The notes beneath the pieces are model-generated. The model was not told where the DNA came from. It made no database searches and saw only the letters and a list, made by a program, of their open reading frames with translations. From positions 1 through 64,000 of the forward strand of contig JACFNL010000006.1 of assembly GCA_019454875.1 (NCBI GenBank): a DNA stretch of 64,000 nt, written 5' to 3'. The position numbers were made by a program, and so were the translations under genes. The DNA comes from Candidatus Cloacimonadota bacterium. GTDB lineage: Bacteria; Muiribacteriota; UBA6191. This document shows positions 1 to 64,000 of the stretch, one piece after another. Numbering within the stretch: the first letter of the stretch is position 1; the number at the start of each line of letters is the position of its first letter.

Positions 1-2
1 CT

Positions 3-485
3 TTGGCGGAACGGGCCCAGGATGTTTATTCCAAAAAATGCCAGGCCAACAAAACCTTAACTGAAGTGTTTGAATGGGCATTAAATGAGGCTCTTAACAA
101 ATATGACCCTATAATTAAGGCAGAAAGGGCAGAATCTAAAAAGAAATCTGTCACGGTAAAAGCTGCCCCAGCCAGTAAGTCTGACTCAACAAGTCAGTCT
201 GTCACAGATAACAAAAGAGAACACATCCCACAGCATATTTTAAATCAGGTGGTTTTAAGAGATAAGGGCCGTTGCAGCTTTCAAAATCATGGGAGAAGGT
301 GTCATCACAGACGGTTTCTGGATATTCACCATATCAAACCCGTGAAGGATGGGGGCCAGAATACGGTTAAAAATCTGGCCACCCTTTGTGAAACACATCA
401 TATTTATCTTCATCATAAGGAAGAAATTGACAGATCTTTGGCACTGATCAGGAAGCTTCGCCTTGAGCAGGGGATCAGGGGATAA
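3..485 (+). CDS. HNH endonuclease, probably 5'-truncated by the window edge
   Basis: The C-terminal half is an HNH nuclease domain: VVLRDKGRCSF, then DIHHIKPVKDGG supplying the paired histidines, then NLATLCETHH supplying the Asn and distal His. This is a metal-dependent DNA-cleaving fold. The N-terminal 75 residues are Lys/Ser rich and look like a linker, with no recognised domain. The frame is open to the window edge and the first possible start is a TTG at base 3, so the real start is probably outside the window. HNH domains of this type occur in stand-alone nucleases and in mobile or defence loci. The decayed ATPase gene just downstream supports an accessory locus. Substrate and role are unknown. 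Confidence 0.75.
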   Translation: MAERAQDVYSKKCQANKTLTEVFEWALNEALNKYDPIIKAERAESKKKSVTVKAAPASKSDSTSQSVTDNKREHIPQHILNQVVLRDKGRCSFQNHGRRCHHRRFLDIHHIKPVKDGGQNTVKNLATLCETHHIYLHHKEEIDRSLALIRKLRLEQGIRG

Positions 486-491
486 AATCAC

Positions 492-967
492 TTGCGGCTA
501 TATTTTGACTATGCTGGACAAAGATCAACAGCCCCTACTTTATTACTGGATATGGTTAAGGAGTTGTTTTCCCAGCATACGAGAGAGAGTGGACAGGACC
601 TGGAGTCTGGCCTGGTCGAAGAAGTTTATCGATTAAGCTGTGGTCAACCCTGGCTTTGTAATGCCCTGGGTGAACAGATGTGCTTCAAGTTGTTTCCCAA
701 GGAGCGGATATTAAGGCAAGAGCATTTAAAAGCTGCTAAAGAAGCCCTGATTTTAGCCCGTACCACTCATCCTGTGAAATTAAGATATACCGGGGCCGTG
801 AGACTTTAAATGAGGGCTTAACCCAGTTAAGCGGGTATTTGAATCAGCTTGGGTTGCGTGAGGGCTATCTTTTGATCTTTGACCCACGAAAATTACCCTG
901 GTCAAAAAAGATTCGCAAGGCTAAAAAGAAGGTATTGGACAAAACCATTCTGGTGTACTGGCAGTAA
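492..967 (+). pseudogene. Frameshifted C-terminal remnant of an AAA family ATPase
   Basis: The first frame (492 to about 795) encodes SCGQPWLCNALGEQMCF followed by AKEALILARTTH, a conserved stretch of bacterial ATP-binding proteins downstream of their Walker motifs. After about 795 the match continues in another frame (ETLNEGLTQLSGYLNQLGL, then EGYLLIFDPRKLPW) and ends at the TAA at 965-967. That ending is typical of the same family. There is no Walker A or B, so the N-terminal half is missing as well. The gene is therefore both truncated and frameshifted. No functional product is expected. Confidence 0.7.
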
Positions 968-998
968 GCTTTGGTTGTTGCTATGTTAAACTGTATCC

Positions 999-2675
999 AT
1001 GAAAAAGATTCCTATTGGCCACAGTGATTATAAAACAATTCGCTCCAATCCAGAGCTTTTGTATGTAGATAAAACCGATCTGATTTCTGAATTTTTGGAA
1101 GACCACTGTATGGTCCTTTTAATCACCCGTCCCCGCCGCTTTGGGAAAACCTTAAATCTTTCCACCCTCAGGTACTTTTTTGATCAGGAAAACGCCCAAG
1201 AAAACCGTAAACTTTTTGAAGGTCTCAAGGTTTTTAAAAATAAGAAGGCTATAGCCGAGCAGGGTACAAGGCCAGTGATTTATCTGACATTTAAGGACTT
1301 GAAGGAGAGAAGCTGGCTTGATTTGGAGCAAAAACTTAGGTATTTGTTTGCTGAGTTAGTCATTCCCTGGACTCGGTCCAATGATTTGTTACTGGATGCT
1401 CCAGACCAGGAATTTTTACAAAACATTCGCTGGGGCAGGGTTCCCACAAGCGGTTTGGCCGACACCTTGAAGTTTTTGTCGCGAATCCTTGCCTCACACT
1501 ATAAGGTCACCCCTCTCATTTTAATTGATGAATACGATGTTCCCCTTCAATCCGCCTGGGCAGAAGGCTACTGGGATGAGGCCGTCACATTTTTTAGAAA
1601 TTTTTTTAGTGCTGGTTTTAAAGATAACCCTTATTTGTGGCGCGCTGTAATTACCGGTTGCCTTCGGGTTGCCAGAGAAAGCATGTTTACTGGCATGAAT
1701 AATCTGAAAGTCTGTGGGGTTTCAGCTACAGATTACTCCAGACACTTTGGTTTTACCGTATCTGAGGTCAAGCAGTTAATTCAGGACTATAACCTTTGTG
1801 CAATTGAGACTCAGATTGAGGCCTGGTACAACGGTTATCTGTTTGGGGAAACCACACTTTATAATCCCTGGTCCATTCTAAACCTTATGGATCAGCAGGG
1901 TGAATTTAGAAACTACTGGGTCAACACCAGTGGTAATGACTTAGTCAAAGAAATTTTAAGTAGAACGGGGGCGCAAGCCAAAAGAGAGCTTGAAGATTTG
2001 ATGACCGGCCAAAGCATAACGGTTTCTCTACAGGAGCAGGTCGTCTTCCAGGAAATAGAAAACACCTCAGCGAATCTGTGGAATTTTTTTTATTTCACGG
2101 GATACTTAAAGGCAGTTTCGATTCAAAAAAATGAGGAAGGGTTTTGGGTAGAGCTAAAAATTCCTAATCTGGAAATTAAACGGATCTTTTCTGACTCCGT
2201 AAAAATCTGGTTTCAGAAAAGTGAGTCCAATACCGTACTATCCAACCTGAAACATTCCTTGATGACTGGAAACACTGAGGATTTTGGCCTTATTTTTCAA
2301 AGGCTGGTCTTAGACAGCCTCAGCTATTTTGATACATCTGGCCATGAACCTGAGAAGTTTTATCATGGACTGGTTTTAGGTTTGATGGCCTATTATTCCG
2401 ATACCTGGCATATTCGTTCTAACCGCGAGTCCGGATATGGACGCTGTGACATTCTCATGACTCCTAAAAATTCAGATCACTACGGCATAGTCATGGAATT
2501 AAAAACCCATCATCCCACATTGGAGAAAGATTTGCGGGCCACTGCCCAAAAGGCCATAGAGCAGATTGAAAAAAAACAATATGAGCAGGAGCTGATCGCC
2601 AGTGGTGCCCAAAAAATTCTTAAGCTAGGGATTGGTTTTAAAGGCAAAGACCTCGAGATTCTAACAAAACCATAA
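999..2675 (+). CDS. AAA-ATPase-like / PD-(D/E)XK nuclease family protein, copy 1
   Basis: This 558-residue protein has the layout of the AAA-ATPase-like (PF09820) plus C-terminal PD-(D/E)XK nuclease (PF08011/DUF1703) family. It opens with IPIGHSDYKTIRSNPELLYVDKT, with the Walker-A-like RPRRFGKTLNLS near residue 45 and the Walker-B-like LILIDEYDVP near residue 175. The C-terminal nuclease signature is GRCDILMTPK followed by GIVMELKT, giving D and E-x-K. Members are often present in many copies and their function is not established; roles in defence or genome plasticity are only inferred. A second copy lies inverted at 5803-7476. The N- and C-terminal parts are nearly the same in both, but the segment after about residue 100 differs. 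Confidence 0.85.
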   Translation: MKKIPIGHSDYKTIRSNPELLYVDKTDLISEFLEDHCMVLLITRPRRFGKTLNLSTLRYFFDQENAQENRKLFEGLKVFKNKKAIAEQGTRPVIYLTFKDLKERSWLDLEQKLRYLFAELVIPWTRSNDLLLDAPDQEFLQNIRWGRVPTSGLADTLKFLSRILASHYKVTPLILIDEYDVPLQSAWAEGYWDEAVTFFRNFFSAGFKDNPYLWRAVITGCLRVARESMFTGMNNLKVCGVSATDYSRHFGFTVSEVKQLIQDYNLCAIETQIEAWYNGYLFGETTLYNPWSILNLMDQQGEFRNYWVNTSGNDLVKEILSRTGAQAKRELEDLMTGQSITVSLQEQVVFQEIENTSANLWNFFYFTGYLKAVSIQKNEEGFWVELKIPNLEIKRIFSDSVKIWFQKSESNTVLSNLKHSLMTGNTEDFGLIFQRLVLDSLSYFDTSGHEPEKFYHGLVLGLMAYYSDTWHIRSNRESGYGRCDILMTPKNSDHYGIVMELKTHHPTLEKDLRATAQKAIEQIEKKQYEQELIASGAQKILKLGIGFKGKDLEILTKP

Positions 2676-2980
2676 AAATAAACCACAAAATAGGTTGACA
2701 GATTCGACAAAAGAAAAAAATTTATTTCGATCGTGAAAAAAACTCTTGATCCTGACGAGTTACAGGCGTATTGTAAGTGTGTGCTCTCAAAGAGCTTTGA
2801 ATGATCCGAAACTTTAACCAAAGGTCAGGGCGGAAATCATAAGAAGTTGGGAGAGGGCCACCAGGATTAAGAGAACGCACTTAAAGGGAACTTGGACACT
2901 TTAGGCAAACTTCTCAGAATCCCGGGCAACACATACTGGTCAAGTCAAACAAGTTGAACCCTGGCTTATAGGAAACTATC
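2676..2980 (+). promoter_or_regulatory. 305-bp intergenic leader and likely promoter of the SLH porin
   Basis: No gene is seen here. A plausible sigma-70-type promoter is TTGATC at 2746-2751 and TATTGT at 2769-2774, spaced 17 bases. It would give a 5' leader of about 200 bases. Another -35-like TTGACA lies at 2695-2700 but has no good -10. A Shine-Dalgarno AGGA at about 2970 precedes the porin ATG. I found no convincing riboswitch or strong hairpin in the leader. A long leader would fit post-transcriptional control of an abundant outer-membrane protein, but that is inference. Confidence 0.35.
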
Positions 2981-4744
2981 ATGAGAAAATTTGCAATCGC
3001 CGGACTTCTGTCCGCAAGTGTATTGGCTACTACAGCCTCTGCTAACAAAGGTGTTTATAGCGATATGCCAGCTAACCACTGGGCATATGCTCAAATCAAG
3101 GCTCTGACTGACGCTGGAATCATCCGCGGCACAGGCTCTGGTAAATTTAATGGTGACGAAAAAATCAGCCGCTACGAAGCAGCTGTAATGGTTCATAACG
3201 GCGTTCAGCATGTTATGAAAGTAAAAGGCATGGGCGGCTCCATCGATCCAGAAATCATGGACACCTTAAACAGCCTGATTACTGAACTGACTGACGAATT
3301 GCAAGTTGCTGAAGTCAGAATCGAAGAAAACAGCGACGCTATTGCTCAATTGCGCCAGCATGTACACAACATGAACCGCGGATTCAACATGCCAGTTGGC
3401 GGTGGCCGCATTAAGTTCATGGGTCAGTCCATGTTCTCTCTGGTTTCCGGTGGAGACGACACTCAGTATGCCAGCACCAATGCTAATGCAGCTGGTACCC
3501 GTGAAGGTAGCAGCGAGTTCTTGGTTGATTATTTTGACCTGGGAATTGCAGCTGATATTGATTCCAAAACATCTTTCCATACCCGCGCCTCTGTTTACAC
3601 TGGCGGAAACGCCAATGGTGCAGTAGCTAACAACATCGCATTTGATGATTACATGTATTTTCATGTAAAAAACCTGTGGGACAGATGGGATATGACAATG
3701 GGTCGTATGTACATCCCTACTGGTCATGAAGTTGGCGGTGCTTTCCGAACTAATCCATACTTTATCACCAATTCATTGGTTGAGCAGATGTATGGCAACA
3801 TGATCACTGGTGCATTTTTTAACTACCAGACAGAATCCAAATGGAACTGGGGCCTGGCTATCCACAATGGCGATTTTGAAACCCCTGGAAACAGAGTACG
3901 CAATCACGCCAACCACAGCCGCCACCTGTTGACACCTAATGTTGCAGGAACTGGAGTCGCTCTGGCTGGTGGAGAAAATCAGGCATTTGTTGGTCTGAAT
4001 ACCACAGTATTTGCTGGAACAAGTGCTATACCTGCTGTAGCTGGTGCTGGCGTAAATGCTAATGGCGATGATGATTTTGGTTTCTTGGTTCAGGTTGGAA
4101 GATCACACAAGGGTGGAGATTTGAACTGGGATGTTACATATGTAACTAACGGTGCGGATTATCAGACCAGCAATGTGGTTAACCAGTTGGGTGGACAGGC
4201 CGAAATGGATTATTTCAATGTTGGTGCTACATATCGTGCTAACAAAGATTGGCAGTTCAGTGCTGAGTATACTGATGGTAGCATCCAGAACTATGTTCGC
4301 ACAGGCGCTGCTGATGCTGTTGGTCGCCAGGCATTTGTTGGTGGAGTTGCTGCTGCTGGTACTTTCGCTGGTGCCGCTGGTGTGGCTTCTGCTAACGGTG
4401 TAACTGTTGAAGACGATTTCACGACATGGTATTTGCAAGCCGTTTACAACTTGAACAGCAAGTCTACCTTGGCTCTGCGCTATGGTGAGCATGAAACAGA
4501 CAGAACAGGTGTTCGTGCAGTTGTTGCTGGTGTAAATCACAATGGAACATTTGACGACGAATTGAACGAGTGGGCATTTGCTTGGACCCGTAAAGTTTCT
4601 GATAATGGCACAATCATTGTTGAGTACACTCAGGTAGAAGTTGATCGCCTGAACGGTTTCAACGGTGGAGCTGCAAGAACCCTTACAGGTCGCGTAAGTG
4701 ATGATTTTGATGTCATCCGCGCTTCTTACAGAATCGATTTCTAA
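2981..4744 (+). CDS. SLH-domain outer-membrane porin
   Basis: This 587-residue protein has a clear signal peptide ending near ATTASA (residues 15-21). A single S-layer-homology domain follows at about 25-70 (YSDMPANHWAYAQIKALTDA, then GIIRG and ISRYEAAVMV). Next come a short coiled coil (about 85-120) and a long Gly/Asn/aromatic-rich region of alternating beta strands that ends in SYRIDF, a typical C-terminal beta-barrel signal. In cyanobacteria, Deinococcus-Thermus and Negativicutes such proteins span the outer membrane and bind the wall through the SLH domain. Alanine/glycine-rich stretches around residues 305-365 and 450-475 are probably external loops. The gene has its own Shine-Dalgarno and terminator and is probably monocistronic and abundant. 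Confidence 0.9.
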   Translation: MRKFAIAGLLSASVLATTASANKGVYSDMPANHWAYAQIKALTDAGIIRGTGSGKFNGDEKISRYEAAVMVHNGVQHVMKVKGMGGSIDPEIMDTLNSLITELTDELQVAEVRIEENSDAIAQLRQHVHNMNRGFNMPVGGGRIKFMGQSMFSLVSGGDDTQYASTNANAAGTREGSSEFLVDYFDLGIAADIDSKTSFHTRASVYTGGNANGAVANNIAFDDYMYFHVKNLWDRWDMTMGRMYIPTGHEVGGAFRTNPYFITNSLVEQMYGNMITGAFFNYQTESKWNWGLAIHNGDFETPGNRVRNHANHSRHLLTPNVAGTGVALAGGENQAFVGLNTTVFAGTSAIPAVAGAGVNANGDDDFGFLVQVGRSHKGGDLNWDVTYVTNGADYQTSNVVNQLGGQAEMDYFNVGATYRANKDWQFSAEYTDGSIQNYVRTGAADAVGRQAFVGGVAAAGTFAGAAGVASANGVTVEDDFTTWYLQAVYNLNSKSTLALRYGEHETDRTGVRAVVAGVNHNGTFDDELNEWAFAWTRKVSDNGTIIVEYTQVEVDRLNGFNGGAARTLTGRVSDDFDVIRASYRIDF

Positions 4745-4778
4745 TCAGTTGATTTGAAATTTTTCTGAAGAAAAATTG

Positions 4779-4812
4779 GCCCCTCTGGTCTTAGACCGGA
4801 GGGGCTTTTTTA
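4779..4812 (+). terminator. Rho-independent terminator of the porin gene
   Basis: A 12-bp stem pairs 4779-4790 with 4794-4805, with one G-T wobble and a 3-base loop, followed by a run of T from 4806. It starts 34 bases after the porin stop codon and has the full form of an intrinsic terminator. Confidence 0.9.
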
Positions 4813-4841
4813 TTGTTCTGACTTGTGGCAGACAATATGTC

Positions 4842-4871
4842 TTGACCCAATCCCAGAAGCAAACCTATACT
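4842..4871 (+). promoter_or_regulatory. Promoter placed for a leaderless transcript of the Rpn-family gene
   Basis: TTGACC at 4842-4847 and TATACT at 4866-4871 are spaced 18 bases, each 5 of 6 to the sigma-70 consensus. The ATG of the next gene starts only 7 bases after the -10, about where transcription should begin, and there is no Shine-Dalgarno sequence. This is the best example of the leaderless arrangement in the window. Confidence 0.6.
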
Positions 4872-4878
4872 TTTAGCT

Positions 4879-5799
4879 ATGAGAGCAGATACCTTTGTCA
4901 GTCCGTTCACCGATTTTGGGTTTAAAAAACTCTTTGGGGAAGAGTACAACAAAGATCTGCTGCTTGATTTTTTAAACCAGCTCTTACAAAAAGAGCAGGG
5001 CAATATTGTCTCTCTGACCTATCTTAAAAATGAGCAGTTAGGAAGGCACTCCAGTGATAGACGGGCCATTTTTGATTTGTACTGTGAAAATGAACGGGGT
5101 GAAAAGTTTATTGTTGAGATCCAGAAAACCAAACAGAAGTTTTTTAAGGATCGGACCCTTTATTATTCAAGTTTTCCCATTATTGAACAGGGACAGGTTG
5201 GGGCCTGGGATTTTGAGCTTCAGGCCGTCTATACGGTGGCAATTCTGGACTTTGTTTTTGATGAGGACAAGGATCTCCCGGAAAAGTATCGACACGACAT
5301 CAAGCTAAGCGACATTGAAACCAAAAAAGTGTTTTACGATAAACTGACCTTTATTTATCTGGAAATGCCCAAGTTCAATAAATCCATAGATGAATTAAAC
5401 ACCCGCTTTGATAAATGGCTTTATATATTAAAAAACCTGGAAAGGCTTCATCAAATCCCAGATAAATTTAAAGACCGCATCTTTGAAAAGCTCTTTAAGG
5501 CTGCCGAAATCGCCCAGTTCTCCAAAGATGAAAACATGGCCTACCAGGACAGCCTAAAGGTTTTTCGTGATCTCAAAAACTCTTTTGATACAGCCATTGA
5601 GGAAGGCCATCAAAAGGGCCTGCAAAAAGGTTTGGAACAGGGTCGGGCAGAAGGGGAAATTCGAGGCAAGCTATCTGCAATTCTTGATTTTTATAAAGAA
5701 GGAATTTTAGATAAAGAAGCGGCCGAGGGTAAAATGTCGGCCTTTTTAGGCAGTGGTTTTGATGAACTGGTAAAAGATTACCTGCTCGGTTTAAAGTAG
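4879..5799 (+). CDS. Rpn family recombination-promoting nuclease / putative transposase
   Basis: This 306-residue protein matches the PD-(D/E)XK 'transposase' family PF12784 (Rpn). It opens with FVSPFTDFGFKKLFGEE and carries the nuclease core FDLYCENERGEKFIVEIQK (D, then E-x-Q/K) at about residues 60-80, then FKDRTLYYSS. The C-terminus has a Gly/Gln/Glu-rich helical tail (residues about 240-262, GHQKGLQKGLEQGRAEGE) often seen in the family. Rpn proteins are DNA endonucleases that raise RecA-independent recombination in E. coli; recent work points to phage defence. No terminal inverted repeats or target duplications were seen, so I do not call an insertion sequence. The ATG appears to lie at the transcription start. 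Confidence 0.85.
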   Translation: MRADTFVSPFTDFGFKKLFGEEYNKDLLLDFLNQLLQKEQGNIVSLTYLKNEQLGRHSSDRRAIFDLYCENERGEKFIVEIQKTKQKFFKDRTLYYSSFPIIEQGQVGAWDFELQAVYTVAILDFVFDEDKDLPEKYRHDIKLSDIETKKVFYDKLTFIYLEMPKFNKSIDELNTRFDKWLYILKNLERLHQIPDKFKDRIFEKLFKAAEIAQFSKDENMAYQDSLKVFRDLKNSFDTAIEEGHQKGLQKGLEQGRAEGEIRGKLSAILDFYKEGILDKEAAEGKMSAFLGSGFDELVKDYLLGLK

Positions 5800-5802
5800 A
5801 TA

Positions 5803-7410
5803 CTATCCAGCCAGAATTTCAATCTTTTTTCCCAAAAAGCCAATACCCATTTTTAGAATTTTAGCCGCTCCCTGGCTTTTTAACTCCTGCTCATATTGAC
5901 GGTTTTCGATTTGGGCCAGGGCATTTTTTGCACAGGCTACAAGATCGGAGTCCTCGTAAGAATCCATGGTTTTAAACTCCATCACAATTCCATAATGGTC
6001 TGGATTTTTGGGAGTCATCAAAAGATCGCAGCGGCCAAGGCCGGATTCCCGGTTGGAACGAATATGCCAAGTATCGGAATAATAAGACATCAAACCTAAA
6101 ACCAGTCCATGGTAAAACTTCTCTGGTTCGTTGCCCGATGCATCAAAATAGCTTAGGGAAGTGTCGCAAAGTTTTCGTAGGGCTTTGCAAATTTCTGTTA
6201 CATTTCCAGACATTAGAGAATTTTTCAGATTGGGCAACAGTGCACTGGATTCACTCTTTTGAAACCACAATTGCACAGAATCTTCAAAAATGTGATGTAT
6301 CTCTAAATTAGGAATTTTTAACTGAACTCTGGTTTTAACAGCCTCAGAGGGGCCATCAATTTTTACGGCCTTTAAATATCCTGTGAAATAAAAGAAGTTC
6401 CACAGATTAGCCGGGGAGTTTTCAATCTCCTGAAACACTACATGTTCCTGTAATGGGACAGTAATGCTTTGGCCCGTCATCAAATCCTCAAGATCCCTTT
6501 TGGCCTGTGCTCCGGTTCTACTTAAAATTTCTTTGACAAGATCATTGCCACTAGTGTTGATCCAGTAGTTTCTAAACTCACCCTGATTTTTTAAAAGGTT
6601 TAGACTAGACCAGGGATTATAAAGCGTGGTTTCCCCAAACAGATAACCGTTGTACCATGCCTCAATCTGAGTATCAATTGCAGAAAGGTTATAGTCCTGA
6701 ATCAACTGTTTGACCTCTGGCACAGTAAAACCAAAATGTCTGGCATAACCTTTGGATGAGACAGAAGCCGCCTCCAGATTGTTCATACCAGTAAACATGC
6801 TTTCTCTGGCAACCCGAAGGCAGCCCGTGATTACTGCGCGCCACACATTGGGATTATCCTTAAAACCAGCACTAAAGAAGTTTCTAAAAAATGTGATAGC
6901 TTCATCCCAGTAGCCTTCTGCCCAGGCGGATTGTAAGGGGACATCGTATTCATCAATTAATATCAGGGGACCTGGACCGATTGAGGCATAGGCCCTAGTG
7001 AGGTTGAAAAGCAAATTACAAAAATCTGCAAAATTGCCCTGATTTTGAGAAACAATCAGAATGGGCTGTAGAAGTTTGTGTTCTACCTTTATAAGGGCCG
7101 ATAGGTGCTCCAGACTCATTCTTTGCAGAAGATCGTATAACATATCTTCCGTTTTGAGCCAGTCATTGGCCTTACAATCCTTAAATGATAAATGAATTAC
7201 CGGGCGAGTGCCTTGCAAGGCCATGACCTTTTCATTTTCAGAAACCTTAAGACCCTTAAAAAGTTTGCGGTTTTCTTGGGCGTTTTCCTGATCAAAAAAG
7301 TACTTGAGGGTGGAAAGATTTAAGGTTTTCCCAAAACGGCGGGGGCGAGTGATTAAAAGGATTTTGGCAGAATCAGTTAAAAATTCCTCAATCAGCTCCG
7401 TTTTATCCAC
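5803..7410 (-). CDS. AAA-ATPase-like / PD-(D/E)XK nuclease family protein, copy 2, disrupted 5' end
   Basis: This protein is homologous to the gene at 999-2675 along most of its length (RPRRFGKTLNLSTLKYFF, LILIDEYDVPLQSAWAE, GRCDLLMTPK, GIVMEFKT). The natural start is the ATG at 7474-7476, directly after the TAA of the upstream gene. Codon 3 there is TAG (7468-7470) where copy 1 has AAG, after which homology continues at once (IPIGHSDF). The coordinates given begin at the next usable start, a GTG at 7408-7410, which drops about 22 conserved residues. It may be a fresh pseudogene or may be expressed by re-initiation. The central 90 residues are unrelated to copy 1. Confidence 0.75.
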   Translation of the reverse strand: MDKTELIEEFLTDSAKILLITRPRRFGKTLNLSTLKYFFDQENAQENRKLFKGLKVSENEKVMALQGTRPVIHLSFKDCKANDWLKTEDMLYDLLQRMSLEHLSALIKVEHKLLQPILIVSQNQGNFADFCNLLFNLTRAYASIGPGPLILIDEYDVPLQSAWAEGYWDEAITFFRNFFSAGFKDNPNVWRAVITGCLRVARESMFTGMNNLEAASVSSKGYARHFGFTVPEVKQLIQDYNLSAIDTQIEAWYNGYLFGETTLYNPWSSLNLLKNQGEFRNYWINTSGNDLVKEILSRTGAQAKRDLEDLMTGQSITVPLQEHVVFQEIENSPANLWNFFYFTGYLKAVKIDGPSEAVKTRVQLKIPNLEIHHIFEDSVQLWFQKSESSALLPNLKNSLMSGNVTEICKALRKLCDTSLSYFDASGNEPEKFYHGLVLGLMSYYSDTWHIRSNRESGLGRCDLLMTPKNPDHYGIVMEFKTMDSYEDSDLVACAKNALAQIENRQYEQELKSQGAAKILKMGIGFLGKKIEILAG

Positions 7411-7476
7411 ATAGAGAAAGTCCGGAGCAGTGCGAATCTGCTGAAAATCACTGTGGCCGATGGGAATCTATTTCAT

Positions 7477-8568
7477 TTACAGTTCCAGCAGCAGTTTTTT
7501 GGCGATATGAAGCCCGGGGTGAGTTCGCAAGGCCTCGTTTAAGTTAATCTTGGCCAGATGTGCCTGTTCATTCAAGAGATTTAATACAGAAAGATTATAT
7601 AAAAGGTAGGGCCGACTTTGAGCATCGGTCATGGTTCTCACCGTGCTTTTAAGGGTTTCTTCAGCCAGGGCTGCCTGATTATCAGAATACAGGATAAGGG
7701 CCTCGAGATTTCTGGACTGTAGTATGTATTCATAGGACAAACCTCCAGCAGCTAGCAGAATATTCTGGTTCTGTCTTAAGGTGTAGAGAGCCTTTTGAGG
7801 CTGGTTCTCCATAAAGAATGCGTAGGCTAAGGAATAGGTGAGCTTCTGATATTCATCAGAAACTTTTAAAACATAACCGGGATCGGTGGCTTGCACGGCT
7901 TTGAGTGTATCCTGGTTTGAATGCAGGGTTTTGTGCTGATTTAAGGAGGATTCAAAGCCAGTAACAAGAATTTGGGAAGGGCTCGATATTGCCGGTGGTG
8001 CGATCAGGTAGATAGCTTTGTCCTTATGGATTGGATATGATTTATGAATGGGGGTGGAAGGCAGCTTAAAGTCTCCCTCAAACTGAGTTACAAAAATGGG
8101 TAGAAAAAAACTCAGATCATAGGTTTCCAAAAGATCATCCACCCGGGCTTTGAGTTGATTGCGCTGCCATAAGGCCTCATGCTGCCATACCTCATCAATT
8201 CTGGACTTTAGGCCAAGGTAAGGGGTTTTAAATGTAATTATAGCCTGTATGGATGATGGAAAAACTTCCTTATGGCTTACAATGTCCCACTGGAAACTGG
8301 TGCTGTTCTTCAGTTCAGCAATTGAGGCATTGGAATGAATTGCAGTGGCAGTGATTCCATCGGGCAGTTTTAAGGTTACACTTACATCCTGAAGGTTAAG
8401 GCCAATGGGAGTGAACCTGAGTTCGATGCGGGTCTTTTGATCCATCTGAGGATGACCACTGGAAACAAAATCCGCAGTATACCAGACAGGCAATCGAAGT
8501 CCTGGAATGGTGGCTAATGATTGAGTGATTAAGATCAGAAATAAGGTTAGGCAATGTAGTTGATTCAT
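7477..8568 (-). CDS. Secreted protein of unknown function with a TPR-like C-terminus
   Basis: I do not recognise this 363-residue protein. It has an N-terminal signal peptide (hydrophobic residues 5-18, cleavage near SLA-T). A beta-rich middle contains phrases such as VSVTLKLPDGITATAI that resemble extracellular beta-sandwich domains. The C-terminal third (about 235-363) is helical and repeated in TPR style (YSLAYAFFMENQPQKALYTL, YLLYNLSVLNLLNEQAHLAK). It probably acts in the periplasm or at the cell surface. Its stop codon abuts the original ATG of the downstream nuclease copy (TAA-ATG), so the two were co-transcribed. A TATTAT hexamer 7 bases before the ATG may place the transcript start at the start codon. 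Confidence 0.7.
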   Translation of the reverse strand: MNQLHCLTLFLILITQSLATIPGLRLPVWYTADFVSSGHPQMDQKTRIELRFTPIGLNLQDVSVTLKLPDGITATAIHSNASIAELKNSTSFQWDIVSHKEVFPSSIQAIITFKTPYLGLKSRIDEVWQHEALWQRNQLKARVDDLLETYDLSFFLPIFVTQFEGDFKLPSTPIHKSYPIHKDKAIYLIAPPAISSPSQILVTGFESSLNQHKTLHSNQDTLKAVQATDPGYVLKVSDEYQKLTYSLAYAFFMENQPQKALYTLRQNQNILLAAGGLSYEYILQSRNLEALILYSDNQAALAEETLKSTVRTMTDAQSRPYLLYNLSVLNLLNEQAHLAKINLNEALRTHPGLHIAKKLLLEL

Positions 8569-8575
8569 AAACCAT

Positions 8576-8581
8576 ATAATA
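8576..8581 (-). promoter_or_regulatory. -10-like hexamer immediately upstream of the secreted TPR-like gene
   Basis: On the minus strand TATTAT lies 7 bases before the ATG at 8566-8568 and no Shine-Dalgarno is present. A matching -35 is not obvious, so this is only a candidate leaderless promoter. Confidence 0.3.
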
Positions 8582-8596
8582 ACACATGCATTTTCT

Positions 8597-8625
8597 TTGA
8601 CTCACATGCTTAAATTGAGTAACAT
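8597..8625 (+). promoter_or_regulatory. Sigma-70-like promoter of the winged-helix/methylase-like gene
   Basis: TTGACT at 8597-8602 and TAACAT at 8620-8625 are spaced 17 bases. They stand about 77 bases upstream of the start codon, which has a clear Shine-Dalgarno GAGGAG at 8692-8697. Confidence 0.45.
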
Positions 8626-8702
8626 TTGCAGGGAATTCCCTTTACGAGCCAAATATGGAGATAGGACCAGCCGGGTTCTATTTTTTTTTATGAGGAGTTG
8701 GC

Positions 8703-10787
8703 ATGGCTAAGACTATAAAAGCAATTGAAGAAAAAATTATTGCAAAGAACTATAAAATGGTCCTTCTTGAGACTCTAATACAGTCACAGACGGCAACAGT
8801 ATCCGATTTGACTAAGAGAATACAGGAGGAAATTCCTTTTCTGAAAATGGAGTCTCCCTTTCGAGTGCGGGCTGAGTTTGTATTGCCAACCTTAAAAAAG
8901 AGTAAATGTTTTGTAGATAAGGGTAAAGAAGAATGGAGTCTGTCCGATGCTTTTCTTCATCTTGCCGATTATGCCTACCAGACCCTAAAAAAAGGTGGGG
9001 TTCCACTCACAATTGATGCACTCAAGGAAAACATCGCTCTGGAAAATGGTCTGCATCCTTCCGATATCCCCCTGAATCTGGAGGATAATGAGAGATTTTT
9101 TACGGAGTCTGTAGGGGGGGCGGAATACTGGTTCATTGAAGAATGGGAATTTTGCAACGAGTATGCTTTTGCCCTGTTTGCCATGAATCAGAACAAGGCA
9201 TTGCCCCTGGATGAAATTGAGAATCAGCTGGTAAAGCAGTTTAAAAGAAAGAAAAAGGGTCTGATTCTGATGCTTCGTGAAGATTCACGGTTTAAGCCTG
9301 GATCGGATGGTTCATTTAATGTTTTTCCCAAGTTTTTGAAGAGGCTTCATTTTAAACAGATATCCAGATCGGATATGGATAAAATCTGTCAGAGGCTGGA
9401 GGGTGAGGAAAAAAGCCTGAGCCTGATGGAGCTTTCTGAGGAATATTTGCAGGTGCCTTTTCCCTTGACCAATCTGGAGCAGGCGTTTCAGGAAGATCTA
9501 AGATTTCAGCTAGTTGGTTCCAAGGTCAGACGGTCTCGCTTAAGCGCAGATGAAATTCGGGAGTTAAAACGCAAGGACAGAGCAAAAAAACTTGCAGAGA
9601 ATGCTTTGGCAAAGAAAAAAGCCAAGGAAGAAATGCAGGCAGCTAAAATTCAGCCGGAAATTGCTGAGGAAATTGTGCCGGGTTCAGAAATGGATCCTGA
9701 ATATAATGAAGAAGAAGCCCAGCACTTTAAAAGGCTCATGGAGTCTGTCCGTTCGTCCATACAGGGGGGAACAGAAGAAATTCTGCCTGGGGTGCGCCGT
9801 GCTGTTACCTTAGTGCAGGTTCAGGATGCACCCAAGCCGGTACAGGAGCCTGAGGCTCAGGCTGTACCTGTAACATCAGAGCCAGAGGTAAAACAGGCTG
9901 CAGTGGTTTCGGCACAGGTTGAGACGACCCCACAGGGTACGGTGCGTCGTCGTGAGCCAGTTTTGAAAAAATCGGCGACTCTACAACAGGAAGTGTTTGA
10001 TGTCGCTGGAACCGGGGTTAATGTAGCGGAATTGAATGGGTTTTTGAAGGAGCTTACCGAAAGAGATGGGATGGCCCAGGAAATGAGTCCTGAACGGCTG
10101 GATGATATGCTGGTTCGTTATCTGCCATTCAAAATTGCGGATTATCGCCCCACCCATCCTAGTGTTTCAGCTTTTATGGTAAAACTGGCCAGGCCAAGGC
10201 TCGAGCATCTGGTATTTGATTTGGCCTGTGGTCGTGGTGATATTTTATTAAAAACTCTGAATCATGTTCGCGGTAGTCTTCGTAAGGACAATGAGCAGGA
10301 CGCGGAACATTTCCGGACATTCTGTGATGAGCAGATTGTGGGCATGGATGTCTCAAGTTTTGCTATTCGAGGAGCCGGTTTGAACCTGAGACTGTCTGGG
10401 CATGAAATCTCTCTTTTGCTTCAGGGGAGTTCTCTTGAGCCTTCCGACATTTTGATTGATGAAATGTATTCCATAGGATTTGCCGATATGACAAATCTGA
10501 ATCCTCGTGAGGTCAAGGGGTTTTTAGAGACAGCTCACAGGATTTTTCAGGATGGGGGAGAGGGTGTATTTGTTGTCAACTCAGATATCATGAGTGAGGA
10601 TGGAGAGGTAGCCCAGTTTGTTCAGGAGCACTATTTCCTCAGGCATCAAATCGTGTTTAATGATGTGGATGGTATGCAAAAACACATCCTGCATGTATTC
10701 AAAGATATGGACAGAAGAGACAAAACCAAGCTGTTTAGACTAGATAATCTGGATCAGTTGAACAGGGTTCTGGATCTGATTCACTAA
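8703..10787 (+). CDS. Multi-domain protein: N-terminal helix-turn-helix segments, coiled coil, degenerate N6-adenine methylase-like domain
   Basis: This 694-residue protein is not a named family to me. Residues 1-270 are rich in short helix-turn-helix-like units (for example YKMVLLETLIQSQTATVSDL and LTIDALKENIALENGLH) that recall HARE-HTH or winged-helix domains. Residues 285-320 form a charged coiled coil and 370-430 a Pro/Val/Glu linker. The C-terminal 200 residues resemble HsdM-type SAM methylases: motif I VFDLACGRGDILLK (504-517), then IVGMDVSSFAIRGAGLNL (545-562) and QGSSLEPSDI. The catalytic NPP(F/Y) motif is absent; its place is taken by GFADMTNLNP (592-601). I infer nucleic-acid or SAM binding without base methylation. 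It sits alone upstream of the rpmF operon. Confidence 0.6.
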   Translation: MAKTIKAIEEKIIAKNYKMVLLETLIQSQTATVSDLTKRIQEEIPFLKMESPFRVRAEFVLPTLKKSKCFVDKGKEEWSLSDAFLHLADYAYQTLKKGGVPLTIDALKENIALENGLHPSDIPLNLEDNERFFTESVGGAEYWFIEEWEFCNEYAFALFAMNQNKALPLDEIENQLVKQFKRKKKGLILMLREDSRFKPGSDGSFNVFPKFLKRLHFKQISRSDMDKICQRLEGEEKSLSLMELSEEYLQVPFPLTNLEQAFQEDLRFQLVGSKVRRSRLSADEIRELKRKDRAKKLAENALAKKKAKEEMQAAKIQPEIAEEIVPGSEMDPEYNEEEAQHFKRLMESVRSSIQGGTEEILPGVRRAVTLVQVQDAPKPVQEPEAQAVPVTSEPEVKQAAVVSAQVETTPQGTVRRREPVLKKSATLQQEVFDVAGTGVNVAELNGFLKELTERDGMAQEMSPERLDDMLVRYLPFKIADYRPTHPSVSAFMVKLARPRLEHLVFDLACGRGDILLKTLNHVRGSLRKDNEQDAEHFRTFCDEQIVGMDVSSFAIRGAGLNLRLSGHEISLLLQGSSLEPSDILIDEMYSIGFADMTNLNPREVKGFLETAHRIFQDGGEGVFVVNSDIMSEDGEVAQFVQEHYFLRHQIVFNDVDGMQKHILHVFKDMDRRDKTKLFRLDNLDQLNRVLDLIH

Positions 10788-10789
10788 GG

Positions 10790-10819
10790 TTGACTCTTAA
10801 TTGTGGGATCGTATACAAT
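10790..10819 (+). promoter_or_regulatory. Promoter of the rpmF-plsX-fab operon
   Basis: TTGACT (10790-10795) and TACAAT (10814-10819) are spaced 18 bases, both 5 of 6 to consensus. They begin 3 bases after the upstream stop codon and about 41 bases before the rpmF ATG. No FapR-like palindrome was noticed around it. Confidence 0.7.
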
Positions 10820-10860
10820 GCCTCACTTTTTTGGCACCGTAATTTTTTAGGAGATGCATT

Positions 10861-11034
10861 ATGCCAATGCCGAAACGCAAAATTTGTAAGTTTAAGAGAG
10901 ACCAACGCAGAGGTCATATTAAGTTAGGTGCTCAGAAGCTGGTTCCCTGTGCTGAGCAGGGCGGAGCTTTGGTGCCTTTGAATCAGCTCAGGGCTTATCA
11001 GGAAGGCCTGATCACTGTGGAGAAAAAGAGCTAA
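10861..11034 (+). CDS. rpmF: 50S ribosomal protein L32
   Basis: This 57-residue basic protein begins MPMPKRKICKFKRDQRRGHI, the L32 pattern PKRKxSKxRRDxRRAH, and is followed three bases later by plsX, as in many bacteria. A Shine-Dalgarno AGGAGA lies just upstream. L32 is part of the large ribosomal subunit. The C-terminal half has lost the usual zinc-ribbon cysteines: only Cys9 and Cys30 remain and no CxxC pair is present, so this is a zinc-independent form. Coupling L32 to lipid synthesis genes is a classic growth-linked arrangement. Confidence 0.9.
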   Translation: MPMPKRKICKFKRDQRRGHIKLGAQKLVPCAEQGGALVPLNQLRAYQEGLITVEKKS

Positions 11035-11037
11035 TTT

Positions 11038-12006
11038 ATGGCAGTAGTTCTGGATGCAATGGGGGGGGATTTTGCTCCATCAGCCATTGTAGAAGGAGCA
11101 ATTCTGGCTGCAAGGTCGGGGATAAAGGTTTATCTGGTTGGTACTAGAGAGGCGTTATCCCCCCTTGAGTCAAAGCCTGAAACGGGAATCGAGCTGGTAT
11201 ATGCCTCAGAGGTTGTGGGGATGGCAGAATCTCCGGCTGAAGCATTGAGAAAAAAGATCGACTCATCGATTGCGGTAGGTGTTCGACTTGCCAAGGAAAA
11301 ACAGGTTCCCTTTGTCAGTGCAGGGAATACCGGTGCCTGTATGGCAGCGGCTCTTTTTGTTTTTGGGCGAATTCCAGGAATTAAGCGGCCGCCAATCGCC
11401 TCTGTGTTTCCTCAGACTAATGGCAAAAAGACTGTTGTACTTGATGTAGGTGCGAATGTTGACTGTCAACCAGAATCCCTTTTGCAGTTTGCTGTAATTG
11501 GAGATGCCTGGGCTAAGGCTATGCTTGGGATTCAAAACCCAACAATTGGACTTTTGTCCAATGGCTCAGAGCGGGAAAAGGGAAATGCACTAGTGCATGA
11601 AGCCCATGAGATTCTGAGCAAATCCAAGTTGAACTTCATTGGTAATGTAGAAGGTTTTGATGCTCTTGCTGGTCGCTGTGATGTCATTGTCACTGATGGA
11701 TTTGCAGGTAACATCCTTTTGAAGGCAATAGAAGGGGTGGCTCATCTGTTTGGGCACATGATAGAGACCAATTTACCCAAAGACAAAAAACCCGCCGAGG
11801 AATATCTTAATTTGATTCAAGCTACCAAGGCTTATAACCCATCGGCTCCTGAACATTGCGGAGCACCACTTCTGGGCGTAAACGGTCATTGTTATATTGT
11901 TCATGGCAATGCAGATGCCAAAGTTATCTTTGGGGCCTGCCAGACCAGCGTTAAATTAGGGCAGTCCAATCTCTTGGAGCTGATTCAGGCAGGGGTTCGG
12001 GGATAG
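11038..12006 (+). CDS. plsX: Phosphate acyltransferase PlsX
   Basis: The protein has 322 residues, normal for PlsX, and starts AVVLDAMGGDFAPSAIVEGA, the family's N-terminal signature. FVSAGNTGA and VTDGFAGNILLK are further conserved blocks. PlsX converts acyl-ACP and phosphate to acyl-phosphate, the donor for PlsY in the first step of phospholipid synthesis, at the membrane surface. It lies between rpmF and fabH, the standard operon order. Confidence 0.97.
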   Translation: MAVVLDAMGGDFAPSAIVEGAILAARSGIKVYLVGTREALSPLESKPETGIELVYASEVVGMAESPAEALRKKIDSSIAVGVRLAKEKQVPFVSAGNTGACMAAALFVFGRIPGIKRPPIASVFPQTNGKKTVVLDVGANVDCQPESLLQFAVIGDAWAKAMLGIQNPTIGLLSNGSEREKGNALVHEAHEILSKSKLNFIGNVEGFDALAGRCDVIVTDGFAGNILLKAIEGVAHLFGHMIETNLPKDKKPAEEYLNLIQATKAYNPSAPEHCGAPLLGVNGHCYIVHGNADAKVIFGACQTSVKLGQSNLLELIQAGVRG

Positions 12007-12010
12007 TTTC

Positions 12011-13012
12011 ATGAAGCACCTTAAAGGAGCTCAGGTTGTGGGGGTTGGCAAATGCCTGCCTCAGAAGATCCTGACTAATCACGATTTGGAAACTATGGTG
12101 GAAACCAGTGATGACTGGATTAGTGAAAGAACCGGTATCCGCCAGAGGCATGTGATTTCCGGTAGTGAAACTGTGTCCACGATGGCAGTGGCAGCAGCTC
12201 GGCAGGCCATGGAAATGGCTGCAATAGGCCCGATGGATCTGGATCTCATTATTATGGGCTCCTTCACAGCCGATCATAAACTACCAGCTGGTGCCTGTAT
12301 GGTTCAAGCAGAATTAGGGGCTAAACGAGCTGGTGCATTTGATATAAACTCGGCCTGCACAGGCTTTATCTATTCCCTTCTGACAGCGGCACAGTTTGTG
12401 AAATCGGGCACTTGCAAGTATGTTCTGGTTTTGGGTTCTGATGCCACCTCCACAGTTTTGGACTGGACGGATCGCAACACCTGTGTTCTGTTTGGGGATG
12501 GGGCATCTGCCCTGGTCTTAAAACAGACTGAAGACACTGGTGTAGGTATTTTGTCCCAGTTTATGTGTACAGACGGAACCGGGATGTGTAATCTCTGGAT
12601 TCCCAATGGTGGCTCCCGATGGCCACTGACAGAAAAAAACATTGGCGATAATAGACATTTTGTCAGTATGTCCGGTAAGGAAGTGTACCGGTTTGCAATC
12701 AATGCTTTGGTGGAAAGCTCTCATAATGTGCTGGCCCAGGAGGGTCTTACCTGCAAGGATATAGCTCTAATGGTTCCCCATCAGGCTAATGCCAGGATCA
12801 TCCAGTCTGCTGCAAACAGGCTTGAACTATTGGATGAACAGGTTTATATCAACATAGACAGGTACGGTAATACCGTGGGGGCTTCGGTTGGGTTGGCCCT
12901 CTGTGATGCCTGGCACGAAGGCCGGATCAAGGAAAACGACAAGCTTTTAGTCGTGGGTTTTGGCGCAGGGTTGTCCTGGGGGGCAACTTTGATTCATTGG
13001 AGTCTCAAATGA
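12011..13012 (+). CDS. fabH: Beta-ketoacyl-ACP synthase III
   Basis: A 333-residue FabH. The active-site Cys lies in DINSACTGFIYSL (about residue 117). The His and Asn of the triad lie in VPHQANARIIQ and YGNTVGASVGLAL. ERTGIRQRHV near the N-terminus is also typical. FabH condenses acetyl-CoA or a short branched acyl-CoA with malonyl-ACP to begin fatty-acid synthesis. The sequence does not tell me the primer preference. The start follows the plsX stop by four bases. Confidence 0.97.
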   Translation: MKHLKGAQVVGVGKCLPQKILTNHDLETMVETSDDWISERTGIRQRHVISGSETVSTMAVAAARQAMEMAAIGPMDLDLIIMGSFTADHKLPAGACMVQAELGAKRAGAFDINSACTGFIYSLLTAAQFVKSGTCKYVLVLGSDATSTVLDWTDRNTCVLFGDGASALVLKQTEDTGVGILSQFMCTDGTGMCNLWIPNGGSRWPLTEKNIGDNRHFVSMSGKEVYRFAINALVESSHNVLAQEGLTCKDIALMVPHQANARIIQSAANRLELLDEQVYINIDRYGNTVGASVGLALCDAWHEGRIKENDKLLVVGFGAGLSWGATLIHWSLK

Positions 13013-13968
13013 GAAAAAAGATCGCATTTGTTTTTCCAGGCCAGGGTTCGCAGTCTGTAGGCATGGGAAAACTTCTGGCCGAGCAGGCACCGTGGGCTCA
13101 AGAGGCCTACTTATCTTTGGACAAAAACCTGGGCATATCTTTGAGCAGATACTGTTTTGAGGGCCCGGAATCGGAGCTTTTGCGTACGGAAATTACCCAG
13201 CCAGCCATTGTGGCCACCAGTTCTCTTTTATGTCAGAGTCTGATTCGGGAGGGAATTTCACCGGACTGCACAGCCGGACACAGTGTAGGTGAATATTCAG
13301 CACTGGTGGCCAGTGGGGCTTTGGACATTGAAAGTGCAGTATCACTTGTACATATTCGTGGAAAATTGATGGATGCTGCCTGTCCTCAGGGGACTGGCTC
13401 TATGGCTGCTTTGATTGGAATGAATGAAGAACAGGTCACTCTGATGATAGAGAAACTGGATCTGGGTGGGGAAAGCCTGGATATTGCGGGCCTGAACTGT
13501 CCGGGTCAGGTTGTAATTGCCGGACATGTGAATGCCTTGAAGACTGCGGTTGAAAAAATCAGGGAGTTTGGTGGCCGCATGGGAATGATGTTGTCCGTGA
13601 GTGGTCCATTTCATTCAAGATTGATGGCCTCGGCTGAACGGGAACTTTCTGAGAAATTGCAGGCAGCTTCGTTTACCGATGCAAAAATTCCGGTTTATCC
13701 CAATGTAAATCCTGTTGCGGTTACTGACCGTGAAAAAATTAAAGCCTGTCTGATGGCCCAGCTGACCAAACCCGTATTGTGGGAAAAAACTATTGTGCAG
13801 ATGATTGCAGATGGAGTAGTTGCCTTTGTGGAGTTTGGCGGTGGTAATGTGCTTTCAGGCATGATTCGCAAAATTGACAAACAGGCGCAGGTCTACCCTG
13901 TCTCAGAGCCCAAAGATGTGGCCAAGGTATGCGAGACACTGCGTTCCAATCAGATGGTGGGAGCCTGA
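13009..13968 (+). CDS. fabD: Malonyl-CoA:ACP transacylase
   Basis: The ATG at 13009 overlaps the fabH stop (ATGA) and gives MRKKIAFVFPGQGSQSVGMG, the normal FabD start; an upstream in-frame TTG would add only four residues. The catalytic Ser is in AGHSVGEYSAL and the His in SGPFHSRLM. At 319 residues the length is normal. FabD loads malonyl groups from CoA onto ACP for chain extension. Confidence 0.97.
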   Translation: MRKKIAFVFPGQGSQSVGMGKLLAEQAPWAQEAYLSLDKNLGISLSRYCFEGPESELLRTEITQPAIVATSSLLCQSLIREGISPDCTAGHSVGEYSALVASGALDIESAVSLVHIRGKLMDAACPQGTGSMAALIGMNEEQVTLMIEKLDLGGESLDIAGLNCPGQVVIAGHVNALKTAVEKIREFGGRMGMMLSVSGPFHSRLMASAERELSEKLQAASFTDAKIPVYPNVNPVAVTDREKIKACLMAQLTKPVLWEKTIVQMIADGVVAFVEFGGGNVLSGMIRKIDKQAQVYPVSEPKDVAKVCETLRSNQMVGA

Positions 13969-14717
13969 TGTTTACCTCATTGAAAGATAAGGTCGTAATT
14001 GTTACCGGGGCATCCAGAGGAATTGGTCTTGCCATTGCAAGATCTCTGGCTGAGGCAGGTTGCAAGGTAGGGTTGGTGGCTACGAATCTCGAAGTAGTAC
14101 AAGGGGTTGCCAAGGAACTGGAGTCTGAGTTTCAGGCCAAAGTGCTTCCTTTGAAGGCAGATGTAAAAGTAGCTGAAGAAGTACAGGCAGTGGTGGATCA
14201 GGTAACTGAGGTTCTAGGCGATGTTGACTTTTTGGTTAACAATGCCGGAATCACTCGGGACAATCTTTTGATTCGCATGAAATCGGAAGAATGGGATGAG
14301 GTGATGGACACCAACCTGAAGGGTCCATTTCACTTTGCGAGAGCGGTTTGCAAGGGCATGATGAAACGCCGTAGCGGCTGTATTATTAACATTTCATCCG
14401 TGGTAGGTCTGATGGGAAATCCAGGCCAGGCAAACTATGCATCGGCTAAGGCAGGGGTCATCGGGTTGACAAAAACCCTGGCAAGGGAACTGGCCCCAAG
14501 AAATATCAGAGTAAATGCCATCGCCCCCGGGTTTATTATGTCGAGTATGACAGATAAAATTCCGGACAAGACCAGGGAAGAACTGTTGTCTAAAATTCCT
14601 CTGGGGTATTTTGGAGAAGCCAAACAGGTTGCGGATTGTGTGTTATTTTTATTGTCCGACAGGGCAAGTTACATTACCGGTAGCGTGATCCAGGTTGATG
14701 GTGGATTAAACATGTAG
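13968..14717 (+). CDS. fabG: 3-oxoacyl-ACP reductase
   Basis: A 249-residue short-chain dehydrogenase. The NAD(P)-binding motif TGASRGIG is near residue 12, NNAGIT near residue 90, and the catalytic Ser and YASAK are in the second half. The C-terminus [16 protein letters not shown] is typical of FabG. The ATG at 13968 shares bases with the fabD TGA (TGATG), so I prefer it to an upstream in-frame start that would lie inside fabD. It reduces beta-ketoacyl-ACP with NADPH. Confidence 0.97.
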
Positions 14718-14733
14718 CAAGGGAAGGAAAATC

Positions 14734-14991
14734 ATGTCAGAAGCTATGACTGAAAAAGATACTTATGAAAGAGTAAAGGCAATTGTTGCCAAGCAGCTGG
14801 GGGCAGAAGATGATGCCATTACCGCAGAAGCAAATTTTGTAGAAGATCTACGAGCTGATTCATTGGATATTGTAGAACTGATTATGGCCTTAGAGGAGGA
14901 ATTTGATGTAGAGATTCCTGATGAAAAGGCCGAGGCTATGAAAACAGTGCAATCAGCTGTTGATTACATTATTGCCAATACAAAAAATTAA
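14734..14991 (+). CDS. acpP: Acyl carrier protein
   Basis: An 85-residue acidic protein with the phosphopantetheine attachment site in [11 protein letters not shown] (the Ser), then [16 protein letters not shown], the invariant ACP helix II-III region. It carries growing acyl chains as thioesters. It starts with [14 protein letters not shown], slightly longer at the N-terminus than E. coli ACP; an internal Met at residue 5 is an alternative start. A Shine-Dalgarno (GGAAGGA) is upstream. A hairpin follows the stop before fabF. Confidence 0.97.
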
Positions 14992-14998
14992 CTGATTT

Positions 14999-15036
14999 AA
15001 ACCGGTGGATTTTCTTAGAAAGTACCACCGGTTTTC
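14999..15036 (+). terminator. Intra-operon hairpin between acpP and fabF (terminator or attenuator)
   Basis: A perfect 10-bp stem pairs 14999-15008 with 15025-15034 (AACCGGTGG-type arms). The 16-base loop itself contains a smaller TTTC/GAAA pairing. The arm ends in only four Ts (TTTTCG), so termination is probably partial. It would raise acpP transcript over fabF-rnc-spoVS, matching the high demand for ACP. Confidence 0.6.
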
Positions 15037-15060
15037 GCTATGTTTCAGAGGGAGAATCGC

Positions 15061-16296
15061 ATGGAAAGGGTAGTCATTACAGGAATCGGTTCTGTGTCAG
15101 CACTAGGGCACGACTCCAACACCATGTTTCAGAATCTGTTATCAGGGGTTTCAGGTGTAGGCCCGATCTCGCATTTTGATACCGAGGGCCACGACACTAA
15201 AATTGCCGCAGAGGTGAAAGATTTGCCTGTTGAGAAATATTTTGATGTAAAGTCCTTGAAAAAGTTTGACCGCTTCTCCCAGTTTGCCTGGATTGCTGCC
15301 GAGGAGGCCATGAAGCAGAGCGGCTTGCAATTAGAACAGTTGGATCTACATCGCGCAGGGGTACTTATTGGTTCTGGAATAGGTGGGATTATGACGCTTG
15401 AGGCGACTATGGAGCAGTATCGGCTTCGTGGCACCAAAGGGGTATCGCCATTTTTTATCTCCAATCTGATTTCTAATGAAGCCGGAGGCAATGTTGCCAT
15501 TCGCTACGGTTTTAAAGGCATGAACTTTGGAATTGTATCGGCCTGTTCCACGGGAACACATTGTATTGGAGAGAGCTTTAAAGCCATCCGCTACAAAGAG
15601 CAGGATATCATGATAGCTGGGGGTACTGAGGCTTCAATTACACCTTTGACCGTGGCCGGATTTTCCAATATGAAGGCTATGAGCCGTAATAATCAGAACC
15701 CTAAAAACGCCTCCAGACCATTTGATAGGGATCGGGATGGATTTGTAATTGGAGAAGGTTCAGGGGTACTGGTCATGGAATCTTTGACACATGCCAAAAA
15801 ACGCGGTGCCAATATTTTAGCTGAGGTGATTGGTTACGGGGCTACATGTGATGCCCACCATATTACTGCAATTGCTCCTGGAGGCGAGGGTATGGCCAGG
15901 GCCATACAACTGGCATTGAGCCAAGCCGGAACCGGGTTGGATTCTGTGGATTATATTAATGCTCATGGGACCTCGACCCCTATCGGGGACAAGTATGAAA
16001 CTGAGTGCATCAAGTCTGTGTTTAAAGAGCATGCCTACCGCTTAAGTGTCAGTTCCACAAAATCCATGATTGGGCATCTTTTAGGGGCTGCCGGTGGGGT
16101 GGAGTCTGTTGTTTGTGTCAAGTCACTTCTTGAGCAGTGTGTTCATCCGACCATGAATCTTGACAACCCAGATGAAGGCTGCGATCTGGATTATGTAGCC
16201 AAAGAGGCCAGACAGAAAAAAGTAACCGTGGTATTAAAAAATTCGATGGGTTTTGGAGGGCATAACGCTGCTTTGCTGTTTCGGGCTTTTTCATGA
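15061..16296 (+). CDS. fabF: Beta-ketoacyl-ACP synthase II
   Basis: A 411-residue FabF. The Cys-His-His triad is visible in VSACSTGTHCIGE, NAHGTSTPIGD and KSMIGHLLGAAGG. The start at 15061 gives MERVVITGIGSVSALG, the expected N-terminus, with a Shine-Dalgarno GAGGGAGA before it; an upstream in-frame ATG at 15040 would add seven residues and has no such site. FabF elongates long acyl-ACPs with malonyl-ACP. Confidence 0.96.
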   Translation: MERVVITGIGSVSALGHDSNTMFQNLLSGVSGVGPISHFDTEGHDTKIAAEVKDLPVEKYFDVKSLKKFDRFSQFAWIAAEEAMKQSGLQLEQLDLHRAGVLIGSGIGGIMTLEATMEQYRLRGTKGVSPFFISNLISNEAGGNVAIRYGFKGMNFGIVSACSTGTHCIGESFKAIRYKEQDIMIAGGTEASITPLTVAGFSNMKAMSRNNQNPKNASRPFDRDRDGFVIGEGSGVLVMESLTHAKKRGANILAEVIGYGATCDAHHITAIAPGGEGMARAIQLALSQAGTGLDSVDYINAHGTSTPIGDKYETECIKSVFKEHAYRLSVSSTKSMIGHLLGAAGGVESVVCVKSLLEQCVHPTMNLDNPDEGCDLDYVAKEARQKKVTVVLKNSMGFGGHNAALLFRAFS

Positions 16297-16967
16297 ACCT
16301 CGATGAACGCCTCAGTAAGGCTGAGAGGGTTTTACAATACCGCTTTTCCAATCGACAGTTTTTGTTGCAGGCTTTGATGCACAGGTCTTTATCTGAATAC
16401 CTGGGTCTGGGTTTTCATTATGAAAGAATGGAGTTTCTTGGTGATTCCCTGTTAGGCCGTTTTGTTTCGGAAAAACTTTACAGGGAATCTGCAGCCGAGC
16501 CAGGAGTATTAACCCAGAGTCGGGCGGCTTTAGTATCGGGAAAAACATTAAAAGCCGTGGCCCGTGAGCTTGAGCTTGATGACTGTGTTCTGGTCATGTC
16601 ACATCTGAGACTAAGTTCAGGAGAGCTTAGCGGAAATTTTATTTCGGATATTGTTGAGAGCCTTTTAGCAGCCGTTTGGCTTGATGGTGGCGAAAAAGAG
16701 TTTGAAAAGGTTTCTGAGCACATTTTGGGCTTTTGTAACCCGTCTGAGTTGCCACTTAGAGATTCTAAGTCAAGACTGCAAGAAATTTGTCTTAAAGCTA
16801 CAAAATTATTGCCTGTATATGCTAGCATTTCAGAAGAGGGAAGGCATGTGGTTCAGGTTAGTTGTGAAGGCCTGGGTTTGGCTTCCGGAGTAGGACGCAG
16901 CAAAAAAGAAGCAGAGCAGATGGCAGCAAGTTCCCTGATTCAACAATTAGACAATAAAGGTTCCTGA
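16293..16967 (+). CDS. rnc: Ribonuclease III
   Basis: This 224-residue protein has the RNase III catalytic signature ERMEFLGDSLLG (about 46-57) and the second acidic cluster in SDIVESLLAAVWLDGG. A double-stranded-RNA-binding domain follows at about 150-222 (DSKSRLQEICLKAT, then GVGRSKKEAEQMAA). It cleaves dsRNA in rRNA maturation and mRNA turnover. Its ATG overlaps the fabF stop (ATGA). fabF-rnc adjacency is common in Firmicutes and related groups. Confidence 0.95.
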   Translation: MNLDERLSKAERVLQYRFSNRQFLLQALMHRSLSEYLGLGFHYERMEFLGDSLLGRFVSEKLYRESAAEPGVLTQSRAALVSGKTLKAVARELELDDCVLVMSHLRLSSGELSGNFISDIVESLLAAVWLDGGEKEFEKVSEHILGFCNPSELPLRDSKSRLQEICLKATKLLPVYASISEEGRHVVQVSCEGLGLASGVGRSKKEAEQMAASSLIQQLDNKGS

Positions 16968-17233
16968 TGGAAACCCTGAAGGTATCCTCTGGAACTCAAT
17001 CTAAAGCTGTAGCTGGTGCTATGGCCCAGATCTTTGAAAGAGAAGACAAGGTTTGTATTCAGGCAATCGGTGCAGGTGCTGTCAATCAGGCCGTCAAGGC
17101 CATAGCCATTGCCCGGGGATTTATGGCTCCTAAGGGAATTGAGCTGTTTGTGCAAATCGCATTTGTGGATTTATCGATTGATTCCCAGGAGCGCACAGGC
17201 ATTAAGTTTGTTGTCCTTGCTCGGACAGTCTAG
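16967..17233 (+). CDS. spoVS: Stage V sporulation protein S family
   Basis: An 88-residue protein matching SpoVS throughout (LKVSSGTQSKAVAGAMAQIF, then AGAVNQAVKAIAIARGFM and FVDLSIDSQERTGIKFVV). SpoVS is a small Alba-like fold protein, probably nucleic-acid binding. It is needed for spore-coat maturation in Bacillus but is also found in non-sporulating phyla, so it is not evidence of sporulation here. The start overlaps the rnc stop (TGATG), placing it in the fab operon. Confidence 0.95.
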   Translation: METLKVSSGTQSKAVAGAMAQIFEREDKVCIQAIGAGAVNQAVKAIAIARGFMAPKGIELFVQIAFVDLSIDSQERTGIKFVVLARTV

Positions 17234-17244
17234 GCAATCAGAAT

Positions 17245-19620
17245 ATGGCAAATCTTGATCTAAGTTCTGTCATTGAAGCAAATCTGAGAGCAGTTCAACT
17301 CAACCCGGATGATTTTTTTGCTCATTTTAACCTTGCCAGGGCGTATGAGTGCAAAGGCCGAATGGAAGAGGCTTTAATTGCCTACCAAAAAGCGGTTACG
17401 ATTAATCCAAAAGATCCATTTGTTCGACAGGCACTAGCTGAGCTCTTTGTTCGCTTTGGTCAGCCTCAGCAGGCTAAACTTGTGTTCCAAAGGCTGATTG
17501 CGGAAAGGCCAGACTTTGTGCCAGCCCATATCGGTCTGGCCAGACTTCTGGTTTTGGAGGGACAGAAAGAAGAATCCATAGTTCGTCTGAAACGCTCGTT
17601 AAATCTCGACCCGGATCTGGATGAGGCTTATTACCTTCTGTTTTGTGTTTACAAAGAAATTGGATTTGTAAAAGAAGCCATAAACAGTATCCAGCAAGCT
17701 ATCAGAATCAGGCCCCGTTATTATCTGTATTTGCGGGACAAGGCGGCTTTTCTCAATCAGATTGGCGAGAAAAAAAATGCTTTGTACGAGATTCGCAGGG
17801 CATTGGCCAGCTATCCACAGGATAGATTCAGTCTGGAACTGGCAGCCGAGCTGGCTCACGAAAGTGGGGACTATGTTTCGGCAGAACGATACTTGAATCT
17901 GCTTATGGATATTGAGCCTTACTCTGTAAAGGGATTGTCCCTCAAAGGTCAGTGGCTGGTAAATCAGGGGAAGCTGGAGCAGGCTGAGGCTGTGTTTCGG
18001 CAGGTCTTCAAAATACGCCCGGATTGCCAGGATGTTTTGCCTGATCTTGCCAGACTCCATGTTATGAAAACCCAGTATTCTTCTGCATTGTCAGTTTTGT
18101 CCCGGTTTAAAATGGGGGGCACTGAAAAAACAGAGATTCTGTTGTTGAAGGTCGAGGCTTTGATTGGGGTCAAAAATTTTTTGGAAGCTGGCAATATACT
18201 TAAGGAGCTATTGGAACAAAGAGTGTATCAGGAGGATGTCTTTTATTGGTTAGGGGAACTGGGGATATATAGACATCAGGCCCAGGAAGCATTGAGCTAT
18301 TTTCGTCTGGGATGGGAACTGGAGCCGAAAAAAGCCCGTTGTTTAAGAAGGATAGCTGAGATTGAGGATTCCTTGGGGCATGTGGAGGAAGCAAGGCAGG
18401 CCTTTGAACTTCTGGCCGAACTGGAAAAAAATACAATTTATGAAGATAAAGAGGATGAAACAAAGGATACAGGTTTAATAATACCCCAGGAATCTGAAGA
18501 ACAAGGTGCTAAGGATTGGGAGAAAAAGTTAGCAGTCGAGGGAGAACAGCTTGAAAATCTAGTTGGATTTGGAGACTTTTTGTATTCCTGTGGCAATCTG
18601 GAAAAGGCCTTAAAACGCTGGGAAATGGCCAATGCTTTATATCCAGGTACTCTGCCACTTCTGTTAAGAATAGTGGAGGCTTTAAGAGTACAGGGCAATC
18701 TGGTGGAGGCTCTTAATTATCTTCAGAAGATGCGTGATGAATGGCCTGAGTCCGATCAGGTATTTCTTGCCGAAGTGTCTGTACTTCTGGAACATGGAAA
18801 ACCAGATCAGGCTCTGTCAGTCTTAAGACAGATGAGAACCTTGTTTCCTGACCATCCTGAAGCTGAGGTTTTGGAGTTGAGGCTAGCTCGTCTTATGGAT
18901 GAAACCATAAAGATGAAAAAGCTTAGTGACGAGATTCTTTTGAAAAATCCTTCTCATTTGCTGGCATTAAAAGTCAGAGGGTGGTTATGTATCCGTAGTG
19001 AGGATTATGTGACTGCCCGTTCTTGTTTTGAGCAGGTCTTAAAAATTACAGAAAATTCTGATGTGGAGTCATTGCATCAGATGGCAGGACTGGAAGAAAA
19101 CAGTAAAAACTTTGCTCGAGCCTCGGCCTGTTATGAAGCAATTCTGCAACTTGAAGAAACAGCCTGGGTGCATGCCAGACTTGGTATGGTTCATGCCCAA
19201 CTACTCAATCCGATGATGGCCATACATCATTTGCAGAAGTCTTTGCAGATGGATCCGGATCTGGAAGAAGCCCGGTTGAAACTGGCCAATATTTTTGTGG
19301 AACAGGAAGAGTTTCAAAAGGCAATGCTTTTGGTGGACCCGCTCTTAAGTCAGGAACGGTTTCTTGGTGAAGCAGCCATGATTATGGCCGTAAGCCTAGC
19401 TAAACTGAACCAGCATCATAAGGCCTTGCAGTGGCTGGACCTGATTAGAAAACACCAGCCTCTGGAACCAATGAACTGGTATTTGATGGCTCAGTCACTG
19501 GAATCGTTGCAGGAATGGGCAAGGGCCCATAAGGCCTACCGGAAGGTAATGGAACTTGCACCTGAGGATAGTCGTCTTTACGAATTTGCTCAGGAGTCTC
19601 TGGTGCGCTTGCCTGCATAA
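17245..19620 (+). CDS. Large cytoplasmic TPR-repeat protein
   Basis: A 791-residue protein made almost entirely of tetratricopeptide repeats, for example AHFNLARAYECKGRMEEALI (about 26-45) and later copies through to the C-terminus, such as NWYLMAQSLESLQEWARAHK. A short Glu/Lys-rich break occurs at about 395-435 (EDKEDETKD). There is no signal peptide or membrane segment, so it is cytosolic. TPR arrays bind protein partners; the partner is unknown. It follows spoVS by 11 bases and probably shares its transcript. Its last 176 bases are overlapped antisense by the next gene. Confidence 0.85.
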   Translation: MANLDLSSVIEANLRAVQLNPDDFFAHFNLARAYECKGRMEEALIAYQKAVTINPKDPFVRQALAELFVRFGQPQQAKLVFQRLIAERPDFVPAHIGLARLLVLEGQKEESIVRLKRSLNLDPDLDEAYYLLFCVYKEIGFVKEAINSIQQAIRIRPRYYLYLRDKAAFLNQIGEKKNALYEIRRALASYPQDRFSLELAAELAHESGDYVSAERYLNLLMDIEPYSVKGLSLKGQWLVNQGKLEQAEAVFRQVFKIRPDCQDVLPDLARLHVMKTQYSSALSVLSRFKMGGTEKTEILLLKVEALIGVKNFLEAGNILKELLEQRVYQEDVFYWLGELGIYRHQAQEALSYFRLGWELEPKKARCLRRIAEIEDSLGHVEEARQAFELLAELEKNTIYEDKEDETKDTGLIIPQESEEQGAKDWEKKLAVEGEQLENLVGFGDFLYSCGNLEKALKRWEMANALYPGTLPLLLRIVEALRVQGNLVEALNYLQKMRDEWPESDQVFLAEVSVLLEHGKPDQALSVLRQMRTLFPDHPEAEVLELRLARLMDETIKMKKLSDEILLKNPSHLLALKVRGWLCIRSEDYVTARSCFEQVLKITENSDVESLHQMAGLEENSKNFARASACYEAILQLEETAWVHARLGMVHAQLLNPMMAIHHLQKSLQMDPDLEEARLKLANIFVEQEEFQKAMLLVDPLLSQERFLGEAAMIMAVSLAKLNQHHKALQWLDLIRKHQPLEPMNWYLMAQSLESLQEWARAHKAYRKVMELAPEDSRLYEFAQESLVRLPA

Positions 19621-20023
19621 AGGGTCGGGCAAGTTGCAGTAACCTTGGTTGGGCCTCAATCATTCTGGCGCATACCTCGTTGAATTTTTCGATTTCTCCA
19701 AGTCTTGCAAATTGAGCTAGAGTGTAGAATTCCCTGATTTGCTCGGATAAAAGTCTTACATAGGCTCTGGCCTCTTCGGAGTTGACTTCAGGTTCTTTGG
19801 CTGGAAAGTATTGTTTTAAAACGGTGGTAAGAGCTTCTTTGAATACAGGGTCCATACGATCGGATTGCAGCAGGTGATGCACCTGTTCATAACTTGTTCT
19901 GTATCCCTGCCTGGCAGACAGGTGTTCATGCTCTTCTTGTAAATCTAACAGGGAATCCTGCAAAGGTTGTGCCTTTATGATCACTACTGACAGACAAAAT
20001 AACAAGGCAAATCGGCCCAGCAT
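19445..20023 (-). CDS. Small secreted helical protein with a proline-rich tail, unknown function
   Basis: A 192-residue protein from the ATG at 20021-20023, which has a perfect Shine-Dalgarno AGGAGG about seven bases upstream; in-frame starts further up lack one. The signal peptide is MLGRFALLFCLSVVIIKAQP. The mature part is helical (EEARAYVRLLSEQIREFYTL, FNEVCARMIEAQPRLLQLAR). The last 58 or so residues are Pro-rich (LPSGRPYGPLPIPATIPVTE) and are encoded opposite the 3' end of the TPR gene. That tail looks like read-out into antisense sequence after loss of an earlier stop. Function not recognised. Confidence 0.65.
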   Translation of the reverse strand: MLGRFALLFCLSVVIIKAQPLQDSLLDLQEEHEHLSARQGYRTSYEQVHHLLQSDRMDPVFKEALTTVLKQYFPAKEPEVNSEEARAYVRLLSEQIREFYTLAQFARLGEIEKFNEVCARMIEAQPRLLQLARPFMQASAPETPEQIRKDDYPQVQVPLPSGRPYGPLPIPATIPVTEPSNTSSLVPEAGVF

Positions 20024-20085
20024 AAATACCTCCTGGCTCAGCATATATCGACACAATCCTTAAAAAATATGCTATTTTTGAACTT

Positions 20086-20421
20086 ATGACTATTTTTGAA
20101 AAAATTATCAATAAAGAGATTCCCGCTGATATTGTTTATGAAAATGAATGGGTGCTTGGCTTTCGTGACATTGCCCCGCAAGCACCGGTGCATGTTCTGT
20201 TTATACCCAAAAAACCGGTGGAAAATTTTCTTGAGGCATCTTTGGAAGAGGGTCTTATGGACAGGCTTTTTTCCGCAATTTATGAATTTGTGGAACAGGC
20301 AGGTTTAAATCGGGAACAGATTCGCCTGGTAACAAATTGTGGTGCATTGGCAGGGCAGTCTGTATTTCATTTCCATGTTCATCTTTTGTCAGGAAGAAAC
20401 TTCTCGTGGCCACCAGGGTAG
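20086..20421 (+). CDS. HIT family protein (HINT-type nucleotide hydrolase)
   Basis: A 111-residue protein with the histidine-triad motif in VFHFHVHLLSGR (H-x-H-x-H-x-x) and the family start TIFEKIINKEIPADIVYENE. The HINT branch hydrolyses adenosine phosphoramidates and acyl-adenylates in the cytosol. The length is normal. It overlaps the start of rsmB by 16 bases, so the two are translationally coupled. Confidence 0.93.
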   Translation: MTIFEKIINKEIPADIVYENEWVLGFRDIAPQAPVHVLFIPKKPVENFLEASLEEGLMDRLFSAIYEFVEQAGLNREQIRLVTNCGALAGQSVFHFHVHLLSGRNFSWPPG

Positions 20422-21638
20422 AAGATGACAGATCTCTGGTTCTAGCTGGTCTTCATAGAATTGTGCTATCGGGAGAAGACCGGGAGGCTGTTTTGGAAGA
20501 TATCTTATCCTCCACAGATAACCAGAACCGGGCTACTCTGTCATTTATGCTGTATGGTTGCCTGAGGCACTGGCATTATATTGAGCCCAGGCTTTGTGAG
20601 TTTATCAAGGGAAAACCCCTGCCCCTGGATTTAAACATATTGCTTGTCTTTTTTTTGTTTCAGGCATTTGTGATGGACTCTGTGCCTGTTTATGCAGCCC
20701 GTGCTGAAATGATAAAGAGAATTCCCAGAAAATTTAAGGGCCTTAAAGGTGTACTGGATGGGGTGTTTCAGAATTTTTTGCGCAAGTATCCGGTTTTGCC
20801 GGAATTTCCCATACTGCCGGTCTGGTGGAAAAAAGCTCTGGAAAAACAGGCAGGAGGGGAATTTGTTAACCACCTGCTAAGCCGGTGGAATAAGACCCCT
20901 GAGGTTTATGTTTTTTCCAAGCCTTCGGCATCGGATGAGTTTAGTTTTGAAAAGTTAGGGCAAATGGATAAGGCGGATCGTGCCCAACGAATTGAAATGG
21001 GAGATTTGATCTGTGATCCTGCTTCGTATCTGGCGGCTTATCTTTTAAAACCTGCTCATGGTGAAAAGATTATGGATCTATGTGCCGCTCCTGGTAACAA
21101 GTCTGTGGCTCTGTTACAAATCTGCCCCACCATTCATTTGACCTCAGTTGAAATTCAGGAATCCAGAGCAAAAATTCTTGAAAAGAGGCTCAAGGGCCGT
21201 GCCTCGGTAGTTATGGCTGATGCTCTTGAAGTGTTAAGTCAGGCGCAAGAAGGCAGTGTGGATGCCATTTTATTGGACGCTCCCTGTTCGGCCTGGGGTA
21301 CTGCTTTGTTGCACCCGGAATATCTCCTGCACAAAGAGGAAAATCAAGGTGAATCACGGATACAGAAAGAACTCCTGAGGAAAGCCTACAGGGCTTTGCG
21401 CAATGGAGGCAGACTCATATATAGTGTCTGCACATTTTGTGAGGCGGAAACAGTCGAGTTGGGCCAGAATTTTTTGAATGAATTTGGGGGATTTCTGGTA
21501 AACCGGAATCTGACTTGCCCGGCCCCGTTGCAATGGCATCCTAGTGGCCCTGGTTACTTGTTGCTGCCTCATGAGGAAGGTTCTACGATTTTTTGGTATA
21601 TGAGTCTGACAAAGCAGTTGACAGGTGGTGTTGAGTGA
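20406..21638 (+). CDS. rsmB: 16S rRNA (cytosine-C5)-methyltransferase RsmB
   Basis: A 410-residue protein. An N-terminal NusB-like helical domain (residues about 5-140) is followed by a SAM methylase: motif I DLCAAPGNKS, motif IV LDAPCSAWGT with the PC cysteine, and YSVCTFCEAE with the second catalytic Cys. It methylates C967 of 16S rRNA in E. coli. I chose the GTG at 20406, which has AGGAAG upstream and only a short overlap with the HIT gene; a start at 20337 would overlap the HIT motif. Confidence 0.9.
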   Translation: MATRVEDDRSLVLAGLHRIVLSGEDREAVLEDILSSTDNQNRATLSFMLYGCLRHWHYIEPRLCEFIKGKPLPLDLNILLVFFLFQAFVMDSVPVYAARAEMIKRIPRKFKGLKGVLDGVFQNFLRKYPVLPEFPILPVWWKKALEKQAGGEFVNHLLSRWNKTPEVYVFSKPSASDEFSFEKLGQMDKADRAQRIEMGDLICDPASYLAAYLLKPAHGEKIMDLCAAPGNKSVALLQICPTIHLTSVEIQESRAKILEKRLKGRASVVMADALEVLSQAQEGSVDAILLDAPCSAWGTALLHPEYLLHKEENQGESRIQKELLRKAYRALRNGGRLIYSVCTFCEAETVELGQNFLNEFGGFLVNRNLTCPAPLQWHPSGPGYLLLPHEEGSTIFWYMSLTKQLTGGVE

Positions 21639-22606
21639 AGCTGTTCTGGCTTGTTCTGAAACGCACCCTGTTTTTTCTGTTTGTCTTCTTTCTGTTGATT
21701 GCCGGAGCGTTTTACCTGTTTAAGGCCGCAAAGGGGATTTTTCGATCCGAGGAGTTTCTGGTACCTGATTTTCTGGGAAAATCAATAACCTGGGTTCTTG
21801 AGAATCAGCCTGATGGTATTGAAATAGAGATTGTCGAAAAAAAGGAATCCAATAAGGTTCCTGGGGATCATGTTCTGGATCAGAGACCAAGGCCAGGTAC
21901 TAAGATAAAAAAAGGTAGAACAGTTCTTCTGGTACTGTCTTTAGGGATTGAATCTCAAAAAATTCCATCCCTTATTGGGTTAAGTCTAAGAGATGCCGGT
22001 TTGATTCTAAGAAATCAGGGTCTGATTACAGGCCGCATTTCTTACTGGTATGTGAATTCCGGTATGGAGGGAAAGATTCTGGCATATTATCCATCCTCAG
22101 AAATTCCAGTGGCCAGAGGTGAGGCTGTCAATCTGCTTGTGGGAGCACAACCCCCCAGTAAAATCCGGCTTCCTTCTTTTGTTGATAAGCCTTTGGCACA
22201 GATAATCCCAGAACTGGAACAAACCGGCCTGCCTCAACCTCAGATTGATTATTCCTATGATCCCCTAAAAAAGGACAATGTTGTTCTGGCCCAGTTGCCT
22301 CTGCCTGGCCAGGAGTTACTGGTGGCACAGGGGAAACTGGGCTTAACTGTTAATCGATTATCCTCCAGTTCAGGGACAGCCGGATTTAACAGAACTCGTG
22401 TAGAAATTACCCTGCCTTCCGGGCTTCGGTCCCACAATCTTCGGGTTGAACAGGTTGATTCCAACGGTTCCAAGGTGATTTATAGAGGGCTGCATGAACC
22501 GGCCTCCGTATATGGGCAAGATGTTCAGTATAGTGGACAGGGTTATTTGAATCTGTATCTTGATGACATATTTTACCAGCGCATCGGCTTAGGTGGGGAA
22601 AGGTAG
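21635..22606 (+). CDS. PASTA-domain membrane protein without a kinase domain
   Basis: A 323-residue protein. An uncleaved membrane anchor at residues 8-31 (LKRTLFFLFVFFLLIAGAFY) is followed outside by three PASTA repeats: about 42-103 (EEFLVPDFLGKSITWVLENQ), 108-170 (KIPSLIGLSLRDAGLILRNQ) and 176-242 (IRLPSFVDKPLAQIIPELEQ). A beta-rich C-terminal domain then follows. PASTA domains bind peptidoglycan fragments and normally form the outer part of PknB/Stk kinases. The GTG start overlaps the rsmB stop. The next gene is a pseudokinase, so the pair looks like a split PASTA kinase. Confidence 0.85.
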   Translation: MKLFWLVLKRTLFFLFVFFLLIAGAFYLFKAAKGIFRSEEFLVPDFLGKSITWVLENQPDGIEIEIVEKKESNKVPGDHVLDQRPRPGTKIKKGRTVLLVLSLGIESQKIPSLIGLSLRDAGLILRNQGLITGRISYWYVNSGMEGKILAYYPSSEIPVARGEAVNLLVGAQPPSKIRLPSFVDKPLAQIIPELEQTGLPQPQIDYSYDPLKKDNVVLAQLPLPGQELLVAQGKLGLTVNRLSSSSGTAGFNRTRVEITLPSGLRSHNLRVEQVDSNGSKVIYRGLHEPASVYGQDVQYSGQGYLNLYLDDIFYQRIGLGGER

Positions 22607-22609
22607 AAA

Positions 22610-23695
22610 ATGGCTTTGAACTATGACGAAATTGCTTTGGCGGATGCGTTTAAGCGAGATCCCTTAATGGATGTATCCTTAAGCAACTTGATCGTCAAGG
22701 AACGCTATAAGGTCTTGAAGCTGTGGGCAGAGACATCGAGAACCAATATTTTTACGGCCTATGATCTGAAAGAGCAGAAGCCAGTGCTGGCCCACATCGT
22801 AAAAAATCATCTTTTCCGACAGGGTGAAGAGCTGCAGAAATGGATTAAATCTGTAAAATCAATGCGTAGATTAAAAGAGCCTGGCTGGTGTTTTGAACTT
22901 CTGGATCTGGATATATGGAAAAAGAAACTGGTTTGTGTGACAGCCCCGTTTGATGGATTGACTTTAAGTCATATTCTATCCAGTGAGAGGGAACTTCCTC
23001 TGAACTTTGTCTTGAAGATTCTAAGCAATGTGGCTGGACTTCTAAGCAAGGCTGCAACCTTGGGTTATCCGTCCAGAAGTATTACTCGAGAAGATTTGTT
23101 TGTGAATCCTGAAGGTGAAATTCGCCTTTTACGCTTCACCCCATCCCGTATGGAAGGGTTGAGTCCGGAACAGGTGAGGGATGTGACCCCAGATCTGTAC
23201 TTCCTGTCCTGTCTGATTTATGAGCTTTTTTGTTATGAAATTCCCTTTACCCAAAGCCGCAGGCATATTGATTTGGAGAGGGCCCATTTTATGGCCAAAC
23301 TAAAAACCAGAAAAAACCAGTCACAGAAGGACCTTTTTGGTCCGATTGTGGATCTTTTTGTCATGTGTTCTGGTAAAGATTCCGATAACAGGATAGATAC
23401 AATGGAGGTTCTGATTCAGAAACTTCAAAAGTTATGGCAGGAATCACTAAGGCTTCATAATGCGGCAGAGATGAAAACAGAACGGGAACAGTTAAATTCA
23501 GCATTTGATGTTGTTTATGCCTTAAGAGGGGAATCAAGTCCCATTCCTCCCACGGCTACAGAAAACGCGTATTCCCGGGTATGGCAAAAAAACCAGATCC
23601 CTTCGGAAGCCGATACTGAGTTTGTCTTTCGTATTATTGCAGTGCTGATCATCGTGCTTTCTTTCTGTTACAAGTTTTTTCAGGGGGGGAGCTGA
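22610..23695 (+). CDS. Membrane-anchored protein-kinase-like pseudokinase
   Basis: A 361-residue protein with a eukaryotic-type kinase outline. An N-lobe strand pattern appears at 32-66 (ERYKVLKLWAETSRTNIFTA). The catalytic-loop position reads SITREDLFVNPEGEIRLLRF (157-176), in place of HRDxKPxN and DFG. The alpha-F region is DLYFLSCLIYELFCYEIPF (195-213). The metal-binding DFG Asp and the HRD Asp are missing and no clear VAIK Lys is seen, so it is unlikely to phosphorylate. A single C-terminal membrane helix lies at about 341-357. It starts 3 bases after the PASTA gene and overlaps rpe (TGATG). Confidence 0.7.
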   Translation: MALNYDEIALADAFKRDPLMDVSLSNLIVKERYKVLKLWAETSRTNIFTAYDLKEQKPVLAHIVKNHLFRQGEELQKWIKSVKSMRRLKEPGWCFELLDLDIWKKKLVCVTAPFDGLTLSHILSSERELPLNFVLKILSNVAGLLSKAATLGYPSRSITREDLFVNPEGEIRLLRFTPSRMEGLSPEQVRDVTPDLYFLSCLIYELFCYEIPFTQSRRHIDLERAHFMAKLKTRKNQSQKDLFGPIVDLFVMCSGKDSDNRIDTMEVLIQKLQKLWQESLRLHNAAEMKTEREQLNSAFDVVYALRGESSPIPPTATENAYSRVWQKNQIPSEADTEFVFRIIAVLIIVLSFCYKFFQGGS

Positions 23696-24348
23696 TGCAG
23701 ATCGCCCCATCCATCCTGAGTGCAGATTTCTTAAGTCTATCCAGTGATTTACCAGTCCTTTCACAGATGGGGATTTCTGTGTTGCATCTGGATGTGATGG
23801 ATGGGCATTTTGTACCCAATCTGACATTTGGTCCTCCACTGATTTCCTCAATCAAGCCGCACTGGCCAGGTATTCTGGAAGCTCATTTGATGATGACAAA
23901 CCCAGATGATCATCTAAAGGCATTTGTTTCGGCTGGTTGTAATAGAATCATTGTGCATCAGGAAGTGTGCTGGCATCTGCACAGGACATTACAAACCATT
24001 AAAAATCTGGGAGCAGAGGCAGGGGTAGTCCTTAACCCGGCTACACCGGTTGAAACAATTTCAGAAATATTACCCTTTGTGGATCTGGTTTTATTAATGA
24101 CGGTGAATCCTGGTTTTGGTGGTCAAAGCTATCTTGCATTTGTGGAAGAAAAAATTAAGAAACTTGTAAATTGGCGTAAGGGGAATTCCTATCTGATTGA
24201 GGTTGATGGTGGAATCAAGGCAGAACATTTGTCTGGATTACAGTCCATGGGTGTGGATTTGGCCGTAGTTGGTTCTGCCCTGTTTAATCAAAATCCAGTG
24301 TCTGAAAACTTAAAGGATTTGTTGACCCATGTCACATCAAATATCTAA
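23695..24348 (+). CDS. rpe: Ribulose-phosphate 3-epimerase
   Basis: A 217-residue TIM-barrel protein with every family block: IAPSILSADF, LHLDVMDGHFVPNLTFGP (metal ligands), HLMM, VNPGFGGQ and EVDGGI. It interconverts ribulose-5-phosphate and xylulose-5-phosphate in the pentose phosphate and Calvin pathways. The start overlaps the pseudokinase stop. In several bacteria rpe lies near PASTA-kinase genes, so the neighbourhood is conserved in outline. Confidence 0.97.
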   Translation: MQIAPSILSADFLSLSSDLPVLSQMGISVLHLDVMDGHFVPNLTFGPPLISSIKPHWPGILEAHLMMTNPDDHLKAFVSAGCNRIIVHQEVCWHLHRTLQTIKNLGAEAGVVLNPATPVETISEILPFVDLVLLMTVNPGFGGQSYLAFVEEKIKKLVNWRKGNSYLIEVDGGIKAEHLSGLQSMGVDLAVVGSALFNQNPVSENLKDLLTHVTSNI

Positions 24349-25573
24349 AAAGACATTGGAGGCTTTAAATGCCCAGCTCCGTTCCCGAAATGTGGACGGT
24401 TTATTACAATTGACGGCGAGAATTCAGATAGATAATCCAAATTCCCTGATCTCAAGGCTTTATACGGCCCGTGGTTTGATGTTAACCCGAAAATATGCTG
24501 AGGCCTCGGATATTCTTGAGACTATTGTATTGCCGTTTCCCCGATTCAAAAAAGTATTTCTCGATTATTTGAAGTGTCTGAATCTGGCTGGCAGAAAATT
24601 GCAATGGGAAGTTCAGGCACAAAGATTTCTGGAATATCATTTTTCAGAAAAGGTAATTCTTGGATTGGCCCGCCGCTATTTCAAGACTAAGCACTGGGAG
24701 CAGGCCCATCAGCTGCTGGCCCGTTTGTTATCGGGGACCAAACAGGCTCAATATTGGGAAAAGAAGCTGGCTTTGCCTTTAGGAAGGGTATTTTATGAGA
24801 TGGGAAATTTTAAGGAAGCGTTAAAGTTTCTGGAAATTTCTGGCAGTGACTCGTCCCTGTTTCTTCAGGCCCGCATTTATTCGGGAATGGGGCAGATGGG
24901 TAAGGCTCATTCACTGATCGCTCATGTTTCCGATAAAAATCACCCAAGAATTGCCAGGTTCAGGCTTAGTCTGGCTAGAAAATCTGGAAATCAGGAATCG
25001 GAAATTCAGGCCCTGGAGGAACTTCTGAATCACCAATGTTCCCCAAAAGACAGGGCCTTACAGCTCTACAGATTGGGGAATCTATACTGCAAGGCACAGG
25101 ATTATGACAGGGCAGTACGCATATTTCATTCCCTGCAGGCCTTAGTACCTGCAAACTTAAAAATTCTAGGTCTGAGGATTCATTGCCTGGAACAGGCTGG
25201 TTCTTTTTCAAAGGCTTTTGAACTGTGTCTTAAATTTCACCGCCGTTCTCCTTTTCATGTTAATAATCTCAGGACAGGAGTACGATTGGCACTGAATTTA
25301 GATAAATCGGATCAGGCGTATTCTCTTTTAAAAGGTGCCTGGCTTTGTGGCATTAAGGATACAGGATTGCGGATTCAATTAGCTGAGCTGTGCTTGAAAC
25401 GATTGGATAGCAAAGAAGCAAAAAGAGTTCTTGAAGGTGTTTTAGAGGAATCTGGAGCAGATTCAAGAGTATATGGATTGATGGCTACGGCCTGGGAACT
25501 GGAAGGAAATATGCGGATCAGCACCTACTACAGGGAGCTCATGCGCAAATTTTCTGTATCATCAGCGGCCTGA
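24329..25573 (+). CDS. TPR-like repeat protein
   Basis: A 414-residue helical-repeat protein that overlaps the end of rpe by 20 bases. Repeats include LYTARGLMLTRKYAEASDIL, YRLGNLYCKAQDYDRAVRIF and ATAWELEGNMRISTYYRELM. No signal peptide or membrane segment is present, so it is probably a cytosolic scaffold. It differs from the larger TPR protein at 17245 in length and lacks the charged break. Function not recognised. Confidence 0.8.
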   Translation: MSHQISKKTLEALNAQLRSRNVDGLLQLTARIQIDNPNSLISRLYTARGLMLTRKYAEASDILETIVLPFPRFKKVFLDYLKCLNLAGRKLQWEVQAQRFLEYHFSEKVILGLARRYFKTKHWEQAHQLLARLLSGTKQAQYWEKKLALPLGRVFYEMGNFKEALKFLEISGSDSSLFLQARIYSGMGQMGKAHSLIAHVSDKNHPRIARFRLSLARKSGNQESEIQALEELLNHQCSPKDRALQLYRLGNLYCKAQDYDRAVRIFHSLQALVPANLKILGLRIHCLEQAGSFSKAFELCLKFHRRSPFHVNNLRTGVRLALNLDKSDQAYSLLKGAWLCGIKDTGLRIQLAELCLKRLDSKEAKRVLEGVLEESGADSRVYGLMATAWELEGNMRISTYYRELMRKFSVSSAA

Positions 25574-25601
25574 ATTGCTTTTCTTCCCTGAATCAATCTG
25601 G

Positions 25602-25607
25602 TATAAA
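25602..25607 (+). promoter_or_regulatory. -10 element of the HU gene
   Basis: TATAAA at 25602-25607 lies 40 bases before the HU start codon, which has a strong Shine-Dalgarno (GAAGGAGG). The -35 is poor (TTTTCT at 25579-25584, 17-base spacing). Confidence 0.4.
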
Positions 25608-25647
25608 AGAGAAATTCCGAAATTTAGATCTTTTTGAAGGAGGATTC

Positions 25648-25926
25648 ATGAACAAGACGGAACTGGTCAAAGCTGTTGCAGATCGCGCTTCCATTTCTCA
25701 GGCAGATGCAGCCAAGGCACTGGATGTGTTTCTGGATACAATTAAGGGTAGTTTGAAGGATGGAGACTCAGTACAACTGATTGGATTTGGTTCTTTTAAG
25801 GTTGCTGAGCGCAAAGCCAGAAAAGGAATCAATCCCCAGACAAAAAAAGAAATTACAATTGCGGCCACTCGTGTGCCCAAGTTTGTTCCTGGAAAAGAAT
25901 TTAAAGATATTCTGTCCAAGAAATAA
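25648..25926 (+). CDS. hup: HU-type DNA-binding protein
   Basis: A 92-residue HU/IHF-family protein: MNKTELVKAVADRASISQAD at the start, then VQLIGFGSFKVAERKARKG and the DNA-contacting arm NPQTKKEITIAA with PKFVPGKEFKD. It forms dimers that bend and compact DNA. It has its own promoter and a strong terminator, so it is monocistronic. Confidence 0.97.
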   Translation: MNKTELVKAVADRASISQADAAKALDVFLDTIKGSLKDGDSVQLIGFGSFKVAERKARKGINPQTKKEITIAATRVPKFVPGKEFKDILSKK

Positions 25927-25946
25927 ACATTACCTTTTTTGTTGTG

Positions 25947-25981
25947 AAACCGCTGGAAAGAGAACTTTCCAGCGGTTTTTC
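25947..25981 (+). terminator. Rho-independent terminator of hup
   Basis: A perfect 14-bp stem pairs 25947-25960 with 25965-25978 around a 4-base loop (AGAA), followed by a T run. It starts 20 bases after the hup stop. Confidence 0.95.
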
Positions 25982-25982
25982 T

Positions 25983-26011
25983 TTGACAGCTTTTTAGGGT
26001 TTCGTTATACT
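25983..26011 (+). promoter_or_regulatory. Strong promoter of secDF
   Basis: TTGACA (25983-25988, perfect) and TATACT (26006-26011, 5 of 6) are spaced 17 bases. The promoter starts directly after the hup terminator, 49 bases before the secD start codon. Confidence 0.8.
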
Positions 26012-26059
26012 CCTTGTCCTCTTTAAGAGGCTATCTAGTCCTGTATAAAGGAATCCAGC

Positions 26060-27622
26060 ATGAAAGAAAACTTGAAAATGAAATTGCTTGCAGTGCTAGC
26101 CCTGTTGTTGGGTAGTATTTATGTGAGCGCACCATCCCTGGGTCTGTTTCCTACGGTAAATGACATAGACCAGAACGGAATTCTGACTGAGGTAGATTTC
26201 CGGGCGTATCATAAAGAACGGCTGCAGAAAGACCCCCAGTTCCTTAAGCAGTATGATGCCGATTCTGATGGGGTCCTTAGTGAGGACGAATGGGCTAGTG
26301 TTATGGCCACTGAAAAGGACAGGCTTGGACTGGAAAGAGATCCCCGCGGTCTTCGCAAGTTTTTTTATGATAGGGAAGTTACCCTTGGGCTTGATCTTCG
26401 TGGTGGTATCGATTTGATTTACAAGGTGGAGTCTCCAAACGAACTTCAGTCGTCTCAGGAGTATGCAGCACTGGTTAGAAAAACAGTGGAGGTTTTAAAA
26501 AACCGCATTGATATGTTAAAAATCACTGAGCCTGTGGTTCAGAGGTATGACGATACTCACATCCGCGTGCAACTGGCAGGAAATTTTGATGAAGCCCAGG
26601 TCAAGGCTGTCATGGGACAGACCGATCTTTTGAAGTTCCAGAAGGTGGCGGGACATGCAGACAGTCCAGTTCAGTTTGGAGCCAATGCCAATGACCCAAG
26701 GTATGAAATTGTCCCTTCAACAATCCCCCGCGGCAAAGACGGTCAACCTACCGGTGAGCGGACATTTTATCTTTTGGAGCGGGATGTGCCTTTGACTGGG
26801 GACACCATCGACGGGGCTTTCCCCAGTTTTGATCAGTTTGGGAAACCCCAGATCAGTCTGCGCTTCAATTCCGAGGGTGCCAAAATTTTTGCCTCACTGA
26901 CCCGTGGTATGGTAGGAGAGCAGCTGGCTATTGTTCTTGGTGGGGAAGTATATATGGCCCCCAATATCAAAGAGGCCATTACTTCTGGTGAATGCAGTAT
27001 CGAAGGTGCTTTTGATGTGAACTATGTTCGTGGCATTGTAGATGTTTTAAAAGCTGGTTCCCTGCCATCCAGGCTGGTATTGGAAAACGAGGCCAAGGTT
27101 GGAGCAACTCTGGGCCAGGATTCGGTAGATCGTGGTCTTAGAGCTGGTCAGATGGGGCTTGTCCTGGTGTTTGTTCTGATGATTGCCTGGTATGGCAAGG
27201 CAGGGATTTTAGCCTGTTTATCGCTAAGTCTGAATCTTTTACTTCTATTAACCATCCTGATACTTTTGAAGGCGACTTTGACTCTTCCTGGTATTGCTGG
27301 ATTGATTCTGACTGTGGGCATGTCAGTTGATGCCAACATTTTGATATTTCAAAGGATTCGCGAAGAATTACAAATTGGTAAAACGCCAATTGCAGCGATT
27401 GAGGCTGGATTTGAAAAAGCCCTTTCCGCCATTCTGGATTCCAACATCACAACCATTCTTACCTGTCTGATTCTTTTTAATTTTGGTTCAGGGCCTTTGC
27501 AGGGTTTTGCGGTAACTCTGACCATTGGAATTATGACTAGCATGTTCACTGCCATTATTGTGACAAAGGTTTTGATGTATACATTTATGGTCAGCAAAGA
27601 CAACAGGGCATTCTCGGTTTAA
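26060..27622 (+). CDS. secD: Protein translocase subunit SecD with an inserted EF-hand pair
   Basis: A 520-residue SecD. Membrane helix 1 is at about 8-28 and the family motif TLGLDLRGGIDL at 108-119. The periplasmic P1 domain and five C-terminal membrane helices follow, including the conserved GMSVDANILIFQRIREEL. SecDF uses the proton-motive force to pull secreted proteins across the inner membrane. Two calcium-loop motifs lie just after helix 1, on the periplasmic side: DIDQNGILTEVD (35-46) and DADSDGVLSEDE (66-77), both with Asp/Asn/Ser/Glu at ligand positions. These are not part of usual SecD proteins. The start has a Shine-Dalgarno AAAGGA. Confidence 0.95.
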   Translation: MKENLKMKLLAVLALLLGSIYVSAPSLGLFPTVNDIDQNGILTEVDFRAYHKERLQKDPQFLKQYDADSDGVLSEDEWASVMATEKDRLGLERDPRGLRKFFYDREVTLGLDLRGGIDLIYKVESPNELQSSQEYAALVRKTVEVLKNRIDMLKITEPVVQRYDDTHIRVQLAGNFDEAQVKAVMGQTDLLKFQKVAGHADSPVQFGANANDPRYEIVPSTIPRGKDGQPTGERTFYLLERDVPLTGDTIDGAFPSFDQFGKPQISLRFNSEGAKIFASLTRGMVGEQLAIVLGGEVYMAPNIKEAITSGECSIEGAFDVNYVRGIVDVLKAGSLPSRLVLENEAKVGATLGQDSVDRGLRAGQMGLVLVFVLMIAWYGKAGILACLSLSLNLLLLLTILILLKATLTLPGIAGLILTVGMSVDANILIFQRIREELQIGKTPIAAIEAGFEKALSAILDSNITTILTCLILFNFGSGPLQGFAVTLTIGIMTSMFTAIIVTKVLMYTFMVSKDNRAFSV

Positions 27623-28552
27623 GTGAGGTTTGATGTGAATATTGATTTTGTAGCTTCCCGCAAAACATTTTATGGAATTTCCCTGTTACTGGTTTTGGCC
27701 TCCCTGTTTTTTATTATCCAAAAAGGGATCAATTTCAGTGTGGAATTTCGTTCCGGTTCAATTCTGAAAATCCATTTTAACGAGTCTAATGTAAGTAAGG
27801 CTGAGATTGAGGCAATTCTTGCCAGTTCCCAATTTTCAGAAAAATTTATTCAGCCTGTGGTGGTTGAGACATCCAGTACCAATATGCAGGGCGGGGCTGG
27901 TAAGGAATTTCAGATTACATCCGGTTTTATTGTGGACCAGGCCAATGAAACAGAGGCTGATCATCTGCTGGAGCTTGAGCTTCAGAAGACATGGCCATCG
28001 GCAACTGCCCTTGAGTTTGTTAATATTGGACCAACTATTGGGGAAGATCTGAAGGAAGCAGCACTGGTATCTGTCTTTTTATCGATCCTGGTGGTGCTAG
28101 TGTACCTAGGTGTTCGATTTGATAAGCGCAATGCTGTAATTGCAGTAGCTGGAGTCACTCAGGTAGTGCTGATTGTACTTGGAGTATTTGCTCTGGTACA
28201 GGAAGAGTTTTCCTCGGCAACCATCGCGGCCTTTTTGGCCTTGATAGGGTATGCCTTAAATGACACTATTATCATTTTTGACAGGATCCGCGAAAATGTC
28301 AAATTTATGCGCCGTGAAAAAATTGAGGTAGTGATTAATGCATCCATCAATCAGACTCTGGGAAGAACTATCAAAACATCACTAACCACATTTTTGCCCG
28401 TATTGACCATGTTTTATTTTGGAGGCTCCGGGCTTCACAGTTTCAGTATGGTTATGTTAATTGGCCTGATTGTTGGGACCTATACATCCATTTGTCAATC
28501 CGCCACCGTTTTGGTGGATTGGGAGTCTGCTCCCGAAGTTGTTGAGGAATAG
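27623..28552 (+). CDS. secF: Protein translocase subunit SecF
   Basis: A 309-residue SecF with six membrane helices. Conserved blocks are the N-terminal INFSVEFRSGS (usually GIDFxGG), IGPTIGEDL and ALIGYALNDTIIIFDRIREN, then INQTLGRTIKTSLTT. It partners SecD. The GTG start directly follows the secD stop (TAA-GTG). The stop lies one base from the convergent ecfT stop, leaving no room for a terminator. Confidence 0.96.
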   Translation: MRFDVNIDFVASRKTFYGISLLLVLASLFFIIQKGINFSVEFRSGSILKIHFNESNVSKAEIEAILASSQFSEKFIQPVVVETSSTNMQGGAGKEFQITSGFIVDQANETEADHLLELELQKTWPSATALEFVNIGPTIGEDLKEAALVSVFLSILVVLVYLGVRFDKRNAVIAVAGVTQVVLIVLGVFALVQEEFSSATIAAFLALIGYALNDTIIIFDRIRENVKFMRREKIEVVINASINQTLGRTIKTSLTTFLPVLTMFYFGGSGLHSFSMVMLIGLIVGTYTSICQSATVLVDWESAPEVVEE

Positions 28553-28553
28553 T

Positions 28554-29369
28554 TCAGGGAATCTGATAAATCAGCACCATACACAGAAGGTAGGTGCTGA
28601 TGGTGGAAGCGTCCAGCCACTTGAGCTGATGTTCCTGGATAGAAGTTCTTTCCCTTTGAGGGTCAAACCCACGGACCTCCATGGCAATAGCTAACTGATC
28701 TGCTCTTTGCATGGAACTTTGTAACAAGGGGATCATAAGGCTTTGAATTACTCTGGCTTTTTTGCTGAGATTTCCTCGTTTCAGGCTTGCCCCCCTGGCT
28801 TCCTGGGCACGACGGATTTTTTTAAGTTCTTCAAACAGCACAGGAATGAACCTTAGGGAAATACTCATCATCAGAGCAAATTCCTCAGCTGGAAATCCGA
28901 ATCTTTTGAATGGCTTTAAGAGTTTGTCCAGTGCATAGGTGATTTCTACGGAACTTGTGCTTAAGGTTAAAAGGGAAGATGCCAGTAAAATGGTCAGTAC
29001 TCTCAGGGAGAAAAATATCCCCTTCTCCAGTCCTTCCTGAGTGCCAGCCAGCCCAAAAATCTCGAAGGTAACAGTGTGGGATTCGGGGATTTCCGAGGCA
29101 AAACTGATCCAGTTCATAAAAAATGTAAATCCCAAAAGTATAAGAAATGGAAAATATCCTGAAATCAGAAGACGCAGGGAAAATGGTAACATCCTGATTA
29201 ACAGAAGTTCTGCCAAAACTACAGCCAGAAGCTCCCAGGAACTTTTAAACTGAAAAATCAGAATACAGTGAACTAACAGAATCAGAATCTTTAATACCGG
29301 GTGAATGCGGTGCAGAAACGAATTTCCTGGTATGGATTGTCCTAGAACTAAATGTGTTGCCTGAGTCAT
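28554..29369 (-). CDS. ecfT: Energy-coupling factor transporter transmembrane protein EcfT
   Basis: A 271-residue membrane protein with about five hydrophobic helices and the two EcfT coupling motifs, AQEARGA and MEVRGF, which contact the EcfA ATPases. EcfT joins an ATPase pair to vitamin- or metal-binding S components. No ecfA or S-component gene lies next to it; it stands alone between secF and glgC, so its partners must be encoded elsewhere. A TATGCT hexamer 9 bases before the ATG is a possible -10. Confidence 0.88.
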   Translation of the reverse strand: MTQATHLVLGQSIPGNSFLHRIHPVLKILILLVHCILIFQFKSSWELLAVVLAELLLIRMLPFSLRLLISGYFPFLILLGFTFFMNWISFASEIPESHTVTFEIFGLAGTQEGLEKGIFFSLRVLTILLASSLLTLSTSSVEITYALDKLLKPFKRFGFPAEEFALMMSISLRFIPVLFEELKKIRRAQEARGASLKRGNLSKKARVIQSLMIPLLQSSMQRADQLAIAMEVRGFDPQRERTSIQEHQLKWLDASTISTYLLCMVLIYQIP

Positions 29370-29371
29370 AC

Positions 29372-29400
29372 TTGTCGAAGCATACCATAGGGGGTAGAAT
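29372..29400 (+). promoter_or_regulatory. Promoter of glgC
   Basis: TTGTCG (29372-29377) and TAGAAT (29395-29400) are spaced 17 bases. The glgC ATG at 29436 follows a perfect AGGAGG at 29427-29432. Confidence 0.5.
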
Positions 29401-29435
29401 GATGGGCAAATTGGACTGTTGGCTTTAGGAGGATT

Positions 29436-30671
29436 ATGCGACCAGAGGTATTGGGGTTAATTTTAGCAGGGGGCAAGGGGACTCGTCTTGAGCCTCTTAC
29501 AAAATACAGGGCAAAACCATCCGTTCCTTTTGGTGGCCGTTATCGAATCATCGATTTTGTCTTGAGTAATTTTGTAAATTCAGGAATTTATTCGATTTAT
29601 GTCCTGACCCAGTTCAAGTCACAATCGCTAACAGAGCACATTCATGATGTATGGGCCTTTAGCACCATCATTCCAAATCAGTTTGTGACCTGTGTTCCGG
29701 CGCAAATGAACACCGGGGATTACTGGTACAAGGGCACAGCCGATGCCATTTTTCAGAATATGAATCTGATTCGTGAACGAAACCCCCATGTAGTAGCCAT
29801 TTTTGGCGGAGACCATATCTATAAGATGGATGTCTCTGCAATGGTCAGGTATCACCACGACAAGTCGGCGGATTGTACCATTGCCGCCATTGCTGTACCA
29901 ATTGAGGAGGCTTCAGCCTTCGGGGTATTACAAATCGATTCGGACTGGAGAATTATCGGATTTGAAGAAAAGCCAAAAAACCCGACTCCATTGCCAAATG
30001 ATCCAACTATGGCTCTGGTCAGTATGGGAAATTATGTTTTTAACACCCGTGAACTGATTCGTTCCCTGGAGATTGATGCAGATGATCAGTCAAGCACTCA
30101 TGACTTTGGTAAGGATATTCTGCCCAAAATGCAGAAAGATGGCCGCCTGTTTGCTTATGACTTCCGTCGTAACATCATTCCTGGGGCCAATCCTGGTGAG
30201 TTAAACGACTACTGGAGAGATGTAGGAACCCTGGAGGCCTATTATGAGGCCAATATGGATTTAAGAAGTGTGCGGCCAGTCTTTAATCTTTATAACAAAG
30301 ACTGGCCGATTCGCTGTGAGGTTAAAAACAGTCCTCCAGCCAAGTTTGTGCATTTAGGCCCGCACCGTACCGGACAGGCCATTAACTCGATTGTATGCGA
30401 GGGAGCGATTATTTCCGGGGCTACCATCAAGGACAGCGTGATCAGTTCGGATGTTCATGTCCACAGCTATTCTACTGTGGATGGCTGTATTCTTATGGAT
30501 TCTGTGGAAGTGGGGCGAAACTGCTCTTTAAGGCGATGTATCATTGATAAGCATGTCCGTATTCCGGATAACACAACCATTGGATATGATCTGGAAGAAG
30601 ATAAAAAACGCTGGACCGTTACCGATGGGGGTATTGTTGTAATTGAGAAGTCCCGTAAATTTCTGGCCTGA
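29436..30671 (+). CDS. glgC: Glucose-1-phosphate adenylyltransferase
   Basis: A 411-residue protein with the nucleotidyltransferase signature LILAGGKGTRLEPLT, the substrate-binding AKPSVPFGGRYRIIDFVLSN, the metal site GDHIYKMD and EEKP. The C-terminal part forms a left-handed beta helix. It makes ADP-glucose from ATP and glucose-1-phosphate, the committed step of bacterial glycogen synthesis, so the organism probably stores glycogen. No other glg gene is adjacent. Confidence 0.95.
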   Translation: MRPEVLGLILAGGKGTRLEPLTKYRAKPSVPFGGRYRIIDFVLSNFVNSGIYSIYVLTQFKSQSLTEHIHDVWAFSTIIPNQFVTCVPAQMNTGDYWYKGTADAIFQNMNLIRERNPHVVAIFGGDHIYKMDVSAMVRYHHDKSADCTIAAIAVPIEEASAFGVLQIDSDWRIIGFEEKPKNPTPLPNDPTMALVSMGNYVFNTRELIRSLEIDADDQSSTHDFGKDILPKMQKDGRLFAYDFRRNIIPGANPGELNDYWRDVGTLEAYYEANMDLRSVRPVFNLYNKDWPIRCEVKNSPPAKFVHLGPHRTGQAINSIVCEGAIISGATIKDSVISSDVHVHSYSTVDGCILMDSVEVGRNCSLRRCIIDKHVRIPDNTTIGYDLEEDKKRWTVTDGGIVVIEKSRKFLA

Positions 30672-30722
30672 TTGTAGTACCGCCAAATTGGATTACTGCT
30701 CGCAGAATAGGGTCTATCATGT

Positions 30723-30728
30723 TATATA
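30723..30728 (+). promoter_or_regulatory. -10-like hexamer abutting the hexapeptide acyltransferase start
   Basis: TATATA lies 7 bases before the ATG at 30736 and no Shine-Dalgarno is seen. No good -35 is present, so this is a weak candidate for a leaderless start. Confidence 0.25.
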
Positions 30729-30735
30729 AGCGTTT

Positions 30736-31536
30736 ATGAAACTGCAATATTACTCCCTTAGACCTTCGGCAGATGCTGAAGCAACTTTTGCCCGATTTTT
30801 TGAATGGTTTTATGATCAGATGATGGATGAAACCGTAGACAATAGTGATTTGGCCTGTGAAACATTGTATATGCTTGAGTGTGGTCAGATGGACTACAAG
30901 GCAGGAATGCAGCAGGCCATTGAACAGGGAAATGCGGCTTTACAGTTAAAACTGATGAATATGGATCCTCGTAATGCAGCTTTGGAACCCGAGTATTATG
31001 GGGATGTGGACAAGGTTCTTTACGCCAGAAACAAGCCGTTTTTATGGCTGTGGAGTGCGTTTGACAAGTTGCCCATCTCCAGAAATACCTTGTTTGCTTT
31101 TCCTTTCCGTCGTTTGTTAGGAGGATTTTTGTTCCGTCATCTAGGCGAGAATGTGAAGCTCTTCCACAATATAGAAATTACCTACGGATACAATCTTGTG
31201 ATTGAGGACAATGTGGTGATTCATAGAGATGTGCTTTTGGATGACAGAGGTGGCATTACCATCGGAAAAAATGCCTCAGTTTCTGATTATGCAAACATAT
31301 ATTCGCACACACATTCCAGTAACGAAATTGCCGATGTTACCCTGCATCATACCGTTATTGGTGCCAATGCCAGGGTAACTTACCATGCTACAGTTTTGTC
31401 AGGATCAAGCCTTGGAGAGTGGTCCATTCTTGGAGCCATGGGTCTGGCAACCAGGCCGATTGAAGAAAAGCAGATCAAGGGTGGCATTCCGGCCCGTCCC
31501 TTAGGCGTGGTGGAACCACGAGGACTTCCTTCATAA
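30736..31536 (+). CDS. Hexapeptide-repeat (LbetaH) acyltransferase
   Basis: A 266-residue protein. The first 135 residues are helical and not recognised. Residues about 140-255 are a left-handed beta helix of the acetyltransferase type (NLVIEDNVVIHRDVLLDDRG, ITIGKNASVSDYANIYSHTH), ending GGIPARPLGVV as in CysE/maltose O-acetyltransferase relatives. The active-site His is probably in SHTHSS. It transfers an acyl group to a sugar or similar acceptor; the acceptor is unknown. It sits downstream of glgC by 64 bases. Confidence 0.8.
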   Translation: MKLQYYSLRPSADAEATFARFFEWFYDQMMDETVDNSDLACETLYMLECGQMDYKAGMQQAIEQGNAALQLKLMNMDPRNAALEPEYYGDVDKVLYARNKPFLWLWSAFDKLPISRNTLFAFPFRRLLGGFLFRHLGENVKLFHNIEITYGYNLVIEDNVVIHRDVLLDDRGGITIGKNASVSDYANIYSHTHSSNEIADVTLHHTVIGANARVTYHATVLSGSSLGEWSILGAMGLATRPIEEKQIKGGIPARPLGVVEPRGLPS

Positions 31537-31621
31537 TTTATTAAATTTGACCGCTTTTTGTCCGATTCAACGGTAAGAGTCTGCCTTTTTTTTGGCGACT
31601 TGTAACCTTGGAGTGAAGCGG

Positions 31622-34600
31622 ATGTTTAATTACAAGTCGGTTGCATGGCTATTGATTCTGCACCTGGTTTTACAGCCATTTTTGTTGGTTGGTACAGTGC
31701 TTTTTGCAGAAGAGGGGGATTCGGCCCCTGTGCGTCGAACTTTGAACAGAAGAAGCACTAATCCGGATCAATCACCCCCTGCTGCCCAGAATCAGGGTGA
31801 GGCGGCAACCAGTGAAAATTCTGAAACTTCCGGAACTGATACAGCTTCAGGCCCAGCAACTACAACAGGTGGCAGGCAAAGGATTCTGACTTCCATGAGC
31901 CAAAATAGAGGCTCTGTGGCCAATACCTCTTCAGCCACCGAGGTGTCCTCATCTCTTGCACTACAGGACACAGCCTATCGGGAATCTTTGGACATCCTAT
32001 CGCCTGATGACACTTCCCCGGTTCTGGCAGAATCTGTTTTTGGAGCCAAGGGCAAGGTCAGAATCAACTTGGTAGCAGACAATGTGGAAATTAAAAGTAT
32101 CATGGATTATCTGGCCACAGAATACAGAATCAACATCGTATCCAAGGAGATTGCCACTAACAACCGTATTAAGACCTCACTTTACGATATTCCACTGGAA
32201 ACCGTATTTCAGGTACTTCTTGAGCAGTCCAATCTGTCCTATGAAAAAAGAAACGGGATTATATATCTTCAGGATCGGGGCCGTGGCCAGGATTATTTTC
32301 TGGAAGAACGGTTTTTTAAGTTGAAGCAGTTTGCCGACTTTGATTTTGCGGGAAAGCTTATCGATAACATTTCTACTTCAAGGGGCAAAAAGATCCTTCC
32401 CAATCCGGAAAAAAAGGCCTACTTTGTGGTTGAGTACAAGGCCAATCTGGAAAGAATTCAAAAGACCCTGGGTGATCTAGGATACCTTGACATCATTGAT
32501 CCTGATTCATCGGTATATTCCCACCATTATCTGGCCTACAACTATGTGGATCCCAAAGTTGTGGATGAGATCATTAAAAAGCACCAGACCAAGGATGGAA
32601 AAGCCATTCCTGATGCCAAGTCCAACCGTTATATTGTGTTTGATACCAATGCCGCCTTTGAACTAATGAAGCAGGCTCTGGATTTTATTGATGTACCCCC
32701 AGGCCAGGTGTTTGTAGATGTAAAATTTCTGGATCTGAATGATGATGACACCAAGAGGATTGGTATGTCCCAGGTTGTGGACTGGAATGGAAACACCAAT
32801 GATCAGGACAAGTTTCAGTTTTCTTTGGCTGCTGATGTGACCCGCGCCTTAAACTGGCAAGTCAGTCCTGTTGTAAATCTGGGCATGTCAGGAAACCATG
32901 ATCTTTTAAACACCAAGATTATTAACAATCCCAAGGTAATGGTCATGAATAATGACACAGCCAATATTCAGGTTACTGAGAATTTCCCCTATGTCACCAA
33001 TGAAAACAGCAATGGTGTGATTTCTTCCCAGATCAATCAGGTACCTATTGGAGTGCAGTTAAATGTTACTCCCAAAATTAATGCTAATGGTGAAGTCACC
33101 ATGACACTGGAGCCTAAGGTGACTGTACTGAAGGATGTAAAAATCATTACCACCAAGGTAATTGACACCAATCAGGCAGGGGGAAGAACCACAGAAACGG
33201 ATTCAGAGTTTCCAATTATTGATGAACGCTCCATTAAAACCAATGTTACCATTCCTAACGGTAAGACTCTGATCATTGGTGGCTTGATTAAAGAATCGGA
33301 TCGCAAGGGTGTAGATCAGGTTCCGGGACTCACCAAACTACCCTTGTTAGGTCGATTTTTTCGCCGTACCACGGACGCTGAATCCAAGTCCCAGCTCTAC
33401 ATTTTTATTACTCCAACTATTGTCAAACAGGCACCAGTTACCTCGGCCTTCCGATCGCAGCAACTTGCAGCTGTTCCATCTCTGTCTACCAGTGTAAGTG
33501 ACAGCTCCACTCAGACCAGAGTGGCAGTTCCAGGACTACAGGTAAGCTCGGCTGAACCAGAAACAAAAGCCAGACCCGGTGTTACACCTCTTAAGGAAAA
33601 GGTCGATTTTTCAACCTTTTTGCAGAAGGTGAATGCTTTACGGGAGAAGGAAAGACAGGAAAAATTTGAGGCATCCGATGTGCAGGCTAGAAATGTTCAG
33701 AAACAGGAAGGTTTTGATCATTTAATTGAAAAACTGAAGCAGGATATTCGTACCGAGTCACAAAAACCGGAAGCTGTAGCTACAAAGACATTGGTATCCA
33801 CCGAGCCATCCCAAAAACTCAGTGCTCCGCTTATCCCTAAGGATGTGGTTCTAGGAGACAGGGCAGAACGCATTGCCAAGCTTCTTAGAGCATGGGAAGA
33901 AAATCCAGTGGATGGTGTTATGAAACCCAAGGAAGCAGTCGCAGATCCAATTGATCTTAGACCTCGGCCACCAGAGGCCAAGGCACTTCCCGATACAACA
34001 CCTTTGAGTCAGGACATTGGGGGAGGACCAAGACGAGTGTCCGTTGCTGCCCCCGAGGTTAAAAAGATCGAGGTGGTGGTTCCCGTTGAGACCAAGGCAG
34101 AGGAAGTCAAGGCCTTGGTTGAAGACCCGATTCAGATGGATTATTTCTCACCGTTAGGAATTGCTCCTGATGCCAGGAAAAGGCGGGCTGTTGAGGATCC
34201 GGTGTTTAGATTTGGAGACATTAACGGAACCAGACCGAATCCGAATGCAGCTCCTGTTAACACTTCGGCACCAGAGGTTATGGAGACAGACATACCCTCG
34301 GAGGAAGCAGCAGGCGAGACTACTTCAGAAACTTCGGAAGCACCGACACGCAGACGAAAGGTTGGTTTTTTTGAGGAGCCCATGTCCCCCAATCAGTTTC
34401 TGCCCGTACCTAAAGTTGAAACTCCTTTAAAAAAGGTTGTGTCAACTGGCTCGAATCGCAGCTTTGAGTTTACTGTGCGACCTACGGAAACCAAAGGTGA
34501 TAAAACTTCGGGCTCACAAAACTGGGTGGATGACTTTTTGGAAAGAGATCTGACCAGAATTGTAGTGTCACAACTTAGTGAATCTGAAGATGAGATCTTT

Positions 34601-35053
34601 GCGATGGCCGGACATAAACAGGCACAGGCTCCGGTAAAAAACGAGGTTGAAAAACCAATGCCGCCTGCTGAGCCTGTAAAAGATGAAGTTGTGCCAGCAC
34701 CTCAGCCTGTTGTTGCAAAGGCTAAGGAGAAAGAAGCTCGGCCAGTGATTATGAGTTCTCCTGATCCAAAAACCCAGGAGATTTTTAATGAATTAAACAG
34801 GACTGAACCTTTGTTATCCAAGAGGACTGTGGTCGCTGAGGTACCGGTAACTCCAGTGCCTGAACCAAGAAAAGTGCCTGCAGAATCAGATTTTGAAGCA
34901 TTTTTAGCAGATATGTTTAGTCCCACAGATGATGTAGCGGCTGTTAGTCAGGCTTCCTCGGTTGCAAAGACAGGTACAACAACTTCCACAAAACTACCTT
35001 CTTTGTCGGCTAGTGCGGAACGGGATTTCCTACAGTTTCTGGGAGGATTTTAA
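31622..35053 (+). CDS. Secretin (type II secretion / type IV pilus family) with a long disordered C-terminal tail
   Basis: This is 1143 residues from the ATG at 31622, which has GGAG upstream and opens a signal-anchor region (MFNYKSVAWLLILHLVLQPF). A Ser/Thr/Pro linker follows, then an STN/secretin N-terminal domain at about 142-215 (INLVADNVEIKSIMDYLATE). The secretin core at about 360-600 ends with IPNGKTLIIGGLIKES, DQVPGLTKLPLLGRFF and LYIFITPTIV. Secretins form outer-membrane gates. The remaining 540 or so residues are Pro/Glu/Lys/Val-rich, low-complexity and unlike any secretin domain I know. The tail contains repeated DF..FL-type motifs. The stop overlaps the convergent pilin-like gene in TTAA. 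Confidence 0.88.
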   Translation: MFNYKSVAWLLILHLVLQPFLLVGTVLFAEEGDSAPVRRTLNRRSTNPDQSPPAAQNQGEAATSENSETSGTDTASGPATTTGGRQRILTSMSQNRGSVANTSSATEVSSSLALQDTAYRESLDILSPDDTSPVLAESVFGAKGKVRINLVADNVEIKSIMDYLATEYRINIVSKEIATNNRIKTSLYDIPLETVFQVLLEQSNLSYEKRNGIIYLQDRGRGQDYFLEERFFKLKQFADFDFAGKLIDNISTSRGKKILPNPEKKAYFVVEYKANLERIQKTLGDLGYLDIIDPDSSVYSHHYLAYNYVDPKVVDEIIKKHQTKDGKAIPDAKSNRYIVFDTNAAFELMKQALDFIDVPPGQVFVDVKFLDLNDDDTKRIGMSQVVDWNGNTNDQDKFQFSLAADVTRALNWQVSPVVNLGMSGNHDLLNTKIINNPKVMVMNNDTANIQVTENFPYVTNENSNGVISSQINQVPIGVQLNVTPKINANGEVTMTLEPKVTVLKDVKIITTKVIDTNQAGGRTTETDSEFPIIDERSIKTNVTIPNGKTLIIGGLIKESDRKGVDQVPGLTKLPLLGRFFRRTTDAESKSQLYIFITPTIVKQAPVTSAFRSQQLAAVPSLSTSVSDSSTQTRVAVPGLQVSSAEPETKARPGVTPLKEKVDFSTFLQKVNALREKERQEKFEASDVQARNVQKQEGFDHLIEKLKQDIRTESQKPEAVATKTLVSTEPSQKLSAPLIPKDVVLGDRAERIAKLLRAWEENPVDGVMKPKEAVADPIDLRPRPPEAKALPDTTPLSQDIGGGPRRVSVAAPEVKKIEVVVPVETKAEEVKALVEDPIQMDYFSPLGIAPDARKRRAVEDPVFRFGDINGTRPNPNAAPVNTSAPEVMETDIPSEEAAGETTSETSEAPTRRRKVGFFEEPMSPNQFLPVPKVETPLKKVVSTGSNRSFEFTVRPTETKGDKTSGSQNWVDDFLERDLTRIVVSQLSESEDEIFAMAGHKQAQAPVKNEVEKPMPPAEPVKDEVVPAPQPVVAKAKEKEARPVIMSSPDPKTQEIFNELNRTEPLLSKRTVVAEVPVTPVPEPRKVPAESDFEAFLADMFSPTDDVAAVSQASSVAKTGTTTSTKLPSLSASAERDFLQFLGGF

Positions 35054-35583
35054 AGTTCAAACCGGCTGCTTTGAGTATACAGGGCAGCCAGTTCAAACAG
35101 AAGATTATCACCATTTCTGAATTCAGGCCGAACATCTTCACTGACTTCTTTAGGCAGTGGGAGGCCCACCTTCCATACTTCCATACGGATAAGATAGGTG
35201 ACACGGCTTGTAGTACTTAGATCTTCGACTTTGGTGATTCTGGAAAATGTACGAAAATGCGCATTGTTGTATTCAAGATCCATACTTGTTGCATTAGGAG
35301 ATAAAAGGGAGCGATCGCGGATTCCGGGAGCAACCAGGGTTATTTCTGGTGGATAGGCTGAAAAATTGGCAGGTGAGATCCTGTCGATAAACTGATGCTG
35401 ATTCAAAAACAAATCCATCTGATTACGACCGACTGTAATGGCACTCACCTGGTCCTGCTGCATTAAAAGCAGTTCTACAAGATTGGCCAATGACCCAATC
35501 AGGGGAAATACCCCAACGGCGATCACAGTGATGGTGATCAGCAGTTCAATCAGGGTTACACCTTTATTGTATAGAGGTTTCAT
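35050..35583 (-). CDS. Type IV prepilin-like minor pseudopilin
   Basis: A 177-residue protein with a prepilin peptidase site near the N-terminus: a short basic leader KPLYNKG, then VTLIELLITITVIAVGVFPL with the conserved Glu at +5 of the mature protein. The C-terminal globular part is not recognised. Its length and the leader fit PilV/GspI-like minor pilins. Its start overlaps the upstream gene (ATGA), and it converges on the secretin gene. Confidence 0.82.
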   Translation of the reverse strand: MKPLYNKGVTLIELLITITVIAVGVFPLIGSLANLVELLLMQQDQVSAITVGRNQMDLFLNQHQFIDRISPANFSAYPPEITLVAPGIRDRSLLSPNATSMDLEYNNAHFRTFSRITKVEDLSTTSRVTYLIRMEVWKVGLPLPKEVSEDVRPEFRNGDNLLFELAALYTQSSRFEL

Positions 35584-36140
35584 TCCCAGTTCAGCCCCAT
35601 CTGTCTTCCGCTTATAAAACGAACGGGTTCCCGAAAATTCTGTAGAGTTTCCAGATCGTCATTAACAAATTCAATACTTCCCGAAGAAACAATAGCTTTT
35701 TCAATGGAGTCATATCTGCTTGTATATTTGAGTACCCAGCGGTTTTCTGATTCACATACCCCGTTTTGTGGGCGGGTTTTACACTGCCCGCCCTGGTAGG
35801 CACAGCAGTAGGAATCAGGGCTGGCAGAAGTATTACAAACTTTAAGGCTCTCATTTACAAACCATTCCACACACCAGATTTTTCTGAATTCAGCAATAGT
35901 TTCCGGGGTAATGGTGAAATTGGTGCTGACATCTTCTGCAAGACTGACCTGACCGTGTATCAGGCCAGATAATGAGGCATAATCAGCCTGCACTCTGGCT
36001 CCCATGTACTCAAGTTCCAAAGACTGCTGAACCACAAGTTCATTAAGAGCGATGCCAATCATGGCAAAGGTTAGCACCAGAGTCAGAACGACTACCATGA
36101 CGCTACCTTTAGAGTTATTGGTTGAATAGTGCATTTGCAT
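35580..36140 (-). CDS. PilX-like minor pilin-family membrane protein
   Basis: A 186-residue protein with one N-terminal hydrophobic helix (SKGSVMVVVLTLVLTFAMIG) following a Lys-Gly, and ALNELVVQQSLELEYMGARV after it. This arrangement resembles PilX/GspK-type proteins that lack the classic Phe-Thr-Leu-Ile-Glu stretch. Six or more cysteines in the C-terminal part (WCVEW, KVCN, YCCAYQGGQCK, GVCESE) suggest disulfides in the periplasm. It is the first gene of a two-gene pilin-like operon. Confidence 0.7.
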   Translation of the reverse strand: MQMHYSTNNSKGSVMVVVLTLVLTFAMIGIALNELVVQQSLELEYMGARVQADYASLSGLIHGQVSLAEDVSTNFTITPETIAEFRKIWCVEWFVNESLKVCNTSASPDSYCCAYQGGQCKTRPQNGVCESENRWVLKYTSRYDSIEKAIVSSGSIEFVNDDLETLQNFREPVRFISGRQMGLNWE

Positions 36141-36219
36141 AGGATACCCCGAAATTATAGAACAAATCCTGTGCGAAAGGACTGAAATTTGCTAGAATCC
36201 AGCGAGATTGCACAAACTT

Positions 36220-37236
36220 ATGTTGAAACTGATTCAATTCGTCCTGATTTTTCTATTCCTGATTGGTTTTACAGGTTGCTCAAAAAAACAGCATACTCCT
36301 GTAGGTACTATTCCTGTGCCCGATTTTTCCAAACCTGTAGATTTGCTGCCCAGCCTGATTAATGTCAGATATAATCCCGGAAGTTCTGGAGTAGAATCCT
36401 GCCGTACCTGCCATCAGGAGTATTATGAGGAATGGAAAGATTCCAGGCATGCCAGGGCTACCCAGTCAGAGCTTTTTAAGTCCACATCAGATCATTATAA
36501 GCTAGAGAACTGTATGACCTGTCACTCTCCTGCAGATATGGAGTTGTCCATTCATCGTCCTAAGGCCAGAGACTGGAAGCTGGAGGAAGGGGTTACCTGC
36601 TCTTCCTGTCATGTTGTGGAAAACCGGACTCTTGGGGTTCTTAAGTCCAATGCCCCCCATCATACCCGCTTCAGTGAAGAGTTTAAAACATCCATGGCCT
36701 GTGCTTCCTGCCATCAGCCTACATACAATCAATGGAAAGAAAGTAAATATGCCAAAGAAGAAAGGCATTGTCAGACTTGCCACATGCCATCCACGGAAAG
36801 ATTTATAGCCAATTATGCCCAGATTGGCTACAAGAAAAAACCGGCACATAGCCATCATTTTCCGGTGGAATATGCTGGTGCCTGTGAGGTAGATATAACC
36901 CAGGGCAGGATATCTTTAGAGCAGATTACCGTGGCAGTTACCAATGTCGGGGCAGGGCACGATTTGCCAACCGGTGTATTTGGAGACAATACGGTTCAGG
37001 TGGAGCTTAGGATCCTGGATGGAGAAAAGGAGATTTTCTTTCGTCGGGAGACCTTAAATCAGGCCGCAAAAAATGCTATAAAATCTGGAGAAACCCGTCG
37101 CTTTTTTTATAATTTTCGTGCTCCGCAACAGAAGAGTTATCTGATGGTGGCGAAGGTCTATTTTCTGTCATCATTCCAGAATGAGCCTATCAAGCTTGCT
37201 GAGAGAGAACAATACTACTATCTGCATGATCAATAG
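36220..37236 (+). CDS. Pentaheme c-type cytochrome lipoprotein (cytochrome c554 type)
   Basis: A 338-residue protein with a lipoprotein signal peptide (MLKLIQFVLIFLFLIGFTGC, lipidated Cys at about 20) and five CxxCH heme sites: CRTCH, CMTCH, CSSCH, CASCH and CQTCH at about residues 61, 97, 127, 161 and 184. The spacing fits the cytochrome c554 family. The C-terminal 120 residues form a heme-free beta domain. It should carry electrons in the periplasm or at the outer membrane. A TTG at 36208 is an alternative start; a TAGAAT at 36193-36198 may be its -10. Confidence 0.88.
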   Translation: MLKLIQFVLIFLFLIGFTGCSKKQHTPVGTIPVPDFSKPVDLLPSLINVRYNPGSSGVESCRTCHQEYYEEWKDSRHARATQSELFKSTSDHYKLENCMTCHSPADMELSIHRPKARDWKLEEGVTCSSCHVVENRTLGVLKSNAPHHTRFSEEFKTSMACASCHQPTYNQWKESKYAKEERHCQTCHMPSTERFIANYAQIGYKKKPAHSHHFPVEYAGACEVDITQGRISLEQITVAVTNVGAGHDLPTGVFGDNTVQVELRILDGEKEIFFRRETLNQAAKNAIKSGETRRFFYNFRAPQQKSYLMVAKVYFLSSFQNEPIKLAEREQYYYLHDQ

Positions 37237-38293
37237 ATATTTTTGGTGGATGTTCTGGCTCTTTTTGGCCGTGAATGAGAAACCGTTCTCGGAGCAGATT
37301 GTCCCTGGGGATCGGATTCTGGTAAATGGCACCCTGCAAATGCTGGCTGGAGAACAAAGACTGGTGACATCTGAGGGTCTAATCTTTTCTCTTTTAAATT
37401 ATAAGCCGATGGCCGTAAATCTGGGCTCAAGCACTAGACTGGAAGGCTTTTATCAGATATTCCCACAAACAGATATTCGTTCGGTTCATGCAATAAGAAA
37501 TGTTATTGGCAGTGATTCTTATTTCACTGATTCCGATACCAGGTGCCAGGATGCAGGTTCGGATACCTCAAGTTTATGTCAGGAATTTATGAAAAGGTAT
37601 CTTGACTATGTTCGGGAAATGGAATTGGGTATGGCACTGAAGTATGCCCGCATGGTGTCCGAAAGGGAGGAGAAACTGAAGAATACGGATAGCCCGCCGG
37701 AAGATATTATTGTAAGTGTTGAGGAACCGCCTGATCTGGCCGGGATCCGTTTGTCTGTATTTGTGGAAAATCAAAGACAGTTTTATAGCTGGTATTCACA
37801 GTACCTAAAATACAGGCAGGATTTTATAGATGGCAATTCGGATGGATTTGATGCAAAACCGTACTACCTGCGGATTTCCCGAAAAAATTTTTTATTGTCG
37901 CTACACAGGCTGGATAACCATGAAGCCCTGTTTTTTTTTCCGATATCCTACGGATTTCATCCTGACGGTGCTGACAAACAGAAGCCTGACGATGGTAGAA
38001 CTCCCAGGACTCCCCGTTTTAACACATCTCCCGCCAATTCCCCTCATTTTATTGCCCGCCGTATTAACGAGACCTGTAAACCCGGCATGACCGGGGCTTG
38101 TATGGGAATTGGTTCCCGAAGGCCCGAGGATCAGTTCTGGTCCCAGTTTGGAATGAATATAGCTATTCACGGGACTGAATCTTATGGAACGGTGGGAACT
38201 CGATCTTCCAACGGCTGTATCCGTTTGTTTCATAAGGATGCACAAATTCTTTTCCCTTTGACTTATGAAGGAATGCCCGTAATTTTGGATTAG
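37226..38293 (+). CDS. Secreted L,D-transpeptidase (YkuD domain)
   Basis: A 355-residue protein. The signal peptide is MINRYFWWMFWLFLAVNEKP. The catalytic YkuD motif near the C-terminus is NIAIHGTESYGTVGTRSSNG followed by CIRL (His about 314, Cys about 329). Such enzymes make 3-3 cross-links in peptidoglycan or attach proteins to it. About 250 residues upstream of the catalytic domain are unrecognised and include paired cysteines. The ATG at 37226 overlaps the cytochrome gene by 11 bases; longer starts lie inside that gene. Confidence 0.88.
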   Translation: MINRYFWWMFWLFLAVNEKPFSEQIVPGDRILVNGTLQMLAGEQRLVTSEGLIFSLLNYKPMAVNLGSSTRLEGFYQIFPQTDIRSVHAIRNVIGSDSYFTDSDTRCQDAGSDTSSLCQEFMKRYLDYVREMELGMALKYARMVSEREEKLKNTDSPPEDIIVSVEEPPDLAGIRLSVFVENQRQFYSWYSQYLKYRQDFIDGNSDGFDAKPYYLRISRKNFLLSLHRLDNHEALFFFPISYGFHPDGADKQKPDDGRTPRTPRFNTSPANSPHFIARRINETCKPGMTGACMGIGSRRPEDQFWSQFGMNIAIHGTESYGTVGTRSSNGCIRLFHKDAQILFPLTYEGMPVILD

Positions 38294-38328
38294 TGCGATA
38301 CTTGCAAACACAGGGGGAAGGAAATACC

Positions 38329-40860
38329 ATGGTAGGCATGGAAGATAGAACCAACCAGTTTCTGGACTCATTCTGGCTATTGTCACAGGAACAAAAGAGA
38401 CGCAGAATTCTGGCATGGGTGCAAAAACCGGCCAAGGGAGTGGGACTTCTTCTTAAAAGAATTGCCTCTGAGGATGCTGAGGTACAGATTCGTTACCTTG
38501 CTCGCAAAGCCCTTTTTCACCTTCAGAAAATGAATGCTTCGGACGCGGTTGGATTAAAGCCAAATGTTGCCTGGGAAAAAATTGAGCCTCTTTTGCAATC
38601 TGAGAATTCGGAAAAGGTAACCCGGGTTATGGAATGGTGTGTCAAACATCAGAGGCTAGAGCTTCTTGAGTGGATCAAGAGCCGTCTTGACTCACTGGTT
38701 GATCCGTATCTGATTGCATCTTCTCTTACTGCCATGGGTAGGCTTGGAGGTGGTTCAGCTTTTACATCCATCCGCTCATTTTTTCAGCATCCTGATGCCA
38801 GAGTTCGTGCTTCCTGTATAGAAGCTATGGGGATCTGTGGGGGCTCGGAAGCCACTCCGTATCTGTTGGGGGCATTGGGGAGCAAGGATCACAGGATGAG
38901 AGCCAACGCCATCCGTGCCCTGAGGTTGCAGGACAGAAAGCTGGTTTTGGAGGCCTTAGGCCAGATGGTTCAGTCCAAGGATGAATGGATGAGAAGTTCA
39001 GCAGCCTTTGCGATTGGGGAATTTAAGACTTCCGAAGTTTTGGAGTTACTGGCATCTTTGCTCACAGATAAAATTGAATCCATTCGCAAGATGGCTTATC
39101 GCTCTCTTGAAAGATTAAGTGATCATGGAATTGTTGAAGCTGGTTTACTTTTAAAAAATCTTTCGGGACTTAAGGAAGAAGAGTCCATTCGAGATTTTTT
39201 ACAGCTCATGGAGAATCAGTCCCAGAAAGCTACTGAGGATTTGCTCTATAGTGAAGATTCACAAATCAGGCTTGTAGAAATCAATCGTATTGTCAGAGAA
39301 AAAGATACTTCCCGCTATCGCGATCTGGAGGCGAGGCTGGTTCTTGAAGAGGATAATTATATCAAGGCTTCCTTGATTCTGGCATTAGGCAGGGTTGGTC
39401 AGGATAGTGCAGTTCCTTTAATCAAGTCCTTTCTGGTGGATCCAATTCCTAGAATCCGTGCCAATGCAATTGAGGCTTTAGGCTCGTTTGGCAAACCCCA
39501 GTATCTGCCTGAGGTAATTTTACGGCTTGATGAAACCAACAATCGGGCCAGGGCCAATGCAATTATTGCATTAAGACAGTTAAAGTATGTTGATATTGTT
39601 TCACCCCTCACGGAAATGGCTACTTCTAAAGATCCAAAAATCAGGCAGAGTGCCTTTTTTGCGATTACAGAACTAGGCAGCAAGGAAGCCAGGGATTTAC
39701 TTAAACTACTGGCAAAAGATGCTGCGCCCAGCTTAAAGACCAATATTCGAGATTTTGTTCTGATGCTTGAAGAGCAGGATGCCAAAGAAGGCAAAAGGCT
39801 TAAAAAGGAATTGGATAGCCAGATAGACTTCTCCCAGGCCCAGGCCGATTTTCAGGAAGTCGAAACCCTGGAAGAAGCTGCTAACGAGTCGCTTTTGGAT
39901 GAAACTCCCCAGCTTAGAGAAAGTGATTTTGAAGGATTTCAGCCCGATAATGTGACTCAGGACACAGTTCGATCTGTGGAGCTTAGCGGGTTTTTAAGCG
40001 TCTCCGCAGAAAAGAAAGCCCAGATGGTTGAGTTTATGAAAAACAGTCTGAGCCAGGAGCACTACACTATTTTGAGGTTTGCTGAAAGGGACAAGGATTT
40101 TCAGGTCAAGTGTCTGGCCAGAATTGCCTTGAACCAGTATAAAGGCAAAGGTTTTGTGGATGAGGATTTACAGTCTGTTGTTGGTCGTTCTGGTGGTGGG
40201 GGACTAGCCGGTAATTTTCTGATATCTGGAATTGGCGTGGAGAGAGTGCGGCTTGAGTATCAGGGAAATGACAGCATTCCTGTATTAAATCAGGATTTGC
40301 AGCGCAGATTGGAACAGTATACAGGCACAGGCAGCTACGGTGGAGCCTTAAAGAATGTGCCCATAGCCCTGACAGCCCTTCGTCGAGACAGTCAGGACAT
40401 GATTGCTAATGCTCTAGGGCCTGAATTGCACCAGATAGAACTTCTAAGTCTTCTTTATTACAGTCCAACCTATCGCCCATTTCTGGAGGGACACAAGTCT
40501 TTGGATGGTTTGAATCTGGAGAACTTTGTGCAGCTAAATACCATGAAATCCACGGTGGTTCAGGAAAATGCCCTGGATTTGGTATCCGTCTGGCTAAAGT
40601 CCTATGCCTCGCCTAAATATTTAATGGTTTTTCTGACTCCATCCAATTTAATCCTGTTTCTGCGTTCTACTCTTCAGTACAGGACGGCGGAATATGCCAG
40701 AATCCCAAGAGTTAAAATCAGTTCTGGACAATTGCGCAGGGGAGAACATTTTCTGACTTTGGCTTTAAGGCTTGAGGGTGGGGAGGAATTACTTCTACCC
40801 AGGGTTCATGCCAAAGATGGTCAGGAACTTCTGGATCGACTGCTCTCTCACTCCCGCTAG
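38329..40860 (+). CDS. HEAT-repeat protein with a PH-like C-terminal domain
   Basis: This is 843 residues from the ATG at 38329, preceded by GGAAGGA. Residues 1-490 are mostly HEAT/PBS-lyase-type repeats (ARVRASCIEAMGICGGSEAT, MRANAIRALRLQDRKLVLEA, PRIRANAIEALGSFGKPQYL). A charged linker follows. The final 100 or so residues (YLMVFLTPSNLILFLRSTLQ, then RIPRVKISSGQLRRG and LRLEGGEELLLPRV) have the strand pattern of a bacterial PH domain. There is no signal peptide or membrane helix. It is a probable cytosolic scaffold, perhaps at the membrane surface; partner unknown. Confidence 0.75.
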   Translation: MVGMEDRTNQFLDSFWLLSQEQKRRRILAWVQKPAKGVGLLLKRIASEDAEVQIRYLARKALFHLQKMNASDAVGLKPNVAWEKIEPLLQSENSEKVTRVMEWCVKHQRLELLEWIKSRLDSLVDPYLIASSLTAMGRLGGGSAFTSIRSFFQHPDARVRASCIEAMGICGGSEATPYLLGALGSKDHRMRANAIRALRLQDRKLVLEALGQMVQSKDEWMRSSAAFAIGEFKTSEVLELLASLLTDKIESIRKMAYRSLERLSDHGIVEAGLLLKNLSGLKEEESIRDFLQLMENQSQKATEDLLYSEDSQIRLVEINRIVREKDTSRYRDLEARLVLEEDNYIKASLILALGRVGQDSAVPLIKSFLVDPIPRIRANAIEALGSFGKPQYLPEVILRLDETNNRARANAIIALRQLKYVDIVSPLTEMATSKDPKIRQSAFFAITELGSKEARDLLKLLAKDAAPSLKTNIRDFVLMLEEQDAKEGKRLKKELDSQIDFSQAQADFQEVETLEEAANESLLDETPQLRESDFEGFQPDNVTQDTVRSVELSGFLSVSAEKKAQMVEFMKNSLSQEHYTILRFAERDKDFQVKCLARIALNQYKGKGFVDEDLQSVVGRSGGGGLAGNFLISGIGVERVRLEYQGNDSIPVLNQDLQRRLEQYTGTGSYGGALKNVPIALTALRRDSQDMIANALGPELHQIELLSLLYYSPTYRPFLEGHKSLDGLNLENFVQLNTMKSTVVQENALDLVSVWLKSYASPKYLMVFLTPSNLILFLRSTLQYRTAEYARIPRVKISSGQLRRGEHFLTLALRLEGGEELLLPRVHAKDGQELLDRLLSHSR

Positions 40861-40882
40861 GGTTTATGTTATTTTGTGGCCT

Positions 40883-42625
40883 ATGCTGCAAGAACTAATT
40901 ATTTCAAATTTTGTCCTGATCGATGAAATCAGCCTGGTGTTTTCACCCAATCTGACCGTGTTTACTGGAGAAACCGGAGCAGGAAAGTCCATAATGCTTG
41001 ATGCTCTTGAGCTTCTCTGTGGTGGTAAGGCAGAAAAAAATGCTTTCAGGGACCCTCTTAAGCCCCTCAAGGTGCAAGGCCTGTTTAGAATATCAAAAAA
41101 TTCTGGTCTGTGGGCTGAGCTTGAGGAATTAGGCGTTAGTATCGAAGATGAAGATGAAAACCTGATTCTTAAACGGGAGTTAAGCCCCCAGGGTAAAAAC
41201 CGTTGTTTTATTAACTCGGATATGGTCAGGGTACAGGATCTGAAAAAAATATCGGGCTGGCTTGTGAACATTCATTCCCAGCATGAAACTCATTCACTTC
41301 TGGATCCCAAATCCCATCCCGAGTTTTTTTATGCCTTAGGGGGCCAGGAGTTAAACTCTCTTCTTGTTGCCTATCGTGAGAAGTTTGAAGAGTTTCGATC
41401 GCTTTGGCAGAAAAAACAGAAAATGGATGCCAGACGCAGGGAGATTCTTCGTGAAAAGGACAGATTGTCCTTAGAGGTTGAGGAAATCTCCAGTCTTAAT
41501 CTTGTGCGTGGAGAAGAAGAAGAACTGGCATTAAGACACAAGGCTTTGGTAAATGCCCAGGAAATAGGCATAAAAATCAGCAATATTTTGTCCTTTATGG
41601 ATGGGTCCTCGGAAGGAAGCCTGATGTATCAGCTTGCTTTGATGACTCGTGATATTCGCAGCCTGGCCGTTTTAGATCCTAGAAGTTCGGAGCTTGTTGA
41701 TGTTTTGGGGCAGATTGAGCTGCAGTTTGAGGAATTGAGTTCCCGCCTGCAGGATTATGAAGATGTTTCCCGATCGGGGTCAGATTATGATCTGGATTCG
41801 GTGGAATCCCGTATGGCTCAGATCGAAAACATCAAAAGAAAGTATGGGGCAGACATTGAAGCCGTTTTAGAACTGGAAAAAGAAAATGCAGAAACAATAT
41901 TTTCTCTGATGCGAGAAGAGAAGGAACTGGATTCTTTAGATCATCTGCTACCGGTAAAATCTCGCGAACTGTATCAGGATGCACTGGCATTAAAGGCTCT
42001 AAAAGAAAAAGCCCGAGTAAGGGTTGAAAATGAAGTCTCCCAATGCCTGGCGCGTTTGAATATGCCAGAGGCCCGACTTGATATTCGTTTTGTAAACCGT
42101 GAAGGCTCATTGGAGTTCGTTTTGGACCAAAAGACAGTGGCCTTGGGGCCGGACGGCCTGGAGTCCGTTGAGTTTTATTTAAAAAGTAACTCTGGGCAGC
42201 AGCCCAGCCCATTAGCTAAAATTGCTTCTGGGGGTGAGATTTCCCGGGTCATGCTGGCCTTTAAAAAGGTTTTTGCCTCGGTAAAAACATCCCAGACCCT
42301 GATTTTTGATGAAATTGATACTGGAATTGGTGGGGATACGGCTCACAGGCTTGCTGAAATTGTTCAGGAAATATCTTCGTTAAGACAGGCTGTGGTTATA
42401 ACTCATCTGGCCCAGATGGCTTTGCCTGCTAACAGACACTACCGGGTGGATAAAATTGTGGAAAAATCCGGTACTATTTCCAAAGTAGTGTTACTGACAG
42501 CTTCGGAACGGAAAACGGAGTTAAAACGCATGTTAGGACTGACTTCCGAGGATATACCTGATGAGACATTAAATCGTATGTTACAGAAGTTTGGGAAACC
42601 TATTTTGGAAAATGAGCGTACATAG
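40883..42625 (+). CDS. recN: DNA repair protein RecN
   Basis: A 580-residue SMC-like ATPase: start MLQELIISNFVLIDEISLVF, Walker A TGETGAGKS, central coiled coils, signature LAKIASGGEISRVMLAFK and Walker B TLIFDEIDTGIGG. RecN tethers DNA ends during double-strand break repair. The ATG at 40883 gives the normal N-terminus; upstream in-frame starts fall in the HEAT gene. Confidence 0.96.
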   Translation: MLQELIISNFVLIDEISLVFSPNLTVFTGETGAGKSIMLDALELLCGGKAEKNAFRDPLKPLKVQGLFRISKNSGLWAELEELGVSIEDEDENLILKRELSPQGKNRCFINSDMVRVQDLKKISGWLVNIHSQHETHSLLDPKSHPEFFYALGGQELNSLLVAYREKFEEFRSLWQKKQKMDARRREILREKDRLSLEVEEISSLNLVRGEEEELALRHKALVNAQEIGIKISNILSFMDGSSEGSLMYQLALMTRDIRSLAVLDPRSSELVDVLGQIELQFEELSSRLQDYEDVSRSGSDYDLDSVESRMAQIENIKRKYGADIEAVLELEKENAETIFSLMREEKELDSLDHLLPVKSRELYQDALALKALKEKARVRVENEVSQCLARLNMPEARLDIRFVNREGSLEFVLDQKTVALGPDGLESVEFYLKSNSGQQPSPLAKIASGGEISRVMLAFKKVFASVKTSQTLIFDEIDTGIGGDTAHRLAEIVQEISSLRQAVVITHLAQMALPANRHYRVDKIVEKSGTISKVVLLTASERKTELKRMLGLTSEDIPDETLNRMLQKFGKPILENERT

Positions 42626-43565
42626 GTTTATGAATCGTGTGCGCGTAGTATTATTAATCCTGTCCTTCTGTCAGGGAATTTTTGCCAATACCTTTTACCG
42701 AGATATCATCGAGGATGTGTCGGTATTGGAATCTGAGCCTTTAACTATTCCAACCACAGTGGCTGAGTTGCCTGGTAATGTCTCCAATCCATCGTTTTCA
42801 AAGGCCAAGCGAATCCTGCAACAAAAGATTTATGAACCCTCGGGCAGAACGGTCTATTGTGGCTGTGAGTTTTATACAGAGGATACAAAGTTAAAAGTTA
42901 AGCATGATGACTGTGGGTTTGCTCCCTTAAAACCAGGTGGCACGGATCGGGATAAAAAAGTTGAATGGGAGCATGTTGTACCAGCTAGTCATTTAGGAAA
43001 GCACAGAGAAGATCTAAAAAAGATCTGGGAAGAAGGGCATCCTGAATGTGTCACGGGCAGTGGTAAAGTTTACAAGGGAAGACAGTGCCTCGAAAAAGTC
43101 TCAATAGAGTTTAAGCTGATGCAGGCCGATATGTACAATCTGTATCCGGCCATCGGTAGCGTGAACGGATATAGAAGCGACAGGCAAATGGGAGAAATCC
43201 CCGGTGAAGAATATATTTTTGGCACCTGTGATGCCGAGTTTGCCAAAGGAGTCTTTGAACCAAGGGATGAATTTCGGGGTGATGTAGCCCGCACTTATCT
43301 TTATATGGAATCGGCCTATCCTGGATTGTATGCAGTTCCCGAAGAAATCCGTGATCTTTTGAATGAATGGAATCAAAAAGATCCAGTGGATGTGTTTGAA
43401 TGCTCCCGACAGAGAAAAATTTTTGACGAACAGGGAAATCGTAACCCAATCTTAAGTCCTCTCTGTGAATCTGTGATGCATTCAGAATCTCTTACAGAAA
43501 CCCCTGTTTTGACAGGTATTGAGGCTTTACCCCCACGATTTCACAGTCTTGAATTAAACCCCTAG
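42612..43565 (+). CDS. Secreted endonuclease I (EndA/Vvn family)
   Basis: This protein of about 317 residues has a signal peptide (VRVVLLILSFCQGIFA). The metal and general-base motif is VEWEHVVPASHLG (about 120-132), followed by ADMYNLYPAIGSVNGYRSD and DVARTYLYM, the beta-beta-alpha-Me fold of periplasmic or extracellular endonuclease I. It cuts DNA and RNA non-specifically outside the cytoplasm, for nutrient use or DNA uptake. Cysteines in YCGCEF and elsewhere suggest disulfides. The ATG at 42612 overlaps recN by 14 bases; the ATG at 42630 is an equally possible start. Confidence 0.9.
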   Translation: MSVHRFMNRVRVVLLILSFCQGIFANTFYRDIIEDVSVLESEPLTIPTTVAELPGNVSNPSFSKAKRILQQKIYEPSGRTVYCGCEFYTEDTKLKVKHDDCGFAPLKPGGTDRDKKVEWEHVVPASHLGKHREDLKKIWEEGHPECVTGSGKVYKGRQCLEKVSIEFKLMQADMYNLYPAIGSVNGYRSDRQMGEIPGEEYIFGTCDAEFAKGVFEPRDEFRGDVARTYLYMESAYPGLYAVPEEIRDLLNEWNQKDPVDVFECSRQRKIFDEQGNRNPILSPLCESVMHSESLTETPVLTGIEALPPRFHSLELNP

Positions 43566-43588
43566 GTAATTTGGTCGAATATCAGAAT

Positions 43589-44203
43589 ATGTTACTGGAA
43601 GTCCATCCTACTCACCCTCAAAAACGGCTTATCGAAAGAATTATCTCTGTACTGGAGAAAGACGGGGTAATTGTTTACCCAACAGATACCTGCTATGCCA
43701 TTGGCTGTTCGATTTTTTCCAAAAAGGCAGTGGAGAGAATTTACAAGATCAAAAGGTATCCAGTCAGCAAGGCTTTAAGTATTGTATGTACGAGCATCTC
43801 AGACATATCCAATTATGCCAAAATATCGGATATGGCCTATCGCAACATGAAACGGCTTCTGCCTGGGCCCTATACCTTTATTCTGAGTGCAACCAAGGAA
43901 GTTCCTAAAACAATTTCTGAGGGCAAGAGGCGAGAAGTTGGTATCCGTATACCGGACAATGCTATCTGTCAGGCTATTGTGGAGGCTTTAGGACATCCTT
44001 TGCTTTCTGCAGGTGCAGGACACGAAGACGAACTGGATTCAGCCACGATTCCCTACCTGATAGAAGATGAAATAGGCAAACAGGTGGACATTGTGATTGA
44101 TGGGGGAGTGCTGGGCAACGATTTTTCGACCGTCGTCAGTCTCGTTGATGATGAGGTAACCATAGTGAGACAGGGCAAGGGTAAGGTAGATTTTCTGGGA
44201 TGA
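43589..44203 (+). CDS. Sua5/YciO/YrdC family protein (threonylcarbamoyl-AMP synthase-like)
   Basis: A 204-residue protein resembling YciO and YrdC: EVHPTHPQKRLIERIISVLE at the start, VIVYPTDTCYAIGCS (substrate pocket), KIKRYPVSKALSIV, LLPGPYTFIL and VGIRIPDN. YrdC/Sua5 makes threonylcarbamoyl-AMP for the t6A tRNA modification; YciO is a close paralogue with weak activity. The N-terminal HPxxPQKR is more YciO-like. I chose the ATG at 43589 by this alignment; a TTG at 43571 adds six residues. Confidence 0.85.
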   Translation: MLLEVHPTHPQKRLIERIISVLEKDGVIVYPTDTCYAIGCSIFSKKAVERIYKIKRYPVSKALSIVCTSISDISNYAKISDMAYRNMKRLLPGPYTFILSATKEVPKTISEGKRREVGIRIPDNAICQAIVEALGHPLLSAGAGHEDELDSATIPYLIEDEIGKQVDIVIDGGVLGNDFSTVVSLVDDEVTIVRQGKGKVDFLG

Positions 44204-44568
44204 AGCAGTTTGGAATTGTTTCTGGCCGTTTGCAGGCCCCCTGTTTTAGAAACTGGCCCGTATTAGGCAATGTCACACTGCTTGAAGGGTACTGGGTTTT
44301 TTGTTTTGATCTTCCCCGTGGGTTTAACTGGCAGTCTTACCGCAATCCCCGAACATTTTTAGGCTGTTTTCTGGCTGAAATACAGGGGATTGAATGTCTT
44401 ATCGCACCTGAGAGTGCAAAAAAGGCTGTGCACTTTAATCTCTTGTCTCAAGACTGCTCCCCTATGTTTCCTATTAAATTTCCCGGTCTGTATTATGCGT
44501 TGAGACGGGAATTTAAGCTTCAAAAATCCCTTCTAAAAAGTCAACAGCCCCAGGATTCAGAATCATAA
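44200..44568 (+). CDS. Small protein of unknown function
   Basis: A 122-residue protein coupled to the preceding gene by an ATGA overlap, which is the main reason to believe it is real. It is rich in aromatic residues in its first half (NWPVLGNVTLLEGYWVFCFD) with no signal peptide or membrane helix. No family is recognised. Its last 56 bases overlap the convergent DUF512 gene. Confidence 0.55.
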   Translation: MKQFGIVSGRLQAPCFRNWPVLGNVTLLEGYWVFCFDLPRGFNWQSYRNPRTFLGCFLAEIQGIECLIAPESAKKAVHFNLLSQDCSPMFPIKFPGLYYALRREFKLQKSLLKSQQPQDSES

Positions 44569-45841
44569 TTTCTGCTCCCAGATGTTTTTCCAGATCGGTT
44601 ACACCCAAATCATCCAAAAAAACAGGAGTATCAAATTTTAGACAGTTGGATGGCAAAAGATAACGATCGGCTGTGCCAGGTTTCACCTGTTTTAGAATAT
44701 CACTTCCTACCATCAGGCCAGATACAGTCACACTGTTCCCAAAGTGCTGGTTTTCAATTTCCAGAATTTGAATTTTTTGCCTGTGGCTGGGATTCATAAC
44801 AGGTAAAATATACTCTTTAAACATATAAGCCCCATCTTTTCCGGTGATCACACCTACACTTTTCCCTGGGGCTGTATCCTGTGGGTCATAGTTTTCCGAG
44901 AAGGAGTCCACAAACTGACGAATTCCTCCAATACCATTTTCCAGAAGCTGGAAATCTGCATAATGTTCTTTACTGGGAACGGGCATTTCCGCTTTTAAGT
45001 AAAATTCGTCAGCGATCTGCATAAAAGGATGGCCGTAGTCCAAAATAAATGCCTTCTGGTATTTTTCTATCATAGCGATGGTTTCTCTGGCCTGGGCTAC
45101 AGTATGAACCTGCATGTTTTTTAATCGGGACTGGTATTGGGTAAGTCCTACGGGCACAATACCTAAGGCCTTCACTCCAGGATAGAGTTTCACCAGATCG
45201 TTCATGGTCTGTTCCAGAATCGGCCCTTCATTTAATCCAGGACAGATTACAGCCTGTGTATAAACTTCGATTCCATTTTGGATAAGGTAGGATATTCTAT
45301 CAATAATGTCTTCAGCCTTGGGGTTTCGCAAAAGCTCTCGTCTGGCTTCAAGATCGGTGGCATGAACACTGACATACAAAGGAGAGAGGTTATACTCAAT
45401 AATCTTCTGGTAATCAAACTCTTTAAGCCCTGCCAGGGTGACATAGTTTCCATATAAAAAACTCAGTCTGTAGTCGTCATCTTTTACATAAAGTGAACGA
45501 CGCATCTTTTTGGGTAGCTGGTAAATAAAACAGAAGTCACAGTTGTTCTGACAACGACGGATCTGATCAAAGAGAACATCATCAAACTCAACACCAAGGT
45601 CTTCATCGTATTCTTTCTCACACTCAAGCGAAAAGGTTTCTTCCTCGCGGCGAACTTCAAGAACTATGGATTCCTCGGCAATCTGGAAGCGATAGTCCAG
45701 AATATCCAGAAGCTCCACCCCATTGATATGGGTGATTATATCCCCGACCTTAAGACCAAGATTTTTGGCAAGGGAGTCATGAAGAAGGGAGGCAATAATG
45801 CCTCCCTTGATTTTCTGTTTATCTACCCGGTTGGATTGCAT
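44513..45841 (-). CDS. DUF512 family PDZ/radical-SAM protein
   Basis: A 442-residue protein. An N-terminal PDZ-like domain (GGIIASLLHDSLAKNLGLKV, DIITHINGVEL; about 12-50) is followed by a radical-SAM region with the cluster cysteines in RRCQNNCDFCFIYQLPKKMR (about 92-112), and a C-terminal DUF512 domain (VTVSGLMVGSDIL). This family is common in Clostridia, Cyanobacteria and Negativicutes; its reaction is not known. It starts directly at the efp stop (TAA-ATG), so the two are co-transcribed. Confidence 0.92.
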   Translation of the reverse strand: MQSNRVDKQKIKGGIIASLLHDSLAKNLGLKVGDIITHINGVELLDILDYRFQIAEESIVLEVRREEETFSLECEKEYDEDLGVEFDDVLFDQIRRCQNNCDFCFIYQLPKKMRRSLYVKDDDYRLSFLYGNYVTLAGLKEFDYQKIIEYNLSPLYVSVHATDLEARRELLRNPKAEDIIDRISYLIQNGIEVYTQAVICPGLNEGPILEQTMNDLVKLYPGVKALGIVPVGLTQYQSRLKNMQVHTVAQARETIAMIEKYQKAFILDYGHPFMQIADEFYLKAEMPVPSKEHYADFQLLENGIGGIRQFVDSFSENYDPQDTAPGKSVGVITGKDGAYMFKEYILPVMNPSHRQKIQILEIENQHFGNSVTVSGLMVGSDILKQVKPGTADRYLLPSNCLKFDTPVFLDDLGVTDLEKHLGAEIMILNPGAVDFLEGIFEA

Positions 45842-46405
45842 TTATGCACGGGACAGATACTCGCCCGTGCGGGTATCTATCTTTAAAAGCTCATCATTTT
45901 CAATAAACAGGGGCACTTGAACCTCATACCCGGTTTCAAGCTTGGCTGTCTTCATAGCACCACCAGAAACAGTGTTACCTTTAACCCCAGGTTCTGTATA
46001 GGAAACCTTCAGATTTACGGTTACTGGCAGATTGACAGTCAAAGGTTTTTCTCCGTGAAACAGTACGCTGACATCCATATTGTCCAGCATGAAATTTTTA
46101 CTCTCGGCCACTAGCTCAGGAGTCAGGGTAAACTGCTCATAACTGGCATTATCCATGAAGTGAAAGCCCTCGGAATCAGAATATAAAAACTGAACGGCCT
46201 TTTCTTCCAGAATGACTCTTTCAATTGTATCTTCAGTGCGGAACCGTTTTTCAAAGGTGGAGCCAGTGTCCATATTGCGCATTTTCACCTGAGCAAATGC
46301 CCCGCCTTTTCCAGGCTTTACGGTGTAAAAATCAATGACCTGATGCAATACATTATCCATCAATACTACATTGCCCTTTGCAATGTTATTCATCTTCACT
46401 TTCAT
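45842..46405 (-). CDS. efp: Translation elongation factor P
   Basis: A 187-residue, three-domain EF-P. The tip loop is VKPGKGGAFAQVK with Lys33 at the place modified in other bacteria. EF-P rescues ribosomes stalled at polyproline. No epmA, earP or ymfI-like modifying gene is in this window. The Pro-rich proteins encoded nearby (for example at 53856-55628) are the type of target EF-P serves. It is transcribed from an extended -10 promoter in the 108-base gap upstream. Confidence 0.96.
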   Translation of the reverse strand: MKVKMNNIAKGNVVLMDNVLHQVIDFYTVKPGKGGAFAQVKMRNMDTGSTFEKRFRTEDTIERVILEEKAVQFLYSDSEGFHFMDNASYEQFTLTPELVAESKNFMLDNMDVSVLFHGEKPLTVNLPVTVNLKVSYTEPGVKGNTVSGGAMKTAKLETGYEVQVPLFIENDELLKIDTRTGEYLSRA

Positions 46406-46451
46406 GGGAAATCCTTACTCCAATTTTTGTCGTTGCCAAAACCGGCCCAGT

Positions 46452-46460
46452 ATTATATCA
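46452..46460 (-). promoter_or_regulatory. Extended -10 promoter of efp
   Basis: On the minus strand the sequence reads TGATATAAT, a perfect TATAAT (46452-46457) with the upstream TGn extension. No good -35 is seen, which is usual for extended -10 promoters. It lies 46 bases before the efp start codon. Confidence 0.65.
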
Positions 46461-46513
46461 CTTTGGCTATCTCGAACCAGAATTTAATCGAAGAGACCTG
46501 GTGATAATTGTTA

Positions 46514-46906
46514 CTACTCCGCAAAAAGCTGGACGGCCTGTTTGTGAAAGTAGTTCAGAACCAGATTTCGCAGTTCCATCAGGTCGCAGTCTGATTTGGC
46601 GAGAAAGTCTTCGATGCCAAGGTTGTTAAAGGTGCGGATGTAATTTTCCTGAACATGGGCCGTGAGAACAAAGATGCCTACCTTGTCATTTAAGGTTCGG
46701 ATTTTTTTCAAAAATTCTACGCCATTCATTTCGGGCATGTGAATGTCGGTAAAAATCAGATCGTAAGAGTCTGACTGGAATCGTTCCAGGGCTAAAACAC
46801 CATTTTCGGCCACATGGACAATGACATTGGGCAGGGCTTGAAGTGCATCACAAAGCAGTTGTGCAAACAGTCTTTCATCTTCAACAATCAAGATTTTTTT
46901 TTCCAT
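46514..46906 (-). CDS. CheY-like single-domain response regulator
   Basis: A 130-residue receiver domain with no output domain: KKILIVEDERLFAQLL (acidic pair Glu9/Asp10), phospho-acceptor Asp54 in LIFTDIHMPEMNGVEFLKK, Thr82 in FVLTAH and Lys104 in FLAKS. All catalytic residues are present, so it should be phosphorylated by a histidine kinase and act by binding a partner. No kinase or chemotaxis gene adjoins it. The FliM-N-repeat protein at 53856-55628 is a plausible partner (inference). A TATGAT six bases before the ATG suggests a leaderless mRNA. Confidence 0.93.
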   Translation of the reverse strand: MEKKILIVEDERLFAQLLCDALQALPNVIVHVAENGVLALERFQSDSYDLIFTDIHMPEMNGVEFLKKIRTLNDKVGIFVLTAHVQENYIRTFNNLGIEDFLAKSDCDLMELRNLVLNYFHKQAVQLFAE

Positions 46907-46912
46907 ATCTCC

Positions 46913-46942
46913 ATCATAAGCAAGAAGTTTGGGTTAAGGCAA
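46913..46942 (-). promoter_or_regulatory. Leaderless-type promoter of the response regulator
   Basis: On the minus strand TTGCCT (46937-46942) and TATGAT (46913-46918) are spaced 18 bases. The ATG begins six bases after the -10. The -35 lies inside the palindrome at 46934-46953. Confidence 0.45.
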
Positions 46943-46953
46943 TGTTACCTTAA
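46934..46953. promoter_or_regulatory. Candidate operator palindrome between divergent genes
   Basis: TTAAGG and CCTTAA form a perfect 6-bp inverted repeat separated by 8 bases, with further partial symmetry inside (16 of 20 positions). It covers the response-regulator -35 and lies upstream of the divergent gene at 46995, a good place for a shared repressor or activator site. Confidence 0.35.
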
Positions 46954-46994
46954 ACATTTCCCATCTAAATCCGTTATACGGTAGTGCCGATATC

Positions 46995-47642
46995 GTGAGT
47001 ATGACGGTTTTATCTCAAACAAGAGTAGAAAGCGAAGAGGCTCATTTTCGGAATAATCCCGCGCCTCTTTTAAAGACCTATCAGCTTAAGCATAGCCGTC
47101 CTGCCCAGAACCTGGATTTACATAATTATCAGACCTGGCTGTTTGGGATGCTGGAAAGATTTCAGAAGTTAAGAAATGCTTATACTGCCAACGGTATCCG
47201 TATCAAGGAAGCCTGGGGATTTTTGTATTTTAAGTGCCTCCTGTTAAATACGGCTGATTTTGTTCTGGCCCAGAAGAATCGGCAATCTCCCCTGAGTCGG
47301 GTTCAGATATTATCGCTACTGGCTCTGTTGAAGCAGAATACTACTTTAAGGTATTACCTTCAGGGTGCCAAACTTTCCCTACTGATTGATTCCAGTGATG
47401 CTTTAAGTGATGCGGAGCTGTTTTATCTGACCCGCACCCCCTGCACTGATGATGAGGAACCGCCTAAACCATTGTTGTTAGGCACTTATCATGAGACTCT
47501 ATTGGAAGATTTGATTGCGAGTATGAGGCAGGAGCTTCGTTCGCATATCAACCAGAAAGCCAGAACCAAGGTTCAGGCTGTAGCAGCCGTAGGTTGTATT
47601 CTGGTTTTGCCCGTAATGGGCTGGCTGATGCAGATTCCCTAA
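46995..47642 (+). CDS. Tail-anchored protein of unknown function
   Basis: A 215-residue helical protein with one hydrophobic segment at the C-terminus (VQAVAAVGCILVLPVMGWLM), consistent with a tail anchor in the inner membrane and a cytosolic body. No family is recognised. Start GTG at 46995, or the ATG at 47001. It is 4 bases upstream of the MFS gene, so they form an operon divergent from the response regulator. Confidence 0.65.
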   Translation: MSMTVLSQTRVESEEAHFRNNPAPLLKTYQLKHSRPAQNLDLHNYQTWLFGMLERFQKLRNAYTANGIRIKEAWGFLYFKCLLLNTADFVLAQKNRQSPLSRVQILSLLALLKQNTTLRYYLQGAKLSLLIDSSDALSDAELFYLTRTPCTDDEEPPKPLLLGTYHETLLEDLIASMRQELRSHINQKARTKVQAVAAVGCILVLPVMGWLMQIP

Positions 47643-47646
47643 CCAG

Positions 47647-48810
47647 ATGAAAAACTCAAGAATTGCTGGCTTGATTTCACTGGCCTGGTTCTGGTTGGGG
47701 CTGAATTATTGTGTGTTTATGATTTTTGTCCCCCTGTCCTTCCCCCAGGATGACAATGCGTTAAAAAGCGTTTCCTGGTTTATAGGCATCCCGGCAGTTT
47801 TTGCTATTTTGGGCCAGAATTATTTTGGGTACATCTGTCTTAAAAAGGACAGGTTTCGTTTTCTGATGGTGTTAAGCTTCGTTTCTTTTGTGATTCTTTG
47901 GGTTATCAAGGCCATGGGGGTTTCCAACACCTGGCTTTATCCATATCTTGCAATCCATGGGTTTTTGGTAATGGCCATGATTCCCTCCAGTAAGGCTCTT
48001 ATCACAATTCTATTTCCTGAAGAAAAGGCCCAGATGATAGGAAGGCTTTATAGCTTTGAATCGATTGGTATTGCCATAAGTTCCGTGGGGATTGGGCTGC
48101 TTCTTGAAAAAAACGCAGCCGATCCTCTGGCTTATCAGAAGCTCTATGGAGTAATGGCCATCGCCAACATTGTGTTTATACCTGTTTATTGGCTTATGTT
48201 TCCTAAACGAATGAGTCACTTAAAATGGGATATTTTATCAGCCCGGGCACCGGGAGCGATTCTAAGAATTTTTAATACGCCAGGAATCAGGCATCTTTAT
48301 TGTTATCTGGTATTAGTAAGCTGTGGCAGTTCTTTTTATTTTTTTTACTTTGGCCGTTACTTAAAAAACATTCTGTCCGGCACAGAAACCCAGGTAGGGC
48401 TATCCATGACCCTAGCCACACTGTTTGGAGCATTGTCCTATCCACTATACGGAAAATTTATGCAGGTTTATGGCTCTTATCGAGGGCTATTACTTTGCGT
48501 AATCAGCTATGTTCTGTGTTTTTTGTCTTTGCATTTTGTGACCGATCCGAATCTGTATCTGATCATCTATGCCCTGCCGCTTTATCCTTTGATGACCGTG
48601 GCTTCCAATCTGTTTTTAGCCAATCACACCACAGAACAGGACCGTGGAGTGGGTTTTGGGCTTTTGGACACTGCCTTTCAAACCAGCGGTATACTGGCCC
48701 CATTGCTTGGAGTTCTGATATTTTCCTTTGCAAGCCTGAATCAGCTGGCTTTGATTTCGATTGTTATTCTGGCTCCGGCAGTGTTTTTTTTAAAGGGTTT
48801 AAAAACTTAA
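47647..48810 (+). CDS. Major facilitator superfamily transporter
   Basis: A 387-residue protein with about twelve hydrophobic helices in two bundles, for example LISLAWFWLGLNYCVFMIFV and LISIVILAPAVFFL at the ends. MFS-like turns occur between helices 2-3 (YICLKKDRFRFL) and 8-9 (LYGKFMQVYGSYRG). The substrate cannot be read from the sequence. It converges on prfB: the stop codons of the two genes share the palindrome TTAA. Confidence 0.82.
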   Translation: MKNSRIAGLISLAWFWLGLNYCVFMIFVPLSFPQDDNALKSVSWFIGIPAVFAILGQNYFGYICLKKDRFRFLMVLSFVSFVILWVIKAMGVSNTWLYPYLAIHGFLVMAMIPSSKALITILFPEEKAQMIGRLYSFESIGIAISSVGIGLLLEKNAADPLAYQKLYGVMAIANIVFIPVYWLMFPKRMSHLKWDILSARAPGAILRIFNTPGIRHLYCYLVLVSCGSSFYFFYFGRYLKNILSGTETQVGLSMTLATLFGALSYPLYGKFMQVYGSYRGLLLCVISYVLCFLSLHFVTDPNLYLIIYALPLYPLMTVASNLFLANHTTEQDRGVGFGLLDTAFQTSGILAPLLGVLIFSFASLNQLALISIVILAPAVFFLKGLKT

Positions 48811-49934
48811 ATTTCCTCATCTCCAGCAGGTTGTCCATCCCACTGCAAGTAGGATAAGATAAAGTCTTCCAGATCCCCGTCCAGAACCTTATCGGTTGAA
48901 GAGGTGGAGCATCCGGTTCTGTGGTCTTTGACAAGCTGGTAAGGGTGCAGGACATAAGAACGAATCTGTGAGCCCCAGCCAATATCCATTTTGATGCCCA
49001 TGGCTTTTTCTCTTTCTTCCTGCTTTCTCTTGATTTCAAGCTGCATCAGGCGGGATTTAAGAACTTTCATGGCCATTGCCTTGTTCATAATTTGAGACTT
49101 TTCATTTTGACAGGAGACGACCAAACCGGATGGGTAGTGGGTCAATCGCACAGCAGAATAAGTCGTGTTCACAGACTGTCCACCGGCCCCTGAAGAACAG
49201 AAGGTGTCTACCCTCAGATCCTTGTCCAGAATTTCAATATTGATCTCTTCATCAACCTCGGGAGCAACTTCTACGCTGGCAAAAGATGTGTGACGGCGGG
49301 CTGAGGAATCAAACGGTGAGATACGGACCAGACGATGTACTCCCATTTCAGACCTTAAGTACCCATAGGCATAATCTCCCTCGATCAAAAGGGTTACAGA
49401 CTTGATTCCAGCAACTTCTCCAGGTAGAAAATCAAGTTCCTTGGCCTTAAATCCATACTGTTCTGCCCAGCGCAGATACATACGGTGAAGAATGGAGGCC
49501 CAGTCACAGCTCTCAGTTCCCCCGGCCCCAGGATGGATAGTGAGAATTGCTGAATTGATGTCCATTTCCCCATTCAAAAGAAATTTCAGATTGGCCTTTT
49601 TGAGAAGATCCTGAAACTCCGTATGATTTTTGATAATCTCAGGAATCAGGCTGGAATCAGATTCACTTTGATATAGCTCAATAGCAAACAAAAGATCTTC
49701 ATGGGATTTGGAAAGGCCAAGATACTGGTTCAAGTCCTTTTTTTTCTGATGCAGTTCCTTGTTGATCTGGTTCATACGGGAAGGGTTCTGAAACACATCT
49801 GGATCGGAGAACTGTGCCTCTAACCCGGCCACCTCTTTTTTTAGCTTGGTCGGGTTAATAATAGACTCAATTGATTTGAATGTTTCGAACTGTTCACTTA
49901 GTTCGTGGGCAATCTGTTCCACGACATCACTCAT
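48807..49934 (-). CDS. prfB: Peptide chain release factor 2
   Basis: A 375-residue class-I release factor with the catalytic GGQ in SSGAGGQSVNTTYSAVRLTH and the stop-codon-reading SPF in VRISPFDSSARRHTSFASVE, which marks RF2 (UGA/UAA) rather than RF1. Many prfB genes contain an in-frame UGA and programmed frameshift near codon 25; here the frame is continuous from ATG to stop, so that autoregulation is absent. It follows secA by 24 bases, in the order hpf-secA-prfB. Confidence 0.95.
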   Translation of the reverse strand: MSDVVEQIAHELSEQFETFKSIESIINPTKLKKEVAGLEAQFSDPDVFQNPSRMNQINKELHQKKKDLNQYLGLSKSHEDLLFAIELYQSESDSSLIPEIIKNHTEFQDLLKKANLKFLLNGEMDINSAILTIHPGAGGTESCDWASILHRMYLRWAEQYGFKAKELDFLPGEVAGIKSVTLLIEGDYAYGYLRSEMGVHRLVRISPFDSSARRHTSFASVEVAPEVDEEINIEILDKDLRVDTFCSSGAGGQSVNTTYSAVRLTHYPSGLVVSCQNEKSQIMNKAMAMKVLKSRLMQLEIKRKQEEREKAMGIKMDIGWGSQIRSYVLHPYQLVKDHRTGCSTSSTDKVLDGDLEDFILSYLQWDGQPAGDEEI

Positions 49935-49958
49935 AGGTATTCCTTATCCAATTTTTAA

Positions 49959-52511
49959 TTATGCCCCGTGGCAGCGTTTGTATTTTTTGCCACTACCACA
50001 GGGGCAGGGGTCATTGCGTCCAATATCAAGAGCCTGTGCTGGCCTGGCCTTGGCTTCCTTATTCTGTTGTAACTCCTCAATCTCTTCTTCAGTTGAGGAG
50101 TAGATCAGTTCTTTGGGGGCTTCGGGTACAGGAATCTCCTGTTTAGGATTAAAATCGAGCTTGAACAAAAGAGAGATGGTTTCTTCGCGGATACGGCGAA
50201 TCATCTCGTTAAACAGATCGGTTGCCTCAAGTTTATATTCCACCAGAGGATCTTTCTGTCCGTAACCTCTTAAACCGATTCCTTCTTTTAAGGCATCCAT
50301 AGTATTCAGGTGCTCACGCCATGTCATATCCACAGTCTGCAAAAGAATGGCTTTTTCAATATGTCGAAGAAAGCCAGACCCTAGAACCTGCTCCCGATTG
50401 GAGTACTGCTGTTTCAGAGAATCTATAATCTGTTTTCTAAGGGCCCCAGGTTCCATACCACGGGCTCCTTCTGGCAGAGGATGATTGAACTTTTCACGAA
50501 TCTGCACCTCAAGTTCATCAAAATCCCAGCTTTCCTTGGGCACATCTTTATGTACGGTATCCTGAAGAATTCTTTCTACAGTGCGCTCAAGCATGTGCTG
50601 GATATCTTCGGAAACATCTTCTACCTTAAGAGCCTTTTGTCTTTGCTGATAGACAATTTTTCTATGGTCATTCATGACATTGTCATATTTAAGAATATGT
50701 TTTCTGGCTTCAAAATGCATGGTTTCAACGCGTTTCTGTGCTCTTTCAATCGCCTTGGTCACCATATTGGAGTCAATCGTCTCTCCGTATTCCCATCCCA
50801 TAAAATTCATGAGGTTGGTCATTCTTTCGCCCCCGAAGATGCGCATTAAATCATCCTCGAGTGAGAGATAAAACACAGAAGTACCAATGTCTCCCTGCCT
50901 TCCTGCACGACCTCTGAGCTGATTATCGATCCGGCGGGACTCGTGGCGTTCTGAGCCGATAATGTATAGGCCACCTAAATCGGTAACACCTTCTCCTAGT
51001 TTAATGTCAGTACCCCGTCCTGCCATATTGGTGGCAATGGTTATTGCTCCTTTCTGTCCAGCTAAGGAAACAATCTCCGCTTCCCTTTCATGGTGTTTGG
51101 CATTCAGAACCTGATGAGGGATGTTTTCCCGGCTCAACATCATGGACAGCATTTCTGACCGTTCAATGGAGATGGTTCCAATCAGCAGGGGTTGACCAGT
51201 CAGATTCAGTTCCTTGGCCTTGGCAAGGATCGCTTCGTATTTTTCTTTCTGGGATTTGTAGATCCTGTCAGGCAGATCAATTCTGGTTACCTTGCGGTTG
51301 GTGGGAATGGCAATCACATCCAGATCATAAATCTCGGCAAATTCGTTGGCCTCAGTCAGGGCCGTTCCTGTCATACCGGCCAATCGCTGGTAAAGCCGGA
51401 AAAAATTCTGAAAGGTAATTGAGGCCAGGGTTATGGATTCGGTTGCCACTGGCACACCTTCTTTGGCCTCAATTGCACCGTGAAGTCCATCACTGTAGCG
51501 GCGGCCAGGCATCAGACGGCCCGTAAACTCATCAATAATAATCACTTCTCCATTCTGAACAACATATTGCTGATCCCGGTGAAACAGGTTTTCAGCCTTT
51601 AAAGAAGCTTCCAGATGGTGAAGAAGTTTGAGATTTTCAGGGGCATAAAGGTTTTCAACCCCAATAATTTTTTCCGCCGCTGCAATGCCCTCATCACTCA
51701 GATACACACTATGGGCTTTTTCATCGACGGTAAAGTCCTTATCCTTTTTCAAAAGTTTGACCCAGCGGGACATTTTCAGGTATAGGTCTGTGGATTTTTC
51801 GGCTGGCCCGGAGATGATCAGAGGGGTTCTGGCCTCATCTACCAAGACAGAATCGACCTCGTCAATTACACAGTAATTTAATCTTTGCACAATATCTTCA
51901 GGGTGGGTGGCCATGTTGTCCCTGAGATAATCAAAGCCAAACTCGTTGTTGGTACCGTAGGTTATGTCACAAAGATAGGCTTCCCTTTTTTCCTGCGAGT
52001 TCTGTCCATGGTGAATCAGCCCTACGCTAAGTCCTAAAAATCTATGTACCTGTCCCATCCATTCCGAGTCACGGCGGGCCAGATATTCATTGACAGTGAC
52101 CACATGAACCCCACGGCCCATAAGACCATGAAGATAAGTCGGAAGGGTAGATACCAGGGTTTTACCTTCCCCGGTTTTCATCTCCGCAATATTGCCACGA
52201 AACAGAACAATTCCCCCGATAATCTGGCAGTTGTAATGCCTCTCCCCCAAAACCCTTCTGGCAGTTTCCCGAACTGTGGCAAAAGCCTCGGGTAAAACCA
52301 TTTCCAGGGCTTCAAAATACTCAACCCCATGATCCAGCTGTTCCTGTACCATGGCCCGCAATTTTGGAGTCTGAGCTTTCAGGCCCTCGTCATCCAGAGA
52401 TTTTAATCTGGATTCAAAGGTATCTACCTCGTCAGCTATCAGCTGCATTTTGCGAATCTGTCTTTCATTGTAGCGGGCTGGAAGAAAAGTTTTAAGTGCT
52501 TTTAAAATCAT
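49959..52511 (-). CDS. secA: Preprotein translocase ATPase SecA
   Basis: An 850-residue SecA: Walker [52 protein letters not shown], and a C-terminal zinc-binding SEC-C motif [18 protein letters not shown]. It drives secreted proteins through SecYEG and binds SecB or ribosomes through the C-terminal motif. Together with secDF at 26060-28552 this gives the motor parts of the Sec system. Confidence 0.97.
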
Positions 52512-52566
52512 GGAATCTGTTCCTTGTTCTGGGAGAGGGATTTTCAGCTATCCGTTGAAATCCGTG

Positions 52567-52614
52567 AAAACAAAAGGCGAGGAACCCGCGCACTTCTACG
52601 CTAGCACCTCGCCT
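52567..52614 (-). terminator. Rho-independent terminator of hpf
   Basis: An 8-bp stem (AGGCGAGG/CCTCGCCT; arms 52575-52582 and 52607-52614) encloses a GC-rich loop. On the minus strand it is followed by TTTTGTTTT at 52567-52575. It begins 14 bases after the hpf stop, so secA probably needs its own promoter or read-through. Confidence 0.7.
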
Positions 52615-52627
52615 AAGATTCAGTTGT

Positions 52628-53206
52628 TCACTTGTTTGGTTCAATCAGGCCAATGTTACCATCGTTTCTACGATATACAACATTCACATCCCCGGTAGAA
52701 GCATTGTTAAACACAATAAACTCCTGTTGCAGATACTGAAGCTGTTCGGCTGCTTCATCAGTAAACATGGGTTTGGTGAAAAATGTGTTGGAGCGAATGA
52801 TTTTAGGACTGACATTCAGCTCTTCTTCCACATGCACTTCTTCAAACTCAGGAGCAACCACTAAGTGCTTGAAGTGGAAGTCACGATGTTTGTGCTTACG
52901 GTTGGGTTTGGTTTTTAACTTGTCCTTGTATTTGGAAGTCTGTTTCTGAAGTTTGTCCACAATCAAATCAATGGCTGCGTACATGTCAGGATGGGAACTG
53001 GATGCTCTAAAATTGATTCCCGTAGCCCAGATTGTAACTTCAGCTGTGTGAAGAATTCCCTGGCTTTTGGTTTTATCTACAGATAAGGTCACCTCAATTT
53101 CCTGGAGCTGTTCTACATAGGAATGAATGGAATCCATTTTCTTTTCCACAAACTCTTTAATAGAAGGTGTCAATTCGATGTTTCTGCCTGTAATGATGAC
53201 TTTCAT
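52628..53206 (-). CDS. hpf: Ribosome hibernation promoting factor, long form
   Basis: A 192-residue protein with the HPF/YfiA N-terminal domain (MKVIITGRNIELTPSIKEFV, SHPDMYAAIDLIVDKLQKQ) and the C-terminal dimerisation domain of long HPF (FNNASTGDVNVVYRRNDGNI). Long HPF dimerises 70S ribosomes to 100S in stationary phase. It has a strong Shine-Dalgarno (AGGAGG). The order hpf-secA-prfB is typical of Firmicutes. Confidence 0.95.
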   Translation of the reverse strand: MKVIITGRNIELTPSIKEFVEKKMDSIHSYVEQLQEIEVTLSVDKTKSQGILHTAEVTIWATGINFRASSSHPDMYAAIDLIVDKLQKQTSKYKDKLKTKPNRKHKHRDFHFKHLVVAPEFEEVHVEEELNVSPKIIRSNTFFTKPMFTDEAAEQLQYLQQEFIVFNNASTGDVNVVYRRNDGNIGLIEPNK

Positions 53207-53243
53207 AAGTACCTCCTGTGGCGACCACTAGTCTTTTGTGTAC

Positions 53244-53273
53244 ATTTTACTCTTGAAGATAAGGGCTTTGCAA
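53244..53273 (-). promoter_or_regulatory. Promoter of hpf
   Basis: On the minus strand TTGCAA (53268-53273) and TAAAAT (53244-53249) are spaced 18 bases, 38 bases before the hpf ATG. The TTGCAA is its own reverse complement and also overlaps the -35 of the divergent gene. Confidence 0.45.
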
Positions 53274-53294
53274 AGCATAAAATATGTATATACT
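53267..53294 (+). promoter_or_regulatory. Leaderless-type promoter of the DUF3109 gene
   Basis: TTTGCA (53267-53272) and TATACT (53289-53294) are spaced 16 bases, and the ATG follows the -10 after six bases. It overlaps the hpf promoter, so the two may compete. Confidence 0.45.
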
Positions 53295-53300
53295 GCAGGA

Positions 53301-53867
53301 ATGTTTTTTGTTGAAGATGTTATGCTAAGTGATGCAATTCGGTACACCCGTTTTGGCTGCCGTCTTATGACATGCAAAGGTAAATGCTGTGAGGAGGGGG
53401 ATAGTGGTGCTCCTCTTACCGAACTTGAAGCCCAGACAATTGAAGCAATCCTGCCAATTGTGGCTTCAGAGCTAGAGCCGTCTGGATTGCAGGTGGCGAG
53501 CAGGCGGGCAGTGGTTCGTGAACAAGGCAGGCCACATACCCCGTTAGTTGGGGAAGCTGGGCCATGCGCCTATCTGATTCCTGGTGAAGGCTCGGTTAAA
53601 ATCTGTGCCTTTGAAAAACTTTTTAAAGAGGGAAAAATCGGATTTTTGAAACCCGTTTCCTGCCATTTGTTTCCACTGATTTTTAAAGAAACCATGTTTT
53701 ATCGCTCATTATCTTTGCAGACCAGGGAATCCTGCATGTCTTCTTATGGAGCAGCCGGGCCTCATATTGTAGAATTTTTGAAAGAACCCCTGATTCGTCA
53801 GTTTGGGGAAGATTGGGTAAAAAAATTGTTTCTTGAGCTTAACTTAACCTTTGAATCAGACTCCTGA
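53301..53867 (+). CDS. DUF3109 family cysteine-cluster protein
   Basis: A 188-residue protein with the family core CKGKCCEEGDSGAPLTELEA (about 27-46) and further cysteines in GPCAYL, ICAFE, SCHLFP and ESCMSS, a probable metal-cluster site related to the YkgJ group. Reaction unknown. I chose the ATG at 53301 because the alignment with the family (VEDVMLSDAIRYTRF) begins there; an upstream ATG at 53238 would place the promoter inside the gene. Its end overlaps the convergent gene by 12 bases. Confidence 0.85.
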   Translation: MFFVEDVMLSDAIRYTRFGCRLMTCKGKCCEEGDSGAPLTELEAQTIEAILPIVASELEPSGLQVASRRAVVREQGRPHTPLVGEAGPCAYLIPGEGSVKICAFEKLFKEGKIGFLKPVSCHLFPLIFKETMFYRSLSLQTRESCMSSYGAAGPHIVEFLKEPLIRQFGEDWVKKLFLELNLTFESDS

Positions 53868-55628
53868 ACCCAGACTTTCCAGTGTGACAAGTGTGTCCTG
53901 AAACTCGTTGGGCTTGGTTGTTACTTCAGGATCCAGATTTAAACCCTGTTTGACCAGTCGGTTAAAATCCTGCCAGACCTGTTGTCCTGGGGTGGCGAGC
54001 TTCCGGTCAGAAACTTCGGCTAGAAAGTCGAGCTGGTATACCTTGTTATTTTGTAATACAAACACGGATCTTTTGGCGATATAACCCCGGTTCTGCTGAC
54101 CTGAAGGATGGGGGAATACATAATCTACCAAAAACACCTCATCGCCCCAGTATTTGTCGGCTACACTGAAATAATCATTCTGGTACCTGGTCGAATAATA
54201 GGCTGCAAGGTTACTGCGTAACTGTTCCAAAGTACCGGCTTCCGAGGCATTCAGAACAGAAAAGGTTCCTCGAAGGTTACTTTCAGGATCGGGATAGAAG
54301 CGGTATTTGGTTGAAGAACGGGAATCAGGATTTTTTTCCCACTTCCATTCACTAAGCCCTGATTTTACAACAGGAGCAGGAATCTGATAGAACTCATAGA
54401 ACCTAAATCCGGCTCCACCAAGAAGCCCAAGGATGGAGATAGCTGCCAAGTTGCGCACAAATCGAATCATCAGGGTAAAAATTCCAGGACTGTTATTCTG
54501 TTGTGTCTGATTGTGGGTATTATTGTTCATTGGTCCATTCTGGCGACGATCCCGCCTTTGAATCAGTTCATCGACCTGTGTTTTGCCTGAGTCGGATACC
54601 TTAGGTTCTTCCAGGCGGGACAGTTCCTGGGAAATACTTTCTGTTTTCTGAATCAACTCTTCAAGATCCGCTGAATATGTGTCAGCCACCAGCTCTTTGA
54701 CGGGCTGTGGTTTTGCTGGCTCACTTTCCAGATTGGCCTTGCGCATCATTTCCGCCAAATCGGATTGAGACAGGATTGCATCCGGTTCGGCATCAAGCAG
54801 GGGAGCCATCTCAAGTCCAACCGAGACTGGAGCCTGTTTAACCGGAGCCTGTTTAGCCGGGGGTTCGGGAATTTTGATTTCAGATTCTTTGGTATCAAAA
54901 AGATCATCAGTAGATACCTGAATTTCCTTTTGAGTTTTGGCAATCAGGGCTTGAATATCGTCATGAGAAAGTACAGCGTCACTGTCACTATCCATGGTAG
55001 TAGCATTGGCTGCCTCAACTAAAGCAGCAATCTGATCTGGTGATAGGGGGGCATCGTCGTCAGGGTCCATGGAACTATGCAGAATTGATGGGACTTTAGG
55101 TGCGGGAGCAAAGACCTGTGGCTCAGGTTCAAGAGCAGGTGCTGGAGCTGGTGCTGGGCTTTGGGCTTCACGGATCAATGCCTCTATGTCATCGGAAGAC
55201 ATGATTTCATCTTTACTAGGGCTAGAGGTTTCTACCTTGGCTACAGCTGGTTCAGGTTCAGGTTCTGGTTCAGGCTGGGGCTCAGGTTGTGGTTCAGGTT
55301 CAGGCTTAGCTGCCTGAGTGGTGGATTTAATCAATGCGTCAATATCGCCTTGACTTAACATTCCATCGTCTGGTTCCATTTTAGAGCTCTGAGGCTCAGG
55401 CTTGGGTTCCTCTTGGGCTGGGGAGTCTGTAGCAGAGGCACTAGGAGTATCGGCAGTGTCTTTGGTCTCATTCTCTTCGGCTTCTTTAGCCTTGTCTGGA
55501 TCCTCGGGAGGATTCAAAATATTTTCGTTGGTTGCATTGAGGGTATTTTCGGGGAATAGGCTGGCTACGGCGTATTTTTCCGCCTCTGTAAATAGATCCT
55601 GAATTTCCCGATCGGTGAACTGTGACAT
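53856..55628 (-). CDS. Membrane protein with tandem FliM-N-like (CheY-binding) motifs
   Basis: A 590-residue protein. Residues 1-380 are cytosolic and disordered, rich in Pro, Glu, Asp and Ala, but carry a repeated short motif: MLSQGDIDALI (90-100), MSSDDIEALI (143-152), PLSPDQIAALV (194-204), VLSHDDIQALI (219-229) and ILSQSDLAEMM (285-295). Weaker copies occur at FTDREIQDLF (4-13), SADLEELI (319-326) and QVDELI. The copies match the N-terminus of the flagellar switch protein FliM (ILSQAEIDALL), which binds phospho-CheY. A membrane helix follows at about 385-405, then a 180-residue periplasmic domain that I do not recognise. It is the last gene of the pilin-like operon. Function inferred only. 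Confidence 0.75.
   Translation of the reverse strand: MSQFTDREIQDLFTEAEKYAVASLFPENTLNATNENILNPPEDPDKAKEAEENETKDTADTPSASATDSPAQEEPKPEPQSSKMEPDDGMLSQGDIDALIKSTTQAAKPEPEPQPEPQPEPEPEPEPAVAKVETSSPSKDEIMSSDDIEALIREAQSPAPAPAPALEPEPQVFAPAPKVPSILHSSMDPDDDAPLSPDQIAALVEAANATTMDSDSDAVLSHDDIQALIAKTQKEIQVSTDDLFDTKESEIKIPEPPAKQAPVKQAPVSVGLEMAPLLDAEPDAILSQSDLAEMMRKANLESEPAKPQPVKELVADTYSADLEELIQKTESISQELSRLEEPKVSDSGKTQVDELIQRRDRRQNGPMNNNTHNQTQQNNSPGIFTLMIRFVRNLAAISILGLLGGAGFRFYEFYQIPAPVVKSGLSEWKWEKNPDSRSSTKYRFYPDPESNLRGTFSVLNASEAGTLEQLRSNLAAYYSTRYQNDYFSVADKYWGDEVFLVDYVFPHPSGQQNRGYIAKRSVFVLQNNKVYQLDFLAEVSDRKLATPGQQVWQDFNRLVKQGLNLDPEVTTKPNEFQDTLVTLESLGSGV
54744..55361 (-). repeat. Coding repeat: five LSxxDIxALI motifs
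   Basis: The five best motif copies are each preceded by an acidic stretch (MEPDDG, SPSKDE, MDPDDD, MDSDSD, DAEPDA) and spaced 25-66 residues apart by Pro/Ala/Glu-rich linkers. The repeats agree in protein but not closely in DNA, so they are old or under protein-level selection. Confidence 0.8.
55248..55304 (-). repeat. Short tandem Pro-Glu/Pro-Gln coding repeat
   Basis: Residues about 109-127 of the FliM-motif protein are a run of alternating Pro with Glu or Gln, encoded by a nearly regular hexamer repeat (read on the plus strand as GGTTCA/GGCTCA-type units). It is a stiff linker and a likely site of repeat-number change. Confidence 0.7.
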
Positions 55629-55672
55629 AAGTATTATGGTGTCAGTAGCTTATCGGCAGCATATTCTAGTTG

Positions 55673-57292
55673 CTAGAGGTCCTGTAGAAAATCTTTAATT
55701 TGAATTTCAGGAATTTTCAGCAGTTTCTCTTTTGAAACAAAAAGATCAGAATCATTTAAGTCCTGATTTAAAAATCCCTGATCAAACAGGGATGGCATGG
55801 ACTGTGATTTACTGCCAGCACTCATTCTGTATTCGGTTGGATTGTAAGCCACAACTTTAGTATTGAGCCCCTGTCCAAACCGCATTTGAGTGCCAGATTG
55901 AAGTTTTGTTGTTTCTATTTTGGTATCTACCGTCAGTTCACCCTGGACTACACCGGCTGTGGAATAGTCAGGATGGTGGCGGGCTAGATGGTAACTTCCG
56001 ATTTTTCCTTCAATCCTGCCATGACTGGTCTGACAGGCAAATGCCTTCTCTTTGTCCTTAACTGTGATTTTGATACTTCCTGTATCCAGATGAAATTCAT
56101 TGTGGGCGATAACCCTTAAGTCGGAGGCTGCTTCGAGAACGATGTCGGCATGTGATGTTTTAAGATAGGCATCTGAACTTGAGGTTCTAAGAAATTCTCC
56201 AGCACGAACAGGACTGTTTTGGCCATTTAACTCAAAAAAACCAACAGGTGGATTAAACTGATCCATGTTTTGCAAAAGACTCATTGTGTTTGTAGTGCTT
56301 TTGACTTCGGATACGGTTTCACTTCGGACAGGGTTTATAGTTTTGTATATGGAGCCACAAAAGAAAACTACAATAACTGCCAAAGCTGGTTTCACCAGGG
56401 CTGTGGCCTGCTTCTCCTCAACCTGATTTTTCCAGGGCTCAGTACTGAATCCATCGGCTTCAGAGTTTTCCAGTTCCTGTTTTTCCTGAAGCTGCCGGAT
56501 CTCATTTTGTCTGCGGATTGCTTCAATCATCGAGGAAGGTTCTGAGCTTTTTTCTTTAGGTGGCTCCCATTGGGGGTACAAGGAATGTACATGGGTGTAA
56601 ATACTTTTTTCTTCAAACCGGTCACGAAAGTCGATTCTTAAACCCTGGAGAAGTCGATGCATTCTCTGGTGAAAGGGTACAGTATTCAAAATCTGCTGCT
56701 TTGAGTTTAGCTGGTCTACAAACTGGGTCAACTCTTCTGCGGCAGTGAGTGATGGGTCCTTGGCCGGGTGTCCCATTAACTGATCCAGGATTGTATACAG
56801 GTGGGCTTCCAGTACGGGTTCAGAAATTCCCAACAAGCGAGCTGTTCTTTTGGAACCGAGTCCCTCCAGGACACACAAATCAAGCAGAAACTTTCTGGGG
56901 CTGGAAAGCTGGGTTCTTCTAAGAATGGAAACGGTATCCCGATCGGGCAGGGAGTCCTTATCAAAAAACTTGTCCGACAGGGGTTGTAAATGAGTCTCTT
57001 CGTAGGCACATTCACGAACCCGGCCCAAAAACGCCTTGGCCGGTTCCGGTTTGTCCCTCAAAACCAGTTTGAGCGCACCGGTTAGCAGTAGCATATTCAG
57101 TGGCTCACTCTTGGATTGCCGGATTTTTGAGTCCCGTAATCGGCCCAAAATTTCGGCACTCCAGTTCCATGCCAATGACCTATCCTCCGTAAAATAGGTA
57201 AAAAAATGGCATAGGCAGGGATTCCCCTCGGTCCAGAGGCTTAAATAATCTTCTGCATCAGAAACCTTTGCCATGACGGAATCGTTCTCCAT
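55673..57292 (-). CDS. Sigma-region-4-like HTH / transmembrane / FecR-domain fusion protein
   Basis: A 539-residue protein. Residues about 130-172 (SSPRKFLLDLCVLEGLGSKR, TARLLGISEPVLEAHLYTIL) read like the helix-turn-helix of ECF sigma region 4. The 110 residues before it have a helical pattern that may be a worn sigma region 2. A charged coiled coil (255-280) leads to one membrane helix (about 298-314). The periplasmic part at about 350-475 matches FecR (ELNGQNSPVRAGEFLRTSSS, DLRVIAHNEFHLDTGSIKIT, VVQGELTVDT). FecR proteins are normally separate anti-sigma regulators, so both halves being in one chain is unusual. The start overlaps the upstream pilin-like gene. Confidence 0.65.
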   Translation of the reverse strand: MENDSVMAKVSDAEDYLSLWTEGNPCLCHFFTYFTEDRSLAWNWSAEILGRLRDSKIRQSKSEPLNMLLLTGALKLVLRDKPEPAKAFLGRVRECAYEETHLQPLSDKFFDKDSLPDRDTVSILRRTQLSSPRKFLLDLCVLEGLGSKRTARLLGISEPVLEAHLYTILDQLMGHPAKDPSLTAAEELTQFVDQLNSKQQILNTVPFHQRMHRLLQGLRIDFRDRFEEKSIYTHVHSLYPQWEPPKEKSSEPSSMIEAIRRQNEIRQLQEKQELENSEADGFSTEPWKNQVEEKQATALVKPALAVIVVFFCGSIYKTINPVRSETVSEVKSTTNTMSLLQNMDQFNPPVGFFELNGQNSPVRAGEFLRTSSSDAYLKTSHADIVLEAASDLRVIAHNEFHLDTGSIKITVKDKEKAFACQTSHGRIEGKIGSYHLARHHPDYSTAGVVQGELTVDTKIETTKLQSGTQMRFGQGLNTKVVAYNPTEYRMSAGSKSQSMPSLFDQGFLNQDLNDSDLFVSKEKLLKIPEIQIKDFLQDL

Positions 57293-58151
57293 TAAACAGG
57301 GGATTCACTACAAAAAAACTGGTGGAAATGCTTCGTCCTTCCGGGCCAGAGCCTTGCCTTTCCCCTTGAAATACCATTTTAGTATGATGATAGACCTTGG
57401 TCAGTCTGAGATTAAACTTTGAAGGTTCTTCCTTGTCTCTAAAGTAGGAGAATTCAAAACCTGGTTCAATACTGAAGTGCTCGATTCGGCCTTCTGCCCC
57501 GTGAAGCTGCCCAAATCGATGCGTTTCCTCTCCCTCGCCCGGGCCAGTCATTCTGGAGACAAAATTCAGTTTTTCCTTGCCGCTTAAATCACTCAGATAG
57601 TGTCTATACCAGACTTTTTCACCCTTGACACCAATGTAGTACTCGCGAACCTTGGCAGAAATAGGTTCTTCGATGTCCCGGCTGACTACGGCAAATGAAT
57701 TGAGCATAAATTCAGGATGGTCATTAAGCACCACTTTTTTGTCAAAAAAGTGGTCGTATTTATCCTCATATTCATAATACATCTGGCCGTTGGCTCCAAA
57801 TTTTTCCCGAGGCAGCCTTTGGATGGGCAAAACCTCAATTGTGTCAGAGACAGCGTTGACATCATCATAAACCACACAGGGGAAAAAGCGGGGCTGGATT
57901 GGAAATGGTTTTTTGTGCTGGTGTAAATCAACAGGTGCATCGCTTTTGGTGAATCCTTGAGCATCGTACAAATCCTGTCGCAAAACCATGATGAAATTTT
58001 GCATGTCCTTGATTGTGCTTAAGGTTTCTTCACCTTTAAAGGAGTTTCGTAATGATTCAATAAAATAGGTGTAGATTCCTATCAGAAGAACGGCGGCCAC
58101 CCCCACTGCAAACACAGCTTCAATCAAGGTAAAACCGTGCCGTGTTTTCAT
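57258..58151 (-). CDS. Type IV prepilin-like protein (PilW/GspJ-like)
   Basis: A 297-residue protein from the ATG at 58149-58151, giving MKTRHGFTLIEAVFAVGVAA, a textbook prepilin peptidase site (G-F-T-L-I-E) and helix. The globular part is large and beta-rich, as in PilW or GspJ minor pilins. The start overlaps the upstream stop (ATGA). A longer frame upstream would lack a prepilin leader of normal length. Confidence 0.85.
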   Translation of the reverse strand: MKTRHGFTLIEAVFAVGVAAVLLIGIYTYFIESLRNSFKGEETLSTIKDMQNFIMVLRQDLYDAQGFTKSDAPVDLHQHKKPFPIQPRFFPCVVYDDVNAVSDTIEVLPIQRLPREKFGANGQMYYEYEDKYDHFFDKKVVLNDHPEFMLNSFAVVSRDIEEPISAKVREYYIGVKGEKVWYRHYLSDLSGKEKLNFVSRMTGPGEGEETHRFGQLHGAEGRIEHFSIEPGFEFSYFRDKEEPSKFNLRLTKVYHHTKMVFQGERQGSGPEGRSISTSFFVVNPLFNGERFRHGKGF

Positions 58152-58669
58152 TGTAAATATACCTCGTCCCTGGTCATTACGGTTTTTAACTCTAAAGACC
58201 GGTTGTATTCGCTGGCTCCAGGGGTTATCCATTCCACACGAACGGCGAGAACCTTGGCATCGGGCATAGGACGATGGTTTTCACTGGAACCGATGTTGGC
58301 AGGATAAATTTTTATCATGCGCCGAAATCGGTCTGGCATTGGAGAAAGTACAAGTTTACTTAAGGAGCGAATATCGGGATTTTTGAAATCTTCCCATAAG
58401 TAGGGGCGGGGCATGGCTGAGATATCAAGCCAGGGGTTTTTTTCGTTTTCATCCGAAATATTATTGATTCCATCCATACCCAATGACATCTTGATCGTAG
58501 TGATACTGTCAACTACCTCACGAGCAATGATCATGGCCTGAATTTCATCCAGGCTGGCCTCGGTCTGATGTATAGACTGGCGGAACATAAAAAACATGGG
58601 TATGGCCAGAAACAGAAGAAGCATTGAGGCAATGATGATTTCCACCAGTGAAAATGCTTTTTTACTCAT
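58148..58669 (-). CDS. Type IV prepilin-like protein (PilV/GspI-like)
   Basis: A 173-residue protein from the ATG at 58667-58669: MSKKAFSLVEIIIASMLLLF, a prepilin leader with Ala instead of Gly at the cleavage site and the conserved Glu at +5. The start overlaps the upstream gene by 8 bases. Its size fits PilV/GspI minor pilins that cap or start the pilus or pseudopilus. Confidence 0.82.
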   Translation of the reverse strand: MSKKAFSLVEIIIASMLLLFLAIPMFFMFRQSIHQTEASLDEIQAMIIAREVVDSITTIKMSLGMDGINNISDENEKNPWLDISAMPRPYLWEDFKNPDIRSLSKLVLSPMPDRFRRMIKIYPANIGSSENHRPMPDAKVLAVRVEWITPGASEYNRSLELKTVMTRDEVYLQ

Positions 58670-61016
58670 GCTCAATTCTTTTTTTTCCTTGATTGTGATC
58701 ATCCAATGCCATTCTATACATTTTCCAGCTGTCTGGAGCAAGTGGATTTAACCTAGGGTTATAGGTTAATGTAGTGGATGCCTGAAACATGGACAGATCC
58801 AGACGGGACACAGCCAGGGATCCCAAAATATGTACAATCTGTTCCGGGTTGGACTTGCGGATAGTGCCTGAAGAGGTTAGCTGGGCCTCGTAGAGAGTGG
58901 GGACTCCGGGGGGAGTGTTACCAGGATTCAAATGAATCTCGGAACATTCAAATCCTGCGTAAAATCCCTGGGATTCCACGGGAGCGAGATTACACATTCC
59001 GGCGACTATGATGCTGCTGTCTCCAGATAACACCACCGGAAGATCAAGGTTTAAATTGCCCCACAACCCAATTGTGCGCCCCTGGGTATTGAGATAAAAC
59101 ATCCCGCTGCCTCGCTTCAAAATTCCGGCATCCTCAAGTTTTTCCTGTTTGTCATAAAAAAAGCTGGCTCGTTTCAAAGAGGCGTGGGCCAGGTCATGAT
59201 AGTCGGGTATTCCCTTCAGATATGCTCCTGTAGGTGTCATACTCTTGGGGAGCTTCTGAACCCAGGTTTCCTCATCATCCTTGCCAGGAGATGGTCTTAA
59301 ACTGGGGGGGAAGCTGTAATCAAGAAAACTTTCGTGGGCATGGGGCGGAAATACCTTATGGGTATAATGAGGGAAATCGATTAAGTGATTTAAATGAACC
59401 CGGATTGTTTGGGCCATTATGGATTCATATTCCTGGTACTGAGGTGCAAGAAGCTCCCAGGAAAAATCGGGCTGGGCCAGCAGGTGGACTGGTTCTTCAC
59501 AATCTTCCACAAAGTTCATATTGGTCCACTGAAGTGGCAGGGGCTGATAAAAGGGAGGATTTTTATTCACAAATTCAAACTCGGTCAGATTGCGAATTAT
59601 GGCCGAACTTTCAAAATTGTGAACAGATTCAGGCAGGCAGCGGGCTCTTGAGCGTTCATCGGCATCACTTAGATCCCGGTCTATTCTTAAGGAGCTGAGT
59701 TTTGCTATTTCCAGATAGGCTTCTCCTACTGTGTAGGTTCTTGAAGGATAGTCTACAGAACCAAACACCTTCAAAAGAGATGATTCCGCAGAATATTGGG
59801 GAATATAGTAGGCAGGATTGGCAGGCCCGGTAGTCTCATAAAAGCCTTCGTAAAGTTCTTCCACCCATACGGATCCGGCATTGTCTGCAAGGGGTGGGGT
59901 TTCAGGATCCTCAAAAAAATAGGTAAACATCACTGGCTCGGTAAATCGTGGAGGGGGATCGAGTCTAATGTAATTTGGCAGACGAATCCTGTTGTCTCCA
60001 GTCACTTTGGCCCTGGTAGTAAAATAGTTGCGGTTAAGAATCATGAACTGCTGTCCGGCCGCTGCCATTCCCGGAGTCATCTTGAGCACACTGGACTGGG
60101 AGTTTCCAAGGTAAAGCCATCCTCTTTGATCAATAGAGGATTTGCTTAACTGAAGTTTGTTTGAATCCCTTAAAGAATCAAGGCCTTCCATTGTGTCAGG
60201 AGCGGGACCATAAATCTGGAGATCGGTTTTGATTTTTTCATCCTTTAAAGGACTGTGATACAGAAACATGGGGTAGTTGTACTGATATTTGAGGTTTCCA
60301 CCCTGGACAATAGGGACTCCGTTAATATCTGTGTACAGCCTCTGGTAATTACTAAAATTGGAGTCATTGTGCCAGAGAGTAAATCTGGACAAAACAGGCT
60401 GACCCAAGGAGTAGGATACCAGGGTCTTTGTCCTGACGGCCCCGCCTATCAGACCCTTAAAATCCACGGATGCGCCAAAGTTCAGGGCACACTGAATCAA
60501 GATGCTGTCTTGAAATTCAGACTCTTTGTCCAATCTGGGATGACATGAGTAGGCCAGTTTTAGCTGGTAGTCCTCTGCTCCGATCTGCTTCAAGAACAAA
60601 TCCATTGCCTTAACAGTCTGTCCCCGCTTCTTTAGCCATTCCACATTCTGTTCATGATTAATTTCTCCGTGCCCACCCTTGGGAAGCAATGAGAAGTTTC
60701 TGAGGAAGAATCCAAAATAGCCGGCATCTGTGTTGAGGCGATCTGAATTGATTGCACTCTCAAGGATTCTGTGATCCTGGGCACCCTCCACGCTGTCGCG
60801 AAAACCCAGTATAAACAGTTCCACCAACCCTTCTGCCGCTGTTTTTGCACTTTCTGCATAAAACATTCTGTGTGCATCACGATTTTGCTGTAAAGAACGG
60901 GAGTGTAGTGTCAAAAAAAGTATTCCAACGACACTAAGGATGCCAAGTACTATAAAAAGTACAAAGCCCCGGTTGTGAGAATATAGTCTTTTGGGAAAAA
61001 TAATTTGCATATCCAC
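58662..61016 (-). CDS. Large pilin-like membrane protein (PilX/GspK-like N-terminus)
   Basis: A 784-residue protein. The N-terminal segment is HNRGFVLFIVLGILSVVGIL, then HSRSLQQNRDAHRMFYAESA, as in PilX or GspK proteins: one hydrophobic helix after Arg-Gly and an alpha-helical stalk with Ala-Glu. The remaining 700 or so residues are periplasmic and not recognised; no CxxC or metal site stands out. It is much longer than usual PilX (about 200 residues) and could act as a tip adhesin like PilY1, which is speculation. It is the first gene of the five-gene minus-strand operon. Confidence 0.7.
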   Translation of the reverse strand: MDMQIIFPKRLYSHNRGFVLFIVLGILSVVGILFLTLHSRSLQQNRDAHRMFYAESAKTAAEGLVELFILGFRDSVEGAQDHRILESAINSDRLNTDAGYFGFFLRNFSLLPKGGHGEINHEQNVEWLKKRGQTVKAMDLFLKQIGAEDYQLKLAYSCHPRLDKESEFQDSILIQCALNFGASVDFKGLIGGAVRTKTLVSYSLGQPVLSRFTLWHNDSNFSNYQRLYTDINGVPIVQGGNLKYQYNYPMFLYHSPLKDEKIKTDLQIYGPAPDTMEGLDSLRDSNKLQLSKSSIDQRGWLYLGNSQSSVLKMTPGMAAAGQQFMILNRNYFTTRAKVTGDNRIRLPNYIRLDPPPRFTEPVMFTYFFEDPETPPLADNAGSVWVEELYEGFYETTGPANPAYYIPQYSAESSLLKVFGSVDYPSRTYTVGEAYLEIAKLSSLRIDRDLSDADERSRARCLPESVHNFESSAIIRNLTEFEFVNKNPPFYQPLPLQWTNMNFVEDCEEPVHLLAQPDFSWELLAPQYQEYESIMAQTIRVHLNHLIDFPHYTHKVFPPHAHESFLDYSFPPSLRPSPGKDDEETWVQKLPKSMTPTGAYLKGIPDYHDLAHASLKRASFFYDKQEKLEDAGILKRGSGMFYLNTQGRTIGLWGNLNLDLPVVLSGDSSIIVAGMCNLAPVESQGFYAGFECSEIHLNPGNTPPGVPTLYEAQLTSSGTIRKSNPEQIVHILGSLAVSRLDLSMFQASTTLTYNPRLNPLAPDSWKMYRMALDDHNQGKKRIEHE

Positions 61017-61061
61017 ATATAGTTTGCCCGATCTCTGGCGAAAAATACAGGGTTACTGATA

Positions 61062-61067
61062 TATACT
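61062..61067 (+). promoter_or_regulatory. -10 hexamer next to the start of the coiled-coil zinc-ribbon gene
   Basis: TATACT lies seven bases before the ATG at 61075. The surrounding bases (TATACTTGCAGGTATG) resemble those before the DUF3109 gene (TATACTGCAGGAATG). No clear -35 is present. Confidence 0.35.
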
Positions 61068-61074
61068 TGCAGGT

Positions 61075-61773
61075 ATGATCAAACAGATTAATGCGCTTAG
61101 AGAACATGAGCTGGCAAGGCAGGAAGCCAGAATCAGGGTAGAAAAGGCCAGGCAAAGGATTCAAGAAGCCCAGTCCAAGGTGAACGGGCTGTCGCAAGGC
61201 ATCGAGGATTGCCAAAAAAAAATTCAATCCAAAAATCTGGAACAGAAGCGGCTGGAGCTGGATTTAAAGGCTTTGGACCAGGAGTTAAAAAGACTGGAGC
61301 AGCAAAAACTTGGCGCAGGCAGTGAAAAACTTTTGGAGGCACTGAATTTAAAAGGCGAGAAGCTTAAAGAATCATCAAGTAGCCTTGAGGACACGATTCT
61401 TGAAATTTTGCAGTCCGTGGAAGATCTTCAGACCAGGATGCAGGAAATGAGCCTGAGTCTGAAAAAAGAAGAGGCCTTGTTTGAGAGTGGGATCGTGGGC
61501 TGGAACGAGGAGTTGCTTGAGGCCCAAAAGACCCTGCATGAAATTACGCAGGAAGACGAACAGGCTCTGGATGGTCTGAGTGCAGATATGGTTCGTTTGC
61601 ATACTGCTGCCCACAAGGCTTTAAAGAGAGAATGTGTTATTTTTGCAGTAACAAGTGAATGTTGTCCTAATTGCGGAATTCATCTGGCACAGAATTCCTA
61701 TATAGCCATGAGATATCATAATCAGGTTCATCCCTGTCCTTCCTGCCAGGGAATTTTGTACTACCCAGGCTGA
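61075..61773 (+). CDS. Coiled-coil protein with C4-type zinc ribbon (DUF164 / zf-RING_7)
   Basis: A 232-residue protein: a long helical coiled coil over residues 5-185 (ARIRVEKARQRIQEAQSKVN and many heptads) followed by a four-cysteine zinc ribbon, CCPNCGIHLA and HPCPSCQGILYY. Families of this layout occur in most phyla. Members bind nucleic acid or regulate secretion or motility in some bacteria, but the role here is unknown. It runs divergently from the pilin-like operon. Confidence 0.85.
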   Translation: MIKQINALREHELARQEARIRVEKARQRIQEAQSKVNGLSQGIEDCQKKIQSKNLEQKRLELDLKALDQELKRLEQQKLGAGSEKLLEALNLKGEKLKESSSSLEDTILEILQSVEDLQTRMQEMSLSLKKEEALFESGIVGWNEELLEAQKTLHEITQEDEQALDGLSADMVRLHTAAHKALKRECVIFAVTSECCPNCGIHLAQNSYIAMRYHNQVHPCPSCQGILYYPG

Positions 61774-61776
61774 TAA

Positions 61777-62511
61777 ATGATGTTAAAACTGTTCCTGGTT
61801 CTGACTTTAATTAGTGTTTTTGAGGCCTTGCCCGTTCAGGATGATGCTTTGCTGTTTAGCCCTGAATCCCGTCAGGCCATGGAACAAATGGCCCAGGAGC
61901 TTGAGTTAAGCACGGGGATTCGTTTTTTTGTCCTGGTTGAAGAAACATTTCATCTTGAGAATTTTGATTCCAGCTCCCGTTCGGCCTTTGCCCGGTTTAT
62001 TGAGCCTGTGGCCAATACTCGAGGGGCCATGATTTTTTTGCAGCTCGAAAAGGGCTCACGCAGGGGAAGGGTCAGTTTTTCCCTGGGGCTAGGGCTTCAG
62101 GGTGCCATGGAAAGAGAAGCAGTCCGTGAGATTTTAAAGGATATGATCCAGGCTTTGAGCCGTGATCAGAACTACCAGAAAAAGCTTGTCGAAGGGGTTT
62201 CACGGTTTATCAAAAACCTCAAAGACTATGCCCAAAAAAGCCCGGCTGTGAGTCCAGATCCTGAAAAACAAAGCACTCTTGAAGTAGAACCGGCGGTTTC
62301 ATCCAGTAAATTTTTCTGGATTGCTTCTGTTCTTTTGATCTCGTTTATTATAAGCTTGGCCTTGTTCGTCTGGTCGCGACGCAAATGTCCGCGTTGTGGG
62401 TCCAGACTGCATGTAAACATCCGCCCCCTGTCGCATGGGGAATCTCGGTATAAACGGATTAAAATCATAAAATGTTTCGATTGCAATTACTTCCGGAAAT
62501 ACCTCTTCTAG
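61777..62511 (+). CDS. TPM-domain membrane protein with a C-terminal zinc ribbon
   Basis: A 244-residue protein: signal peptide (MLKLFLVLTLISVFEALP), a TPM-type domain at about 30-150 (FSPESRQAMEQMAQELELST, RGRVSFSLGLGLQGAMEREA), one membrane helix at about 185-207 and a cytosolic zinc ribbon (KCPRCGSRL and IKCFDCNYF). TPM proteins are membrane-bound, and in plants the domain acts in photosystem repair; in bacteria the role is unclear. It begins 3 bases after the preceding stop and ends 17 bases before lon. Confidence 0.8.
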   Translation: MMLKLFLVLTLISVFEALPVQDDALLFSPESRQAMEQMAQELELSTGIRFFVLVEETFHLENFDSSSRSAFARFIEPVANTRGAMIFLQLEKGSRRGRVSFSLGLGLQGAMEREAVREILKDMIQALSRDQNYQKKLVEGVSRFIKNLKDYAQKSPAVSPDPEKQSTLEVEPAVSSSKFFWIASVLLISFIISLALFVWSRRKCPRCGSRLHVNIRPLSHGESRYKRIKIIKCFDCNYFRKYLF

Positions 62512-62528
62512 GCTAGAAGGAGCCAGCA

Positions 62529-64000
62529 TGTCTGCAAAAAAGAAAAATAAGCCTACAGAAATTGAAGATGATGAACTGGAGGATTTGGAAGATGAGATAG
62601 AAAGTCTGGACTACACGCCCAGAGAGCTAGAACCATCACAAATCTCGGATCGGGATGAGAAGGAAAGGGCCAATCGGCCCGCTGTTTTTGATATTCCTGT
62701 ATTACCATTGCGGGAGATTGTTGTTTTTCCGTACATGGTGATTCCATTGTTTGTGGGAAGAAATCTGTCCTTGGCCGCCATTGAAAAGGCAATGGAGACC
62801 AATCGCGAAATTCTTCTGGTTTCACAAAAGCAGGCCAAAACAGATCATCCTTCCCGCGAAGACCTTCATGATGTGGGTACAGTTGCTGAGATTATGCAGC
62901 TTTTAAAGCTGCCTGATGGAATCGTCAAGATTCTGGTCGAGGGCACTGCCCGGGCCCGTGTCAGAAAATATCGCGACAACGACAAGTTTTTTGAGGCCGA
63001 GATTGAGGAATATGTAGATACCGAAGATAAAAATCTGCGGACTCAGGCTCTGATGCGAAACGCCATCACCCAGTTTGAAGCCTATATAAAACTCAATAAA
63101 AATGTTCCGGTGGAAATTATCAATGTCACCAACAGCGTTGAAAATCCTGGACGGCTAGCAGACATCATTGTGGCTCACCTCAAATTGAAGGTTGAGGCAA
63201 AACAGGAAGTTCTGGAGGCATTTTCTGCTGAAGATCGCCTTTCCATGATCTGCGATATCTTAAATAAAGAGATAGAGATTCTAAATATCGAGAAAAAAAT
63301 CCGTGGCCGTGTGCGCAAGCAGATGGAGCAGGTTCAGAAGGAATATTATTTAAGGGAACAGATCAAGGCCATTCAGAAAGAACTTGGTGAAAACGATGAG
63401 GCGGCCAATGAGGCCAAGGAGTTCAGAAAACTCATTGATAAAGCCAAAATGCCTAAAGATATCAAGGACAAGGTTTTAAAAGAATTGGACAAGTTCGCCA
63501 AAATGTCTTATTCCTCAGCTGAGAGTGGAGTGATTCGCAACTACCTTGAAATTATGGTTGAGCTTCCCTGGTCTAAAAAAACCAAGGATCACCTGGATGC
63601 CAAAGTAGCTCAGGAGACCCTGGATAAAGACCACTACGGGCTAGAAAAGGTCAAAGAGAGAATTATTGAATTTTTGGCAGTATGCCAGCTCAAAAACACG
63701 ATCAAGGGGCCAATTCTTTGTCTGGTGGGACCACCTGGGGTGGGAAAAACATCTCTTGCCCGATCAATTGCCGAGGCTATGGGCCGAAAATTTGCCAGAA
63801 TTTCTTTAGGCGGCATGCGTGATGAAGCTGAAATTCGTGGGCACAGACGCACCTATGTGGGGGCTATGCCAGGGCGATTGATTCAGACTTTAAAGCAGGT
63901 AGGGACCAAAAATCCGGTTATTCTTCTGGATGAGATCGATAAAACCGGCTCCGATTTTAAAGGCGATCCTTCCTCGGCATTACTTGAGGTTTTGGATCCG
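62529..64000 (+). CDS. lon: ATP-dependent protease Lon (3' end beyond the window)
   Basis: The frame from ATG 62529 stays open to the window end, 490 codons. An acidic N-terminal extension (DDELEDLEDEIESL) precedes the Lon substrate domain (LPLREIVVFPYMVIPLFVGR). The middle coiled coil and AAA module follow with REQIKAIQKELGE, Walker A GPPGVGKTS and Walker B ILLDEIDK. The protease domain with the Ser-Lys dyad is outside the window. A Shine-Dalgarno AAGGAG is about 8 bases upstream. Lon degrades damaged and regulatory proteins in the cytosol. Confidence 0.97.

Follow-up and report, generated by a model that had tools for sequence, protein, structure and literature searches.

A membrane-anchored array of FliM-like peptides in one uncultivated bacterial family: a possible docking site for CheY-type receivers

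The N-terminal peptide of FliM is known as the grip by which the flagellar switch holds phosphorylated CheY (CheY-P), and FimV, the polar hub of Pseudomonas, is known as a protein with a single membrane pass and an acidic tail. The FliM segment is disordered and folds upon binding to CheY-P, the binding element being LSQxEIDALL (PMC6700473, PMC9126983). In Caulobacter several CheY homologues (termed Cle proteins) compete for the N-terminal motif of FliM, and an Ile-Asp mutation of the motif abolished binding of one CheY homologue (PMC7534056); because several receivers compete for the motif there, it is plausible that it has further users. Archaeal CheF is an adaptor for CheY-P outside FliM, and its mode of binding CheY is a different one, which involves no EIDALL-type peptide in the α4/α5 groove (PMC9126983). 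In Pseudomonas, the localisation of PilG depends on both FimV and FimL (PMC12632253).

Here we describe a protein of 590 aa, with one membrane pass and an array of FliM-like motifs, which is encoded by an ATG-initiated open reading frame on the minus strand (53856..55628) of the window, that is, of the whole 64,000-nucleotide stretch of DNA that was analysed. The protein consists, in this order, of an acidic, Pro/Glu-rich cytosolic tail (aa 1-382), of its sole hydrophobic helix (about aa 383-411; 54396..54482, minus strand), and of a periplasmic domain (53859..54368, minus strand). The membrane helix has its hydropathy maximum at aa 383-404, coincides with an AlphaFold2 helix (383-411) and is assigned an N-in, C-out orientation from the flanking Arg-rich segment. 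Six motif copies precede it and none follow it. The protein matches no Pfam family, and specifically lacks, in the Pfam search, both the FliM middle domain (PF02154) and the FliMN_C domain; NCBIfam likewise yielded nothing above cut-off. The only NCBIfam match, lanmodulin, reached 18.5 of 135 bits, far under the cut-off, and was rejected; like those to Crp and DapH_N, this match is a chance one, owed to acidic or helical repeats.

An earlier note, made from the DNA alone, had named five FliM-like peptides, each with an acidic patch ahead of it and all on the cytosolic side of a single membrane helix, and these are indeed present as written. Proceeding from the N-terminus along the minus strand, they are: copy 1, MLSQGDIDALI (aa 90-100; 55329..55361), which is near-canonical and is preceded by the hexapeptide MEPDDG; copy 2, IMSSDDIEALI (aa 142-152; 55173..55205), preceded by SPSKDE; copy 3, PLSPDQIAALV (aa 194-204; 55017..55049), preceded by DPDDDA; copy 4, VLSHDDIQALI (aa 219-229; 54942..54974), preceded by DSDSDA; and copy 5, ILSQSDLAEMM (aa 285-295; 54744..54776), preceded by DAEPDA. 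The sixth is a divergent copy at the N-terminus itself, QFTDREIQDLF (aa 3-13; 55590..55622, minus strand). With just three sequences in the alignment, AlphaFold2 modelled the full protein at low confidence (mean pLDDT 45). In this model the N-terminal copy (6-24) and each of copies 1 to 5 (93-103, 145-156, 197-209, 222-236 and 288-300, respectively) has a helix of its own, which starts directly after the motif Ser/Thr, and the rest of the tail is largely unstructured.

Modelled separately, the periplasmic domain reached a mean pLDDT of 58 and a pTM of 0.58, and its best Foldseek matches were PsbP, DcrB and EagT6/SciW (TM ~0.4-0.6, E about 5e-4). On the basis of this low-confidence model the domain is tentatively assigned a PsbP/DcrB-like fold, an assignment that concerns the fold only. 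The domain has no Pfam match, and a search of PDB sequences returned only chance matches to antibodies.

What the array shares with the N-terminal segment of FliM, FliN and FliY is a short motif with a Ser helix cap, an acidic-Ile step and an Ala-Leu-hydrophobic end, predicted to form a helix within a tail that the low-confidence model leaves otherwise largely unstructured (PMC6700473, PMC9126983). It differs from that segment in three ways: there are 6 to ~14 copies instead of 1-2; the copies sit on a membrane-anchored tail in a protein without a FliM/FliN domain; and the FliM-specific positions (the Q after S, the D in EIDALL, and the final L) are missing from most of the copies. We put at close to an even chance, though somewhat below it, the proposition that this protein is a membrane-anchored, multivalent dock for CheY-type receiver proteins in their phosphorylated state. 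The six motifs of its acidic, presumably disordered tail (~14 in a sister-genus relative) would be the sites, each forming a short amphipathic helix with Ser, Asn, Gly or Asp as its cap, like the FliM N-terminus bound to CheY-P. Having many sites of graded similarity, the dock could, by avidity, concentrate an activated regulator of the CheY type at the membrane or buffer it there; it would sit beside an envelope machine to which the neighbouring pseudopilin operon is linked, and would compete with the FliM and FliN of the same cell. We infer receiver binding, its dependence on phosphorylation, the identity of the receiver and the output from what is observed or predicted: the array and its conservation, the helices of the model, the membrane anchor, and the FliM, FliN and CheY proteins that the same genome encodes.

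The resemblance to FliM can be expressed quantitatively. In a profile search of the kind that the earlier note had suggested, made against 19 distinct FliM and FliN N-terminal peptides, which were taken from the same phylum only, the top three copies (copies 1, 2 and 4) score 21.1, 15.7 and 14.9 bits, copies 3 and 5 score 8.9 and 6.0 bits, and the divergent N-terminal copy scores 2.8, the maximum in shuffled tails being 3.8 on average. Four windows of the protein exceed 8 bits on this profile, compared with a shuffle mean of 0.08 and a maximum of 2. Copy 1 lies between the scores of the divergent FliM N-termini from its own family (LMSQAAIDDLL at 23.3 bits and LLSQTDIDSLL at 20.3). A motif expression, which is independent of this profile and was composed after the motifs had been seen, finds 6 copies; when the cytosolic tail was shuffled 1000 times, it found 0.004 copies on average and never more than 1. 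Searched for throughout the genome (3.8 Mb), a strict DNA pattern occurs in 14 places, four of them inside the gene for the 590-aa protein and one in fliN. (A looser DNA pattern, with 812 matches, came close to its control and was dropped in favour of the stricter one.) Judged by sequence statistics, the motif copies in this protein are not due to chance.

Homologues were found in 4 of the 77 genomes searched, the source genome (G000) included, and all four belong to one family. G001, which is of the same genus and is labelled UBP17_UBA6191, encodes a full-length homologue that is 78% identical; G002 and G003 represent a sister genus and encode distant homologues, of which that of G003 is 772 aa long. 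A search with the G003 repeat region gave no match outside the family within the phylum. The G002 gene is split over two contigs, its second half lying on L053. A 'Cloacimonadota' match, also L053, was considered as an independent occurrence and rejected, the stretch being this second half of the split gene (L053 vs L071). The L053 record is labelled Candidatus Cloacimonadota, yet it agrees both in this gene and in the order of genes with G002, a family-mate of the UBP17-labelled genome; the organism label on this record is probably wrong or outdated.

The gene lies outside any chemotaxis or flagellar cluster. Upstream of it, and in the same orientation, is an operon gene (55673..57292, minus strand) whose product has a weak sigma-region-4-like part (Sigma70_r4_2, E=0.025), a membrane helix and a FecR-like C-terminal part (its G003 orthologue matches FecR at E=0.0095), and which is possibly a membrane-tethered sigma-like/FecR fusion in one chain. 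This gene was seen only in the same four genomes as the 590-aa protein. Further upstream, again on the minus strand, are two pseudopilin genes (57258-58232 and 58148-58741), identified by N_methyl matches, and a gene for a 784-aa prepilin-type (GspK/PilX-like) protein (58662-61016). The gene order is kept in both G002 and G003. Elsewhere, the genome contains 21 matches to secretion or pilus ATPases.

How far the likeness to FliM extends differs from copy to copy. Each of the four homologues has one near-canonical copy (MLSQGDIDALI, MLNQSDIDALI, ILSQDDIQGLL and ILSQDDIQDLL), which scores 19-21.5 bits; the other copies score mostly 5-12 bits, thereby overlapping the background, apart from the two at ~15 bits in the 590-aa protein. 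Thus, per protein, one copy is near the FliM sequence, and what the remainder preserve is mainly a generic pattern of helix capping, S-x-x-D-I-x-x-L. Broadened to S-x-x-D/E-I-x-x-L, this pattern is a common N-capped helix start, which is also present in two cytochrome-like proteins encoded by the genome, in one case with a score of 18.5 bits. The prevalence of this generic pattern is the main weakness of the dock reading, and the fact that the Ile-Asp pair is retained solely in the top copy of the first genus also counts against it, as do the frequent loss of the motif Ser in G002 and the position of the gene away from chemotaxis and flagellar clusters. Somewhat less probable than the dock reading, yet quite conceivable, is that the repeats are generic, capped amphipathic-helix docks to which a different multi-copy partner binds, such as a pilus or secretion component, or that they serve for self-association of the tail, the likeness to FliM being convergent. 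Most copies would suit such a role, retaining only hydrophobic-S/N/G-x-x-D-I-x-x-L-hydrophobic, as would the sister-genus array copies, whose 5-12 bits lie close to the best background matches, the similar helix start in the cytochrome-like proteins, and the operon neighbours, which are pseudopilin and FecR-like genes with no chemotaxis genes among them. Convergence fits less well, however, with the near-canonical copy in every homologue, with the occurrence of the same motif in the genome's own FliM and FliN, or with the acidic residues that, in FliM of this family too, precede the motif.

The dock reading had originally been framed, in the earlier note, for a non-flagellar setting, and this part of it did not stand. 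On another contig than that of the 590-aa gene, the genome encodes a FliM with the motif SDDLMSQAAIDDLL and, adjoining it, a FliN/FliY-type protein with the motif SVLSQEEIDALL; it also has 5 CheW-domain matches and 40 receiver domains, as well as two chemotaxis loci with canonical CheYs. In our own reading of the sequences, from which the gene names on these contigs derive, C36 and C129 carry CheY-type receivers next to che genes, and C21 carries a CheY of the Thermotoga type. Given FliM, FliN/FliY, CheW domains and CheY-type receivers, the cell is therefore genetically equipped for flagella and chemotaxis.

A motif common to the FliM and FliN of the genome, in the presence of canonical CheYs, might also serve a sink or competitor for CheY-P at the flagellar switch: the 590-aa protein would bind the C36 or C21 CheYs and lower free CheY-P near the motors, with no function in pili. 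In keeping with this, class-mates in which no FliM was detected are also without the protein, although the genomes of these class-mates are incomplete (72-83%). We nevertheless regard such a role as improbable: the gene has no linkage to flagellar genes, the protein is absent from many flagellated relatives within the phylum, and both its periplasmic domain and its operon point to a role in the envelope.

The earlier note had set beforehand a test of conservation for the dock reading, namely whether homologues conserve the motifs as they do the periplasmic domain. Within the genus the motifs prove to be conserved at least as well as that domain, and the sister genus multiplies the motifs, its domain being ~19-24% identical. 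When G000 is compared with G001, 51 of the 55 positions in the five motifs (93%) and 180 of the 285 in the linkers (63%) are identical, a difference with a Fisher p of 6e-6 and, under random placement, a p of 0.005; copies 4 and 5 are identical at 11 of 11 positions each. The N-terminal copy is retained as well, aa 1-15 being identical in G001 and the aligned equivalent in G003 being MANFSDSEIQRIV. At the nucleotide level, pN is 0.031 in the motifs vs 0.233 in the linkers, with pS at 0.81 and 0.77; because silent sites are thus saturated in both while pN is so much lower in the motifs, the five motifs must be old and constrained. Such substitution patterns indicate that the motifs are under purifying selection relative to the linkers within the genus.

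In the sister genus the array is enlarged to 12-14 copies. G003 has 14 regular copies, mostly DDDDSIMSPDDIANL[VI]; G002 has at least 8 copies in one half and 5 in the other, with overlap possible at the contig break, and its motif Ser is often replaced by G, D or E. Because 9 of 11 G003 array copies are nearly identical in DNA, they are recent duplications, as would also be seen in an expanding low-complexity acidic repeat that has no specific partner, a reading that we consider exceedingly improbable, contradicted as it is by the five copies of the first genus, which differ from one another, are old (as the saturated silent sites indicate) and are strongly conserved relative to the linkers. 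The G003 gene (L006:11319-13637) consists in part of tandem, near-identical units of ~90 bp within the coding sequence, an arrangement that points to recent turnover of the repeats, and the break in the G002 assembly falls inside the same tandem array.

If the protein is a dock for receivers, one possible but uncertain partner is a lone receiver-domain (CheY-like) protein encoded in the window at 46514..46906 on the minus strand (Response_reg, E=3e-25). Its alignment reveals the acidic pocket, phospho-Asp, Thr/Ser and Lys of receiver domains (D10, D54, the T-A after β4, and K104). It is one of the 40 receiver domains in the genome, and its operon is separate from that of the 590-aa gene. The gene is syntenic in all four genomes, near secA and prfB, and the signature GIE[DE]FLxKx[DE]CDL occurs in exactly those 4 of 37 genomes, a count that could miss distant orthologues, the signature having been derived from the same four. 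Orthologues in all four have K-[SD] plus one extra residue, compared with K-P in the CheYs of E. coli and Thermotoga and in the other chemotaxis CheYs of the genome. This K-[SD] adjoins the FliM-binding face, and both the CheY-type Lys-Pro and the usual β5-α5 sequence are absent; the best NCBIfam and PDB matches of the regulator are to RssB. By sequence it is thus a candidate, with some uncertainty, and not the favoured partner. The more specific proposal that the protein serves an undescribed chemotaxis output, in which the FliM-like array gathers CheY-P at a non-flagellar envelope machine (pilus or secretion), the ligand being this family-specific regulator ~7-8 kb away and avidity setting the response, strikes us as rather unlikely when taken as a whole.

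As a dock, the 590-aa protein would be analogous in function to FimV: like FimV it has a single membrane pass, and it would likewise recruit a CheY-like regulator to the membrane in the setting of a pilus. It differs in that it has no FimV, LysM or TPR match, in that its periplasmic part appears PsbP/DcrB-like, and in that its binding is proposed to be through FliM-like peptides. FimV would, by this analogy, be its closest functional analogue, and none of the tested FimV domains is shared. With archaeal CheF the protein would have in common that it acts as an adaptor for CheY-P outside FliM, whereas relative to Caulobacter the situation is reversed: that system has multiplied receivers and a single motif, this one a multiplied motif. 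No precedent for a protein with multiple copies of a FliM-type motif was found in the open-access literature that was searched. Two FliN/FliY-type proteins of the same phylum, L025 (398 aa) and L026 (396 aa), have, besides their N-terminal copy, an internal second motif, DDGLSQEEIDAMM at aa 243 and LLITNQDEIDAIL at aa 262, respectively; the motif has therefore been multiplied before, and these proteins provide a precedent for multiplicity.

What sets this protein apart is that, within one cell, a motif found in FliM and FliN is also multiplied and tethered to the membrane in a protein that has no flagellar domain, that belongs to no database family and that turned up in no more than four genomes, all of one uncultivated family. 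If the array does bind CheY-type receivers, then avidity could serve to buffer chemotaxis signals at another machine or to divert them to it. In that case the genome would also offer a natural set of strong and weak peptides for measuring how the number of sites and their individual residues matter.

At some distance from the array, the window contains two similar open reading frames, at 999-2675 on the plus strand and 5803-7410 on the minus strand, each of which opens with an AAA-ATPase-like segment (LLITRPRRFGKTLNLSTL) and which possibly represent a mobile or repeated family.

Follow-up and report, generated by a model that had tools for sequence, protein, structure and literature searches.

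FecR systems are most familiar from the uptake of iron via TonB receptors. One relevant protein, IutY of Pseudomonas putida, is a sigma/FecR hybrid that is activated by Prc and RseP (PMC5411451), and sigmas of the ECF48, ECF52 and ECF53 groups are fused to anti-sigma-like domains (PMC8999054); for the ECF52 sigma SCO4117 proteolytic release has been proposed (PMC5826349). The sigma/FecR fusion architecture itself is already known, and the statement in an earlier, sequence-only reading of the DNA analysed here, that known FecR systems use separate sigma and anti-sigma proteins, is wrong in view of IutY and the fused ECF48/52/53 proteins. In PhyR a sigma-like domain that is degenerate at the promoter and RNA polymerase contacts acts through protein binding (PMC8103513). 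The window (the whole 64,000-nucleotide stretch analysed, from an assembly of 214 contigs that is 95% complete) contains a gene that, by its sequence, is an ECF sigma gene joined to the gene for its FecR-type membrane regulator, and the sigma half of its product probably now signals or holds partners instead of reading promoters.

This fusion gene lies on the minus strand at 55673..57292, the coordinates first given for it being correct, with its ATG at 57292 and its stop at 55673, and it encodes 539 amino acids; other strands and frames were rejected, as the plus-strand translation is riddled with stops. The protein has a sigma-like N-terminal half, a helical middle, a membrane helix and a FecR-like C-terminal half, all given here with minus-strand coordinates. 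The sigma half comprises a sigma2-like region (residues 12–95, 57008..57259) recognized by hhalign and alignment, in which the motifs of regions 2.2, 2.3 and 2.4 are lost, and a sigma4-like region (residues 118–173, 56774..56941) recognized by Pfam, hhalign, the AlphaFold model and alignment, within which the helix-turn-helix (HTH) occupies about residues 146–173. The helical middle region (residues 184–275, 56468..56743), assigned from position and gene order, sits where separate FecR proteins carry an anti-sigma domain; anti-sigma profile support for it is weak (E 0.01) and confined to family f2, profile comparison giving none in family f1, and the Cys motif of some relatives is absent from this part of the target. 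A single membrane helix follows at about residues 297–319 (56336..56404), as the sequence-only reading had proposed; the sole hydrophobic segment of the protein has its hydropathy peak (2.08) at residues 297–315, and in the AlphaFold model the helix spans 296–319. The FecR-type periplasmic beta domain (residues 350–482, 55847..56245) is identified by Pfam matches of homologues, hhalign and structure matches, and after it the model has only 49 low-confidence residues, the C-terminal tail (residues 491–539, 55676..55822).

The fusion gene lies directly downstream of a GspJ-like pseudopilin gene (57258..58232, minus strand; N_methyl match, E 3.2e-5), which its start overlaps by 35 nt. This gene is preceded by those for a GspI-like pseudopilin (58148..58741, minus; weak N_methyl match) and a GspK-like large pseudopilin (58662..61016, minus; weak GspK match, and related to the other K proteins of the phylum); the assignments of the first two are also backed by conserved gene order. 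Next downstream of the fusion on the same strand is a gene for a membrane protein (53856..55628) with five LSxxDIxALI-type repeats, for which no Pfam family was found above cut-off. We take these repeats to resemble the CheY-binding motif at the N-terminus of FliM. The repeat gene was seen next to the fusion in family f1 but not in f2, and a relative in genome G003 (L017 6319–8637) has twelve repeats.

Searched alone, the target protein gave a Pfam match to Sigma70_r4_2 at residues 128–166 that is under the curated cut-off (E 0.025), and no Pfam match to FecR; a scan of the genome collection with this single protein found only its closest homologue, that of a congener, which is 76% identical. 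Six such fusions were found in all, placed immediately after the GspJ-like gene, in two families (f1 and f2) of one class, a sample of only two distinct lineages in which all genomes are incomplete; an assembly artefact was rejected, as the six occur in separate genomes. Two of the homologues, from another genus of the same family, are 20–24% identical to the target, and two from another family of the class are 17–18% identical. All four of these distant homologues have the same layout and genomic place as the target, and three of the four have Pfam FecR matches (E 1.6e-5 to 1.8e-4). Within the phylum, a profile built from the six fusions matched canonical ECF sigmas with its N-terminal half (E 1.5e-7 and 3.5e-7) and FecR proteins with its C-terminal half (E 7e-7).

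Profiles with independent sides were compared by hhalign. The N-terminal halves of the four f1 fusions align over residues 12–169 with a set of 18 canonical ECF sigmas from the phylum (96.6%, E 4.9e-10, score 65.9), and the highest score among 100 column-shuffled controls was 21.9, which rejects a chance HTH; the fused C-terminal halves align with 12 FecR proteins (94.4%, E 8.6e-8), and mismatched pairings of the halves gave nothing. The match over residues 12–169 shows that the homology spans the complete two-domain ECF sigma (sigma2 plus sigma4) and not the HTH alone. A profile comparison of the N-terminal part with ECF sigmas had been suggested as a check on the sequence-only reading, and it bears out the proposed sigma relationship of that half, as the C-terminal comparison, together with the fold matches below, does for the FecR half. 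No match came from searching the PDB sequences directly with HMMER.

Structure prediction was the second suggested check. In AlphaFold models of the whole protein, run on six sequences, the beta domain at 350–482 is well predicted with a confident FecR fold, and it matches the anti-sigma structure 4m0h (Z 16.9, rmsd 2.5, 129 residues) and PupR 6ovk (Z 16.2, rmsd 2.9, 129 residues). Helices lie at the sigma2 and sigma4 places in a sigma-like order with low to moderate confidence; the Z scores of 5–7 between the full model and sigma factors are within the range common for helical bundles and are not proof. The N-terminal half modelled alone was poor (pLDDT 55.7), with no significant sigma structures among its matches, a result that at this model quality does not count against a sigma fold.

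Although the fused half is related to ECF sigmas throughout its length, it has lost motifs and basic residues with which they contact DNA and polymerase. The recognition helix of region 4.2 in the target is EPVLEAHLYTILDQLM, without lysine or arginine, and a separate sigma has, for example, EVTLRSRFFRIMGRLR. There are no Lys or Arg residues in this helix in any of the six fusions, where it is acidic or neutral, as against four to six in all 18 of the separate sigmas. Every fusion has also lost three features of region 2, namely the D-L-V-Q-E-T-F motif of 2.2, the Trp-Leu of 2.3 and the basic stretch that ends 2.4; the set of region 2.2–2.4 motifs (DxxQE(T)F, WL, N and the basic tail) is found in 0/6 fusions and is largely present in the 18 separate sigmas. 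Judged on the sequence features tested, the fused half fails as a functional ECF sigma, although a diverged sigma could still read DNA in some other way.

These losses are not accompanied by decay. Residues 1–175 are the most conserved part of the protein between the congeners (89% identical), with 100% identity at 96–127 and 93% at 128–172, compared with 74% in the FecR domain and 42% in the linker after the membrane helix. In the sigma region pN is 0.07 and pS 0.76 (dS is saturated between the congeners, so pN and pS are given and not omega values). Pseudogene decay of the sigma half was rejected on this identity and low pN, which indicate constraint by purifying selection. With its core kept, its DNA- and polymerase-facing residues lost and strong selection acting on it, the sigma half is for these reasons best read as a protein-interaction module.

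A map of the relatives suggests where the fusion came from. The K-I-J pseudopilin cluster occurs in three layouts. Family f7 has two of them: in several of its genera K-I-J-FecR faces a separate ECF sigma gene head-on, and in others the sigma gene, the FecR gene and then K follow one another on one strand. In the third, that of the window's class (f1 and f2), the fusion comes after K-I-J. In the seven same-strand sigma/FecR pairs examined, three of which lie beside pseudopilins in the map, the two frames share 4 to 38 nt, an arrangement that would easily give rise to a fusion. From gene order and homology, the precursor was likely a separate sigma and FecR pair beside the same pseudopilin cluster. 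At another locus of the window's own genome (L059 3326–5205) an ordinary ECF sigma gene is followed by a gene for a separate 418-amino-acid protein with a membrane segment and a sequence that, judged by eye, is FecR-like.

Several other features of these neighbourhoods may be recorded here. In family f7 (L045–L063, L014) a gene for a TM156-like membrane protein directly adjoins the sigma gene, as an adenylate-cyclase-like gene often does, and these neighbours suggest that a conserved circuit of larger extent surrounds the pseudopilins. In three genomes (L014 3557–4762, L062 1410–2465 and L063 8677–9708) the cyclase-like gene has beside it a gene for another conserved membrane protein (343–401 amino acids), whose C-terminal half looks FecR-like by eye. 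Genome G003 has a tandem pseudopilin duplication, K-J beside K-I-J (L017 10503–17777), and genomes G004 and G005 of family f2 (L012 and L013) each have about ten GspK-like matches, which suggests several paralogues of the large pseudopilin.

The explanation that we consider, on balance, the probable one is that the protein is a repurposed pseudo-sigma that works by protein contact in pseudopilin-linked signalling. After or around the fusion event, the sigma half would have stopped recognizing promoters and turned into a module for protein interaction. In the periplasm the FecR domain would sense the state of the pseudopilin or secretion machine, or a ligand that reaches the domain, and the single membrane helix would carry the signal to the sigma-like domain. 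This domain would then bind a protein, for example the secretion apparatus, another sigma system or, by PhyR-like mimicry, an anti-sigma domain, acting in place or after RseP-type release. We propose tentatively, as a possible specific form, that a membrane-anchored pseudo-sigma, derived within this one class from a sigma/FecR pair of the kind found beside pseudopilins elsewhere in the phylum, relays the state of the pseudopilin or secretion machine by sigma mimicry, binding an anti-sigma domain or the machine itself, without DNA contact.

The customary input of FecR proteins, a TonB receptor that carries a signalling domain, is not apparent for this one. No TonB-dependent transducer adjoins the fusion gene, the four TonB receptors found in the 95% complete genome have (by eye) little sequence ahead of the plug that could hold a signalling domain, and the 49 residues after the FecR domain are too short for a C-terminal STN subdomain, which in PupR has 75 residues from its domain limits (PMC7186176). 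Lacking an STN subdomain, the fusion protein fails as a TonB-linked cell-surface signalling regulator. A large secretin of 1153 amino acids with a weak STN match, encoded on the plus strand at 31592–35053, about 20 kb from the fusion, may be a partner; the genome has five secretin genes.

The same observations bear on the main rival explanation, in which the protein works as IutY does: a diverged but working ECF sigma is kept inactive by its FecR tether until a periplasmic signal sets off cleavage by Prc and then RseP, which frees it as an activator of the pseudopilin genes. The domain order is that of IutY, separate sigma/FecR pairs occupy the same locus elsewhere, and the strong conservation of the sigma half fits a working factor. 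The genome moreover encodes three homologues of Prc/CtpA and one of RseP (E 6.5e-62), so proteolytic release of the sigma half, which the sequence-only reading had considered, would be possible in principle. However, no fusion retains the hallmark motifs of region 2 or any basic residue in the recognition helix, the TonB receptors found have little space ahead of the plug for a signalling domain, and the C-terminus has none for an STN subdomain; we regard this explanation as rather doubtful. It is unlikely that the protein is purely structural, an inner-membrane part of a pseudopilin or type II secretion-like machine that has lost signalling and uses its sigma fold for docking. The loss of the sigma motifs and the fixed place in the pseudopilin operon, where its start codon here overlaps the GspJ-like gene, are in keeping with such a role, but the FecR sensor fold is well kept and the gene probably derives from a regulatory pair. 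A membrane-tethered DNA-binding regulator like ToxR or CadC, using its HTH without RNA polymerase, had been offered by the sequence-only reading and agrees with the HTH helices retained in the model and the 93% identity of residues 128–172, but it is weakened to the point of being very improbable by the acidic or neutral recognition helix of all six fusions and by an HTH that is of the sigma region 4 type and not winged as in OmpR.

Comparison with known systems places the fusion protein closest to IutY (ECF243; PMC5411451, PMC9249621), a single polypeptide in which one membrane helix likewise stands between an ECF sigma and a periplasmic domain of the FecR type, in the same order as here. IutY, of about 41 kDa, has an active sigma and regulates the TonB receptor IutA; the fusion protein lacks the motifs of an active sigma, its gene neighbours are pseudopilins, it carries about 110 additional residues in its middle, and there is no space in it for an STN subdomain. 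The PupR/FecR regulators (6ovk; PMC7186176) share the fold of the juxta-membrane periplasmic domain, but are separate from their sigmas, end in an STN subdomain and work with a TonB-dependent partner. In the ECF52 protein SCO4117, too, a membrane segment links an ECF sigma to an extracytoplasmic domain; this protein differs in being actinobacterial, in having a zinc finger and a carbohydrate-binding domain in place of FecR, and in that its sigma is thought to be active. ToxR and CadC carry an OmpR-type winged HTH at the N-terminus, for which the target has no Pfam match. We found no precedent, in a partial coverage of the literature, for the pseudopilin link and pseudo-sigma state of a FecR fusion.

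The direct relatives of the fusion are the separate ECF sigma and FecR pairs (L014, L052, L055, L061–L063), which share its neighbourhood and have halves homologous to it; unlike it they are two genes, their sigma is canonical, and several of their FecR proteins have an N-terminal Cys motif. The recurrence of the sigma/FecR pair beside pseudopilins in many genera of this largely uncultured phylum suggests a circuit that senses an envelope machine. PhyR is a response regulator of the cytosol that carries a receiver domain (to which the target has no Pfam match) and neither a membrane helix nor a FecR domain; the fusion protein shares with it only the degenerate sigma-like domain. PhyR is nevertheless the main known precedent for a transcription factor turned protein-interaction module, and the fused sigma half, free of promoter-contacting residues yet conserved, offers a natural test case of that transition.
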